From positions 62,001 to 126,000 of the forward strand of contig VCJN01000565.1 of assembly GCA_006384855.1 (NCBI GenBank): a stretch of 64,000 nt of DNA, in the 5' to 3' direction. Both the position numbers and the translations under genes were made by a program. The notes below the pieces were generated by a model. That model saw nothing but the letters and a program-made list of their open reading frames with translations. It did no database searches and was not told where the DNA came from. The DNA is from Tetraselmis striata. Lineage: Eukaryota > Chlorophyta > Chlorodendrophyceae > Chlorodendrales > Chlorodendraceae. Below, piece by piece: positions 1 through 64,000 of this stretch. The first letter of the stretch is position 1; every line of letters begins with the position of its first letter.

Positions 1-966
1 CGCATAGTCGCCCATTCGCCACAGCAGATCGCCCAGGTGGTGCATGGAGGCCAGCGTGTCGGGGTGCCGCTCGCCGTCCGCGGCCCTCCGCGCCTTTAGC
101 GCACCCTCCAGCAGGCCCTGCGCTGCGGCATAATCCCCGCCCTCCACCAGAAGCCGGCCCGCAATATCCATCAGGCTCGTGTGCTCCTCCGTGCCGGTCT
201 CCAGGAGGCCCACCATCGCCGCCACAGCGCGCCGCAGCGCGCCCTTGAGCACCGTGTCGAAGCGCGCCGCACCGCCCTCGTGCGCCCGAATCTCCGCCAG
301 GATCATGTCCTTGTCCTCTGGCTTGAACGCCTCCGACTTTTCCACCTGCAGGTTGTACATCATCTTCGCCAGCTCCTCCACCTCGCTGGTGTCCAGGCAG
401 TACGGCAGGATCTCCAGCTTGCCGGGGTCGTCCTGGCCGCCGCCGCCGGCCTTGACCGCCTCGTGGTGCTCCTTGAGGCACCAAGCTCGCGTGAAGCAGA
501 CGCCCTTCGGGTCCATCACCACCAGCGTGGCCTCCGTGCGCCTCACCGTCTCCGCCAGCGTGCCCAGGTCCGCCTTCATGTCCTCGAAACTCAGGTGCTG
601 GTTGAAGGCAAAGATGTCCAGCCACACGACGGTGTCCAGCGCGTTCTCAAAGCGCTTCCCCAGGCACTGCACCAGCTCGCGGAAGGGGCTGTGCCAGGTG
701 TGCGACATGAAGAACTGGGGCGGCCGGCAGCAGTCGATGCCCTCCACCACGGTGCTCTTGCTGCTGGCAGTGAAAGGCTTCACCACGCCCTCCACCACCT
801 CCTTGGTCGTGGTGTCGCGCAGCTCGTCGTCCAGCTTGCCGCCGAGGTGCGTCTCGACAAGCGGCACAAAGACATCGAGCAGCCATCTGACCGGCACGCC
901 CCGGCTGGAGGGGTGCGGTGGCAGGGGGTACCGCTTCGCGAGGGTGTCCCGCAGGTGCGAAGGGAT
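1..966 (-). CDS. TIR-like plus TPR (kinesin light chain-type) protein, partial
   Basis: The minus strand is open from 966 to the window edge, and the protein continues past position 1. Its first 230 or so residues carry the motifs FFMSHTW, TVVWLDIFAF, ATLVVMDP and TRAWCLKE. Their order and spacing match a TIR-like effector module that I know from algal and protist TPR proteins, usually annotated only as kinesin light chain. After residue 250 the chain becomes 42-residue TPRs of the type GERHPDTLASMHHLGDLLW..GDYAAA. The exon begins at a clean acceptor (ATCCTGGCAG, 3' end at 967) in phase 0. The intron upstream holds a pure C tract when read on the gene strand. The 5' exons and start codon are not identified. 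The TPR family is seen directly; the TIR-like name is inference from motif order. A role in sensing or scaffolding is possible but not shown. Confidence 0.75.
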   Translation of the reverse strand, partial: MPSHLRDTLAKRYPLPPHPSSRGVPVRWLLDVFVPLVETHLGGKLDDELRDTTTKEVVEGVVKPFTASSKSTVVEGIDCCRPPQFFMSHTWHSPFRELVQCLGKRFENALDTVVWLDIFAFNQHLSFEDMKADLGTLAETVRRTEATLVVMDPKGVCFTRAWCLKEHHEAVKAGGGGQDDPGKLEILPYCLDTSEVEELAKMMYNLQVEKSEAFKPEDKDMILAEIRAHEGGAARFDTVLKGALRRAVAAMVGLLETGTEEHTSLMDIAGRLLVEGGDYAAAQGLLEGALKARRAADGERHPDTLASMHHLGDLLWRMGDYA

Positions 967-985
967 CTGCCAGGATAGACAACAG

Positions 986-1017
986 AATTGGGGGGAGGGG
1001 GGGGGGGGGGGGGGGGT
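986..1017. repeat. Pure G run in an intron of the minus-strand gene
   Basis: A nearly uninterrupted G tract lies 20 bases upstream (gene sense) of the 3' splice site at 967. Read on the gene strand it is poly-C, so it could act as a polypyrimidine tract. It is one of about twenty such tracts in the window. Confidence 0.85.
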
Positions 1018-1045
1018 AAAGGGGGTTCAGAGCAGCGGGGAGGAG

Positions 1046-1330
1046 GTGAGCAGAGTTGGGTGCAAGGGGGGTGCGTACGGCTGTGGAGCGGATATGGGTG
1101 TGCGATGCGTTATTATGAAGCCAGGGGAGCCTGTAAGAAATCTGGTGTGCATTAGCGATTGGTGTATCAGGTGCCCACACATGGGTGAATCGCTGCCTTG
1201 AAAGATTACCCCCAATGTGCATTTGCTTGTTGTGGTGGAGCAGGGATCTGTGCACATATACAAATCCACATGACATAACAGGCGGCAACACTCAACAGTG
1301 GCTGCTGTCAGGTCGCGGTTTCGGTCGGCT
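1046..1330. repeat. Dispersed direct repeat, copy 1 (pair with 2405-2700)
   Basis: About 285 bases, from GAGCAGAGTTGG to GCTGTCAGGT, recur at 2405-2700 in the same orientation with scattered substitutions and small indels. No ORF is conserved between the copies. It could be a solo LTR or the end of a non-autonomous element; I cannot choose between them. Confidence 0.8.
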
Positions 1331-1334
1331 CAAC

Positions 1335-2400
1335 AGTGGCTTGTAACGGGGGCGTGCATTGGGTACATTGCCCGTAGCAGCAGCCTGATGTTGCAAAATA
1401 AAAAAGCTGCGTAATTCCGCGTCAGGTAACACGCGTGCACAGTTACTCTACTTTGGGGTGTAGCAAGTTATGCACTTCTAATGTCCATCATTATTCACGC
1501 TCCACAACCACTCGCACCACACTCTTCATCCCCACTTCAGATATATAGGCGCTGCTTAATATACTTTAGCTGGTCAGCGATGGTGACGGGGTACGTGCTG
1601 GCAGGGTACGAGTTGTGACAACACCGGCAGCACACATGGTTCTCGCAGAAAGGTGCGGGGGGGCTGAGGGCACCTGCTCAACGGTGCCCCCCTCATCAGT
1701 GGCAGGGGCGTCGTGGGCAACCACGTCATCTGCAGCACCTCCACTGTCGGCCGCCTCCTTCTGCAAACCAAAGGGCCACCAGCACAGTGAGTGCAGGTAT
1801 GAAGGGTCAACGGAGGCATTCAGGCGTGACCCGTCAAGTGCAGATATGGTGTCTTGAAACAAGCAGGTGGTGCACGGTGTTACTCGGTGAGGGCGACATC
1901 GCAGGCTCTGCCCCTGAAGGTTCTACCTGCTGCGGGCGAGTGGTCTGCTGGTCACCAGCACTGCTCTTGTTTAGCTTGTTGGGCGCATTGTCCGGCTGCA
2001 CCACCTGCTTAACACCCAGACGATTGCGTGTCACGCAGCAAGGCTGAGCAATGTGTGCATATTTATAGCAGGCGGCGCCTGTGACCCTACTTGTCGGCCA
2101 GCACAACAGCCTCGCGCGCCTGACCCACGTCCCCACTTTGCCGTCTCTATGGTATGGTGTACGTAAGCCCGGCCAGCTCTCAGGCATGAAGGTAGCTACT
2201 AAAGGGCATCACCCGGCCCAAAATGGGCGCCAGGCTGTAGGCCATTCCTAACTAATAGTATTTTCATGCACCGTGCACAGTTCTGCAATTCAGCCCTAGG
2301 ATAAGGCAAGGGAGGGGAAATGCTGAAAATACTGGCTGTTAGGAGGTACAGCTCGGGCTGCCCCCTGAATTTCTCACAAACGCGGCCTTTTGTAGCCCTC
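1335..2400. other. Intergenic; one possible minus exon, otherwise nothing firm
   Basis: No recognisable protein family. A minus-strand reading frame at 1862-1566 starts with ATG (MFQDTISALDGS) and could be a 5' exon of the TPR gene at 1-966, but no splice donor or homology supports it. A short stretch, 2120-2250, recurs at 4468-4600. Confidence 0.3.
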
Positions 2401-2404
2401 ATTT

Positions 2405-2700
2405 GAGCAGAGTTGGATGCAAAGGGGGTGCGTGCGGCTGTGGAGCTGCTATGGGTGTGCGTTGCGTTATTACTAAGCCAGGGGAGTCTGTGTGCAGTGA
2501 CAAACCTGGTGTGGGTTAGCGATTGGTGTATCAGGTGCCTAAACATTGGTGAATCAGTGTCCTCAAAGATTGCCTCAACGTGCATTCGCCTACGGTAGTG
2601 CACCAGGGATGTGTGCACATACCCAAATCCACACGATATACTGGGCGGCAACAGTCAACAATGGCCGCTGTCAGGTAATGGTTTTGGTCAGCTAGCTTAT
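2405..2700. repeat. Dispersed direct repeat, copy 2
   Basis: Second copy of the repeat at 1046-1330, same orientation, followed directly by a CA microsatellite. Confidence 0.8.
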
Positions 2701-2718
2701 ACTAGGGGCGTGCAGTAG

Positions 2719-2720
<2 letters not shown>

Positions 2721-2790
<70 letters not shown>
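2721..2790. repeat. (CA)n microsatellite
   Basis: About 35 CA units with one AA interruption near 2760. Confidence 0.95.
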
Positions 2791-2792
<2 letters not shown>

Positions 2793-2887
2793 ATAGGAAT
2801 ATATCAACTAGTTCATTTATTTTCTACTTATTTATTTAAATTGTGTATTCATGTATATGTATATACATACATATATATGTATACAAG

Positions 2888-3449
2888 TAGACCTGTTGCA
2901 GGAGTGTGAGAGCCGCAAGGATCAATCGTGGTAGTCGCTACACTGTACAGCCCCGCGTCCGCCGACCCGCCGACCCGGGGCCCGGCGTCCGTCGACGGAC
3001 GGGCGGCGATGCGGACGGGCGACGGTCGTCCGGCGTCCGGCGACGAACAAAAGACGGCGTCCTGCGTCCGGGTCCGGTGCACGCGGCGGGCTCGGCGCTT
3101 CGCGCCATGCCCGCCCGTAGACCTGACAAACGGCGACGACTACCGGCCAAAAAGTTTACTACCGGCCCGACCGGCGGCCGGGCGAGGTACAAGTAGTTTT
3201 TGATTTTTTGCCCACAAGTTTATGATGATGGTTGCAGGAAGAGCGTCCAGAAATTGCACGGAAAGTACTGCGGAAGGAAAAAAGTACAAGTAGCCAGGTT
3301 TCTACCTGCTGTTTAGGTGTAAGTAAGCGGCAGTCAGCAGGTAGAAAGCGCGACGGTTATTTTGGCCTGCGCAAAATTATCACAGAATCTTTAACGGATA
3401 CATTACCGATGTATCTAACATTCCATCCGAAGCCGCTCCGAAAGTCGGC

Positions 3450-3480
<31 letters not shown>

Positions 3481-4432
3481 TCACCTTGTAATTAATACAA
3501 GTACTGTAGACCTGCTGCAGGAGTGTGGAATCCAGAGAGCCGCAAGAATCATTCGTGCGTTCGGGTAGTCGCTACACTGTACCAGGGGTATCTCCCCTGA
3601 CTGAGATACCCCTGACTGTACAGCCCCGCGTCCGCCGACCCGCCGGCCCGAGGCCCGGCGTCCGTCGACGGACGGGCGGCGAGGCGGACGGGCGACGGTC
3701 GTCCGACGTCCGGCGACGAACGAACGACGGCGTCCGGCGTCCGGGTCCGGTGCACGCGGCGGGCTCGGCGCTTCGCCGCCGTGCGCCCCCCCCCCCCCCC
3801 CCCCCCCCACGTAATCCTCAACAACGGCGACGACCGGCCCGACCGGCGGCAGCCGGGCGGCCGAGCGGGCGGCCGACCGATACCCGTGCAAGTAGTCAGC
3901 AGTATGAAGCGCTACGATTATTTTGGCCTACGCGGAATTATGATGGAATCTATAACGGATACATTTACGATCGATCTAATAATCTATGCGAAACCGTTCC
4001 GAAAGTCGGCGACACGGACAGGCTCACCTCGTAATTCATACTGGATGGAAGGATATATCTATAATTATTATATATTAACATGATAAGGGCTTTCAGATAT
4101 ATCTATAATCCTTTATATATATATATAGAAGTAGAAGTAGACATCGAAGTAGACCCGTTGCAGGAGTGTTGAATACAGAGAGCCGCAAGGATCAATCGTA
4201 ATAGTTGCGACACTGTACAACCCCGCGTCCGCCGACCCGCCGACTTGATGGGGCCTGGCGTCCGTCGACGGACGGGCGGCGACGCGGACGGGCGACGGTC
4301 GTCCGGCGACGAACGAACGATGGCGTCCGGCGTCCGGGTCCGGTGCACGCAGCGGGCACGGCGCTTCGCGCCATGCCCGCCCCGTAGACCTGACGAACGG
4401 CGATGACCGGCCCGACCGGCCGCGGTACCGGT
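2888..4432. repeat. Three copies of a GC-rich dispersed repeat
   Basis: Related blocks lie at about 2890-3190, 3508-3890 and 4150-4430. Each starts with GTTGCAGGAGTGT-like sequence, then GAGAGCCGCAAG, then a core of CCGGCGTCCG and CGACGGACGGG motifs ending near CGCCATGCCCGCCC. Several frames are open through the core, but the predicted peptides are Arg/Pro-rich and differ between copies, so these are repeats and not genes. Copy 2 carries a C run (3786-3808). The linkers at 3340-3480 and 3900-4040 also match each other. A CAGA microsatellite sits at 3455-3480. A partial inverted copy lies at 7430-7615. Confidence 0.8.
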
Positions 4433-4439
4433 AGTCATA

Positions 4440-5369
4440 CAGTACAGGTAGTCAGCAGGTAACCTGACACACCGCCCCCACTTTGCCGTCCCTATGGTTT
4501 AGTACAGGTAAGCCTGCCCAGCTCTCAGGCATGGGGTAGCTACTAAAGGGCATGAGCCGGCCCAAAATGGGCACCTGGCTCTAGCTCAAGGCCGCCCCTT
4601 AGTAAATCCCCTGTCTATGCCGGACACGCGGAGATGCTATGCCCAGTTCTGCAATTCGGCCTCGGTGTAAGGCAAGTGCGGATTGTTTCGGATTTTAGGG
4701 TTTCGTCCAAATATTATCACGCTTCCGAGACAATGCATGCGAGAGTCGGCAAGCCGCAATTGAGCACTCGACACAGAAGTAGGGTAGTGCAGTGGAAACA
4801 CAGCGAATCGTTTCCTTCCGCATACTCGGCGACAGCTGGTTGCGGTGCACATGAATTGGAGCTACCGGCCACACCTTCTCCACATAAGTCACCCGGGTGA
4901 CGGAGGCTGCTATCAGGGTTTGCCCTTTTCTGCGATTCGGTACTACTGCGGCATGTTCGGGCTGTTTCGCATTTTGGGGTTTCGTCCAAGTAGCCCACTT
5001 TCGAGGTGTAGACGGGCGATGACTAGCCACAGTTCAGCATCCTCTATAAAAGGAGTAAGGGTTTGTAGGTACGCACACGTCCCCTTTCCGCTGGGCGGGT
5101 GCTGGCGGCGGCGCGCAAGAACCTGCAGGCATGCCGGACTTCGGGCACTGGAAAAAGATACGGTTCCCAAGCACGCGCGGTGTCTCACCTTGTTGAGGCT
5201 TTTCGATGCAGAGCAGCCCATGGCTGCCAAATGTCTTACCACGGATTATGCTATGCAGGGTAGGTGGTCGTGCGCTGGCAGCGAGCTCCACGGACTGCTG
5301 GTGGTACGGGGTGGGGCTCTGGGTACTGTTGGGTTCGTAGCGAGTAATCAATTTAGAGCAGCAGTGCGT
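4440..5369. other. Intergenic, no gene recognised
   Basis: The start (4468-4600) repeats 2120-2250. Two related stretches containing 'GGGTTTCGTCCAA' (near 4700 and 4980) suggest a small local duplication. ORFs here are short, overlap on both strands and match nothing I recognise. Confidence 0.5.
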
Positions 5370-5617
5370 CTAGAGTAGGGAATGCACGACCGCGGACAGT
5401 GCTCAGGAAGGAAAAAGCCTGTTACATGAAGCAGAACTTAGCTCGGGCCGCGGCGGGCGGCTACCAATTATATTGGTGCGGAAGTTCCATGTACGTCCCG
5501 AGTACTTTATAGTAGTTAATGTGGTGCTAGCTGCAAAATTCAACCTGTCCATCCCTACCCGTACCTGTACTACTCTTACATACGAGTAGTACTCGCATTA
5601 GGGCTTTATATTCATGC
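5370..5617. repeat. Direct repeat A, copy 1 (LTR-like position)
   Basis: About 250 bases from CTAGAGTAGGGAATGCACGA to GGGCTTTAT recur at 6763-7024 in the same orientation with indels. The two copies bracket the retrotransposon remnant at 5758-6361. It could be an LTR, or a repeat family inserted twice. Confidence 0.8.
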
Positions 5618-5620
5618 CTT

Positions 5621-5747
5621 ATCCTTCCGGTTGCTCGTTGTGAACTCATCATAATGACGTGTACAAGGGATTTTCTTGTTCGCCGTTCATCGACGGCTCA
5701 GACTCGCCGCTATCGGGGCTCGTATAGGGATACCATCGTCATAGTCG
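5621..5747. repeat. Direct repeat B, copy 1
   Basis: The sequence from ATCCTTCCGGTTGCTCGTTG to CATAGTCGCTA recurs at 8248-8362 in the same orientation. Together with repeat A this gives the order A1-B1-remnant-A2-B2. Confidence 0.8.
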
Positions 5748-5757
5748 CTACGCAAAT

Positions 5758-6361
5758 GTGGGCGGCACAAGGCCTTTCCGACATTTGCCACGACGTGAAG
5801 TCCGCGCTGGGCGTGGGTGTCCAGATCCTCACGGACCCGTCGGTGCTTGTTTCTCTCCTGAAGGGCAGCGACGGGCGGCATGCCGATGTTGGGCTATTTG
5901 GGTCTGGCGGCATCCGCGGAAACACGGTTGCTGTCGATACCACCATTGCCCCTATATATCCTCGGCGTGTCAACCTCGGATCCAACGACTGCTTTGCGGG
6001 CTGCAGAGCGCCGCAAAATCCGGAAGTATGACGAGGGTGTCCGAAATGCTGCCGGTATGCTTCGCTTTGTTCCCTTCGCCGTTTCCGATTTTGGCTCGCT
6101 GCCCCGCACGCCGAGGCTTTCTTGGTGGAGCTCGCGAAAGCTAGCCAAGCACACACCGGCCAAAAAATCGGCCAGCTCTTGTCTGCGTGGCGCCGCCGGT
6201 TCTCCTTGCTCATCAACATGGCACATGCAGACAACGTTCTTGGCGGGGTCGCGGCCGCGCGTGCGGCACGCGATGGTGCTCTTGCGCCCGCGTCGCGTCG
6301 CTCGTCGGCATGTGTTGCTATGACCCGGGTCATTGGCTGCAAGCGTCCTCGCCGCGCCTGA
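5758..6361 (+). pseudogene. Non-LTR retrotransposon RT, C-terminal remnant
   Basis: Three plus frames must be combined to follow one protein. The order is VGLFGSGGIRGNTVAVDTT (near 5890-5945), then ALRAAERRKIRKYDEGVR, then RFVPFAVSDFGSL (6060-6100), then a helical tail with ELAKASQAHTG and LSAWRRRFSLLINMAHAD, ending at a TGA at 6359. The 'A..AE..K..KY...FVP.AV...G' pattern resembles the region after the RT domain in algal LINE-like proteins. No RT or endonuclease core is present. At least two frameshifts make this a dead 5'-truncated copy. Family assignment is by pattern memory, so moderate. Confidence 0.45.
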
Positions 6362-6579
6362 TAGCCTACCCCGGGGCGGGGGTTGTTTAAGTTCTTGGCA
6401 GCTCAGTGACTTCGTGGTTCCCTTGGCTCCTTCTTGGTTCTTGGCTCCCTGTCCTCGTGCTCGACCTTGGTTTCAGGCTTATGTCTCTCTTTTGCTGGCA
6501 ACCTTTCATAGTTGCTGTTAGTTCTCTTTGTAGTGCGCTTTTGTGAAAGCCCTGATGTAATTTATTTATCATAGTCGCT

Positions 6580-6740
6580 ATTAGGGTTGATGCCCTGGAG
6601 GGGCTTAAGTTCAGGCCACTTCGGGCTGAAGTCCCGACTTCAGCTGAATTTAGTTCAGGCTGAATACTTAGCGAAAACCTGAATACCCCCTATTTGAAGT
6701 CCCTCTAAACGTACGAATTTTGAGCGGGGCCTTCGCCCCT
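6580..6740. mobile_element. Half of a foldback (MITE-like) element
   Basis: The stretch from GGGTTGATGCCCTG to ACGTACGAATTTTGAG matches the right half of the complete foldback element at 8873-9259, including CGACTTCAGCTGAATTTAG and the TCTAAACGTACGA terminus. The left half is missing. Confidence 0.65.
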
Positions 6741-6762
6741 TCGGATTTTTCTGGCCGGGGGC

Positions 6763-7024
6763 CTAGAGTAGGGAATGCACGACCGCGGACAGTAGGTCGT
6801 TAGTGCTCAGGAAGGAAAAATCCTATTTCATTAAGCAGAACTTAGCTCCGGGCGGGCCGCGGCGGGCGGCTACCAATTTATATTGCTGCGTGCGGAAACT
6901 TCCATGTGCGTCCAGAGTACTTCGTATTTAATGTGCTACTAGCTGCAAAATTCAACCTGTCCGTACCTGTACTACGCTTACATATCAGTATCTCCATAGT
7001 ACTCGCATCAGGGCTTTATTCATG
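6763..7024. repeat. Direct repeat A, copy 2
   Basis: Second copy of the repeat at 5370-5617. It has a small insertion (GGTCGTTAG near 6795) relative to copy 1. Confidence 0.8.
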
Positions 7025-7429
7025 CTGATAGATCTTACTAAGCGGCGCTTCGCGCCGGGGATTTGTGGAGGTGCCCCTACCTCTTGGGTTGAGCGTGGTG
7101 CGGGATGCGGGCCGCTTTTAGCCGGCTTGGACTGTTGATCTTGTACTACTGTTGTTTCCGGGTAATAATGCTTTTATTAGCGTTAGAGTTAGATTTGTCA
7201 GTATTTTTTTTTCGCCAGTAATTTATTTTTTTTCGTCAGTAATTTATTGTTTTTCAACAGAGACGTATTATTTTGTAAAACAGATTAAATCTGCGAGCCG
7301 CGTAAAAGCGGGCCGCTGACTACTGGTGTGCATTACAAAAAGGCCGGTACCCAACCCACCGCTAAAAGTTGTATTACCCAAAAAAAAAAAAAGGCAGCAC
7401 TGCAAGATCAGCAATACAGTACAAGCCGC
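7025..7429. other. Intergenic, AT-rich, no gene recognised
   Basis: Contains T-rich stretches (7200-7260) with repeated TTCGTCAGTAATTTATT-like units and an A13 run near 7380. Nothing coding is recognised. Confidence 0.6.
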
Positions 7430-7615
7430 CCACGGGCGGCCCGCATCCCGCACGAGGCCGCGCAGGTCGGGCCGGTCGTCAGGTCTACGGGGCGGGCACG
7501 GCGCGAATCGCCACGCCCGCCGCCTGCACCGGCACCGGACGCCGGACGCCGCCGTTCGACCGTCGCCCGTCCGTCGACGGACGCCGGGCCCCGGGTCGGC
7601 GGACTGCCCCCGCAC
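7430..7615 (-). repeat. Inverted partial copy of the 2.9-4.4 kb GC-rich repeat
   Basis: The reverse complement carries the same series as the copies at 2888-4432: CCGTCGACGGACG, CGGCGTCCG, CGGTGC and then GGCGGGC near the Arg/Pro-coding core. It has more substitutions than the other copies. Confidence 0.7.
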
Positions 7616-7828
7616 CGCGGCGATCCCTTTTTACACCATCATGTTGCAGCATATCCTCCGACCACCGTGTATATAGTCGCTGTATAAACATAGAGGGCGA
7701 GTCTCGCTTGCCGATTCAGCAGTAAAAACGCGCTGCGGTACCGCGTTATTTTGGCGTTTCAGACGAATACATGACGTGCCTGGGCTAGAATACACGCGCA
7801 TCCATTCAGAATCTCGCCGTCTTCGGAG

Positions 7829-8090
7829 GTGTGCCTAGAAATCAAACGAGCACAGATCGAACGTATGACGGTTCATACGCGAAGACGCAGCACAGGAGGA
7901 CGAAGGACGGACATTCGTGATTTTTGCAGTATGTTTCCGGTATAATTCACGATAGATTCGTCTTAGTCGCAGGATTTTTACGGACTGTTGTAGGAGTGCA
8001 TAGAAATCAAACGAACACAGATCGAACGTATGACGGTTCATTCACGAAGACGCAGCACACGAGGACGGACGGAGGACGGAGGACGGACGC
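7829..8090. repeat. Short direct repeat pair
   Basis: TAGAAATCAAACGAGCACAG followed by ATCGAACGTATGACGGTTCA occurs at about 7838 and again at about 8000, each followed by CGAAGACGCAGCACA. The spacing is about 165 bases. The segment between them is AT-rich. Confidence 0.75.
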
Positions 8091-8247
8091 CTAGAAATCC
8101 GTGATAAAACCGTATTGCGACCGGTATTAATTCTCTCGTATTCCAGGCGATTTCGGACGCGGCTCTCCTTTTCCTCCGCTCAACCCAAGAGGTAGGGGAA
8201 TTTATCTTTCCGGTTACTTGAATTTTGCAGATAGCACATGTAATCAC

Positions 8248-8362
8248 ATCCTTCCGGTTACTCGTTGTGAACTCATCATAATGACGTGCACAGGGATTTC
8301 CTTGTTCGCGGTTCATCGACGGCTCAGACTCGCCGCTATCGCGGCTCGTACATAGTCGCTAC
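8248..8362. repeat. Direct repeat B, copy 2
   Basis: Second copy of 5621-5747. It is followed by GGGTTGCTGCCCTGAA and a C20 run, which lead into another foldback sequence. Confidence 0.8.
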
Positions 8363-8364
8363 CA

Positions 8365-8550
8365 GGGTTGCTGCCCTGAACCCCCCCCCCCCCCCCCCCG
8401 AGGTACTGTATTCAGTTCAGCCTGAACTGAATTCAGGCACTTCAGGCTGAATTCAGCTGAAGGGTCTTCAGGCTAAATTCAGGCCTGAATTCAGCCTGAA
8501 GACGCTTCAGTTCAGGTATTCAGGTATTCAGGCTGAACACCGCGCCTGAA
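8365..8550. mobile_element. Foldback sequence built from TTCAGGCTGAA
   Basis: Several copies of TTCAGGCTGAA, CTGAATTCAG and near variants occur within 150 bases, so the single strand can pair with itself. The start shares GGGTTG.TGCCCTGAA with the elements at 6580 and 8873. A C20 run lies at 8380-8399. Confidence 0.6.
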
Positions 8551-8669
8551 CCCCCCTCAAGGCACTACATATATTGTATGTGGTGTGGGCATCATAGCAG
8601 CGTCTGTTGAGTCACTAATACCTAGCGGCAAGCATGACAACACATGGACCTCCGAACATGCATAGGGAG

Positions 8670-8677
8670 TGATATAC

Positions 8678-8746
<69 letters not shown>
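8670..8746. repeat. (TA)n-(TG)n microsatellite
   Basis: About 20 TA units (with two TG breaks) followed by about 17 TG units. Confidence 0.95.
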
Positions 8747-8750
<4 letters not shown>

Positions 8751-8825
8751 CGTGAGGGATTGTGTGCTGGGGAGGGTGTCCCTACTGCGTGGAGCGGCGG
8801 CTGGCTGGTGGCGATGGTGGCCGTG

Positions 8826-11800
8826 TGCGACACCTAGGGCGATTATAGTACAATTTCTCTGCGGATTCGGACATATCAGAGCGAATGGATTCTACCGCTA
8901 GCCGCTACACACTCAAAACTCGTACGTTTAGTTAGAGGGACTTCAGGTATGTAGGGGGTATTCAGGCCATTTTCGCCAGGTATTCAGCCTGAACGGTTTT
9001 TATTCAGCTACCCGTATTTAGCTGAAGTCGGTACTTTAGCCCGAAGTGGCATGAACTGAAGCCCCTTCGGGGCAACCCTTGTCGCCCTGAAGAGGCTTCA
9101 ATTCAGGCCACTTCAGGCTGAGGTCCCGACTTCAGCTGAATTTAGTTCAGGCTGAATATCTAGCGAAAATGGCCTGAATTCCCCCTACCTGAGGTCCATC
9201 TAATAAACGTACGAGTTTTGAGTGTAGCGGCCAGCGGGAGAATCCATTCGCTCTGATATCTATTGTTCTCTATATTATTCACTCTGATATCTATTATTCG
9301 CTTGTATCTATTATTCGCTCTGAACGGTATATATATATATGTGAATCCATTCGCTCTGATATGTTCTAAACTAAGGATTAGTTTTGTTGTTTCTCTACTT
9401 ATTGTACGAGATAGCCCTGGCGCGGCGCCCGTAGCGTGCGTGTTCGCGCGCACGATTGCGGGGGCCGGTCAGGGCCACCACCTGCCTTCACGGCGAACCG
9501 ACCGGTCACTCTCCTTTGCTGTGGCACGCTCCATCGAGCGCACCACAGCAAAGTCGCGGCAACTCTGCCGCGCAAGGTGCCGGTCTTCCGCCATCGTACC
9601 ATGTACGGTGAGCGAAGCCTTTCGCCCCCCCCCCCCCCCCCCTTGGGAGAAACCCGTTACGGTTTGTGTGGTTAATGGACGCGCGTCGCTTGCCACGTGC
9701 TAACTACTACCCGCGAACGAGCTGCTGATTACTGATTACTGCCCAACGCGAGGAGAGAACGAAGCTGCAGTGCTTGGTGCAAGGTCCAAGCCCTTCGACC
9801 AATGTCGACCAACAGTAACCCTTGGCTGACCCCTCCCGTGTGGGCATGGCTCGATCCGTACTGGCCCCTGCGCGGCGTAAGTGTCGCGATGCGCTCCGAG
9901 TGGGGCGTATGCCGACGCACGCCCGCCGTCTAGTACAGATTCGAGTACAAAGTGACAGTACACTGCCAGTGGCCAAGCCAGCGCCCAATGGCACATGGCT
10001 ACTCCCACGCCGCGGCACTCCTACTGTGCCGCGCACCGTGGACCCTGACGCCGACGCGGAGAGGGCCAGCAGAGCGACAGGGCGCTCAACTCGCCCCCCT
10101 CTCGACACCCATCGCGCCAATTCCCGTACTCCCGACTCCCCCTTTATGAGACATCGCGTCCGTCATAATCTCGGCAACTGGCAAGCCGCTGGTGCGAATC
10201 GCAGTGTTCTCAACTGGATCTCGAGAGGTTTACGTGTTCCTTTCTTGGACGGGCTTGCCCCACCTTCTTTTCACCAGGGGCTGTCAATGGGGGGCGAATA
10301 CTCCTGCCCAACTGGAGTTTATGGACGGTGAATTGACTCGCTCCCTGGCCGTTGGGGCCTGGTAGCGAGGCTATTGCGCAAATGGGTGCCCCGGTTGTTC
10401 TTGGTTCCTTAGCATGGCACAAACAAATGGAGGCTCATCATTGACCTTCGCCCCCTGAACCGCTATTGTTAGACGTGCGATCTTTCGTTCGAGACGCTTT
10501 CGCATCTGCGCAATCTGACGCGCCCTGGGGACTACATGGTGCAGATAAACTTACAAGATGGGTTTTACGCGGTTGGAATCGCCCCTAGGGACAGAAAATT
10601 GTTCACTGTTGATTACCGCGGCACTCTGTACCGACTGGCTGGCCTTCCCATGGGCTGGTCTCTGTCCTCCTATTACTTTTGCCAATTCACCGACGTCCTC
10701 ACTAGGGCATTGCTTCGTAACCTGACTGAAGCAGACGACACACCTATTTCCCAACGCCAATTTGGCCTACGCATGTTGCCATACATAGACGATTAGCTGT
10801 TTCTAGCTCGGGCTCAGGCTGAGGCCATCTGGCAACGTGACTACATCGAACGCCACCTCTCGGGATTTGGTCTGCTGCGCAACCCCAACAAGGGCGTGTG
10901 GGAGCCCACCCAGAAGCTCGTGCACATGGGATTGGAAATTGACACGTCGGGGTCGCCTACTCTTCGTGCGCCTGCTGCAAAACTCGCCAACATTGCTCGC
11001 GCGGCCAACCGCCTAATCCAACGAGCAAAACGCGATCGTCGGTGGTTGCCAGCACGCGAGTTGGCCGCTCTTGCGGGCAAATGCCAGTTTCTTTACTTGG
11101 CCATCGCCCCTGCCCGTTTCTACCTCCGTGAGCTGCATGATGTGCTTAAGACGCGCGACTCTTGGTCCGGCCGCGTCAAGCTCAGCCGCCAGCTCGAACG
11201 CGATCTGCAATGGTGGGTGGGTGTGCCCACCCAACACAACGGCCGCCCCATTAACCGCCCCGCCACAACCGGATACCTACACGTCGGTGGTTCGTCGTAT
11301 GGTTGGGGTGCCGCTGAACGAACACCATGAAGCTCGGGGGTTTTGGTACGACGATGACCGCACTGCGCACATTACCCTGAAAGAGCTCAAAGCCGTCCGC
11401 TTGGCTATTGAGGTCTTCCTCCCCATGCTCCGTAACCGTCACATCCGCTTGCACGGGGATAACCAAGCGGTTGTCGGCATCCTCGCCAACCTCACCTCTC
11501 GCTCTCCGCGCCTCGTGGGTGAGCTACGCAAAACATGGTACCTCATGGACACGCACGGCGTTACCCTTTCTGTGCGCTAAATCCATTCTGCGGCGAATAC
11601 CTGGGCTGACCGCCTTAGTCGCGAGGTTGACTGCGACGACTGCCGGTTCAACCCTCGTCGATTCGCCTCGCTCACTGCTAAATGGGGCGCCTGCACCATC
11701 GACCGCTTCGCGACGTCTGAAATCGCCCTCCTACCCCGCTACAGCGCCCGCTGGCGTGACCCGCGGTGCGAGGCCGTCCACCGCCTGAGCCTCTCCGACG

Positions 11801-12140
11801 CTCCATGGCGTTGCGAACGTAACTGGTGTAACCCTCCATGGAACCTCATCGGCGATCTTGTCTCCAAACTGGAGTCCAGCAATGCCCCAGCCATCGTCAT
11901 TGTTCGCTACTGGCCTGACAAAGCTTGGTACCGGCTCCTCTCGGAGATGTGCTCCGACACGCGCTCCTGGAAGCCGCGTCACGACCTCTTCATTCCCGGC
12001 CGTACTGGCGACCGCCCCCCCGTGAATGCACCCCGCTGGCGTGCCGTCGCCTTCAACATTCCCGCTTGTGGCTTGCTGCGCCCGGCATGTCCGAATCCGC
12101 AGAGAAATTGTACTATAATCGCCCCAGGTGTATGTCGCAC
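8826..12140 (+). mobile_element. DIRS-type retrotransposon with inverted ends
   Basis: The left end (8826-8874) and right end (12087-12140) are inverted copies of each other over about 48 bases. They share ACAATTTCTCTGCGGATTCG and its complement, then GGGCGATTATAGT and GTGTGCGACAC with small differences. Between them is an RT-RNase H gene of the DIRS/Kangaroo type (plus strand). Inverted termini are characteristic of DIRS elements; LTR elements have direct ones. No tyrosine recombinase is visible inside, so the copy is incomplete. A foldback element (8873-9259) sits at the left end. Confidence 0.6.
8873..9259. mobile_element. Foldback / MITE-like element with about 100-base inverted ends
   Basis: The left end starts ATATCAGAGCGAATGGA and runs through CTCAAAACTCGTACGTTTA to GGCCATTTTCGC. 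The right end is its reverse complement, from GCGAAAATGGCC to TCCATTCGCTCTGATAT. The inner part is again TTCAGGCTGAA-type palindromes. It has no coding potential. Further CCATTCGCTCTGATAT copies at 9345-9362 suggest other insertions of the same end. Confidence 0.8.
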
Positions 12141-12180
12141 GTTGCTGCATCCGTACCAGGTCCACATATGCGGCATATAG
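9822..12180 (+). pseudogene. DIRS-type reverse transcriptase-RNase H, broken
   Basis: The frame starting near 9822 leads into RHNLGNWQAAGA and a GLAPPSFHQGLS motif (10150-10285). The RT core follows: WRLIIDLRPLNRY (10430), INLQDGFYAVGIAP (10545), YRLAGLPMGWSLSSYYFC (10627-10683) and YIDD (10784), with a stop codon immediately after YIDD. The RNase H/C-terminal part has RWLPARELAALAGKCQFL, HITLKELKAVRLAIEVFL, LHGDNQAVV and a CNPPWNLIGDL motif (11830-11860). At least four stops or frameshifts interrupt it: after LNRYC, after YIDD, near 11327 and at 11578. The last codons lie inside the right inverted end. The family is clear from motif order; function is lost. Confidence 0.8.
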
Positions 12181-12426
12181 TTCAAGGTGGTGCGCCAATA
12201 GTATATTGCGCAGTGTTAAACGGCATTTTCAGTTTCTGTAATGCGTCATCCTGCACTAGCTGTATTCCTTGGTGGGGCAGCAACGCAGGCGGGCGCCCGC
12301 CCGCCGCCGAGGAATACGGAATACAGCATCAACAAACAGCGCACGATAACAGCACAACACTCTCCACTCTCTAGTCTCAACTCTCAAACCTACGCCCAGC
12401 CACTCCCCCCCCCCCCCCCCCCCCCA
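12141..12426. other. Non-coding spacer ending in a C20 run
   Basis: No gene recognised. A CGCAGGCGGGCGCCCGCCCG palindrome lies near 12285. The C run at 12406-12425 ends in AAG, which can serve as the 3' splice site of the exon that follows. Confidence 0.5.
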
Positions 12427-12818
12427 AGCTGACTATGGAAGCCGCGCAAGTTGCCTCAGAGGCCGCCGAACATTACGCCGGCGATGCGGAGGCCGAAGTC
12501 GACATGCAAGCCGCCGGCAACGAAGAGAGCATGCCGCCGCCGCCGTCAACATGAGGTACTAGCAACGCTGGTGGAACCCCGCTTCTGTCCTGGGGACATT
12601 TTTGTCATGGCTGCCCGTGACGCGGAAGAGAGAGCGTGGCGCCGCGGCAGCAAGGCACTCATGAGGCGATACAAGGCGGGGCCACTGTTGTCAACACTGC
12701 TGGAGCTGAAGCTGCACATGGAGCGAGAGAAGAATGCATTCACACACATGCGAGCCGAAGCCGCCCTCACCAAGCGCTGCGTTGCCATGTGTGACCTCGA
12801 TAGTGATGAGGCTAGTGG
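12427..12818 (+). CDS. Unknown gene fragment interrupted by the LTR element
   Basis: A short frame from ATG 12435 encodes an Ala/Glu-rich peptide (MEAAQVASEAAEHYAG). A second frame (about 12550-12818) is more protein-like and helical: ARDAEERAWRRGSKALMRRY, then LLSTLLELKLHMEREK, then CDLDSDEASG, where the 5' LTR begins. The frames are offset, so an intron or frameshift lies near 12545. No family is recognised. The abrupt end at the LTR suggests an insertion into this gene, but I could not find its continuation after 17691. Confidence 0.35.
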
Positions 12819-13310
12819 TGTCTTGAGTAGCAATAGATCTACTGACCTGACTGTAAGCGCACCAGCTGCAGTGTTAGGCAGACTGCACTGCCCACTGGGA
12901 GTTGGATGAGTTGCGCCTATATTTGGCACTAGTACTTAGGTATACTACATATGTGGCACAATATATCAAGGAGCTGAGAGCTCCCCCCGGAGGCCAGTTC
13001 TTAGAGAGCCATCAGCATGCATGTGGCGAACATGCCCACTCTAGAATGACCTCAGATGGCCATGCAACTCTGGGCACCACCTCAGCCAGTAGTTTAGAGA
13101 CAGGGACCGCCAGAATGGCGGCTCAACAGACTTTATATACTAGAATACAGCAGTGCCAAGGTGCGCCAGCCAGCATCCCCAGCTGAGCTCATATCCAACA
13201 GGTGTAGCTGCTGATAGTACTAAGGGCTCTGTTGAGCCCTGAGAACTTTATCAGATTCTAAGCCACCCGCAGCAGCTGCTTCTCTCCAAGGCAACCTGCA
13301 CCAACTCCAA
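12819..13310 (+). repeat. 5' LTR
   Basis: Matches 17193-17691 from TGAGTAG.AATAGAT to CACCAACTCCAA. It includes identical blocks such as CATGCCCACTCTAGAATGAC and GGGACCGCCAGAATGGCGGC. A TATATA-like stretch (TTTATATACTAGAATAC, 13132) could be the promoter. The two LTRs differ by many substitutions and several short indels, so the insertion is old. Confidence 0.85.
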
Positions 13311-13741
13311 GACGTTTTTGGCTTCCTCCACGCCGGAGTTGCCTTCCTGACATTCCTCTGTGGGCGCGTCGCTCTGTTCGCGTGGGTGCTGCCCTGGCTA
13401 CCCCCACCTGGTCCCTTGTGGGCTGCCTTTTCGGTTGCCCCTCTCGGTTTTCCGAGCGCTGGTGGCGCTCTCGTTTCCAGCACCGGTGTGCTGAGGTGTG
13501 TGTCGGTCACACTCCTAGGAAGGTTTCTGTGCAGCTGTCAGAACCCCTTTGGGTGTGCGATTTTCGAGCCCTCCCTGACATCAGTGCTTCGGCACTAGGG
13601 TGTTTCTAGCTGGTTGTGTCGGATCAAGGTGCCCAAGTCTTACAGAGAGGCGGGCGCAGTGGCACCAGACCTCACCTTGCGGGCATATATTAGCAAGAAT
13701 CCCTTAGTCTGCGTAACTCGTTAACCTTCGCCACCGTAATC

Positions 13742-15361
13742 ATGGCGGACGCTGACCCGCCAGCACCTGCGACCAGTGGCATCATCACTGGTGGTGCTGC
13801 GCCTCGAGCAGAACACTATGTGTCTGCTGACACAGCCGCTGCTGTCACTGCTGCGGAGGCCCAGGCTGCCGCGCAACATCACCAGGCTCTTGCTACCGCT
13901 GCCGACGCAGCCATGCGACAAACCCCGCCTAATAATGTTGCCACCGCTCTTGATGTTGCAGAGGCTCATGCGGCAACTACTGCAGCTCGTGCCGTGGCTG
14001 CTGCCCAAGCTGCAGCAAATGACCGCTATCTGCGCCGTGACGCTGAACTCAGGCCCAAGCACTTCACATACCTCCAAGTGTCGGACTGTCAGGATATCTC
14101 AGCGTGCCGCACGTTCCTCGTGCAATTCAAGCAATCCATCAAGCATCTGCCTGGCTATCGCACCATCTTTGAGCCCAACGATGCTGATGATACCTGCAGC
14201 ACGTATCACCACCAGCAGGTCTCCCAGCTGCTCTTGTCACTGCTTGATAAGCACCCCATCGCAGTTAATGCGATTCTGACAGCCCGTGAGGATGCTAGGC
14301 CCACTGGTCGGGAAGCTTATTACCACTGTTTGGAAGCTCTGCGCCTCGAGTTCATCCCGAGTCATGAAGGTGAAGCCCTCGGGCGGCGTCGTGACATGGA
14401 TGAGAAGCAGCGCTCAATCGAGTCGGTGCGTGATTACGCTCGCCGCATGGAGCAGTGCCGCAGTGCGCTCTTGGATGCAAGTGGTCACATCATAAATCGT
14501 GAAATATTGACCCTCTTCAAACATGGCATGAATCCCGAGATGGAGATGTACCGCGTTGCAATGCGCATAAACACCTCACTCACCTCTTTTGCTCGCTACA
14601 AAGCATCGCTCTTCCAATCACTCCCAAGTCCCAGCACGGACCCGACTGGAGCCTTCACCACAGTGTATGCTCAGACATCCGCGCCCCCCTTGGCAGCCCT
14701 TCCATCACCGCCGACCGTTCCATTAGATGACATTGCCGCCCTGATGGCGAAGCTGGAGCAGATGGAAACTCAGCTCCAAGCTCAGTCACAGGAAATCATC
14801 GGATTCCGGGGCCGCCATACCGGTCCTAGTGCCTCCCGCACCTCTCGTCCGTTCACTGGCAAGTACTGGGCATGCGGGCGTCAGGGGCACGGTGAATCAG
14901 AATGTCGTGCCAAGGCCCATGTAGCAGCGAACGCTGCTCCAGCAGCTACCTCATCTACTCAGGACTTTGGTGCACTGTCATTCAGCTTCCTTGCAGATGA
15001 TGCGAGGCCTGTCCCTCTTGCTGAGACTCCACTGCCCCCAATGCCACCCCAAGCCTGGTCGGTTGACAGCAGCGGTGTCACGATGCGCAGCCCACCAGTG
15101 TCCGTGCCTCGGGGCCGGTTTGTCACTCTCACCTTTGTCGACGAGAGCAGACCGCTCATGATTTCTCCACCAGCCCGCTCACCCACACCCGAGCCAATAT
15201 GTGCGGGCTTGAGCACTCCTGTGCCACGTCGCTTGTCAGCGCGCGTGCCAAAGGCAAAGGTCCGACGCACATGCCCGATGCGCGCAGTCTCAACGCGCTT
15301 GGAGGGGATGCATTCATGTGGCAGTGGGTACCCACCAAGACTCGTCACAACATCAGCATGA
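13742..15361 (+). CDS. Gag-like protein of the LTR element
   Basis: 539 codons from ATG 13742. The N-terminal 110 residues are Ala/His-rich. Residues 110-290 form a helical capsid-like region with QFKQSIKHLPGY, SQLLLSLLDKHP, and SVRDYARRMEQC. A coiled stretch follows (MAKLEQMETQLQAQSQEI, about residues 337-354). A nucleic-acid-binding knuckle lies near residue 378: WACGRQGHGESEC. It fits CX4HX4C, but the first Cys of a normal CX2CX4HX4C knuckle is replaced by Tyr (KYWAC). The last 150 residues are Pro/Ser-rich. The frame overlaps the next ORF (15199-15810) in the -1 direction, so it may end early through a frameshift mutation, or the overlap may be a real programmed shift. Assignment to gag rests on position and architecture. 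Confidence 0.7.
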   Translation: MADADPPAPATSGIITGGAAPRAEHYVSADTAAAVTAAEAQAAAQHHQALATAADAAMRQTPPNNVATALDVAEAHAATTAARAVAAAQAAANDRYLRRDAELRPKHFTYLQVSDCQDISACRTFLVQFKQSIKHLPGYRTIFEPNDADDTCSTYHHQQVSQLLLSLLDKHPIAVNAILTAREDARPTGREAYYHCLEALRLEFIPSHEGEALGRRRDMDEKQRSIESVRDYARRMEQCRSALLDASGHIINREILTLFKHGMNPEMEMYRVAMRINTSLTSFARYKASLFQSLPSPSTDPTGAFTTVYAQTSAPPLAALPSPPTVPLDDIAALMAKLEQMETQLQAQSQEIIGFRGRHTGPSASRTSRPFTGKYWACGRQGHGESECRAKAHVAANAAPAATSSTQDFGALSFSFLADDARPVPLAETPLPPMPPQAWSVDSSGVTMRSPPVSVPRGRFVTLTFVDESRPLMISPPARSPTPEPICAGLSTPVPRRLSARVPKAKVRRTCPMRAVSTRLEGMHSCGSGYPPRLVTTSA

Positions 15362-15810
15362 CAAGCGCGGTCACCACTCCGCTGACGGCGACCACAGTCC
15401 ACCCGTGCCAAGCATTGGCAGGAGGGCGTCCACTTGGTGACCCTGACGAAGAGCCTCTCCTTGTGCGTCAGCGTGAGACACTCGTGCGAGCACATGCCCT
15501 CGCGGTGGAAGAACGGGCCACACAAGCCGCGATGGAGGAGGTGGCCGCAGCACATGTCATGGAAATCGAGGAGTTGGTCTCGGAGCCGGCAATCCGCAGC
15601 CCCTCGCAACGCCGGAACAACGAGCTCAAATGGCTACATCAGTACGTGTATGAGTGTTACCTCAAGCATGTACCAGCCGCACCGCCGCAGCTACCGGCGC
15701 TCCCGCCGAGTGGCCGTCGCACCAAGCGCCAGATGTGTCAGGCTTTCTGCCGCATGCGGGGCAGACGCCAGCCCCCCCCCCCACCCCCCCCAGGACGCCT
15801 GCTTAGCTAG
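15199..15810 (+). CDS. Second ORF of the LTR element, unknown function
   Basis: About 200 codons in the -1 frame relative to gag, overlapping its last 160 bases. Recognisable points are DARSLNALGGDAFMW near the start, a helical Ala/Glu segment (LVRAHALAVEERATQAA) and a Lys/Arg end (RRTKRQMCQAFCRMRGRRQ). The frame then runs into an almost pure C tract (15772-15791) that ends in CAG, so an intron may link it to the methyltransferase frame. I do not recognise a protease or RT motif. It may be a gag-to-methyltransferase linker. Confidence 0.45.
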   Translation: MCGLEHSCATSLVSARAKGKGPTHMPDARSLNALGGDAFMWQWVPTKTRHNISMTSAVTTPLTATTVHPCQALAGGRPLGDPDEEPLLVRQRETLVRAHALAVEERATQAAMEEVAAAHVMEIEELVSEPAIRSPSQRRNNELKWLHQYVYECYLKHVPAAPPQLPALPPSGRRTKRQMCQAFCRMRGRRQPPPPPPPGRLLS

Positions 15811-15851
15811 ACAAGACCCATCTGGCTCTCCAGTTTGACACTACAGAGCAG

Positions 15852-17156
15852 ATGGAGAGCTCGGCTACAGTTGCGGCTGTGGAAGCGTTTCAGAGCACAC
15901 CTCATGTCTTCGACTTCTATGGCTCTCACCTGCTCGCGAGACAGCCGAGAGGCGATCCACTGTGCTCAGCATCCGCCATAAACATCCCGCGCCCGACACG
16001 GAATCCACTGTCAACGCACCCCAGACGGTTGCGCAGCACTCCAGGCCTAGGCAACCTGATGCATGTCAGCAATACCTACACTAACCAGAGAGGCAGTGAT
16101 GGAGACATGCCTGACCTCGAGTCCAACTCTGACACATCAGATGACTCTGACTCTGATGAGCATAAGCGCTCTGCCCACACCGAGCACACCGAGGGAGACA
16201 TGCCGTCTCTCGCTCCCGACTCCACCGATGACAGCAGTGATACGGACTACGATGATGACTCTCCTGGAGGTGCTTACATGAGGCGTGCGCTGACATCGCT
16301 CGCAGCAGTACATCACGATGAAGCCCGTCACCATGACAAGGGGCTGATTGACCGCAATACCAAGCAACAATGGCGACGCCGCACACAGAGTCCACGCCGC
16401 CGAGCTCGCCGCCGCGCACAGCATTGGTGCACCCGCACTGACGCTGCAGACCAATTGTCAGCATGGGCTGCATGCCAACACCGAGAGCGAGACATTCAGG
16501 ACAGCATTGGCCCTCTGGCGGAGATTTACCACCTGAAGCCCGATAGCACAGCCTTCAGCAAGTCACAGTCTATTCACTACGATGGCCTCTGCAGCGGAGC
16601 AACTTTCGCCATCCTTGGTGAGCTGTGCTCATTAGGGCATCGTTTCGGTATGGTGACGCTGGTGGAGAACGACCGTGCAATCGCAGCCGCAGCTCAGTCA
16701 GACCTACATACTCTACAAAACAAATGGTCTCACAGCTTGCCCCGTGCGGCCGTGGACGATGCGTTTGACGATCGCCTCCCATCACAAGATGTCAACCAAC
16801 TCTCGGCTGAGGACTTCCAATCTCTGCCACCTGTCGACCTGGTGGTCAGCTCCCCACCGTGTCAACTGTTCTCTGCTGCGGGGCTCGGTCTAGGCCTGCG
16901 AGACGACCGAGCACAGGCATCCCATCCGGCAACCAGACTCACTCATGAGATATCCAGCGCCAACAGCCGCACGGTCTCAACTATGTGGTGGAAAATGTCA
17001 CTGGCGCAGCTCGAACACCACAGATCCGCGCAGCCCTTGGGCAGCCCATGCTCGCACGAGCGCACAAATTGGGCTCCACCGCACGACGTGGCACGCTATT
17101 CTGAACCAAAGCACTGCCATGACCTCAATTTGAGGCACTCAGCGATGAGGTCATGA
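15852..17156 (+). pseudogene. C5-cytosine DNA methyltransferase carried by the LTR element
   Basis: The first 200 residues are a low-complexity linker: acidic Asp/Ser (DTSDDSDSDEH) then Arg-rich (RRRTQSPRRRARRR). The catalytic part starts near residue 245 with IHYDGLCSGATFAILGEL (motif I) and VTLVENDRAIAAAA (motif II). VDLVVSSPPCQLFSAAGLGL near 16840-16890 is motif IV, with the catalytic PCQ. Motif VI (YVVENVTGA, ENV at about 16990) and motif VIII (HKLGSTARRGTLF, 17070-17100) are in another frame, so one indel lies between 16,920 and 16,955. Two further stops, at 17098 and 17116, could be TGG-to-TGA and CGA-to-TGA changes. Motifs IX-X and a clear target-recognition domain are absent before the 3' LTR. 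When intact it would have methylated cytosine in DNA; this copy cannot. Confidence 0.85.
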
Positions 17157-17177
17157 CTGATATGAAAGCTGCAGCAA

Positions 17178-17192
17178 CCAGTGAGGAGGGGT
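17178..17192 (+). promoter_or_regulatory. Polypurine tract
   Basis: GTGAGGAGGGG directly precedes the TGTTGAG start of the 3' LTR, the position where plus-strand DNA synthesis is primed. Confidence 0.7.
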
Positions 17193-17691
17193 GTTGAGTA
17201 GTAATAGATTACGCTGGTCTATTACTGATCTACTGATCTGACTGTAAGACCACCAGCTGCAGTGTTAGGTAGACTGCACTGCCCACTGGGAGTTGGATGT
17301 GTTGCGCCGATATTCAGTACTTAGACGCTAGTACTTAGGTATAGTACATATATGACATAATATATTAAGGAGCTGAGAGCTACGCGAGGAGTACACTTCC
17401 TAGAGCGCCATCAGCAGGCATGTGGCGAACATGCCCACTCTAGAATGACCTCAGATGGTCATGCAACTCTGGGCACCACCTCAGCCAGTAGTTTAGAGAC
17501 AGGGACCGCCAGAATGGCGGCTCAACAGGCTTTATACACTAGAATACAGCAGTGCCAAGGTGCACCAGCCAGCATCCCCAGTTGGTGCAGGTGTAGCTGC
17601 TGATAGTACTAAGGGAGCCCTGAGAACTGCAACATGTTCTAAGCCACCCGCAGCTGCTGCTTGTCTCCAAGGCAACATGCACCAACTCCAA
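17193..17691 (+). repeat. 3' LTR
   Basis: Partner of 12819-13310. It carries a duplicated TACTGATCTACTGATCTGAC stretch near 17222 that the 5' copy lacks. Confidence 0.85.
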
Positions 17692-19150
17692 AAATGAGCT
17701 AGCTGCAAAGGGCGATCAGGAAACCACCCCAAAAGGCAATAGGAGACGTCCACTACAGCAATTATATATGTCGATCATACATGATAGGTTTCGTGACACG
17801 GGGTAGAGTCGGGCGAAGGCAAAGTACGTACTACTACTGGCGGCAGCAATAATTATCTCGGGCCCCCTTCGCATTCCACATATCATGTTACACGCATATT
17901 GCCACATGTCAAATGCCGCGCGCGCACCGCACACTGTCGCATTGACACTAGCACACCATGCGCACGCCCTTTCATGAGTTTCCCGGCAACGACCGCAACG
18001 GCGTAGGCTTTGCATGGGTTTCTAGACTAGAAGCGACCCAAGCGAAATCACACCCATAAAACATGCAGAGAATTTGCGGCCTGCTGTACGTCGATGCTGG
18101 AGGCGAAAGTGCGATGACTGAAGTAAAGTCTACCCACAGCTACCAGAAAAAACCAAGGCACTCCTGGCGACATTACTTTTGTCTGGTATTGCACCCTCCA
18201 CGCAACGGTGATGTCAGTATCTTTGCAAAGGGCGCTTGTATGTTTTGATTGGTACTGGCTGCTTGTTGTGATGTATCTTAGCGCCACGCAATGCAGCAGT
18301 TGGTCTTACAGCTGCAATACGTCCCATACGCCTCAGCCCTCCCACGTTTGACAGCTATGATGCTGTTCGACAGCGGTGACACCGTCATGGCATGGTCACG
18401 ATACACCTTTATGGTCTTTATGAATCTTGCGTTGGCGCCACAGGGCCATTCATCCTCAGCCCGCCAGTGCTGCGCCCCGCCTGCCCCCCCCCCCCCCCCC
18501 CCCCCCGCCCCCTTCTGCCATCTCTGGGGAGCTCATGCCGATTTGCTGTCTGTGAAGTTGCCGGGGATGCGAGTGCCGGGCGACACCGCCTGTTACTCCT
18601 GGCCAGACAGGTACCCCACCAGCTTCTTCACCAGAATCTGCGCCGCCATACAACAGAGGACACACGTCATCAGCCGGCTGTCCGCTTTTGAACCTCACGC
18701 AGCGGTGGTTCAACGCAGGGCGGCGGGATGTGAGGTCTCGGACAGAAGCTTCACTAGCAGGGTCCATAGTGTTGAACTGGCTAGCAGATAGGATTCTTAT
18801 GGACAGAATGTACAGTCTACTAGGGCTCAAGGCTCTCACGTAATGTTTGCGGCGGATTATCTCGGGCAGAGAATGCATATTAAATGACGGTGCTGCCATG
18901 CTGTACTTACGTTTTAACAGAAGGGATGATAATTGGGAGATTAACAGGAAGTACATTCCAGGGCATGCTTTCAGGGACGCAAGGTCCGGTATAGCAGGTA
19001 TCCGTGCTAGGGTTGAATAATAGGGTGTAAAATGTGAGTTTACTGCGGTCCTGCTTCGGGACTGCGGCAAGCCATACCTCCGGATAGTCCTCCTGCAGCT
19101 TAGTGGGGTCTAAGTGGGCCGCTGGCTCAGCCGCTGCGACTGCCTGTGGG
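17692..19150. other. Intergenic, no gene recognised
   Basis: Short ORFs on both strands match no family. A C21 run lies at 18486-18506. The last part (18900-19150) probably holds upstream non-coding or 5' exon sequence of the next gene. Confidence 0.5.
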
Positions 19151-19179
19151 GATGCAGGGCGCAACCGGAGCTGGCGGCC

Positions 19180-22100
19180 ATGTTCCACGGGCTGGACGCG
19201 GAGCGCCACGGCGCGCTGGATACCAGCAAGGCCCAAGCGCTGCTGCAGCAGCTGCTCCCGACGCAAGCTGCCCCGTGGCAACTGGGGTACCTCGTGGCGC
19301 TGCTGGACACGGACCAGGATGGCGCCGTCACTCTGCAGGACGCCGCCGCCGGCATCGAGTGAGCCCCCACCCTGCACCCCACACTATTACTGGCGCATGC
19401 ACCACGCACACCATCCAGCTCCCACTGCCTGCATGCCCTCTCCCGCCTGCATCCGCCGCCATCCAGCCACCAAGGAGGAGCACCGCTCAGGGTTGCTGCC
19501 TGATCCGCTTCATGCCACAGCTGCCTTTGCAAAGCACCCTCCCTGTACCTCTCTCCGCTCCACCTGACACGGTGCCCACCGCTTGCCTGCGCTGCTCAGG
19601 GAGTGGCGCGCATTTGTGCAGCTCAGCCGGCTGACGCGGGTCCCGGACAACGAGATCCCCCCTGACCCGCTCGCCATCATCAGCGCGCACCTTGCCAGCG
19701 AGCCGCTGAGGCCGGCGGGCCAGCAGCTGCTCCGGGAGGCGGTGGCGGCGGGGACGCTGCCGCTGGCTGGGGCGGTCCGCCTGCTGCGCGCTCTGCTGCC
19801 GCGCCTGACGCAGCCGCAGGACCGCCAGATCATGGCCACCACCGTGCGGTTCGACATCGATGGCACCGGCACGCTGAGCACGGACGCGCTGCTGACGGCG
19901 ATCGGCTTTGGCCTCGCGGAGCAGCGCACCCCCGGCGCGCCGACGCCCACCTTTGTGCGTGCCGCCCAGAGCGAGTACGCACAGTTCATGCGACATGCGC
20001 TGGACAGCGACCCGGACGAGTCCCCGCAGCTGCCGGCCGGCGACGTGGCGGGCGCCCTCAGAGGCAAGGCAGACAGGCTGATCAGCCCCCGCTCAGGTGA
20101 GACAGCCCGCACCCTGCCTCTCCCGGGCCTGCCGCTATCGGGCGAGGGCTGCCGCAGTGGCGGTTTGCGCGGAGGGGGAGCGGTCACTGAGGGCAAGTGG
20201 CCGCCCTCACCTTGGCGCCACGCCTCGCCAGGGAGCTCCTCCTCCTCCATCTGCAGCGGCACGCCCTACTTCGCCGTGGACGGCGACGAGCTCACCCCCA
20301 ACGGCATCATCTCCGGGGCCGGCGGCGGCGCGTACAGCACCGTGTCCAACCCGCTCTACCCCAGCGACCAGGCCCTGGATGGCGACGGCAGTGCCTGCGG
20401 CGCCTCGCCACTGGAGATGCCGCCGGCCTCGTCGCGGGTAAGTACCCCCCCACCCAACCATTTGGCATGCCGGGCTCAGCCAGGCACTACAATGTGAGAT
20501 GCGACGCGCAGCAGGGCTTTCATACCTTGGGCGGCGAGGACTGCCGCTGACGTGATGCTCGGCTGTGCCCCATGCAGGCGTCCACCGAGGAGTTCCGCCC
20601 GCCAGAGTGGACGCCCTCCTCCAGCGCGTCGCCCCTGCGGCTGTGCACCCTCATGGAGCAAGCCGCTCACCGCGGGGCGCCGGCCGCAGGCGCGCAGCAG
20701 CTGGCGCTGGAGCTGCAGGCGGAGCTGCTGGCGGTGCGCGCGGTGTCGGCGGCCAAGGAGGAGGTGGCGAGCATGGGCGCGCGCATCAACAGCGGTCGCT
20801 GCGGCGGGGAGGGCGCTGCGCGTGAGGCGCTGGATGCGCAGCTGGCGCTGGCCAGGCAGGAGCGTGCGGGGCTGCTGGCGCGCGTGGCGGCGGTGGGCGC
20901 GGAGGTGGATGAGCTGCGGGGGCAGGTGGTATCGCGCGACGCCGCGGTGGCGGAGAGCCAGGCGGCGGCGGAGGCGTCGGCCCGGGAAGCCGCGGCGCTG
21001 GCGGCGGAGCTGGAGGAGCTGGAGCGGGAGGCGGCGGAGTGGCGAGCGGAGGAGACGGCCACCACAGAGCTGCAGGTGCAAACTTCCCCCACCCCCTTTG
21101 CCGGACCGCCCGCTGCTCCACCTGCTGCCAAGCCTTCATGAAACAGTGGTATACATGGAACCCAGAGCTCCGCTGGGTAGGGCTCGAAAGGGTTGCTGTG
21201 GGTGTGTGCGCTTCATTATTGAGACCGAGCTGGGTGGCGGCTGGGCTGGCAGGGCAAGGTGGCGGCGCTGGAGGAGGAGAACCGCCAGCTCAAGGCGGCG
21301 GGCGCGGAGGCCGCGGAGGAGGCCGCGTTCCTGAGCGGCAAGGCGGAGGGGCTGGTGGCCGAGCTGCAGGCGGCGGAGGCGGAGGCGGAGGAGCTGCGCG
21401 CCGTGGTGGACGCCGCCACGGAGCGCGAGCTGGCGCTGCAGGAGGCGCTGGATGCCGCGGGTTCTGAGAGAGAGGAGGTGCCCGGGCGGGAGGATGGGCA
21501 CCGCGTGACGGAGGAGCAGGTGCGCTGCTTGAACGGTGAGCGGCTTTGTTGGCGCCCAGAACGTGATCACGGTCGTGAGGTTGTTTTCACGATCAGCGCA
21601 CCACCTCCACAAAATGGTACGAGTGGACACTCACTCAACACCCGCTTGACCGCCGCCCTCAGGCACAGCAGCTGGCAGAGCTGGCCCGCGCCACCGAGGA
21701 GCTGGCAGCCCAGCTGGCCGCTGCGGTGGACGGCCACGAGGCGGCCGCCCCGGCCGCGGAGCATGCGGGCGGCGTCCCTGGCGCGCTCGCTGCCCTGGGC
21801 GGCGCGCTGCCGGCGCTTCAGTTGGCGTGCCGGGAGCTGCTGGCGTCCAGGGAGGAGGCGGAAGCTCAGCTCCAGGAGACGCGCCCAGGTGACCCCCCCC
21901 CCCCCCTTTCCCTCAACCGCTACCACCACCACACCATTTGTTCACCCAGTTGAGGTGGCCGCACGGGGAGCTTGTCGACCTGTTTTGACTCCATCAACCG
22001 GTGCCAACTTGTACGGGCGCCGGCGCGGCAATCAGAGCACCGCCGATGACAGCCTGCCCTACTTTGTCAGATGCCGAAAACACAAGCCGAATATACAGCG

Positions 22101-25100
22101 ACAAATGGCAAACATTCCTGTAGCATGCAGCCTCAATGTTAGGTTATGTTGCGGGTTATTAGCAGTGCGTCGGCGCCCTGAGAGCATCAGGGTACCATGC
22201 TGTCGCCTGCCCCATGCGATACAGGTGTTTCCGCTGACAGGCCAGTGCTTGACAGGCAGCCAGAGGAAAGGGGGGGGGGGGGGGGGGGGGTTGAGCTCTG
22301 AAGACTCTGGGGGGCGCTGTCATGACCAAGCAGACAGTCTACTATGGGCGGGGTGTTGTGTATTCCTGGCTTGATAAGGGCTATGGGACTGGGACTAGAC
22401 GCTGGAGTGCTGTTGGGGGCATCCCATCAGCAGCAGCCGCTGACCCTCTTGGACCCCCCGTGCTCCTGCACCGCCGGCCCTGCCCAGGCCTTGGCACACC
22501 GGCACACAGCCGCAGCGCAGAGGAGCTGGGGCGACTGGAGGGGGAGCTGGAGCGGCTGGAGGCGGACGCGGCGAGCTGGGAGGAGGACCGCGCGCAGATG
22601 GTGGCGCAGCTGATGGGGCAGTCGCAGCAGAAGAGCGCGCTGGAGGGGCGCGTGCGGGAGCTGGAGGCGGTGGTGGCGGAGCTGGAGGCCGCGGCAGAGG
22701 AGGGCGGCGGCGGGGGTGGCCTGCTGGCGGAGGAGCTGCACGCGCAGCACATGGACGCGCAGGCGGCGTGGGAGGCGGAGCGCGCCGAGTTGCTGGCGGC
22801 GCTGAGAGATGCTGAGAACGAGGTGGCGGCGGCGGCAGAGGCGGCAGGGGCGGCGGCGGAGGTGGGGAGCCAGGCGGGCTTGGGTGCAGAGGGCGCACCG
22901 GCGGCTGGGGGCGATGCGCTGGAGGCGGAGCGCGCCGCCTGGGAGGAGGACCGCGGCCAGATGGTGCGCCTTGCCGTCCTCGCGACCCTGCGCTGTCTGG
23001 TAGAGCTGCTGATGTCCCCCTCCTCCCCCCCCCCCCCCCCCCCACACACACACAACCATATATACACACATTCATGTGTGCGCGCTTATGACTTAAATAC
23101 AACTCCACTCGCGGCCATCCCGGTGGGGCCCCTCTTGGACGGACTGTTTCACCACGTCACGGTCGCCCGCCACAAGCGCTCCCCGCCCACCGCCTTTTGT
23201 TGTGTAAGCCTGAGATCCGCCGTGGGAAGCGGGGCGCGTGGCGAATCCCGTTCTGCCGCTGGCTTTGGCGGGGAAGCCTATGCTCACGAACTTGCCTTGC
23301 TGCTAGGAGCTGTGCTAGTCTGCGCCTTGGTGGTGTATAGCGGTGGTAGCGCTGGTGACTGACTGGGCGCTGTGCGGTGCTTCACCCTGCTGTTCGGTGC
23401 GGTGGTGGCAGGTGGCGCAGCTGATGGGGCTCACGCAGGAGAAGGGCAAGCTGGAGGCGGAGCTGCGCTCGCTGCGGCAGCACACGGAGGAGCTGGAGCA
23501 GCTGCTGGAGGAGATGCAGGCGCAGGGGGGCGGGGACGGCGGCGGCGGCGGGGGGAGCGCGCTGCTGCTGCAGGAGCTGCACGAGCAACACATGGAGGAG
23601 CGCGCAGAGTGGGAGGCGGAGAGGGGCGCGCTGGTGGCGGAGGTGGCGGAGGTGGGGCGGCCCATACCCTCTGTCCCTGTGCTGCTGCTCCTCAGCATGA
23701 CCACCAGCACCTCCGCTGCCCGGTCCCACCGGCATGCAGAATTGCCCTTGTTCAGCACCGCGACGCTCACTGCTGCTCATCCCCCCCCCCCCCCCCCCCC
23801 CTTTCGCTGTAGCTGCGCGCTCAGGCTGCCAAGCAGGTCGCCGCGAGGTCGTCCGATGCAGCGGCCACCCCTGCGCCACCGGAGCTAGCAGCCCTGGCGG
23901 AGGAGAAGCGGGCGCTGGAGGCGCAGCTGCGCAGCGCACAGGAGCGGGTGGGCGACCTGCAGGCGGTGGTGGACAGCGTGCGGGACGGCGGCGGCGGCGG
24001 CGGCGTGAGCTCGCTGCTGATGGAGGAGCTGCACCAGCAGCACATGGACGAGCTGGCGCAGTGGGAGGCGGAGAAGGCGGAGCTGACCGCCGAGCTGGCG
24101 GAGGCGCGCGCTGCGGGGGGTGGCGGCGGCGCGGCCTACGCACATGTGGCGGGCAGCTCTGAGGGGCCGGCCACTGGCGAGGTGGGCCCGACCAGCGCAC
24201 CGCCATTTTTTTCCTCCCCGCAGCCCACCTATCCGGTCAGCAGGGCGATCTTCTGGCAGCTCCTGCCGCCGCCCTCCCCCCTCCCCCCCCCCGGCATGTT
24301 TCCATGACTAGCCGCCCACATACCCCCCCGCCACAACCAACTCCTTCCGCGGCATTGCCTGTCCTGTCCCTGTATACCGCTCAAATGTGGCTCCTGCAAC
24401 CAGCTTGGGACATGTTGGGCTCGCAATCCATCCCAGTCATGTGGCTCTGTTGCCACCAGCACACCTGGAGAACCTGCCATCCCCCCCCCCCCTCCCCCTC
24501 CCCCTCCCCCCCCTTCCCTTCTCCCCTCCTGTGACCTCCTGGCCCTGTGCTGGTCTGCACGGCGGTAATGCTCAGCGGCGCGCTGACAACACTCAACGCG
24601 TGTACGCAGACGGAGGCGTCGGTGGAGCGTCTGACGGCCGCCCTGGCGAGCAAGGCGGACGAGGCAGCGAGGCTGCAGGTGGCGCTGGAGGCCGGCGCCA
24701 AGGAGCGCGACGCCCTGCGCGCGGAGCTGCGTGCGGTGGCAGCGGGCGTGGCCGCCGCGGTGGCCGGCGCGGGTGGCGCGCCGGCAGCGGTGGAGGCGGG
24801 CGTGGTGGACGCGATGGTGGCGGACGCGGTGGGCGGCGCGCGGGAGTACCGCCTGGAGCTGCAGATCCGGGAGCTCCAGTCCGCCAACGACGCGCTGCAG
24901 CTGGACCTGCAGGTGCGGCTGCCCGGCACGGGCGCCAGCGCTTCTTCTACCTGTACCGCCGCGCCGGACAATCGAGCAACATGCCTTGTACCGGTACCTG
25001 CACTGCGCTTAGTCGCTGCAGCTGCAAGCACAGCATCCATCCGCTGGCAGAGCGCTGTCTCATGTCAGGCTTCCCTTCAGGTCCATATTGCCGCTTGCCC

Positions 25101-26990
25101 GCTTCGAGTGCCCAGCATTATTGGCATGTAGTGTTTGACATTTGAAGTTTGTTACAACTTTATTCCTGCCAGTCTTCCAGCTCCTCAGGCCAGCTGTCTT
25201 ACGGCCCCGGATGCATAAACCCGCATAGGGCCGGCCGTAGCCTGTGGCAGCATGCAACCCTCTGAAGGCCAGGGCATGGGGTGTGTGCCAATGCTAAAGT
25301 TGCCAACTCCGAGAGCACTTTGGAGCATTTGCCGGCATCGCTGTTTGTATGTATGTGTAGTAAGCACTCAAGAACCGGCCTCAGAATTTGAAATTTCCTG
25401 CAATTTCTCTGAATATGCATCCCACGTGCTCGAAAGTACCGACGGGTTTATGCCATCTCTCCTCTCGCGAGCCCCTCGGCTCTGAGTCGGCGCCTCGGCT
25501 GCTGCCGGCAGCCATGCGTCTGCATGTACAGCACACTGAGCCTGCCCACTCCCCCCCCACCCCCCTCCTAGGTCGCCTTGACCGAGCAGGCGGAGATGCT
25601 GCAGAACCCGCTGTGGGAGACAGACGTGCCGCACGACGAGCTCAAGGCGGAGCTGGCGGAGGCGCAGGCGATGGTGGAGAGCCTGCTGGAGGAGCACGGC
25701 GCGATGGAGGGCGAGATCGTGGCGGCGCACGGCGAGAGGCAGGCGATGGACGCCAAGGTGGAGGGGCTCGCCAAGGAGAAGCGCGCGCTGCAGAGCCAGC
25801 TCAACATGATCATGATCACCATGACGGACTCCGAGAACCAGGTGAGCGGGCGGCGCCGGGGGGTTTCTTGAGGCCCGCCTGGGCGAGAACTGGGGCGGAG
25901 GGGGGGTGGCTCCCGGCCGTGTGCATTCTCCCTGCCAGGGCGCTCAGTATGCGGCACGGCTGATTTGCATGATACATACATGGCCATACGGGACTATAGC
26001 CAGGTACCCAATTTGGGCCGCGTGATGCCCCTGAGTCACCCCCCCAGGCCTTGTGCTGGGCGACTCTAGCCTTAGCTGACCTTATAACGGCCATAGTGCT
26101 ATTCGCAGATGTGTAGTAGCTGCACACGGCCGCTTCTTCCTACATGTGCGCCTCTGAGCCCAGATTCGCAGACAGTGGCCCATCGACAAGAAGCACAGCT
26201 CTTACTGTGCCTCCGGCATCCGTAGCTTTGTCCGCAATAATGCCACAGAACACGCAGCACTTGGCCGGGCACTACTACGTCCTTGCGGTCGATACGGGTG
26301 CAGGCGCGGCACTAAGAAAGTGTGAACAAGAGACTTTGGGCGGTCGCCAGGCGCACTGTCTTGGTTTTCGTGGTAACGTTGTAATATATCCGTCCAACTG
26401 GGGACTAAAAACGGCGGGCATTTTCTTTGTGGTGAATTTCTTAGTGCCGCGCGGGCACCCGTGTAGCGATGGCATCAGTATTGGGGTCTGTGATGTCCCT
26501 CGTCAAACAACGCTCCCGGACAGCTGCCAGGAATTTGGATAGATACGGCTCGACATGATGGTGGTGGTGTGGTGCATCGCCGTGAGCAAACAAGCCCTCC
26601 GCCGCACCGCCCCCTGACTCCGCGTGCCGGCCTGCCAGGTCCACATGGTGACGCAGGAGAAGGAGCGGCTGGAGGAGGAGCTGGAGGAGGCGGAGGCGGA
26701 GCGCCGCCGGCTGGAGGACGAGCTGCAGCTGTCGCACCTCAGCCGCACGCTGCCGGGAGAGGAGATGCCCGCCCACACACCTCTACCGCCACCACCGCCG
26801 CATGCGGGCGAGGAGACCCAGGCAGACGCGCTGCAGGCAGAGGTGGCGGAGCTGTCGGACCGGCTGATCGCGATGGAGGGCGATCATGCGGTGCTGGTGC
26901 AGCAGATGACGGTAAAGACGGGGGAGAAGGCGCAGCTGGAGGCGGAGTACAAGGTGCGGCGTCATGATGGGGAGCGAGTGGGCAGCCATG

Positions 26991-27022
<32 letters not shown>

Positions 27023-30000
27023 TTTCCTTTTTGGCTGGGAAACGTAATCATCAACCCTTTTAACTTTTTGCCTGGAAAATAGGAAGGGCGAGGGGGACAT
27101 GTATATGCCCCTTTTTGTAGGATACTATCTGATCATCATGCTCTCCATCGCGAGCATTGATATTGTGGGACATGCCACTGTTGTGTATTGTTTGTCTCGT
27201 ATAGCTACATGATTGTGTATAGTAGTATGTATATGAGGACCTCCATTTGTAGTCATTGCTTACATGGCATGCATAAGTGTGATTTTGACTGCCCATATGT
27301 GGAGTACACGTTGCTCCCATGGTGTGACACGATGGTGTTGAGGATATACAACTATTCTGTATCGGTGTGTTTAATTAGTTGAACGATGCTTCATTCTAAT
27401 GTGCAGTTCAACTGTGAGTACGTTGCTAGTGGAAGTATGTTCTCCGAGGATGTGAAGAAGGCATATGCGCAGCGTGGGGGCGTCTCATACGCTATGCTGA
27501 AGTGATCCCTGTGTGCGGCCGCGATGTGGCCAGGCGCTGCAGCAGCACACGGAGGAGCTGGAGCAGCTGCTGGAGGAGATGCAGGCGCAGCAGGACGCCG
27601 GCGGCAGTCCCTCCGGTGGCGGCGGCGGTGGGAGCACGCTGCTGCTGGAGGAGCTGCATCAGCAGCACATGGACGAGCTGGCGGAGTGGGAGGCGGAGAA
27701 GGCCAAGCTGGCGTCGGAGCTGGAGGAAGCGCGCGCCTGGCGGGCGGAGCGCGAAACGGCGGCCAACGGGAAGCCGGACGAGCCCCAGGTGGGTCACTAC
27801 TCGCTGGGGCGGGCCGCGGAGATGTTGACAGCGTTTGTATGTCGCATTTGCAGACAGTCTCTTGCCGTCGCCGTGGCGGGGCAGTCGCTCTCACTACACC
27901 CCTGGCGAGCTAAACCAGCGCGCGGGAATGCCCTCGACATTTTTATCCGCTCGCGAATTGTCGGTGCTAGTTTATTCGGCCGGGTGGCGGGGACAGCCCC
28001 AGCCGGGCGCCGAGCCGTACGAGGCGGCGAGCGTGATAGCTGCGCGTTCTATGGGGGAGATGACGAGCAGCGCATCGGCTCTTCCGCTGGGAAGGCAGTC
28101 GACGGCTTCGAGGCGGACTTCCCACAGCGAGGTCGACGGCCAAGACTCCGGAAATATACGATCGATCGACGGCGTCCGGGGCCATACACTGGCTCGGCTC
28201 GGCTCAACGGCTCGGCTCTGCCGACCGCACCGCACCGACAAAGGTCGGGCTAGCAGGCTGAGGTGTGCTGGGCGCTGTGTGCGCTCAGGGCTGGAGCAAG
28301 CTATCTCCGGCGGCAGCGGCAGCGTCGCAGCACTGCATCGCTAAGGCCGCCGAGGTCGCGCGCGCGCTGCGCGCGGCGCTTGCGGTCGTAGCGGGGGCCG
28401 AGGCGAACGGAAACACGGGTCAGGCTGATTCGGCCGCGACCGGTCACAGCAGCAACGGCAACGGCGACGGCACGCCCCGGCTGCTCGATACGGGCGCCGC
28501 TTCGGCTACAACGCGGGAACTGCTGGAGGAGCTGGAGCGCGTGCTGGCTGCAGGCACCGTGGATCCTGAGGTGCGGCTGCACGTCGTGGCGCCCCCACGC
28601 CTCAGCCGGAGCTCTGCCCACCACTGTCTCGTCTTCCCTGTATCTTCATCGCATTATCGTCGTCTTCGGCATCACGGAGACTATTTCGTCTTTCGCAGCA
28701 GCATGCTGCGAGACGAATTCGTCTGCGATGCCGAATACCCTGCCCTGGACCTGTAACGACGATAAATCAGGGTGCGGATTGACTGCTCCGAAACCATAAT
28801 TCTCACATCGTTCGAGCCGCCGCCGTGCATATGTATATTTATGGTTTCGGAGCATCGTCCATATATATGTCCAGAATAAATCTGAGGACATGTCAGCTCA
28901 TGTGTCAGCTCATGTCAGCTCATGTGTGAGGACATGTGTGCTCCTGCACGCGCGCCAATAATGCGATATCTACGACACGACTACTACTGTTGCTGCTGCT
29001 GCTGATATGCGCGCCTGTGATGTGATGCAATTATATACCGGACACCAATATTGCGCGGAATGCATCTTTCATCGCATGACAAACGACACCATTTCCCAGT
29101 CACGCACCTGTGTCGTTCGTGTCACGAGTTTTTTTTGTAAGAGTACAACTATTTGGGTGTTTGGATTTACCTAGTGGGGCCCACACGTGATCCCATAGTA
29201 CTCAACACCCTGGCCCGGTCCCCCCTGTCACTGGTATGCTGACGGCTGACCTGAGCCCTCCGTCTGTCACTGTGCCCCCTCCCAGGGCGAGGACGGCGGG
29301 GCGGGCGAGAGCGAGGAGGCGCGCAACGCGCGGCTGCTGCTCCGCCGCGTGGCTCTGCTGGAGCGGCAGCACAGCGAGGAGGAGGCGCAGCTGGCGGATG
29401 CGCGTGTGAAGCTCGCGGCGGCGGAGGCGGCGTACACGGTGCGATATTGTGGCGCCGTGTTGCTGAGCGGTGGGAACGTAGCGAGGGATACCATCTGCCC
29501 TGTCGCTGCTCAGGCTTTGCAAAGGGGGGAGGGTGTGGTGGACCGGTTTGATGACCCATTTTATCGACCTCATCCACAATGTTTTCTCTTTTCAGTTTCA
29601 TAAGGCATTGGCGATGGACGCGCATTCCGAGTTTGGAGTCCATTAGTCGAGTTGTTGATGCAATGAAACTTCGTTATCGTCTGGAAGGACTTTGCATGGG
29701 CCGGGTGTTGGTTGCCCGGCTTGCTGCTCACATGGCCGTCTTGGCGTTGGGCGCCGTGCAGGCGGCCAAGGCGGAGGCGCAGGAGCTGCGGCGCAGCCAG
29801 CTGGAGCTGCTGGAGCGGCAGTACTTTGAGGACCCGCCCGCCGACGCGGACCGCGGCCTGGTGGTGGAGATGGGCAAGCGCATGGCGGCGTGGGAGAACC
29901 AGGCGCAGGTGGGGCGGGGTGGTTGCTTACCGGTGCAGCGAGGCGATAGTTTAATTACCTAAATATATGTCTCGTCGCTCGCACCTGGCGTAAGGTTGTG

Positions 30001-30593
30001 GTCCTATATGGTCCTCGTATGGATCCTGGCGGCTGGCTTTCACATTTCGCCTTCGGCTTGAGGAAGTGGAGCTGGATTCGCTACCCGATATGTTTGCACC
30101 GTGTGATTGTATCATCGTAATAATACGTCGGCACTCACGATTTCACGAGACTTTCTTGTGGGTCACGTGCACAAAGCACGGAGATGCATCCATCTAAATG
30201 GCATATGCTTAATCAGTTGGTAAAAGAAGTCTCGATGTAGTGGCAAAGACGAGACAATGCAACAAGTTCTGAACTGTGCTCAATTGAATGGTCAAGACGG
30301 AGTTAAATGTCAACTCCTCCTAGTTGCATATAGTTACACCTTAAGGTGGCGGTAGTGTAGCAGCCCCAATAATGAATCTGGCCACGCACAATGCCTGGCG
30401 AGGCGTTGGCTGACGGTGCGCCCGGTCTCTGCTACGGCAGGGCAAAGAGGAGGCGTACAACCTGGAGCTTGAGTCGCTGCGGCTGATGCTGGCGGAGGCG
30501 CGCGTGGAGGTGGCGGAGCTCAAGACGGAGCGGCGCTACCTCATCCAGCAGCAGCAGTCTGGCCGGCCGAGGCAGCATAGCCACGCGGAGTAG
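19180..30593 (+). CDS. EF-hand and long coiled-coil protein, 17 exons
   Basis: Exons: 19180-19358, 19600-20096, 20232-20437, 20578-21075, 21253-21519, 21663-21888, 22488-22963, 23412-23651, 23813-24181, 24610-24912, 25572-25841, 26639-26953, 27534-27788, 28289-28570, 29286-29438, 29762-29908, 30441-30593 (TAG). All junctions are GT-AG and in phase, giving about 1,611 codons. The N-terminus has an EF-hand loop (DTDQDGAVTLQD, residues 48-59) and a weaker one in exon 2 (FDIDGTGTLSTD), so calcium binding is possible. A linker (exon 3) leads to over 1,200 residues of Ala/Glu/Leu/Arg heptads, a parallel coiled-coil rod. Exons 7, 8, 9 and 13 repeat one module: a Gly run, then LLxEELHxQHM, then WEAEKAEL. 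Several introns carry C or G runs. The start could be further upstream because 5' exons are not excluded. Probably a cytoskeletal or centriolar structural protein, but no family name is justified. Confidence 0.85.
22269..22290. repeat. Pure G run in an intron of the plus-strand gene
   Basis: G22 in the intron between 21888 and 22488. It is the one clear case here where the run is G and not C on the gene strand, so not every tract can be a pyrimidine tract. Confidence 0.9.
26995..27022. repeat. Pure C run in an intron
   Basis: C28 near the 5' end of the 580-base intron 26954-27533, far from its acceptor. Confidence 0.9.
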
Positions 30594-31265
30594 GCCCGTT
30601 GGCCGCGCCGACCATCGGCTGCTTCCATGCTCCATCTCGCCCGGGGCCCACTCAACCCGGGCGTGCTTAAGCGGAGCAGATAGGGCAGCCCGCCATGGTG
30701 TACCTTGGCGCCTGACTGGGGGCGGGTCCCCGCCTCGCGGCTGACTAGTCATTGCGGCCGGCCAAAGAAGGCGCCCATAAAGTAGTATGTTAACCCGTGT
30801 GGTGTGACCCAGGTCAGCGATGTATCATTCTTCGCTTGTGCGGTGCTGCGTAAGCCCTTGTGACTGTTCCACTCACTATGGACTCGTCGTTGCTGGAAGC
30901 ACATTAAGTATTGCTCCGCCTGATGCGCCCTGGACAGCGACCGCCAAGTCAGTCTACAATGATTACGGGTGCGGATACAGGAATGACGAGAACACTGCGA
31001 ATTATGTAAACCTGCTTCGATTCCAGCAGACATGAGGCCTTATGTTGACAATGAGCGAAAACCCTCCAACCATGTACCCGGGTACACTGCGTTGTCGGTG
31101 TTGTGCCCGCTAGCTCGGCTCGACCAACGGGAAATATTCGTATACGAAGCTCGGCACGCCAGCGCACCGAGAAGAAGCGGTCAGCCGCGACTTTGGTGGC
31201 AGTCCCTATCGAGGGCAAGCCTCGACCCACGCCGAGATCAGGGCATGGCGGGCTGCCTCCCTAGG
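30594..31265. other. 3' flank and spacer, no gene recognised
   Basis: Follows the stop codon of the coiled-coil gene. No polyadenylation signal is obvious; TGTAA, the usual green algal signal, occurs at 31005 (ATTATGTAAACC), about 410 bases past the stop. Confidence 0.4.
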
Positions 31266-32149
31266 CTAGCGACTAGCGTCAGAGGTTTTGAAGCAGGCGT
31301 CCAGCGTCCTGGCGGCACGCACAGTGCCCGGCGTGGGCGAGGACTCGTGCTGAACTACTGTAGCGGCGGTCCCAAAGCCACTGCGCGAGGGACTTGCGTC
31401 CGGAGTGACTGCCGACACGGTCCAGGGGAGTCGTCCAGGTGGCGGGCTCGGGGAAGGCGCGCGCTCGTAGGCGGCCTTGAACGCCGAGTTGAAGCCTGGG
31501 TAGGGGTGGTGTGGAAGTTCTGGGGCCCGATGCGGGAGGACTTGGGGGCGGCCAGCCGGCGGCCTCCTGGGGGCGGGCGGAACACTCGGAGGTGATCTTC
31601 GAGCATGTCGACCGGGCGGATAGCCAGGCAAGGGACGTGGTCGGGGATGTAGGCGAGGCATTCGTGCCTGGCGTCGACGTTCTTGTCGACGTCGACCCGC
31701 AAGCGGACGCAGCGGCAGCCCAGCTCCGCGTCAAAGAGCACAGCCTGAGCCCTGAGCAGGGCACGGCGCCAGAGCCGGACACGCGGTAGTCGCAGGTGAA
31801 CGCGGCGGCAGCGGCACGGCGGAGGCACGCACCCCAGGTTCAGAAAGGTGATGCACTTGTACCAGGGAAGGTGATTTTCCCTGTCGAAGGCCGACGACAG
31901 GGAAAATCCGCGACGCAGCATCGCGCGGAGGTCCGGGATGCGAATAGGGAGACGGCCCTTGTCGGGGCGAGTGATCCGGCGTTCCAGGATGGAGGTGAGG
32001 GCGCTGACGCCCTCGTTCTTGCAGGGGATCACCGCGGGACGTCCAGCGAGGCGCAAGTGACGGAGTTGCCGGCGATGCCGGTCAGAGAATGCCGCCAGGC
32101 GGCCCGCGATGGTGCAGGGTGCGAGCGACGTGTCCGTGTGGAGCGCCAC
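31266..32149 (-). pseudogene. Tyrosine recombinase of a DIRS/PAT-type element, broken
   Basis: Read on the minus strand, the order is AGRLAAFSDRHRRQLRHLRL, PIRIPDLRAMLRRG, WYKCITFLNLGC (box I region), RVDVDKNVDARHECLAYIP, and IRPVDMLEDHLRVFRPPPGG. It then moves into two other frames with PYPGFNSAFKAAYERA and RVGSHSGRKSLAQWLWD (the H-x-x-R catalytic box), and ends with HCACRQDAGRLLQNL. Two or three frameshifts (near 31,800, 31,560 and 31,470) make it inactive. The motif series fits tyrosine recombinases of DIRS-like elements in algae. No partner RT lies next to it; the DIRS RT at 9.8-12.2 kb is on the other strand 19 kb away. Confidence 0.65.
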
Positions 32150-32686
32150 GACTGGCGCACTGCACGTGTAGCCGCCCGACCATGCTGATGCAGGCAGATG
32201 TGAGCTAATATTAACAAACTAGCCAGCAAAAGGCTGGCGGCCTGGCAGCGGTCGGCGTTGTCGGTATGGGCCTTCAGCGGTATCTCCTGAGGGGGTCGCT
32301 GGCGTGGCGCCATGCTGCTGCAGCTTGGCCCGGGGCGAGGGATGGGAGTGGCCGCAGGGGAAGGGAGGGCTGGCAGTTCTGGCGGCCGCATTGGCAGTTC
32401 TGGCCCGAAACTGATACGGAAGGTGTAAAACATGTCAATTTATTCAAAGCTGCATACTTTTGGCTCGAAACACTCACTGCGATGGGCGCTGGTGGAGGCA
32501 CGGCTGCCGCTGAGAGGACGGCGGCATTGCAAGGTCCGGTGTCGGTGATAGGATGATGGCATGGGCGGCACCAAGTGGGCGCTGCGGGCAGAACGTGAGA
32601 GGCGACAGGGAGCAGCCGTAGGGAGAGGAAGCGCAGTAACGGGGAAAACGGGATTATGGGTACATTACACAACACAGCATAGTATG
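32150..32686. other. Spacer, no gene recognised
   Basis: Separates the recombinase remnant from the TPR gene stop. The minus frame stays open into it (Arg/Ala-rich), which is composition, not coding evidence. Confidence 0.4.
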
Positions 32687-33671
32687 CTATTTGCCCATCA
32701 ATCCATGCAGAATGGCCAAGTTGCGCTTGCACATCTGGGTGTGCGGGTGCGCCTCCCCCAGCGCCGCCCTGCGCCCCTCCAGCGCCTGCTTGTACAGGAG
32801 CGCCGCCGCCGCATAGTCGCCCTTGGACCAGTACAGGCCGGCCAGGTTGTTGATGGAGGTCAAGGTGTCGGGGTGCGCCTCCCCCAGCGCCGCCCTGCAC
32901 CCCTCCAGCGCCTGCTTGTACAGGGGCTCCGCCGCCGCATAGTCGCCCTTGGCCTTGTACAGGCCGGCCAGGTTGCTGATGGAGGCCAAGGTGGAGGGGT
33001 GCGCCTCCCCCAGCGCCGCCCTGCGCCCCTCCAGCGCCGCCTTGTACAGGGGCTCCGCCGCCGCATAGTCGCCCTTGGCTCGGTACAGGATGGCCAGGTT
33101 GTTGATGGAGGTCAAGGTGGAGGGGTGCGCCTCCCCCAGCGCCGCCCTGCGCCCCTCCAGCGCCTGCTTGAACACGGGCTCCGCCGCGGCATAGTCGCCC
33201 TTGGTATGGTACAGGGCGCCCGGGTCGTAGATGGAGGCCAAGGTGTCGGGGTGCGCCTCCCCCAGCGCCGCCCTGCACCCCTCCATCGCATGCTTGTACA
33301 GGGGCTCCGCCGCGGCATAGTCGCCCTTGGCTTGGTACAGGGCGCCCAGGTTGTAGATGGAGGCCAAGGTGGAGGGGTGCGCCTCCCGCAGCGCCGCCCT
33401 ATGCCCCTCCAGCGCCTGCTTGTACACGGACTCCGCCGCGGCATAGTCGACCTTGGCATGGTACACGATGGCCAAGCAGGTGATGGAGTCCAAGGTGTCG
33501 GGGTGCGCCTCCCCCAGCGCCGCCATGCGCCCCTTCAGCGCCTGCTTGTACAGGGGCTCCGCCGCGGCATAGTCGCCCTTGGCCTGGTACACGGCTCCCA
33601 GGTTGCCGATGGAGGTCAAGGTGGAGGGGTGCGCTTCCAACAGCACCGCCTTGCGCCCCTCCAGCGCCTGC
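32687..33671 (-). CDS. Kinesin light chain-type TPR protein, 3' part
   Basis: About 328 codons of tandem 42-residue TPRs ending in a TAG at 32687. The consensus is GEAHPDTLASIxNLAxLYxxKG, then DYAAAEPLYKQALEGRRAAL; seven full repeats and a partial one are visible. At the DNA level the 126-base units are very similar to each other, as if homogenised by recombination. The 5' side stops sharply at 33671/33672 inside a repeat, at CCTCGCAG, which could be a splice acceptor, or the breakpoint where other sequence has joined. The N-terminal effector module seen in the related gene at 1-966 is missing here. TPRs of this kind bind protein partners; nothing specific can be said. Confidence 0.8.
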
Positions 33672-33689
33672 GAGGACTACATGGTAACC

Positions 33690-35728
33690 GCAAACGTGGG
33701 GAAACAACTTGCTGAGGAAGCAGAGGTGGAGTACTCGCGCCTCGTGAACAGAGGGGCTCGGCTGATGCAGGTTACCACCCATGTCTTGCCCACCTATGTT
33801 CCCAACGTGATGGTCTCCAATATGACCCTCGTAGGTAAGACTTGCATGGACTGCTGCGTACTAAAGACCCCTTCTCCGGTTTACCAGAAACGATTACACC
33901 CTTCGTGGGCAGTCGAGGACAGCGCGGAGCCCTTTGTACAACAACCGGCTGAGGGCGTAGCCGGACCTGGGCATGAGGAAAAATTGCCTGAGCCGCGTGC
34001 CTCGCAATCGACTGTGACCAACTCTTCCGCACGCGGTGCGTCTGTTTCTCAAGACTCGGTGTACGACGCTACCCAACCCGAATTTCACCTCAGTTCGGAC
34101 GGGGGGGTTTCGGAAGAGGACGAGCCGGCTCCGCCAACGGCACCTGCGTCCCCGGCTATCGAGCTTCTCGAGTCACCCACGCCTGAGGTACTGCCTTGCT
34201 TTGGCCCTCCTGCAAGCGTGCGCCTTAATCTTCTTGAATTTCTTGTTTGCAAGTACTTAGTCGGTGCCCCGTGTTGCCCAGCCTGGCGGACCACCTCAGC
34301 AAGTTGATCCTCGTCTACGCCGCGGATGGGACCCCAATTACGAGAACTTCGACGACTGGTTCTCGGTATGGCCCGAGCCTGAGTCGTTGTACGGCGAGGA
34401 TTACGGCAACTTGCACTATGCGATGTGCAAGTGGCTCCGAGATTGGGAGTTCGATAAATTTGACATCGAGTATCAGTACGCCTTCCTGGAGGGTTTCCTG
34501 CGCTTATGCCCGCCGCCGCCTGGCGTGGAATTTCGTTTCTGTCGTGCGAGCATGGACTACTCAAGGCGAGGCTTTCCGAATTTTGTGTCTAGGCATGAGT
34601 CGTCATGTGGCCGCCGAGACCCGGCCCCCGAAGGCGTACTTGTTTTTTGGTTCCACATAATGTATCCCTGGGGTTCGAGGGCCTGGGAGCGGCCAGAGTC
34701 GTTGCCGTTTCCCAAGTCCACTGAAGCGGGCGGGCACTTCGCCATCGCGGTATGGACAACTCGTGACGGGCGTGCAGTTGCGCCGGTTTTCCTATATGAC
34801 AGCTACTATCGTGTCCCATCGGGTGGTGTACATGCCGACCAGCGCCAATACGTTGGTTGCGAGAAGGCCTTGTGGGAGATTCTGCGCACCACAGACATGG
34901 CACGGATGCCCGCTGTCCTACGTGGTCGTGTCAGCCAACATGATGGTAAATATGCGAACTCGTGCTGCATGCGCGCTGGACTGGGAGGCCGCGCGTTCGT
35001 GTTCGTCGTGTGCCGAGAGTTCTGGCGCGCCCGCGTTGCCCGGACCTTCGATAGGCCGCCGCCGCTTCGTGTCGAGACCCCAGAGTTGCGGCGATTCGGT
35101 GTGGATGCCTTGGTTCATGGTGACTGGTCTGGGCCTGACCCCCTTCGAGGGGCCGGTGAGGAGGGGGAAGATGAGTTTTCTGCGTTGCCTCATCGACGGC
35201 GTTCCGTGGGACGTGTTCCCGCCGGGAGTGGGCATGTCGTGGTGGGGCGCTGAGCAGATCTCCCGGAGCCTGGACTTGGCGCGCACGAAGTTCACGGCTA
35301 GTCAGGGTCCTTGGCGGTGGCCATATGTGGTGCCGAAACGGGACAACCCTCATGCCAGGCAGATGCTTCAGAACGCCGCCCCAAACAACGTCACGTGGAA
35401 TAACATCACGTGGTCCCGAGCCGTGGACGCCGTTGTTATGGTCGAGTGTGGCGGCGTCGACGGAATCTCGCGCCACACAGGGCACAATATCCGCATGTTC
35501 CGGGACTTGCAGAGGGTGCCTCCGCGTGCTGGTCCTTGGACGCCCGCGCAGCTTATGCAAGCCCGCATACTCCGCTGCGCGACGTGCTTGGGCAACGCCG
35601 ACCCCAGACCCAACCACCCGGCAGGGCCTGTCCCTCATTTCGACGGGGCGGTGGTGGAGCACCACTGGCAGCCCGTCTTGCTTCCAGTGCAACCACCCCG
35701 ATCACCATCGCCTCCTCGACTTGAACAG
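33690..35728 (+). CDS. ULP1-like (C48) cysteine protease region of the plus-strand element gene
   Basis: The frame is open from 33672; ATG 33690 is the first start. Residues 1-166 contain a Cys pair (KTCMDCC) and a Ser/Pro/Glu-rich linker. An intron, 34188-34260 (GAG|GTACTG to ACTTAG), joins in phase 0 to SVPRVAQPGG. The protease-like part has AGGHFAIAVWTTRDG (His), APVFLYDSYYRV (Asp) and SQHDGKYANSCCMRAGL (Gln and Cys), the H-D-Q-C order of ULP1/SENP enzymes; the Gln-Cys spacing is a little long. Near 35,130-35,160 the frame changes, by indel or an unseen intron, and continues with DVFPPGVGMSWWGAEQ, RMFRDLQRVPPRAGP and ILRCATCLGNADP, ending at 35728 (LEQ|) before the first cassette intron. 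Protease identity is inference from motif order. Confidence 0.5.
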
Positions 35729-38188
35729 GTGTGTTTACTACTCGACACGCATCTATTCCACTACGCACCCGTGTCTTTTCCGGCATGCTAATTTAGTCGC
35801 CATCGCACCTTGCCCGCCGCAGGCCCCGAGCGCGGGAGCTGGTCCGAGCGACGCACCCCCTCGCGTGTTTGCTGCCGAGCCGCAGCCGGCATCGACAGGG
35901 GCGCCGGCTGTCGCCAAGGTGGGATGGCCGCGCTGCACCTTTGTTGCCGTTGCGCACCTGTTACTTTTACGGCATGCTAATTTAGTCGCCATCGCATGTT
36001 GCCCCCCGCAGACCCCGAGCGCAGGAGCTGGTCCGAGCGACGCACCCCTTCGAAGCGCTCCGCACGAGTTGCAGCCAACATCGACAGGGGCGCCGGCTGT
36101 CGCCAAGGTGGGATGGCCGCGCTGCACCGTGTTGCCGCTGCGCACCAGTTACTTTTACGGCAGGCTAATTGAGTCGCCATCGCACGTTGCCCCCCGCATA
36201 CCCCGAGCGCAGGAGCTGGTCCGAGCGACGCACCCCCTCGCGTGTTTGCTGCCGAGCCGCAGCCGGCATCGACAGGGGCGCCGGCTGTCGCCAAGGTGGG
36301 ATGGCCGCGCTGCACCGTGTTGCCGCTGCGCACCAGTTACTTTTACGGCATGCTAATTGAGTCGCCATCGCACGTTGCCCCCCGCAGACCCCGAGCGCAT
36401 GAGCTGGTCCGAGCGACGCACCCCCTGGAAGCGCTCCGCACGAGTTGCAGCCAGCATCGACAGGGGCGCCGGCTGTCGCCAAGGTGGGATGGCCGCGCTG
36501 CACCGTGTTGCCGCTGCGCACCTGTTACTTTTACGGCAGGCTAATTGAGTCGCCATCGCACGTTGCCCCCCCATAGACCCCGAGCGCAGGAGCTGGTCCG
36601 AGCGACGCACCCCCTCGAAGCGCTCCGCACGAGTTGCAGCCGGCATCGACAGGGGCGCCGGCTGTCGCCAAGGTGGGATGGCCGCGCTGCAACTTTGTTG
36701 CCACCGCGCACCAGTTACTTTTACGGCATGCTAATTGAGTCGCCATCGCACCTTGCCCGCCGCAGACCCCGAGCGCAGGAGCTGGTCCGAGCGACGCACC
36801 CCTTCGAAGCGCTCCGCACGAGTTGCAGCCGGCATCGACAAGGGCGCCGGCTGTCGCCAAGGTGGGATGGCCGCGCTGCACCGTGTTGCCGCTGCGCACC
36901 AGTTACCTTTATGGCAGGCTAATTGAGTCGCCATCGCACGTTGCCCCCCCACAGACCCCGAGCGCAGGAGCTGGTCCGAGCGACGCACCCCCTCGAAGCG
37001 CTCCGCACGATTTGCAGCCGGCATCGACAGGGGCGCCGGCTGTCGCCAAGGTGGGATGGCCGCGCTGCAACTTTGTTGCCACCGCGCACCAGTTACTTTT
37101 ACGGCATGCTAACTGAGTCGCCATCGCACGTTGCCCCGCCGCAGACCCCGAGCGCGGGAGCTGGTCCGAGCGACGCACCCCTTCGAAGCGCTCCGCACGA
37201 GTTGCAGCCGGCATCGACAGGGGCGCCGGCTGTCGCCAAGGTGGGATGGCCGCGCTGCAACTATGTTGCCACCGCGCCCCTTGATACTTTTACGGCAGGC
37301 TAACTGAGTCGCCATCGCACGTTGCCCCGCCGCAGACCCCGAGCGCAGGAGCTGGTCCGAGCGACGCACCCCCTTGCGTGTTTGCTGCCGAGCCGCAGCC
37401 GGCATCGACAGGGGCGCCGGCTGTCGCCAAGGTGGGATGGCCGCGCTGCACCGTGTTGCCACTGCGCCCCTTGATACTTTTACGGCAGGCTCACTTAATC
37501 GCCATCGCACGTTGCCCCCCGCAGACCCCGAGCGCAGGAGCTGGTCCGAGCGACGCACCCCCTCGCGTGTTTGCTGCCGAGCCGCAGCCGGCATCGACAG
37601 GGGCGCCGGCTGTCGCCAAGGTGGGATGGCCGCGCTGCACCGTGTTGCCGCTGCGCACCAGTTACTTTTACGGCATGCTAATTGAGTCGCCATCGCACGT
37701 TGCCCCCCGCAGACCCCGAGCGCAGGAGCTGGTCCGAGCGACGCACCCCCTTGCGTGTTTGCTGCCGAGCCGCAGCCGGCATCGACAGGGGCGCCGGCTG
37801 TCGCCAAGGTGGGATGGCCGCGCTGCACCGTGTTGCCACTGCGCCCCTTGATACTTTTACGGCAGGCTAATTGAGTCGCCATTGCACGTTGCCCCCCGCA
37901 GACCCCGAGCGCATGAGTTGGTCCGAGCGACGCACCCCCTCGCGTGCTTGCTGCCGAGCCGCAGCCGGCATCGACAGGGGCGCCGGCTGTCGCCAAGGTG
38001 GGATGGCCGCGCTGCACCTTTGTTGCCACTGCGCACCATGATACTTTTACGGAAGGCTAATTGAGTCGCCATCGCTCGTTGGCCCCCGCACACCCCGAGC
38101 GCAGAGGCTGCCCCGAGCGACGCACCCCGTCGCCCGAAACAGAGCAAGACTGCAGAGATGCTCGCCAAAGTTACAAAGCAAAAGGTGT
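35729..38188 (+). repeat. Array of exon-intron cassettes (12 units of about 188 bases)
   Basis: Twelve units repeat head to tail. Each has a 96-base segment starting (A/G)CCCCGAGCGC and ending GCTGTCGCCAAG, then a 92-95 base segment starting GTGGGATGGCC and ending at CGCAG. The second segment looks like an intron: GT donor, branch-like GCTAATTGAG about 35 bases before the end, AG acceptor. The first is an open 32-codon exon (TPSAGAGPSDAP, then VFAAEPQP or SAPHELQP, then ASTGAPAVAK), phase 0 at both ends. Exon starts: 35823, 36012, 36200, 36388, 36577, 36766, 36955, 37145, 37336, 37525, 37713, 37902. All twelve are exactly 96 bases. A divergent thirteenth exon starts at 38092. Acceptors of units 3 and 13 are mutated (CAT, CAC). 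Type A exons are 1, 3 and 9-12; type B are 2 and 4-8. Confidence 0.85.
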
Positions 38189-38235
38189 GTACGTGATTTG
38201 TGCCGTTGCCTGTCACTCATCATTTTAAGTTGTAG

Positions 38236-40318
38236 GTAAGACTTGCGCGCTTTGTCAGGGCATGAAGGGTGGGCAAAGGCAACCGTGCAAGCATAACCCG
38301 GCATTTGTGAGCGCTCGGACTACATCCCGTCGTCTCGCTACTGCAGCCAACGAGGACGCTGAGGACGACTTTCAGCCTCGGCCGAAGCGTAAGGCGTCTC
38401 AACCTAGCCGGCGCGGAGCCTTCGAGCCCGTGGGACCCGCATGGCGGGTGACACGCCGTCGGTGCGCACTTCTGCGCATGTCCCTCGGCCCGCCGGGGGT
38501 TCTTCCGGTCTTCATACAAGCTTACCGGCTCCTCCGCGTTGGGGCCAAAAAGGAGCACGCAGCCGTCCCCAGGGTGAGCGTCTCCTGCCTAAGGCACAGG
38601 CGACGGCGGGTAAGCCCAGGACCGCGGCAAAGCCGGGTACAGCCGAAGCGGCTGAGACACACACAATGGGCCTTGCGAGTGCGTCGACTGTGCGGGCGCC
38701 GACGCCAACAGGAGCCGAGGACTCGCGGTTTCCATTCAGGGCAGCCAACCTCGTCGCGCGACACAATACTACTCCTCGGTTGTCTGTTACAACTGCTAAC
38801 CGTCGAGACCTCGTCGACCCCAGGTATCGTGTCAGATCGGCTACTCAGGGTGCCAAGACTGCGCCGCCAAGGCAAGAACCTTTCCTGCAGCGCGCTGTGG
38901 GGAACGCCGATTTTTTAGCTAGGAAGCAACTCAGCTTCGTAGTCGAGGAAGAACTCGGCACGAAGATGGCGACGTTGCAGACTCACTTGCTGCTCACTTG
39001 CCCCGACTTCTTCCTCGCCGGCGAGAGGAATCCTCTCATTCGCATTGGAGACCGGAGCCAGATGGTCATGCACCTTTCAGGCGAGCGTCCCGCCCCCACC
39101 CCCTCCCCCCCAACGCGGTCCCACTCCAATAATACATGCAGGCAAATTTCTAAGTCGATTGATGACCGTCCTTGTTTTCAGGCCCTGAAGACCCCCGCTG
39201 CCTAGTGCCGAATTCTCTAGAGGAGTCGCTGTGCATTGTTCTGCTAGATACGGAAGATGGCCTACATCTCTACGGGGAGCTCCAACACGTCTTCAACGGG
39301 ATCATACAGAAGGCTCATTCTTTCCTCCGACTCGGTGAGTCGATGATGCCCGCCACGCAGTCGTTGGTTTTCGTGCCCTCCGGCGCGGACATCGGCCTGC
39401 CCGCTGTCAGCGCCCACCGAGGCACAATCGTGTTGCTCTTCTACTGGGGATGTTGTAGCCCTCTTCATCTCGTGCGTCACGGAGCGGACATTAGTCTCGA
39501 GGACGCGATGGCGTGGGTGTCTCCGACGTTGGTGAGACCCCCCCCCCCCCCCCCCCCCCCGCCCATTCAGCTCGGAATGATTGTAATCCAACCTGCGGTA
39601 GGTTGCTTAGAAGGATGTACACGGCGCAGGTTGCGCAAGCCGCGGCATCGTGCCTGGGCCTGGAAGAGTTTCTGCGGAGGTATTGGCCTCGCGTGCTCGG
39701 AAACGTGAGGGTAGGTGGAAATCTCTGCGAGGACCGCCCGGCTGCTGCGAGGGCCATGGCGCCGTGGGGGGCGGTAGACGCGGACTACGTTCATGTGTGC
39801 GGTGGCAGCCGCTTGCGAGCCTCGCATTCGATGCCCGGCCTGGTTGTCGCGCTTGCGGGAGAACGCGTGGTTCGGGAGCCAGCCTTCAAGTCGGTGCCAA
39901 TTACTGGTTGCGAGTCGTGCCGAGGAAACAAAGCCGCGGGGTACCTTTACGGCTACGTTTGTCTCACCCCTCAGACCGGAGTGCCTGCACCGCCTCCGGA
40001 TTGGCAGCTAACCCCGCCGACGATGGTTTTCAATCCTGACCTCTTCCCGGACACTTACATCAACAGCACATACAAGAGGCACCAGTTGCAGATTCCTCGT
40101 CTGATCGAAGTCTGCCGTCAGTACGGGCGCCTTGACCCTGCCGCGCTGTTCGTTGACAACCCGTTAATCGCTGCGGATATCAGGCAATACCTTGACGACG
40201 AGTGCGGCTCACCGCCGCCAGAGGAGAAGTTCCCAACATCCGAAGAAGATTTCGCCCACCTGTCCCCTCTCGCCCCCCCCCCCCCCCCCCATCCACCACC
40301 ACCATGTGTCCATACCGT
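38236..40318 (+). CDS. Downstream part of the plus-strand element gene, unknown domain
   Basis: If the last cassette exon is spliced at 38188 (GTACGT donor) to 38236, the frame reads KVCKTCALCQG followed by CKHNPAF, a possible zinc-binding cluster; that intron would be only 47 bases. The frame shifts once between 38,440 and 38,560. It goes on through ADFLARKQLSFVVEEELG, then a GC-AG intron (39081-39181), LCIVLLDTEDGLHLYGELQH, then an intron with a C22 run (39532-39629) that joins in phase to VAQAAASCLGLEEFLRRYW. The rest (ITGCESCRGNKAAGYLYGYV, PDLFPDTYINSTYKRHQLQI) ends in Pro-rich sequence at a C run and TAA 40318. No family recognised. In-phase introns support a real, once expressed gene. 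Confidence 0.5.
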
Positions 40319-40371
40319 GTAAACACAACTCTTCTGGTATGTAGCCAACCACCACCTCGCCAATTGTGCAG

Positions 40372-40989
40372 GTCTCAGTGTGTCGCGGCACCTAGCCTTG
40401 GCAGCACTCGGCAACAATTCTACGCGCGACTGGCGTGCCTGGGGAATGCCAGGGGAGTGGACCCAAGGCCACATTACTCGAGCTTTCTCCGTATTCACGT
40501 CGCTACGTCCGCAAGAAATACCACCCATTATACCGACTGCATGGGAGTATGACGTGATCAAGACGAGCGTTGCGAGTTTTCAGGGCTCGGTGATTTGGGA
40601 CCCCTGCGCCGGGACAGGAGGTACAAAAGTTGCGTTTCGAAGCATTGCCAAACGAATTTGGATGAGTGATGTGATCGACTATGGCTGCGCATACTTTGTC
40701 GCCGACGCGCTTTTACCTGAAACACATGACAGCGTAAGGTTGCGATAATACCCCTCGCCGTATATAATTTTCACGTCGCCGTGGTTCAGCATGTTGGACA
40801 TGTTTGTACCGGTGGCACTGGCGTCGAGCGCCACGTTGCTTTGCGTGCAAGTCCCGCACACGTATCTGTCACAGGGCCCAAAGCCCAGGTTGGAGTTCTT
40901 CGCGTCACTGGCAGGGCAGAAACGCCTATGCATTCTATACTCATCACGAACAGAAACCCGTCGACAAACATGCGCGCTATGTGGCTTGT
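40372..40989 (+). pseudogene. Methyltransferase-like protein with one in-frame stop
   Basis: A likely acceptor (CAATTGTGCAG) precedes the frame. It contains SVIWDPCAGTGGTKVAFRS, a glycine-rich AdoMet-binding motif I, followed by RIWMSDVIDYGCAYFVADAL (acidic motif II region). After a TAA at 40746 the same frame continues with YIIFTSPWFSMLDMFVPVAL, where SPWF sits at the place of the (D/N/S)PP(Y/F/W) catalytic motif of amino-methyltransferases, then VQVPHTYLSQGPKPRLEFFA, ending at 40989. The uninterrupted frame on both sides of one stop shows a single disabling change. I recall similar short proteins in algal transposons. It may be the last domain of the upstream gene or a separate ORF. Substrate unknown; adenine or another amino group in nucleic acid is likely. 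Confidence 0.6.
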
Positions 40990-41120
40990 GATATGTAAGG
41001 GAGGCGTTGTAATCGACAATTACATAACGGAGGTCGCGTTATCGCAAAGGATCCCCTTGCTGATAGAGCCATTGCGCGCATAGAATGGACACTGAGGCCA
41101 GATGTAACTCTACTTTGTCG

Positions 41121-44100
41121 CTAGCGATGCCTGCCTCGAAGAGTCTCCGCCAAGGACATGTCGAGTTCAGCCGCGCCGTCATTTCCACTGTCTGCCTCTA
41201 AATGGGGGGAAGTTCTGGGGGTTGCGACTTGGTCGAAAGCGGGATCGTAGCTCGGCAGCTTTAGCAACCTCTTCGGCGGTCGTTCTCTGCGGCGTGGCTT
41301 CCTAGACCATAAGATATCAGGGCTGGAAGTAGGTTGGACACCGAATTCGGCATCCAGCTCGGCCATGAGTCGACGACGCTCGTCATCCGGAGAGACGGCG
41401 GCAACTACCTTACTGACGGGGACTTGAAGCCTCCGTTTATTGACGGAGTTGTCGCGGTCACGTGGCGCGGCCTTCGATACGCAAGGGTTGGGCCGCGCGC
41501 GCTTGCGGGACTGCAGGCCCCTTGCGTGTCCTGCGGGCGTACTCTGCTCAAGCTGCCGTGGCGCATCGTCGTGCGCCGCGACTGGTTTAGCGCCGGCTTT
41601 TCGAGGTCGGCCGCGCTTGCGGGGTTGCAGCCCGCTACTCTTCTCCGGTGGGGGTCCCTGAAGTCCGTCGATGGGCCCGGCAACGCCCTTGGCCGTTGTA
41701 GCTGCCGAAGGCACATGCATGGGGGCGGTCGCGCCCGAGTGCCATTTGGCCCCTACCAAGCCCCGCCGGCGATACGCTAAGGTCCAGGCATGCCAGGACT
41801 CCCATGGGGACCGAAGGTGAAACAGGCTTGCGGGGACGCCCGCGCTTGCGGGGCTCCAGCCCGTCGCAAGCGCATGTGTCCTCCGCGGGGACAGGTGAAT
41901 CTTGTATTTGCTGAAGATCGGCCACACGTTCTGTGACAAGCGTTGTAACTGACGGTGTCGCCGGGAGAATGGGCGCCGGGGGCTGACGCGGTTGACGCGC
42001 AGTCGCGACAATGCCCGAACGACCTGCGCCTCGTCCTCGCCCTGGAGCCCTGCCTCGTCCACGCCTCCCAACACCCCCTCGTCCCGGTCACGCATGCGCC
42101 CTGCGCCGTCTGGTGGTTGGACCTGCAAAGCTGGAACGCCGTGCGCAGCTCGGTGCGGCGGGTTCTTGCCCGCCATGCCTACGACGCCCTGCTCGAAACG
42201 CATGCGAACATCCGTATCGTGAAGTGCACGCCAGAGATAAAGGTGGCTGCACTGCCGGTACCTTCTGAACTCGTCGCAGTCGCAGGAAACCCCGTTGTCG
42301 CCCGCAGAAACGCACTTCAGTCGACAACAAACTCTGCGGACGGCTTGCAAGGAGCGACAAGGTTGGGGCAGCATTCCTCGCCTACTGTTGGTATACGCGA
42401 CAATGCGCGCCAGGGTGACTTGGTCCTCGGAGTGGTAGTCGGCGTTAACGGACAACTCGCCGTCATGCCACATGTAGAGCTTTAGCCCACGCCTGTCCGG
42501 ATTTAAGAAGTCATTAGCGCCATGAATGTAGTGCGAGAATTCCTGTTGCAAACCGGAGTTGAAGTCCTCGTACAACTCAGTGTGTTGCGCGCCTTGATGC
42601 TTGCATAGGTCGGGGAAGCCCTCCTCGAGCAAAGTGTCAGTCGGCCGGCGACGTTTGCCAAACTGTTCGTCGCATTTGCTTGCGCGGTGCCAGCTCTCCT
42701 GCGAGTTTGTAGACGCAGGAACACCTGCTACACCTGGGGCGCAGTTGATCCAGGTTAGGTTGTTGCCTAAGTACTCGTTCTCGAGCCAGCGCGCCGCCCG
42801 TCTCTCACCAACTCGACGCCACTCCGCCATCAAAACCTCGGCGACGGCTTCAGCTTGCTCGCGTGTACTGCTTTCGTAGATCGTGGTGATAGTCTCCAGA
42901 CACAACGATTTGTTGCGTTCGTGAGTGAGGACACAGTAGCTGCGGCCATCCTCCTTCAACCTAGTGCCCCTGGTTTTAATCTTCCGAAAGAGGTGGTGGT
43001 AGCAGGTAACAGCCTGCGGCGTCGGTTATAACACACGTTCAAGCAAGTTATGTGGTCCGACCCGATTCCAACTTAAAGACAAAGAGATAGACGGGCGTCA
43101 CCTTGGCCGCGGGGAACATCGTCCTAATTGCCAAAACCACTCCAGAGCCCTTGTCGGAGACAACTGCACTAGGGTCGAGGGCGACGCCAAAAAGCTCGCG
43201 ACAGGTTGACGAGAGACCCCGAAAGAGTGTCAGAAAGGCAGGCGCAGTCTCAGAGCGAGCGAAGCAAAACGCAATTGGCAAGAACGTGTTGACGAGTTTC
43301 CGTTTGAAGCTGGATTTTCTGATCGTAGTCGTGCCGACTGTCACAAGGACCCACTTGTTGAACGACACCTTGTGCGTGCCGTCAGTCATAAGGTGCAAGT
43401 GCAGTCCAGAAAGCAAAGCCATCCGAAGCGTGCTCAAGAGCTCGAGTGAAGAAAACGCCACAGCACTCGACTCCTCATCTACTCCGTCTCGGAGCACAAC
43501 CAAGTCAGTTTCTGACACTCTATCCAACGCAGTCCTTGATGGCAATGCCTTTGACTCGGCCCACTCGCGCAGATCGTGAAAAGATGTGAGCTGAAACGCT
43601 CCTTTGCCGAGCTTGATCAAATACTTTTTCCACCGCCGTAGCTGAGTCAAGAGCTGGGGCCGCATGCCATCCAGGACTCCGGCAGCGCGTATGGTCGAGC
43701 GTGGTACATGATCCAACGCATTCTTTGGCGACATTCCCCGAAGCAGGAGCGGCTGCGGTATGCCCCGACGAAGCGACTGAGGTACACCCTCCCCACCACG
43801 GATCTCGACAAGTGTAGTCGTGTGAACATCGTTGCTGAACTGCAACTCCCACTTGCCGGTTTGCTTGTTGACAACCGCGCGCATCCGGGCCAGGCAGGCT
43901 ACATGCTGCCGGCACAAGTACACCTGTAAACATAGTTCCGTTGGTTCAACCGCAGGTGACTGCTACCTGCACGCGGAAATTATTTGACGAGGGGCAGCAT
44001 ACCTTTGTAGACGCCGAGGCATACAAGAACCGCCATTTAGTAGGGAGGCCTGAGATCACCGACTTGACCGCTTTGTAGTCGGCATATTCAGTGTGGCCGT

Positions 44101-44490
44101 CTTCGGCAGGAAGCCAATGACCGATACGGTGTGGTTGTACCTCAGCCCCATCCAGGTTGGGCCGTGGGGCCCCTGCAACTGCCGTGTCGGAACGCTTGGC
44201 GCTGCCTTGCATACCGGGGCTGCCTGCGGCACCCTCTTGAGACGCTACTACTTCAGCCAAAGACGAAGTGAGGCGCTGTTCACCCCCCTTAACGACTCTT
44301 CGAAGGTCGCAACATCACGCAATGCTGCCCCACGCGAGGAGACGGGCCGGCCGACGGCAGACCCGATACAACTTGTTGCCATCTCGAGAAGAACTTCCCT
44401 ACTCAACATTCCCTCATGATCTTGAAGGAGTTCCCGCACCTCCCCAAGTGCGGCGCGAAGTTCGTGTATAGCCCGCAAGGGGGAACCCAT
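41121..44490 (-). CDS. Mutator-like (MULE) transposase
   Basis: Exons on the minus strand: 44490-44004, 43923-43102, 43013-41121; introns 44003-43924 (80 bases) and 43101-43014 (88 bases) are GT-AG and in phase. A six-G run at 44282-44287 seems to have shifted the frame in exon 1. Domains in order: a zinc finger across the first intron (KWRFLYASASTK|VYLCRQHVACLARM, later His in NDVHTT); DDE core with LHLMTDGTHKVSFNKW (first Asp), AVVSDKGSGVVLAIRTMFP (second Asp), AK|AVTCYHHLFRKIKTRG (C-x-x-H), and STNSQESWHRASK (Glu); a SWIM finger VSCDCDEFRRYRQCSHLYL near 42,250. The C-terminal tail has AT-hook cores KRGRPRK at about 41,615 and, in another frame, 41,840, so an intron or frameshift lies between. 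It cuts and pastes its element. Possibly defective through the two shifts. Confidence 0.85.
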
Positions 44491-44770
44491 ACTGACCCCG
44501 CAGCCCTACTTCCTACTTGTTTCAGCGAGAACTGTTAGGCAGGTGTGGGAGGCGGAGAACTGCCCCGACTTCGCGGCAACCTACCTACCTACCTACCTTC
44601 GGAGAACCTGCCTCGACCCGCCGCCTTTGCCTCGTTCCGCCGCCACCAAGTGATTATGTACTTTGCGCCAGTACACGCGAGCCCTAAAAACCTGCACAGG
44701 GTTTAAAGCTAGTAAATTGTCCCATTTTCAGTGAGTCATAAGTGAAGTATAGTGGCCTGTACCGTTTACG
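44491..44770. other. Spacer upstream of the transposase gene
   Basis: Contains (CCTA)n near 44582 and nothing coding. The right end of the MULE should lie here, but I see no inverted match to the left side. Confidence 0.4.
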
Positions 44771-45110
44771 CTATAATCTTGTCCCGTTATTCCACCGCGC
44801 TATTCCACCGATGAAACTGAATTTCTGGGAGTAGTAATTGCTCTCCAGCATTGACGACATTATTTGGAAGGGTGTAAACATTTCACTGTAGTCACCGATC
44901 ATACCACTCTGCGTCACCTGCCAGCCCAAGGAAAAGCTCAGCAGAAAACATGCTGGCTGGTCCCAAATAATTTCACCATACATGGACAATATGGATATTG
45001 TATACAAGAAGGGATCTCAAAATATGGCAGATGCATTGAGTAGACGATCAGATCTGAAAGATCTGAAGGCATCATTGGATGCACAGAAAAGGCCAAAACG
45101 CGAGCAAAAA
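44771..45110 (+). pseudogene. Ty3/gypsy RNase H fragment
   Basis: In two frames: LEGCKHFTVVTDHTTLRHL near 44,860, then DIVYKKGSQNMADALSRRSD near 44,992-45,050. These are the end of the gypsy RNase H domain (TDHxxLxxL and ADALSRR). The rest of the element is absent. A stop at the start of HYLEGCKH and a frame change show decay. Confidence 0.75.
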
Positions 45111-45600
45111 TGTACTGTAGGTCCTAGTTTTGCTGTTGTTTTTCGAACCAAATCACGTTGCCCGATTAGGGTTTCCTATTCTGCCTCTATGTACTATTTT
45201 CACCGCCTATTGTGCGGAAATATGGGGCACGAAGATGTGCACGACGGCTGCCGTAACGAACTACAACCACCTCTCCCTCGGCACCCACCCACACTCCTCG
45301 GCACGCCACTCAGTCAGTGGTCACCCATGCTAGCCGTGCTAGCCGTCGGAGTGAAGCGCGGGCCACCAGACACCCTTATGACCGAGCCGTACCTACGACG
45401 GTCCTTGCGAAATGTCGCTTGGGGGGGTTAAGTCACCGGATTTCAGGGCCGATGAAGGACCCCCCAGACGCTCGGCGGCGGCGGAGGCCTACGCAGGCCG
45501 AAGGCACGGCTCCTACCCCAGTACCATAGTCATAGCCAGCCGAACCGACGTGGCGATCCTTGCGGCGGGGGCGGCGGCAGCCGCCCGCTTCGTACCGTCC
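45111..45600. other. Spacer, no gene recognised
   Basis: Short ORFs only. The end leads into the left arm of the foldback element. Confidence 0.4.
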
Positions 45601-45689
45601 TTAATTGGGTTTCATGCGGAGCCGGATGCGGATATATCGGGTACAGCTCGGCGCCCGTCTGGCTGACAGTCGTGGCGGAGGCAACGTCT

Positions 45690-47215
45690 ACGGGTAGGCT
45701 ACGTTCTGACTGCAACCTCACTACAATCTCGGGGCGCATTACCGGCAGATTGCTATTTGCGTTGTTGCTGCTAGTAGGTTTACGCTACGGTTGACGGCGC
45801 CGAGGCTAGTGCGTGAACGGCGGCGGGCAATCCCGCGCGCGTTCAGCCGTGGCGCCGTCGCCGGCGGTTATCTAGCAGTGGCTAGGACCGGGATATACGC
45901 GGGTACCCGTATCTGCCAGGGACGGCAAGCCGAAGGGAAAATAGTGTGCATTGACCAGGGCAGATTTAATTCTTTCAGCCGCCTAGATCGTGCGCGAGCC
46001 CTGTCGCTACTCGTCGATTGTTGGCGGGTGTAGCGCGCAAACCTAGTTGGCCCAGTACCGGTAGTGGTACCGACTGCTCTACAATCTCCCCGGTACTGGT
46101 CACTACAATCTTGCGGCGCGGCACCGGCAGACTTGCGAGATTGCTAGTATTCCAAGTAATACTACGCCACGACTGCTGGCGCCACGAGGTGAGCGGGTGT
46201 AGGGTGCATAATTGAGATGAGATATGCAGGTAGGCTACGATCTGACTACAATAGCCAGTAAGGATCTCGAACGATCGAGTAATACAATCTGACTACGGTA
46301 GCGACTACTGGTAGCGAGTAAGGAATGTTGCGTTAGGCATGCGGTAACTGCCCACCTGGCTGAAACACTTTCCTTGTCTGGGGTATTTGTTGCATACTTG
46401 TATGACAACAGCGCATAGGGTTGACGGGAAAGTACGACTGCTAGCGAGGTGCTCTCCCGAGAACTTCACTATGGCTTACTGAAAGCCCTAGATTGTTGCG
46501 CGCCACGCCGCAGATTGTTGTCTCAGGCATGTTTTAAATCCGCGCACGGCTGCGAAACCTTACAGTACCCGGAGAATGCGACATATAGAAGTATTATGCA
46601 TGCGCATGGGCTCAGCGACACGACATAGGTAGAGAGTTACACCCCGAGGAACATCATATTCGCGACGGCGAGCCCTAGAATGCCGCAGATTGTTGCCTTC
46701 GGCAGGCAGGAACGGCCTACCTGGCCGAGACACTTTCCTTGTCCGGGGTATTTGTTGCATACCTGCACGACAAAAACGCAGACGCTTGACGAGAATGTAC
46801 GATTGCCAGCGAGGTGCTCGCCTGAGAACTTCACTTAGGCTTACGTAAAGCCCCGGAATGTTGCGCCCGCCGCAGATTGTTGCCTTAGGCATGTTTTAAA
46901 TCCATGCACGAATGCTTACATTACCCGGATAATGCGGCATATAGAAGTATTATGCATGCGCATGGGCTCGGCGACAAGACGCAGATGCATAGTTACATCC
47001 CCAGGTACATCAGATTCGCGACGGCGAGCCCTAGATTGCTGCGCTGCGCCGCAGATTGTTGCCTTCGGCACGGCATGCCGGAACGGCCTAATTTTGGGGT
47101 GCGGTACCGACAGTTTGCTATTTGCGTTGTTTAGTATAATGCTAAGATTGACGGCACCACGGCTGTGTGAGTAGCAGCGGGTGGCACTCCCACTGTGAGA
47201 TTCAGATGTGACGTA
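45690..47215. repeat. Left inverted arm, internally repeated
   Basis: Two units spaced 362 bases apart (46,461 and 46,823) share TAGCGAGGTGCTC, CATACTTGTATGAC, TTTCCTTGTC.GGGGTATTTG and GCCGCAGATTGTTG. The outer part (45,690-46,330) has repeated ACTACAATCT and GTACCGG motifs. Confidence 0.75.
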
Positions 47216-47792
47216 AATGTGCCCTACTGGTGACGAACGACGACATACGGGGACGATACGGGACGGACGAGGGACGTGGATTTCATACCCAGTAGCGACG
47301 ACTATCGCGCGCGACCTGTAAAGTACTATATGAATTTCTCGTTTCCATAATTTCATCAAATTGATATGCGCACGCGGGCTCGCGTGTCGCCCGCCGACGC
47401 GGAGCACCCGGGCTAAGTACAGGCGGATGTACGCACTCATTGCACATCGCCGCACATCGCTGACCGCACATCGCTGACCGCTGACCCCGCGGTGTGCCGC
47501 GATGTGCGGCACGACGGGCGGAGGTGTGGGCGGATGTAGGTGGTACGGTAGGTGGTAGGCGGTAGGTGGTGTTCGTAGGTGCGCGTTTTAATGCAGCCGC
47601 CCTAACTGCTGATGATTGTGTAACGCCCCAGCACGCGCATGAAGTACGGGGTCGCCTCACGGTCACCGCCGCTCACCGTTGAATCAAGCGCGGACAGCCG
47701 CGCACTCGCATCTGTGTTGCCTGCCGGTGGTGGGTTACATCCACCCCAACTCTCAACCCCCCCCCCCCCCCCCCCCGCGCGCGGCAGCAGGC
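47216..47792. other. Core spacer with a C19 run before the BED ORF
   Basis: Contains GGACGGACGAGGGACG, overlapping GCACATCGCTGACCGC units (47,450-47,490), GGTAGGTGGTA repeats (47,535-47,570) and C19 at 47,758-47,776 followed by GCAGCAG, a probable 3' splice site. Confidence 0.5.
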
Positions 47793-48041
47793 ATGCCGGC
47801 AAAGGGATGGATAGCGAGTGTGTCGAAGGATGGCGTGTACACATGCAAGCACTGCCACGGCATCGTGACGGGCAGTAGTGAAAGGACGGTGCGAGAGCGG
47901 CACTTCCTAAAATTCCCGAACTGTAGCCACTCGTTGAAGCGTGCGGCTAAGTTGCGCCGCAAGGCCGCCTTATCACAAGCAGCAGCAGCAGGGGCGGCAG
48001 CAGCAGCAGCAGCAACAGCAGCAACAAGCGCGGCAGCATGA
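47793..48041 (+). CDS. BED-type zinc finger exon
   Basis: ATG 47793 follows the C19 tract and a CAG. The peptide MPAKGWIASVSKDG continues to YTCKHCHGIVTGSS and RERHFLKFPNC, which gives the C-x2-C ... H-x5-C spacing of BED fingers, common at the N-terminus of transposases. Lys/Arg and poly-Ala (GCA repeats) follow, then TGA at 48039. The frame stays open beyond the stop with an acidic stretch (DDGGSKVDDVMGVGEDP), so the stop may be a mutation and the protein may continue into the Tudor-like segment after another frame change near 48,200. Confidence 0.55.
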   Translation: MPAKGWIASVSKDGVYTCKHCHGIVTGSSERTVRERHFLKFPNCSHSLKRAAKLRRKAALSQAAAAGAAAAAAATAATSAAA

Positions 48042-48199
48042 GTAGCTGCAGCCGTCGGAAACGGCCCGCCGGCGCCGGTCTCGGACGACGGCGGCTCGAA
48101 GGTGGACGATGTGATGGGCGTGGGGGAGGACCCCGTTGGCGAAGACGGTATGGACATCGACGCGCCTGCGTGGCCGCCGGCGGGCGTCGAACCCGCGAT

Positions 48200-49730
48200 G
48201 AGGGCGTGATATGGAAAGGCGATCCCGGCGACTTCTACATGAAGGTCATCGCCAAGAAGTTCCGGGGAGTATGGCACTACGGCGTGATAACCGGCGTCGT
48301 TACCGAGTGGGTGTTGGAGAACTACGGCGGGGCGACCCAGTGGCGCGCTGTTTTCGAGGACGGTGACATTGTGGACCTTCTGCGTTCAGAGGTGAGTGGG
48401 CCCGGCCTGCGTGCTGGTGGCACCACTCAACTGCGGTTGTATGGAATCACACGCACCCGCCCGGTCGGCGTGGCAGGTTGTGGAGGCTATGGCGGCTGCC
48501 CAGGAGCACCCCCCTGTGGATGCGGACGGGGAGGCTCGCTTGGTAACCGTCCATCAAGGCGATGACTTGTCCAGTGAATCACGCACCTTGCCCGGCGTGC
48601 GTTCAACACAATCCGGCTGGCGGAGGCCAAGCACAACACTGGCTGCCATGGCGTGTGCCATGTGCATGTGGTCCTGGGCTATGTCAGCATGATCAACCTC
48701 TTCCCCCTCGCGCCGTTCCACCTGTTTTTTTTTGGCTTGGGAAGGGACTTCTGGAGGAAATTTGTCACCGTGCAGGGCCACATTGGATTCCGAGCTATGA
48801 AGCAGGAAGACCGGCGCCAGGCTTTAGTCCCGATACCCATCAACTTTGAACGCGGGTTGCGCCCTTCGTTTGCAGTGTCCAAGAATCGAAAGGTAACCCC
48901 CCCCCCCCCCTGGGCGTGGGCGTGGGCGTGGGCGTGGGCGTGGGCGTGACGGCATTCCCCTCCATGACTGCAGGGTCAGGCAAGGTGACGGTGCAGTCCG
49001 GCTGGGTCATGGAGGACTGCTTGCACCACATGGAAACGTTTTCCATTCTTAACGCCGGTCCGCTGCTCGAGGAGGCCCGGGTGAAGGCGATCATGACCGA
49101 GAAGGAGCTTCGCGTCCCCAGGCGGTGCTTGGGCACATGTACAAGCGCATGCAAGGAGCTGCGTGGTTCGTCACGCGGTGGGGGTTGCAGAATGTGGTGA
49201 CGGAGGAGGACGGCCCCGAGCGCAAGGCGCAGGTGGACGCGCTCACTAGGGAGGGGAGGACTCGATACCCAGCGCGGCGCCAAGGCGCGGTGGCCGGGGC
49301 AGCGCGGCGCCAAGGCGCGGCGGCCGGGGCAGCGCGGCGCCAAGGCGCGGCGGCCGGGGCAGCGCGGCGCCAAGGCGCGGCGGCCGGGGCAGCGCGGCGC
49401 CAAGGCGCGGCGGCCGGGGCAGCGCGGCGCCAAGGCGCGGCGGCCGGGGCAGCGCGGCGCCAAGGCGCGGCGGCCGGGGCAGCGCGGCGCCAAGACAGCG
49501 CATACAGCGGAATCGGCGGAAAGGGATGCATTACAAGCTGTGGACGGCAGCCGCTGAAAACTATGCGGTCATGCCGCAACAACCCCAGCACTGGCTTCTG
49601 GATACCTCTGATCTGGCTGACGGCGGCGGGCTGCGGGATGCAGGGCCGCATGACTGAGGTGGCGGTGCTGGTGAGCCCGCAGAGTCTGCATGCGGCGGAG
49701 GCGGCGCAGCCGCATAGGCACTAGACAATG
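48200..49730 (+). pseudogene. Tudor-like domain and unknown transposase-like region
   Basis: GVIWKGDPGDFYMKVIAKKF, then GVWHYGVITGVV and WRAVFEDGDIVDLL, form a Tudor/PWWP-like barrel pattern (YxGxV ... YEDGDxxDL type). A GT-AG intron, 48392-48476, joins in phase to VVEAMAAAQEHPPVDADGEA. A one-base shift near 48,575 leads to LARRAFNTIRLAEAKHNTG and INLFPLAPFHLFFFGLGRD. A second intron starts at 48893 (GTAACC plus C14 and GTGGGC repeats) and ends near 48,975-48,985. The last exon reads SGWVMEDCLHHMETFSIL and AVLGHMYKRMQGAAWF (shifted frame), then the 30-base minisatellite. The 'P.H....GLGRDFW' part recalls the H/D region of BED-finger transposases, but I cannot name a family. Confidence 0.45.
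49271..49496 (+). repeat. 30-base minisatellite inside a reading frame
   Basis: About 7.5 near-perfect copies of GGGGCAGCGCGGCGCCAAGG plus CGCGGCGGCC. In the plus frame each unit encodes ten residues (ARRQGAAAGA). Because 30 is a multiple of three, copy number changes keep the frame. Confidence 0.9.
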
Positions 49731-50442
49731 CTCTGAAGCGAGCCCCAATTGTCTGCCCAGCGCCTGCCCCAATGTAACGCACCAGCTTGGCAGCAATTGG
49801 CAGCTCTTTTGCCCCCCCTCCACCCCACAGACACACTACCAATACCAGTTTCTCATCCCGGCGGGCAGTTGATGCGTATACCCAGGCTTGTGCGTACGCG
49901 GTGCGGGGGGGGGGGGGGGGGGATCACTATAGCTAAGCTAGTGATGTGAGATATGAGTGCAGCAACATATATTGTGCAAGATATAATACGATGGCATGCA
50001 AGCGGGTCCCCGCTCTTCCACAATCATTGGCCCTGCTCCCTCTTGCCCCGCCCCCGGCGCCCTTTAGCTGCTCTCAGCATCCCGAGTGGGATGGGCGGGG
50101 CAGCGGTTGCTACCGAGTGAGGCGTAGCATCGTTTGCAGTAGCAACGCAGCCTTTCCGGTGTGACGCCGCCTGGATGTAACCCAGCAGTACGCGCAAAGT
50201 GCAAGTGCAAGCTGATGATGGCGGGGATCCCGCGCGGGGGGGGGGGGGGGGGGGGGGGGGGGCAGCGGCTGTGGGATAGGCGCGGCAGCGGTTGCTACAG
50301 AGTGAGGCGTCGCATCGTTTGCAGTAGCAACGCAGCCTTTCCGGTTGCATAGTGTGACGCAGCCTGGATGTAACCCAGCAGTACGCGCAAAGTGCAAGTG
50401 TTACACGTCCGTGTGCCCCACCCAATGACATTGCGCCCGACC
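49731..50442. other. Spacer with two G runs and local duplications
   Basis: G runs at 49,904-49,922 and 50,236-50,263. A block with GGGCGGGGCAGCGGTTGCTA and TAGCATCGTTTGCAGTAGC (50,093-50,190) recurs with changes at 50,280-50,400. No gene recognised. Confidence 0.6.
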
Positions 50443-51144
50443 TCACTGACGGCATGTCTCGCTCTCCTTCAGCTCCTGGGCCGTCCGCCGCCTCACCCTG
50501 CGCACCCTACCAGCCGCGCGTGCCTTCTCGGAAGCCTCACACACGGCGGCGCGAGTCGCGTCGTGGAACGCGTCCCTGACATGGCGGAACTCCGCCCTCT
50601 TCGTGGCCGTGGTCGGGCAGGGGACTGCCCGCTGATGGGTCGCCATGCATGGGTACTTGGGGCCGCACAAAGCCGGGGTGCCGTCGCAGCAACACTCCCA
50701 GTCCGTCCGTTGGCCGCAGTCCACGCATGACGGGCGTCCGGCCAGGACACGCACATGATAGTGCATGTGGCCGCCTCCCGCCACTGCTCGTAGTGCTCCG
50801 GTCAACATGGCGACGAGCAAGTCGGCATGTCCCGCAGGTGGCTGCGGGGCGGGTGGCGCGAGCGCAGCCTCGCTCGCCTCGACAACCCCCTCAGCCCGAT
50901 CAGTCGCCTCGACCACGGCCTCCTCCGCCTCCTGACGCGGCGCACCAGGCGCATCATCGTCGCCTGGCAGGGCGTCCCCCCCCGCAACGGCGCCGTCGGC
51001 GGTGGCCGACGCCGTCGTGGCGGGGTGTTGTGAGGAGGTGGCCCTAGACATAGGTGGGGCCGGCACCGCCATGTGTTGCTCCACATGCGGTGCGGTTCCT
51101 GACGCGACAGCTCCGTCGCACCAGTACCGGCGCCGGCACCCCAC
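50443..51144 (-). CDS. Cys-rich protein with a piggyBac-like zinc-binding end
   Basis: A 233-codon minus frame from ATG 51144 to 50443. The N-terminal half is Ala/Glu/Pro-rich, with the start GCRRRYWCDG. Near residue 150 it reads RPSCVDCGQRTDWECCC, then PALCGPKYPCMATHQR. The C-x2-C ... C-x-C ... LC ... C-x3-H arrangement resembles the Cys-rich C-terminal finger of piggyBac-type transposases. A basic tail follows (ARAAGRVRRVRRRTAQELK). No DDE core is visible upstream. An exon may lie further upstream on the minus strand (51,200-51,350), but I found no in-phase intron. Family assignment is weak. Confidence 0.4.
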   Translation of the reverse strand: MGCRRRYWCDGAVASGTAPHVEQHMAVPAPPMSRATSSQHPATTASATADGAVAGGDALPGDDDAPGAPRQEAEEAVVEATDRAEGVVEASEAALAPPAPQPPAGHADLLVAMLTGALRAVAGGGHMHYHVRVLAGRPSCVDCGQRTDWECCCDGTPALCGPKYPCMATHQRAVPCPTTATKRAEFRHVRDAFHDATRAAVCEASEKARAAGRVRRVRRRTAQELKESETCRQ

Positions 51145-52040
51145 GCACGCCTGCTGGGCTTACCACCAACCGGCATGTTTCCTTTGGGAGGCGGTTCATC
51201 CGCGTCGGAGGTGAGCGGCGGTGCCTGTGTGGGTGTGGATACTGCCCGGCCATTAGGGCTCCCGCCGCCTGTCGCTCCGCCGACCCACGCCGCGGCGTGT
51301 GCTGCGCCCCGCATAGTCGCCTCGAATATAATATACATGACGCGGGGACGGGGGGGATTCGTGCGTTTCGTATGTCGGCGGAAAGGCGTGCGAAGCTGCG
51401 GCTGGCGAAGGTGGTGGAAGTAAGCGTGGCGGCGTCGGCGGCGTATTACCGTGCGTGCATGCGTGCGCAACCCCGCGGCAGCAAGCGCCGGACTCGGCGT
51501 GTGCCAGCGGCAGAGCTGCGAAGCCATGGACACGGTACGGGATGCCAAGTCTGGCTAAGCAACTGCCGAGGCTGGCGGCTCAACCCCCATGTCCGGCGGT
51601 TGAGGGACGGAAAGTGCGTAGAAGTTGATCGGGAAAGCGGGCATATAAGCCTGGCTGTGCTAGGTTCCTAATAAGTAATGGCGGTTTGTGCTAAGTAATT
51701 CGTAGGGGTAGACCATGCAGCGCAGGTAGGGGGCGGTATAAATGAGGCCGGGCACATATACTGCTCCACGAAACGACACTGTCGCACGTGTAGTTGAATA
51801 GACGCCCCCCCCCCCCCCCCCCCCCCCGCCGGGTCGGCCCGCCGACCCGCCACGGCATGTAATATCTGTCATGCATCGCCGGGGTATGTGTGAGTGGATG
51901 CCCCGCCGCCACATCCCCCCCCCCCCCCCCCCCCCATTTACACTTGTGCACTCATTAAGTTTGGGCTGGTTTCGGAGCAGTACATGTACGTATGTATATA
52001 CATACAATGGAACGTAGGACCTGCGCGGAAAGAGGCGGGG
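51145..52040. other. Core spacer with two C runs
   Basis: C runs at 51,786-51,807 and 51,915-51,935 lie about 110 bases apart. A plus frame ending at 51,671 (SAERRAKLRLAKVVEVSVAA, Arg-rich) could be a short exon, but nothing supports it further. Confidence 0.5.
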
Positions 52041-52812
52041 CTGGCGGAGTGCGTTGGGGGTGCGTAGAGTAGCGTGTTGGTGAGATTCGGGGTGCATCGG
52101 ACGCCGGATGCCCATCCACCCAGCGTAAAAGACGCCTACGTAATATTCACACTATATATATTCACACGCAAATGTGTGAAAACCGGACATTCCGTGCCGG
52201 ATGGGTGGGAATACGGCGTCCGATGCAGCCAAAACCCCAGCAACACGCTATTCTGTGCACCGCCAATGCACTCCGCCAGCACCGCCTCATTCTCTGTCGA
52301 TTTCGAAAACGCCTTCACATTATCCACCGCTAATTGCAATTGCCACCGTGTAATGTTGTCACGATGTGCGCACACAACAACACTTACTACCGGTTCCGAC
52401 GCGGATGGAGGCGAGGCTTGCGGAGTGCGTTGGGGGTGCGTAGAGTAGCGTGCTGCAAATAATTGGGGTGCATCGGACGCCGGATGCCCATCCACCCGGC
52501 GTAAAAGACGCGTAATATTCACACTGCTTTATTAACACACAAATGTGTGAAAACCGGACATTCCGTGCCGGATGGGTGGGAATACGGCGTCCGATGCAGC
52601 CAAAACCCCAGCAACACGCTATTCTATGCACCGCCAATGCACTCCGCCAGCACCGCCTCATTCTCTGTCGATTTCGAAAACGCCTTCACATTATCCACCG
52701 CTAATAATTGCAATTGCCACCGTGTAATGTTGTCACGATGTGCGCACACAACAACACTTACTACCGGTTCCGACGCGGATGGAGGCGAGGCTTGCGGAGT
52801 GCACTTGCGGTG
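52041..52812. repeat. Two tandem copies of a 375-base repeat
   Basis: Units start near 52,041 and 52,415 and a third start is cut at 52,790-52,812. Shared blocks include GCGTTGGGGGTGCGTAGAGT, GGGTGGGAATACGGCGTCCG and CACCGTGTAATGTTGTCACG. The copies are nearly identical, with small indels in the AT-rich part. The open frames in them are repeat artefacts. Confidence 0.9.
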
Positions 52813-52920
52813 CACAGACTAGCGGGAGACTAGACCCATTGTCGCTTATTTACAAGCACGGGCGGTGCTGCCAGACCTGATCGTCTACGGCCGATATAAT
52901 ATTCACACTATATTAACATC

Positions 52921-52975
52921 GGTGCACACCGCCGCACACCGCCGCACACCGCCGCACACCGCCGCACAACGCTGC
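52921..52975. repeat. 10-base tandem repeat
   Basis: About five copies of CGCCGCACAC. Confidence 0.9.
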
Positions 52976-53236
52976 GCGCGCACATTCGTCGCACACATTA
53001 TCCCGGATTCACTCGCCGTATCCATTACGCCGTGCTACTTCAACAATAAACATTGCGAAATTACACCGACACAATGCCGCACAGACTAGCTCTTGACAAT
53101 ACGTGCATATAAATAGTAGTGGCGCGCTGCTCCTCGCCTCCGATGTGTCGTTGACTGCTGCGGAAGGCGGTCGTCGACTGGGTGTTAGTTTCTCCACCTC
53201 GGCCGCCCCCCCCCCCCCCCCCCCCCCTTCACCGCT

Positions 53237-53534
53237 CACAGCGCCATGGCCGACCTCGCCCCCCCGGGCAAAAGTGGGCGGCGAGCCTTGTTGTCTCGCG
53301 TGTCCGCGCCGCCGGCATCGAGGAGGACGAGAAAGACATGAGGAAACGCGTGACAAGGTGGGCGCGCAACAAAACACTCCATCCTCCGCATTAGCACGCA
53401 CCCACTCGTGGCTAACTTGTGCCGCGCGCAGGTTCGTCCGGGAGCGCCGTAAGGCCCACCTCAACGCCAAAGCTTCCACAGTGCCAGCGGCGCAACTCGT
53501 GGTGGCCGAGGAGGCCGCATCCTCAGCCGCTTAA
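53237..53534 (+). CDS. Short basic protein, two exons, unknown
   Basis: A C22 run (53,206-53,227) is followed by CACCGCTCACAG, a good acceptor. The exon has DEKDMRKRVTR in one frame, ending at 53,379 (AG|GTGGGC). An intron to about 53,431 (GCGCGCAG) joins to FVRERRKAHLNAKAS and ends with LVVAEEAASSAA and TAA 53532. The joined peptide KRVTR|FVRERRKAHL is helical and basic, as at the end of a DNA-binding or chromatin protein. No family recognised; the first part of the gene is not found. Confidence 0.3.
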
Positions 53535-53552
53535 AGGCGAAACGATTGTGGC

Positions 53553-53840
53553 TTGTTGTGGGTGTCTGGGCACAGGGGGCGTCCCGACGCGAAGGTAAGG
53601 AAGCTCATGGCGGCGTCGTCGACGGGACAGCCTCCCGGGGTGGTGAAGACACTGACGGATGACAAGAAGCGGAAGAGGCCAGTGAAGAAACGCCGAGGTA
53701 AGAAACTGACGGCCGCGGAGTCGGAGGCGGAGTCGGAGGCGCAGGCGGAGGCGGAGGCGGAGGCGGAGGCGGAGGCGGAGGCAGCGAGATCGTTGAAGCG
53801 GAGGGTCCCCCGGGCACGCAAGAACAAGAACAAGCAGTAG
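53553..53840 (+). CDS. Lys/Arg- and Glu/Ala-rich low-complexity ORF
   Basis: 95 codons ending in TAG 53838. It has KKRKRPVKKRRGKK, then a run of Glu-Ala dipeptides coded by a GGAGGC hexamer array (53,725-53,785), then RRVPRARKNKNKQ. It could be a nuclear-targeted tail or a repeat artefact. It is followed by a C21 run (53,855-53,875). Confidence 0.3.
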   Translation: MLWVSGHRGRPDAKVRKLMAASSTGQPPGVVKTLTDDKKRKRPVKKRRGKKLTAAESEAESEAQAEAEAEAEAEAEAARSLKRRVPRARKNKNKQ

Positions 53841-54509
53841 CCCCCGCCCCCTTACCCCCCCCCCCCCCCCCCCCCAGGCGGGAGCGGCTGGCGGCGAGGG
53901 GGGGCGGGGCGGGCGTGGTCCCCCCGCCCCCGCACCCCCCGGGCCACATTCCCCGATGGCAGCTGTCGCGAATATTGTAATTCAATCATTCTTCGGCAAA
54001 CCGCTGCCTGCCCCCGCCCTCCCCCTCGCGAATATTTATGTAACGTGAGCACTCTTTGGCAAAACATGGCAGCCAAACCGCCCATCTGATGACCTTTGAT
54101 CGGACGGCTGGCAGGCCCGTTCAGCAGTACTAGCTATAATGTACACAAAATTCCCCAGTGTTACCGAATAGTACGGCTGCGATTTGCGCTCCCATGTACT
54201 AATAGTCGTAGTTATCCACAGGACCACTCGTCATCGCGCCCGGGTACCGGGTACCGGGTACTAGATACCCGGTACCGGCTCAATAAATATATCGCGTACT
54301 ACCCGGTACTACACGGACAACCTTGTACCTTATACGTCAGTGCCATGTAACAATTTACCGGGCTAGTACGACTACCAGAATGATGACAAAAAGGATTTAT
54401 CGCCCGCCGGCAATAACGCCGGATGTACTCGCACGTAACTGGATGGACATGCCGCCACCAGCAGCAGCTTTCACGGATAATAGTGGTACCGGTACGGTAG
54501 TGCTTCGTC
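53841..54509. other. Spacer with a KpnI-type palindrome
   Basis: C21 run at its start; CGGGTACCGGGTACCGGGTA followed by TACCCGGTACCGG near 54,240-54,285 can form a hairpin. No gene recognised. Confidence 0.5.
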
Positions 54510-57500
54510 ACCCGTATGTCACATCTGAATCTCACAGTGTCCCGCGCGCGTGCGTACAGCCATGGCGCCTTCAATCGTAGCGTTATACCACTGGCAGCAT
54601 CGCAAATAGCAATCATCTCCCGGTACCGCGCCCCGAGATTGGAGTCTGATTGTAGCCATCCCGTATATCGCAGACCGTGTATTTGCACGCTACACCCACT
54701 CCCCTCGTGGCGCCATCAATCGTAGCGTAGTAGTAAATGTTGATTTGCACGCTACACCCACTCCCCTCGTGGCGCCATCAATCGTAGCGTAGTAGTAATT
54801 GTTAAGATAATTAGCAATCTCGCATTAGTCTACCAGTACCGGGCCCCCAAGATTGTAGTGAACAAGAGGGCGGGGAGTTTGTAGATGCAAAAACCCCGCG
54901 CATGCAACGGTGGCGCAGTCGCGAGCGGCCATCAAGCAGTTGCTACGGCCAGAGTAATACGCAGGTACCCGTATCGACCGGGGACGGCAAGCAAACTGTG
55001 AGCCTATGCGCATTCATATTCTTTCTATGCCATATATATGCGCATGCGCAAAGATTGCCAGTCATCTAGGCAGTTACAGGATGCCTAAAGGCAGCAATCT
55101 GAGGCGTGCCGTAAGCAAATATCAGGTATTAGCGGTACTGCCTAGCAATCTGTATAGTATCGTCAAGCATTTGCTCATTCAGAATCCTTCTATGTCATAT
55201 ACATCCGCATTTAAACGATTGGCAGCCATATAGGCGGGTAGTACAGCGCGCCTAAAGTCAGCAATCTGCCTAGCAATCTATATACTATTGCCAAGCCTAC
55301 ATCAAAAACGCGTGATGCCCTTGGTGGTGCCATGTATAATACTTCTGTATGCCGCATTATCCGGGTACTGCAAGGCGTGCAGCCGTTTATGGATTTAAAA
55401 TATGCCTAAGGCAGCAATCTGCGGCGGGGCGCAACAATCCATGGCGTTCAATCCTAAGCCAAAGTGAAGTTCTCGGGCGAGCACCTCGCTAGCAGTCGTA
55501 CTTTCTCGTCAAGCCTTTGCACTTTTGTCATACAAGTATGCAACAAATACCCGGACATGGAAGGTGTTTCAGCCGTGTAGGCAGCTTCCGCCTGCCTAAG
55601 GCAACAATCTGCGGCGCAGCGCAACAATCTAAGGCTCGCCGTCGCCAATATGATGTACCTGTAGGGGTGTACCTGTCCACGAGTTTCTCGTCGTGGAGCC
55701 CATGCGCATGCATAATACTTCTGTATGTCGCATTATCCGGGTACTGTAAGGCGTGCAGCCGTGTATGGATTTAGAACATGCGGAAGGCAACAATCTGCGG
55801 CGCAGCGCAAAAATCTAGGGCTCGCTGTCGCGAATATGATGTACCTAGATAGGGGGTGTGGCTATCCACAAGTTTCTTGTCGCCGGGCCCCTGCGCATGC
55901 ATAATACTTCTGTACGCCGCATTATCCGGGTACTGCAAGGCGCGCAGCCGTGTATGGATTTAGAACATGCCTAAGGCAACGATCTGCGGCGGGGCGCAAC
56001 AGTCTAGGGCGTTCAATCCTAAGCCAAACTGAACTTCTTGGGCGAGCGCCTCGCTAGCAGTCGTACTTTCTCGTCAAGCCTATGCGCTTTTGTCATACAA
56101 GTATGCAACAAATACCCGGACATGGAAGGTGTTTCAGCCGTGTAGGCAGTTACCGCCTGCCGAAGGCAACAATCTGCGGCGCAGCGCAACAATCTAAGGC
56201 TCGCCATCGCAAATACGATGTACGCAGGGGTGTAACTATCCACGAGTTTCTTGTCGTGGAGCCCATATGCATGCATAATACTTCTATGCCGCATTATTCG
56301 GGTACTGCAAGGCGTGCAGCCGTGTATGGATTTAAAACATATGCCGAAGGCAACAATCTGCGGCGCAGCGCAACAATCTAGGGCTCGCTGTCGCGAATAT
56401 GATGTACCTACGGGTGTAACTATCCACGAGTTTCTTGTCGTCGAGCCCATGCGCATGCATAATATTTCTATATGCCGCATAATCCGGGTACTGTACGGCT
56501 TGCAGCCGTGTATGGATTTAACATATGCCTAAGGCAACAATCTGCGGCGGGGCGCAACAATCTAGGGCGTTTATATAGTACTAAGCCAAAGTGAAGTTCT
56601 TGGGCGAGCACCTCGCTAGCAGTCGTACTTTCTCGTCAAGCCTATGCGCTTTTGTCATACAAGTATGCAACAAATACCCGGACAAGGAAAGTGTTTCAAC
56701 CATGTAGGCATTTACCGCCTGCCGAAGGCAACAATATGCGGCGCAGCGCAACAGTCTAGCGCTCGCCGTCGCCAATATGATGTACCTGTAGGGGTGTACC
56801 TGTCCACGAGTTTCTTGTCGTGGAGCCCATGCGCATGCATAATACTTCTGTATGTCGCATTATCCGGGTACTGTAAGGCGTGCCGCCGTGTATGGATATA
56901 TTAAAACATGCCTACGGCAACAACATGCGCGCGGCAGGGTGCAACAATCTAGGGTTTTTCGCAAGCCAACGTGAAGTTCTCGGGCGAGCACCTCGCTAGA
57001 AGTCGTACTCTCGTCAACCCTATGCGCTTTTGTCATACAAGTATGCAGGAAATACCCTGATGACAAGGAAAGTGTTTCAGCCAGGTAGGCAGTTACCGTG
57101 CATGCCTAACGCAACAATCCTTACTCGCTACCAGTAGTCTCTATACCGGTACTGGTACCCTACGATACATATGCACGCTACACGCCTACACCCGCCGACA
57201 TACGACTAGTCGTCGCGACAGGGATCGCGCATAATCTCGGCGGCTGAAGAAGAATAATAAAACGGCCCCACTGACTGCACTTGATTTTGCTTCGCCTTGC
57301 CGTCTCCGGTACTACATACGGGGATACTGGTACCCGCCGCATGTTATCTCGGCCGGAGCCACTGCTAGACAACCGCGCCACGGCTGGACGCGCGCAGGGT
57401 TGCCTGCCGCCGCTCACGCAGCCGTGGCGCCGTCAATTGTAGCGTAATACTAGTGATAGCAGCATGCAAAAAACAATCTGCCGGTGCTGCACCGCGCCCT
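54510..57500. repeat. Right inverted arm with 562-base period
   Basis: Anchor GAAGTTCT.GGGCGAGC occurs at 55,466, 56,030, 56,592 and 56,972 (spacings 564, 562 and 380). Between anchors are two alternating blocks with GCATGCATAATACTTCT, GGCGTGCAGCCGTGTATGGA and CAACAATCTGCGGCGCAGCG. Near 54,690 and 54,745 a CGCTACACCCACTCCCCTCG unit is duplicated. Open frames here differ between copies and are not genes. Confidence 0.85.
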
Positions 57501-58043
57501 GACATTGTAGCCAGATTGTAGCCAGATTGTAGCATGCCGTCGTATAAATATCTCTACCAGCTAAGGATCTTGCACGCTACGTACCAATACCCGCCGCCAA
57601 ACGATGAGTCGCGACAGGTGAGGGCCACTCGCACAGCAGAACCTCGTTGGCTTAAAATATACTGTAACTGCCCGCCACAGATTGCACCCGGTTTCGCTTC
57701 GGCGTGCCCGCTTGCGACTACACATAGCGACTATATGTGATATTGTGCAATGCACGGTAGTAATAAGGGTACCCGTATTGCATGCTATGTGTATCCATAT
57801 GATAATGTCTGTCCATGCAGCGGCATCATACAGTGTAGTTGGGCACTTCATCCATGCAAATCGCAGGCTGCTGTGGTATAATATCCAAACTCAGGCGGTG
57901 GCGCATGAAGGCGTATGGCAAGTGAAGCGGTGGTGTGCCGTTGTAAAAACCGCTGTCGACACAATCTACAAAACGCGATCGTGCCGGGCCAAAGATTCCA
58001 GTACTTAAGGCAAGTATGCGAAACCCTAAATTCGTCCTTTTTA
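57501..58043. other. Spacer, no gene recognised
   Basis: ATTGTAGCCAG is repeated near 57,508-57,530. Otherwise AT-richer unique sequence up to the gypsy remnant. Confidence 0.4.
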
Positions 58044-59391
58044 CTACAACGAGATTTGGCTCGGTTTGCTCGGATTAGGGCTCAAAAACAGAGCCAAAAC
58101 ACGAGCATCGTGATACAGTACTTTTATGCTCGCGTTTTGGCCCCCTCCCGGGGTGCGTCCATGGCTGTAGGCAACATCAGTGATGTAGGCAGCTTTGATC
58201 TTGTTGATGAGCTTGCTGTCAATCTGCAATGCGGACATTGCTTACAAATCGGTATGCATTTGTTCGAGGTTAGCTTCGACCAACTGGTTTTCATATTCAG
58301 TCAATGCATAATGCAAGTCAGGGCGGCGAGAGAGAGCATCAGCCTCATTGTCAGCGCCTTTGCGATATAATATCTGCAACACAGGTTCATCAGTCTGTGG
58401 GTTGGCTGCCATGTATGGTGAAATCTCATGTAACCATAGGGCATGGCGCAATGTTTCAATGTGGCCTGGTCAGTTATCCAGCGAAGCGTCGATTTTTCGG
58501 CGGTGAGCTTTATTGCGGTACGGGTACCCGTATAGCGCAGCGGATCGGGCCTATAGGTGCATGACTAAAGCGCTTATCTACTGGCATGTACTACTAAGAA
58601 CTATAATCCACCCACCCGCCCGCCCGCCCGCCCGCCCACCCACGGTCCTTAATTACACAGCCGTCCGATTACGATCTCGCGGTTGGGAGGCTATGAGTAC
58701 TGGTACTCGCTAGTCGCTGCTGGTAAATAATGGAAAAAACTCTGGTACTTCAAAGCGCTGGCAATGCAATTGATGGATCTGTAGGCCAGTGACATAGAAC
58801 CCGTTCTTTCAAAATTTTCTGAAAAATCGACGCATCGCTGATTCAACTGTCCGTTACTTCATAACTGTAATACGGCGACTGGCCTCCCAAATAGCAGCGC
58901 CATTCTTCAGAGCACATACCACACCCAAGAGCTCTTGGTCCTAGGTAGTGATGATTCGTCTGTGCAGCTACAAGTCTTTGCATAATAGCTGCAGGGGTGT
59001 AAGTGGCCATCATCATTAGACTGGAGCAGAACTGCACCTAAGGCATATTTGCTGGCGTCAGTAGCCGCTACAAACTCAGCATCTTTGCCGGTGACAGGGC
59101 TTGCCAGCACTGGGGACTGGCACAAGGCTTGCTTCAGTTTTACAAATGCAGATTGGCATTCAACTGTCCAATCACATATATATTCCTTTCTGGTGAGGGC
59201 ATACAAAGGTGCTGCAATAGCGGAATAATTGCGCACATAGAGACGGTAAAAATGCAGAAACCAAGATATTGTTGGTGATTCTGAACGGTCTTAGGCATGG
59301 GTATTGAAATATGGGCGTGAGGGAAAAGACGACTGTCTCTTACAACGGGTCGCGCCCTGCCCTTATATACTCCGCACGCCATGGTGCGCAC
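58044..59391 (-). pseudogene. Ty3/gypsy pol remnant (RT end to RNase H)
   Basis: On the minus strand: a palm/thumb end with QNHQQYLGF and, in another frame, NYSAIAAPLYALTRKEYICD, then QSAFVKLKQALCQSPVLA and FVAATDASKYALGAVLLQSN (RNase H start, near 59,040-59,080). Further on, MRHALWLHEISPYMAANPQT and ILYRKGADNEADALSRRPDL (58,450-58,330), then LQIDSKLINKIKAAY toward the linker before integrase. Frameshifts separate these blocks and most of RT, integrase, gag and both LTRs are missing. A CCCG repeat lies at 58,608-58,640. Confidence 0.8.
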
Positions 59392-59690
59392 GCCAAGCCA
59401 TTAGCGCATCCGCCACCTTGCGCCATCGCGCGCTGCCTGTATTCTCCAGTACTTAACGCATATATGCGAGCCTAAGTATTGGCATTATCTATGTCCGTAC
59501 AATACAGTATCCGCTGCTGCATCGGCCGATATCCTGCAGTATATTCTGCATCGGCCGATATCCTGCAGTATATTCTAGTACTGCATGGCGCCCACCATTG
59601 ATACTCAGCAGTACCGGAATCTTGATTGTGCTCGCACGGGCGTCCTCGTACTCGAAGATGTACAGCCGCTCCGCGATGTACGTCTGCTGC
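59392..59690. other. Spacer with a short tandem repeat
   Basis: A 29-base unit containing CATCGGCCGATATCCTGCAG occurs twice at 59,520-59,580. The end may belong to the LTR that follows. Confidence 0.6.
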
Positions 59691-59823
59691 CGGAGATGTA
59701 CTCGCGTCCTCGTACTCGTAGCCGTACGATCGCTCCGCCGTCTACAGATACTGCTGAGAGTGTGCAGGCGTCAAGGCTCCAGACAGCCGGTCATACGCCT
59801 GCAAGACTGGTATCAAACAACAC
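59691..59823 (+). repeat. Copia LTR end plus primer-binding site, inverted relative to the copia pol
   Basis: CGGAGATGTACTCGCGTCCT through CGCCTGCAAGAC, then TGGTATCAAACAACA. This is the reverse complement of 63,868-64,000, with only a few differences. TGGTATCA fits the initiator-tRNA primer-binding site used by copia elements, so this is a 5' LTR end reading on the plus strand, directly abutting the 3' end of a minus-strand pol. Confidence 0.85.
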
Positions 59824-59843
59824 CCCCACTCGCCATGCAGTCA

Positions 59844-60339
59844 TCACGCGCCCAACATCTGCATGGCGAACTCCGCGTGCTTCAGCCTTCCCAGAGCCTT
59901 GGTGAGTGCATCCGCAACCATCTGTGCAGTCGGGCAGTACTCAATTGCCACCTCCCCGCTGAGCACCTTCTCCCGTGTGAAGTGGTACTTGATGGCGATG
60001 TGCTTGCTGCGACCATGGGTCATGGGGTTGCGCGTCAGCGCAATGCAGCTCTGGTTGTCCTCGAAGATCACTGTGGCCTCGGGACTGAGCACAACACAGC
60101 TCGCGCAGCAGCTCGCGCAAGAACAGCGCCTCGCACACAGCAGCACACAACGCCATGTACTCCGCCTCCGCCGTTGACAGCGCCACAGTGGCCTGCAGCT
60201 GCGACTTCCAACTCACTGCAGCTCCACAAAGCATGAAGACGAAGCCAGTGGTGGAGCGTCGTGACACCACGTCTCCAGCCCAGTCGGCGTCGCAGTACCC
60301 GTGCAGTAGGCCGTCAGCCTTGCCCCCACTGAAGGTCAA
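59844..60339 (-). pseudogene. Copia RNase H
   Basis: LLHGYCDADWAGDVVSRRST, GFVFMLCGAAVSWKSQLQAT and LSTAEAEYMALCAAVCEALF are the canonical copia RNase H series. The frame then shifts near 60,080-60,145 to EDNQSCIALTRNPMTHGRSK and HIAIKYHFTREKVLSGEV, ending ADALTKALGRLKHAEFAMQM and a stop at 59844. One frameshift, otherwise complete. Confidence 0.9.
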
Positions 60340-61230
60340 CCCAGGGTTTTGGTACCCTTCAGGTATTGCAGGACTCGCTTGGCAGCCTGCCAGTGGCGCT
60401 CTTCAGGCTTGGCCATCACCCTGCACAACTTGCTCACGGCTTCGGCAATGTCGGGGCGGGTAGCCACCATCGCGTACAGCAGGCTGCCCACAAGGGCCTG
60501 ATATGGCATCTCAGCAGCCAACGGCTTGTTGCTACCGGGGACATCGGCACCAACCTCCGCTGGGGTGCTCACAGCGTAAGCGTCAGCAAGGTTGAACTTG
60601 TGCACCATGTCATCAATGTACTTGGCCTGATGCACCTTCAGCGTCGCATTGTCCCAGTCTCGCTCCACCGCCATGCCTAGCGCCCAGGCACAGACGCCCA
60701 AGTCCTTGATGTCAAAGCGGGCGCCTAATGCCGTCTTGAAATCCGCGGCCCATACTGCGTCCTTGAAGGCAAAGATCATGTCGTCCACGTACACCACCAG
60801 GATGCAGATCAACTGCCCACCCTGCCAGTAGACGTAGGCGCCAGGGTCGGACTTGAGCTGCTGAAACCCGTAGCACACCAAGAACTTTATGCAAGGTGTT
60901 GTGCCAATTTCGGGGTGATTGCTTCAGCCCGTACAGGCTCTTCAACAAGCGCAAGACCATGGTCCGCCCTCTCGCATCGTACTGCTCATAGCCAGGCGGC
61001 GGCCTCATGTAGATCTCCTCCTCCACTGGAGCATAAAGGAACGCCGTGTCGACATCAACCTGATGGATATTCCAACCGTATTGTACTGCAATCGCAAACA
61101 GCACTCGGATAGTGGTTGAACTTCACGGTCGGTGCAAAAGTCTCTGCATAGTCGATGCCATGTCGTTGACGGCAGCCTTGGACAACCAGTCGGGGCCTTG
61201 AAGCGCGCGATACTGCCATCAGCGTTGTAT
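60340..61230 (-). pseudogene. Copia reverse transcriptase
   Basis: WNIHQVDVDTAFLYAPVEEE, MRPPPGYEQY, LLKSLYGLKQSPRNWHNTL, a frame change near 60,885, then ICILVVYVDDMIFAF (catalytic YVDD, near 60,795), MVATRPDIAEAVSKLCRVMA and RVLQYLKGT. About 110 codons upstream (61,104-61,230) hold further RT start sequence in another frame. At least two frameshifts. Confidence 0.9.
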
Positions 61231-62830
61231 TTGACCTTGAATACCCATTTGCTGGGAATGGCTGTTCGCTCCTCTGGTAACTCGCACACCACCCACGTGC
61301 CCTGCTTCTCCAACGAGTTGAATTCTGACTCTACGGCTTGCGCCCATTGCTCCTTGAACGGTCCGGACAGGGCCTGCTTGAGCGTGATGGGCTCATCGAC
61401 ACCCTGTGTCACTGCCGCGAATGCGGCGGCCATCATAGCTGCAGCGTCGTCGTTGGGGTTTTCCGGATGCACGACCCACCATTGCCCAGGAGCTCGGCGA
61501 GAACGAGCAGGGTAGGGGTCCCTCTCAGCACGCTGGACTAAAGGTTCCTCTTGCCCGCCATCGTCGGTTCCCTCGTTCGTCTCCAACTGGGTCAGCTCCA
61601 GCGTGGGTTGCTGCGGTCCAAGTTCCAGTTCCTCCGCAGTCAGTGGCTCCTCCTCAATCTCAAGCTCCTCCTCAACGTCGTCCGTTTCATCCACGACACG
61701 CTGGTGAGCCTCGGTTATCTCTTGCAGCCGTGATGCGTCGGACGTGCTGCCAACCCCGCTGTTATCGAGAAGTGCCTGGTATTGGGGGAACATCTCAAGG
61801 CTTGCAGCAGCATCGCCCCCACTGCCCCCCTTGCTGCTGGAAGCCGCATCACGCCAACCCTCATCGAAAATCACATTCCGACTTGCAACCACCCGGCGAG
61901 TAGCTGGGTTCCACACTAAGTAGGTGTGAGATTCCTGCCCATAACCAACGAAGACCCCGCGAAAGGCCTTGGCGTCAAGCTTCCGCTTATTCCCGGCATC
62001 CACGTGCACATACGCTGGACAGCCGAACACCCGCAACCCAGGCCACATCTGGGGTCTTGCCAGTGTGACGCCGGTAGGGAACAGAACCGACACCCCGACT
62101 GTAGACATTGTTGCGGATGTGCATCGCGGCACAGAAGGCCAGCGCCCAGAACTCACGACCCAGGCCAGCATGTAGCAGCATAGCCCACCGTCATTTCGGA
62201 CAGAGTAAGCCACATACGCTCCTGCAGACCATTCTGCCATTGGCAGTATGGCGCAGAAAACTCAGGAACGAAGTGCAGGCCATCGCATGCAGATCGAAAA
62301 TCCGCACTCTGGAAGACTGAGTCGTTGTCCAATCTCAGGCGAGCTGTACTCTTGTCGTATCCGAATCGGGGATGCACGCGCCTGATAGCTCGCACCACCA
62401 ACAGCAGAGCCCTCGGAGCCTCATCCTTGGACTTCATGAAACACCACCCAGCCGTATGCCGAGTAGTAGTCAGTCATCCCAAACACGTAACGGAACCCGC
62501 CAATGGACGTCACACCACTGGCCCCCAGATGTCAGCTCCAAACTTCTGCAGTGGCCCAGTAGGACGCTTTGACGCAATGCGCGACCGCGGCTGTTCGTGA
62601 GACTTCGCCAACGCGCAACAGTCACAAAACGGCAAGATCTCATCCTTCGCGAACGTGATCCCCGAGACGCTCTCCGCAAGCAAACGATCCATGCCTGCAG
62701 CATGCAGATGGCCAAGACGTCTGTGCCACAGCAACTTTGACAACTTCCCACAAGCTTGCAGCGCAACAACATCCGCAGGGCTGGGCGCACGCCCGCTCCG
62801 TAGTATTCTGCTGCGGAAAGCGTACAAGTT
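61231..62830 (-). pseudogene. Copia integrase
   Basis: The pre-integrase zinc region shows LLWHRRLGHLHAAGMDRLLA and FCDCCALAKSHEQPRSR (HHCC finger, 62,600-62,730). The core has FGADIWGPVV (first Asp), RLDNDSVFQSADFRSAC (second Asp) and PYCQWQNGLQERMWLTLSE (Glu). The C-terminal part has LRVFGCPAYVHVDAGNKRKL, FRGVFVGYGQESHTYLVW and NVIFDEGW, then an acidic linker to RT. Four or more frame changes break it up. Confidence 0.9.
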
Positions 62831-63865
62831 GCTTGCCCGGAGCGCGCCCGATAGGGACCGTCATATCACGGCCAGCAGAGCGCAAGACCATGGAGTCCCC
62901 GTTGGCCGTGTAATGAAACGAAGCGCCACGCTCCTGCGCCAACCGCTGGCTAAACAACCTGCGGTAGCCATGCTTGGTTTTGCCCGGCAAGTCCGGGACA
63001 TGCAGAGCCCCACGAAGCACACTGGCGTACTTCGCCGCCATCGGCTCGAACAACCATCCAGACCGTCCCCGGCCCACCGCCAGACAGCAAATACCCCCCC
63101 CACCTCAACCGGTGGTGCAAGCTGCTCATACTCCACGAAGCTGTCAGAGTCAGCCACCATATGCGGATATGCCCCACTGTCCTTCACCCACATGTCCGGG
63201 TAGCTTCCGAGATCATCATTCAGCCCCAGCATGCACGCCCCTCGTGCATCGACATAACACTCGCAAGAGCAACCGCATCAAGCAAGTAAGCGGAATCCAG
63301 ACTTGGTTACAACACGGGCAGAGCCGCCCATGCCACCAGAGGCACTACCCGCCTCATCATCAGACATGCCGAAGCAGTCAGACAGCCCAGACAGCGATAT
63401 GATCTCATCCATGTTGTGGCTGTCCAGGTCATGCTCGCGCTCATTCGCCTGAGCAACAGCACCAGCAGCCTCAGCCGGCTGCACATCCTCCTCGACTCAT
63501 ACTCCCCTCCGAAGAGGTCATACAGCAGGGTGCCCGGTTCCGGCGCCCATCATCCCACTCGCCATCCAGCAGGGACAGCGCAACGCGCTTTGCAGGTGGG
63601 GTGTAACCGGCATTCTCAGCCATGAAAGCAACATGCTCCTCCTCCTCATCAGCAACAAAGGCCGCCGGTGCCGGGTCCGCAGCAGCTTGACGCCTGTTGC
63701 CTCTTGGGCGCTGCGGGCAGTCCCGCTTGAAGTGAGGCCCACCGCACTGCCAGCATCCACCGCGCAGAGGGGCACCAAGGCGGCGAGGTCCAGATCCATC
63801 GCCTGTGGCCAGATGGGCGGAGCGCTTGGTGCCACCACTGGCTATGTAGCCCTCCGCAGATGGCT
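62831..63865 (-). pseudogene. Copia gag end and protease
   Basis: A zinc knuckle CWQCGGPHFKRDC lies near 63,750 and the protease motif DMWVKDSGAYPHMVADSDSF near 63,160-63,190 (DSGA replaces the usual DSGAT). Only about 40 codons separate the knuckle from the LTR/primer-binding site at 63,868, so most of gag (normally over 200 codons) is deleted. Frames change at least twice between knuckle and protease. Confidence 0.85.
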
Positions 63866-63867
63866 CT

Positions 63868-64000
63868 GTTGTTTGATACCAGTCTTGCAGGCGTTTGACC
63901 GGCTGTCTGGAGCCTTGACGCCTGCACACTCTCAGCAGTATCTGTAGACGGCGGAGCGATTCGTACGGCTACGGAGTACGAGGACGCGAGTACATCTCCG
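63868..64000 (-). repeat. Copia 5' LTR end and primer-binding site, cut by the window edge
   Basis: On the minus strand the sequence reads CGCCTGCAAGAC then TGGTATCAAACAACAG. This is the correct orientation for the minus-strand pol. The LTR continues past position 64,000. Confidence 0.8.

Follow-up and report, generated by a model that had tools for sequence, protein, structure and literature searches.

A tandemly repeated, probable exon-intron unit in a putative Mutator-like transposon of the green alga Tetraselmis striata

The question raised by this locus is whether a tandem repeat that has the anatomy of a row of small exons and introns encodes part of a protein, serves its element as DNA, or is a satellite with inherited splice-like signals. 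The locus lies in a stretch of 64,000 nucleotides of Tetraselmis striata (assembly GCA_006384855.1, contig VCJN01000565.1, forward-strand positions 62,001 to 126,000), the whole of which we call the window. The original prediction had seen here twelve exon-intron cassettes under selection at the protein level. Comparison with the other copies in the genome establishes a real and specific structure. Duplication of exons in tandem, as which it is best read, is in itself familiar; the carrier is unusual. We consider it likely that the array is a tandemly repeated phase-0 exon with its intron in an accessory gene of a Mutator-like transposon (MULE), spliced into an Ala/Pro-rich protein tail of variable length.

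The array in the window and the element that carries it

The array occupies positions 35729-38184 (Table 1). As predicted, its twelve exon parts are all exactly 96 nt long (12/12), its introns measure 92-95 nt, and a GT donor follows every exon, GCCAAG standing directly before GTGGGATG in 12/12 units; the 96-nt parts follow an acceptor-like site, are in phase 0 and read TPSAGAGPSDAPPRVFAAEPQPASTGAPAVAK or a near variant. The two exon types proposed are also present, in the order A B A B B B B B A A A A, the blocks being partial. The 15-mer spanning the donor has 142 exact copies genome-wide against none for its reversed control, which places the array far beyond chance. Only the first ~42 nt of the terminal exon are homologous to an array exon, and as an alternative to its donor-like GTGTGT site it could end at a TGA a few codons further on.

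Table 1. Features of the array and of the element around it (window coordinates)
Feature	Position	Strand	Remarks
MULE copy with array (assigned by sequence)	33671..44788	+	delimited by blastn of window against other copies
Open stretch with peptidase-like part	34261..35253	+	HFAIAVW at 34735, CMRAGLGG at 34966; frame broken before array
Intron before array	35729..35822	+	94 nt; 3' half like array introns
Intronic motif TCGCCATCGCAC	35797..38077	+	13 copies (10 exact, 3 with one mismatch), one per intron
Array exon 1	35823..35918	+	96 nt
Array exon 2	36012..36107	+	96 nt
Array exon 3	36200..36295	+	96 nt; acceptor CAT instead of CAG
Array exon 4	36388..36483	+	96 nt; TGA in frame, codon 5
Array exon 5	36577..36672	+	96 nt
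Array exon 6	36766..36861	+	96 nt
Array exon 7	36955..37050	+	96 nt
Array exon 8	37145..37240	+	96 nt
Array exon 9	37336..37431	+	96 nt
Array exon 10	37525..37620	+	96 nt
Array exon 11	37713..37808	+	96 nt
Array exon 12	37902..37997	+	96 nt; TGA in frame, codon 5
Terminal exon	38092..38184	+	93 nt up to GTGTGT donor-like site; acceptor CAC
Transposase-side open frame	41121..43025	-	zinc-finger-like Cys/His stretch; no Pfam match
Putative MULE transposase domain	43048..43962	-	PF10551, E 0.00033, under curated cut-off

Several other expectations fail for this copy. An AG acceptor had been claimed for every unit, and it is lost before exon 3 (CAT) and before the terminal exon (CAC); the branch-like motif, also said to be present throughout, has a deviating form in the intron that starts at 37432 (GCTCACTTAAT). 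The envisaged 384-residue domain is ruled out as a product of this copy by the in-frame TGA codons of exons 4 and 12 together with the lost acceptors. Retention of a unit was expected to break the frame, which does not hold for introns of 93 nt, where the frame is kept; yet 63 of 90 such introns (those of 93 nt that adjoin a 96-nt exon) gain a stop. Further, the frame of the peptidase-like part differs from that of the exon preceding the array, and the element is truncated on the left at 33671, a point past which other copies remain highly similar. With its lost acceptors, TGA codons, broken upstream frame and truncation, the window copy is thus a dead relic in decay.

The carrier itself is, by its sequence, a MULE: two of its copies match the transposase profile PF10551, with E-values of 0.00033 (21.5 bits) and 0.00041 (21.2 bits) that lie under the curated Pfam cut-off of 27.6 bits. 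The Cys/His stretch in the neighbouring open frame is one that we take to be SWIM-like. Comparison of the right ends of the copies places that of the window copy at ~44785-44788, and the 24-mer at this end (44762-44785) occurs 261 times genome-wide at ≤2 mismatches. The 1.5-kb stretch before the array has at least 43 matches, genome counts from DNA queries being lower bounds (the best 40 of 61 and 40 of 706 candidates were scored). Several copies are internal-deletion derivatives (e.g. L012, L024, L030, L033 and L037). MULEs duplicate 8-11 bp of their target site and, except for the non-TIR types, have terminal inverted repeats. No inverted repeat joins the two sides of the window copy, whose left side is truncated and hence uninformative for terminal inverted repeats.

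At the cut the element abuts a minus-strand gene with TPR-type repeats (32745-33671; 126-bp period, ~7 repeats). The right flank (44790-45430) is unlike the left one and resembles the RNase H part of a Gypsy-type retrotransposon. Plus-strand open frames 3' of the array (window 39495-41083; locus L070, 1589-2554) contain DPCAGTGG and TSPWF stretches, which we think reminiscent of a DNA methyltransferase; they have no Pfam match, and a search for PDB relatives of the downstream frame gave one match only, to a potassium channel (E 0.04), which we set aside.

The gene into which the array would be spliced can be read in better-preserved copies. Of the 29 upstream loci besides that of the window (L010-L038), 13 have a single frame open from the peptidase-like part through to the pre-array donor, which it reaches in phase 0. 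Ten related predicted proteins were found, among them P0007, a Tetraselmis relative that is 35-36% identical and has no array; it keeps His172, Asp193, Gln240 and Cys248, the four residues invariant in a three-sequence alignment with identities down to 35%. This His-Asp-Gln-Cys order is that of the C48/Ulp1 peptidases, and the set resembles theirs, which makes the domain a candidate member of that group. No Pfam profile matched the array gene (including the open copy L021, P0003, P0004, P0006 and P0007), and no PDB sequence matched the open copy. A search of PDB with the alignment of the peptidase-like domain returned a single meaningless match (E 0.82), and the AlphaFold2 model from the three sequences was unusable (pLDDT 32).

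Splice sites and reading frame across the copies

We assembled 267 complete units from 30 fetched stretches, dropping 34 of 301 unit matches that have no unit following. A GT donor is present in 265/267 and an AG acceptor in 253/267 of these units; the exon measures exactly 96 nt in 215/267, its length is divisible by 3 in 235/267, and the introns range from 89 to 130 nt. The branch-like GCTA/CAY motif is recognizable in 211/267 introns, mostly 31-33 nt before the intron end. The units were cut by alignment, as a consequence of which one of the five units of the copy on contig C1619, where exon 1 is fused to the upstream exon, has no true acceptor. At the end of contig C1585, runs of single-base insertions within the units look like assembly errors.

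The most telling comparison is between elements whose upstream gene is open and the rest. Thirteen elements, chosen solely because their open upstream frame reaches the donor in phase 0 (open-frame elements lie on contigs C273, C218, C1476 and C1913, among others), have GT in 85/85 units, AG in 85/85, an exon length that is a multiple of 3 in 83/85, and one in-frame stop in all their array exons. Their introns are 92-115 nt long and off a multiple of 3 in 46/85; they vary by single bases between GT and the branch-like motif (37 introns have 57 nt here and 29 have 58 nt), and their most variable part is the C tract before the acceptor. In the remaining 17 elements, whose frame is broken or not visible, the counts are 180/182 for GT, 168/182 for AG and 152/182 for exons in multiples of 3. 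The open-frame elements differ from the others with Fisher probabilities of 0.0005 over all units and 0.0018 without the two noisiest stretches, the units being non-independent; counted by element, 1/13 open-frame elements and 9/17 others contain any off-frame exon. By these counts the array has the marks of a tandemly duplicated exon array: a symmetric exon, GT-AG boundaries and a frame that is kept where the gene is open.

These counts bear on the simplest alternative, a plain satellite in a dead transposon region whose splice-like signals and 96-nt parts are inherited and homogenized, with no present splicing or coding. Such a satellite would readily accommodate the stops and lost acceptors of the window copy, the equal divergence of exons and introns, and the out-of-frame expansion of a relative on contig C30 (both described below). 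It would leave unexplained why features of the array track the state of the upstream frame, why 13 of the 29 other upstream loci are open through to the donor, and why the length variants shared among introns differ from those shared among exons. We regard it as unlikely. The proposal of a phase-0 exon and a short GT-AG intron in a transposon gene is supported for the family and not for the window copy. An equal frequency of frame-breaking indels in exons and introns, named beforehand as an observation that would speak against it, does not hold in the 13 open-frame elements and is in part seen elsewhere.

Gene models are consistent with the tandem-exon reading. Predicted proteins designated jgi/Tetstr1 TSEL match loci of this genome, Tetstr1 standing for Tetraselmis striata, a chlorodendrophycean green alga. 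Five of the ten predicted proteins contain joined array exons (P0002, P0005, P0006, P0009 and P0010). P0006 corresponds to element C2232:709900 in 7/7 exons and 6/6 junctions, P0002 to the C1619 element in 4/4 junctions, and P0009 to the C598 element in 3/3; the repeat parts of these three match single loci letter for letter. In P0005 and P0010 some units are read in other frames. The models thus chose the same splice sites that we propose, and they may be purely ab initio. We found no spliced, intronless copy in the genome, as is expected for a DNA transposon, so that this result is uninformative on splicing; two one-mismatch matches to the exon-exon junction proved to be unrelated sequence.

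Taken with the frame evidence, we propose that intact copies are probably spliced, and that working copies would join GCCAAG or GGCAAG to ACCCCGAGC once per unit. The duplicated block would be one phase-0 exon of 32 codons, rich in Ala, Pro, Ser and Gly, with a GT-AG intron of ~93 nt; with exon and boundaries all in phase 0, the frame would survive whatever the number of units. The predicted product consists of the peptidase-like domain, then a tail of n x 32 residues that looks disordered, and finally a short basic end. The protein may terminate a few to ~10 codons into the terminal exon, either with KVCT and a stop, as in the terminal exon of the P0006 model, or with a short conserved end reached by splicing.

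Selection, array growth and the intronic motif

The original prediction had taken constant exon length as a sign of selection on the protein. Strong selection of this kind is unsupported by three measures. First, exons differ between elements by 10.4% and introns by 9.7%. Second, among distinct indel events in all fetched sequences, those in multiples of 3 account for the same 14% in exons (9/65) and introns (20/144). Third, pN/pS pooled over the arrays of 29 elements reaches 1.10 when the exons are read in the proposed frame, compared with 0.89 and 0.90 when they are read in the alternative ones. Among exon length variants, those that preserve the frame recur from element to element, a loss of 12 nt in 7 and a gain of 6 nt in 4, and frame-breaking exon events are mostly confined to single elements, with four recurring in two elements each. 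The lack of stops in array exons had to be dismissed as evidence of coding, since all six frames of the 96-nt exon are open, each in 117-128 of 130 distinct exons (62% open in a base-shuffled control).

The dN/dS values of 19 pairs add depth to the picture. In the deepest comparison, that of the C1619 element with six A- and P-type elements, the peptidase-like part has values of 0.36-0.42 and the array exon values of 0.56-0.76, and it is only here that the array values point to purifying selection on the encoded residues, the pooled data giving no such sign. Six recent pairs involving L013 give 0.71-0.98 for the peptidase-like part and 1.9-2.9 for the array; three pairs involving L035 give 0.44-0.57 for the peptidase-like part, with no array value. 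The four remaining pairs give 0.60, 0.70, 0.77 and 1.55 for the peptidase-like part, and 1.45, 1.94, 3.05 and an undefined value (zero synonymous changes) for the array. As the frame is kept in open elements, yet the pooled ratio exceeds one and six frames are open, it seems that the frame of the array is filtered and its residues hardly are. The individual residues of the tail may accordingly matter little, its frame and composition more.

Growth of the array appears to proceed at the DNA level. Where the terminal exon is seen (twelve stretches), copies have from 3 to 43 units. Units differ by a mean of 5.2% within an element and 9.2% between elements, and higher-order repeats on contigs C423, C705 and C407 support the predicted growth by exchange, whether of a single unit or of more, the most similar units lying four apart in C423 and three apart in C705 and C407. 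The edges of the duplicated block ignored splice sites, the left one falling midway through the first intron and the right one midway through the terminal exon. The likeness within elements, the multi-unit periods and these edges fit unequal exchange or slippage of whole units, by which blocks of one to several units would be gained and lost.

The same evidence bears on a third explanation, in which a mobile intron was inserted repeatedly into a repeat-coding exon. The array introns are indeed near-identical, as are those of introner families in the portion of PMC9860276 consulted. Repetition of exon and intron in one register, as whole-unit duplication would yield, the multi-unit periods, and a start in mid-intron with an end in mid-exon all speak against insertion, and we hold it to be very improbable.

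A related array has grown out of frame. On contig C30 (locus L076), ten complete homologous units form a 719-bp higher-order repeat with exon parts of 96, 77, 95, 94, 78, 77, 95, 94, 78 and 77 nt, of which 3/10 are multiples of 3; there are in-frame stops in the 96- and 78-nt parts, while AAG/GTGG donors and ACAG acceptors remain. To judge from its sequence, this array has little capacity to code and has nonetheless expanded. Contig C30 is absent among the matches listed for the 1.5-kb stretch before the array.

What C30 does retain is a motif in the intron, TCGCCATCGCA(C/T), 12 bases long and flanked by the branch-like motif and the C tract. This is the basis of the alternative that the unit acts primarily as DNA, its intronic motif being multiplied as a candidate landing array for a protein encoded by the element, with the exon a passenger that is spliced or even unused. 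Ranked among 12-base windows, TCGCCATCGCA comes first when A units are compared with C30 units (100%; the exon as a whole is conserved at 68% and the 5' half of the intron at 49%) and when C1619 units are (94%), and it leads the pooled ranking with 0.928, the next window, in the exon, scoring 0.925. It attains this rank in a branch-to-acceptor stretch on which splicing places no demand for a particular sequence. The 16-mer GTCGCCATCGCACGTT has 2,845 sites genome-wide at ≤1 mismatch against 7 for its reversed control; among the matches listed, 13 of 21 contigs with it also show the right end of the element. The C30 array keeps motif and splice-like sites, in a recurring 719-bp unit, despite broken exon frames. 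There is also a parallel in the VANC proteins, whose targets, according to the parts of PMC5735166 consulted, are motifs arrayed in tandem within introns and further non-coding stretches of VANDAL elements.

Other observations speak against this alternative. The motif was spotted by eye before the ranking, and between A and C1619 units it is only the fifth window (93%), behind windows in the exon. A high number of sites would by itself follow from the copy number of the transposon. Neither is it enriched elsewhere in the window element, where the one site outside the array (34739) has two mismatches; the window as a whole has 11 sites outside the array, ten with two mismatches (9.4 expected by chance) and one, at 56201, with one. 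Above all, a landing array does not explain why frame and both splice sites are kept in 83-85 of the 85 open-frame units. We give this explanation a low chance, and continue to favor the spliced tandem exon.

The two functions might also be combined in a dual-use unit, in which the exon adds 32 residues to a VANC-like protein tail and the intron adds a target site for such a protein. This is speculative, with a slim chance of being correct; were it true, tail length and target-site number would co-vary with each unequal exchange, and the element would tune ligand and landing array in one step.

Precedents among plant transposons and other genes

The nearest precedent is, by analogy, the VANDAL group of MULEs in Arabidopsis with their VANC genes. 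The parts of Hosaka et al. (2017; PMC5735166) consulted describe VANC proteins with tandem peptide motifs in their variable parts, VANC genes whose exon/intron organizations are frequently linked with tandem repeats, and VANDALs with fast-changing tandem arrays of the target motif in introns (see also PMC10398659, likewise in part). The algal gene shares this anatomy as an apparent accessory gene of a MULE; it differs in that one unit of ~189 bp combines exon, intron and motif and is repeated up to 43 times. The VANC domains DUF1985 and DUF287 gave no Pfam match at E-values up to 5 in L021, P0003, P0004, P0006 and P0007. We found no sequence kinship with the algal gene, and the likeness is one of anatomy; anti-silencing, with sequence-specific loss of DNA methylation, characterizes the VANDAL/VANC system.

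KIU/Kaonashi elements are plant MULEs that carry a gene for a C48/Ulp1-type peptidase, according to the consulted parts of PMC6117577 and PMC13317346, which make no mention of a tandem exon array. The algal element likewise has a peptidase-like gene, in which only the His-Asp-Gln-Cys order is seen, with no Pfam or PDB match. A role analogous to those of the VANC and KIU accessory proteins may be proposed for its product.

Beyond transposons, the spider Flag and MaSp2 silk genes (PMC3522626, in part) are animal structural genes and far larger; the algal unit measures ~189 bp and belongs to a transposon present in dozens of copies. In recently duplicated human genes, minisatellite growth alters the exons and introns of paralogues, the internal repeats having a mean unit of 30 bp and ~4 repeats (PMC2812944, in part), compared to a whole exon plus intron repeated 3-43 times in the alga. 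In a literature made up mostly of freely accessible papers, we found nothing on Tetraselmis MULEs or on exon-intron arrays in transposon genes except the VANC work; PMC6446971 has no mention of green algae, Ulp1 or tandem.

Tandem exon duplication is usually studied from one gene per genome. Here, dozens of recent transposon copies, open and dead, contain the same exon-intron unit, so that unit turnover, frame filtering and intron drift become measurable against each other. Although the window copy itself is broken, the copies with ~3 to 43 units constitute a natural series for the growth of a gene by exon repetition. They also provide an algal test case for the idea, drawn from the Arabidopsis VANC genes, that accessory genes and target arrays of MULEs evolve through tandem repeats.

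Other repeats occur in the same sequences. An unrelated second tandem repeat with periods of ~189 and ~380 lies at 55331-57119 of the window (also at 46323-47070) and recurs at the end of L038, and a near-perfect, G+C-rich 30-bp tandem repeat of 7.5 copies occupies 49270-49494. Finally, a related type of element, represented by L069 on contig C1363 and at least 20 equally scoring contigs, has several degenerate exon-intron units; its many near-identical copies look recently amplified.
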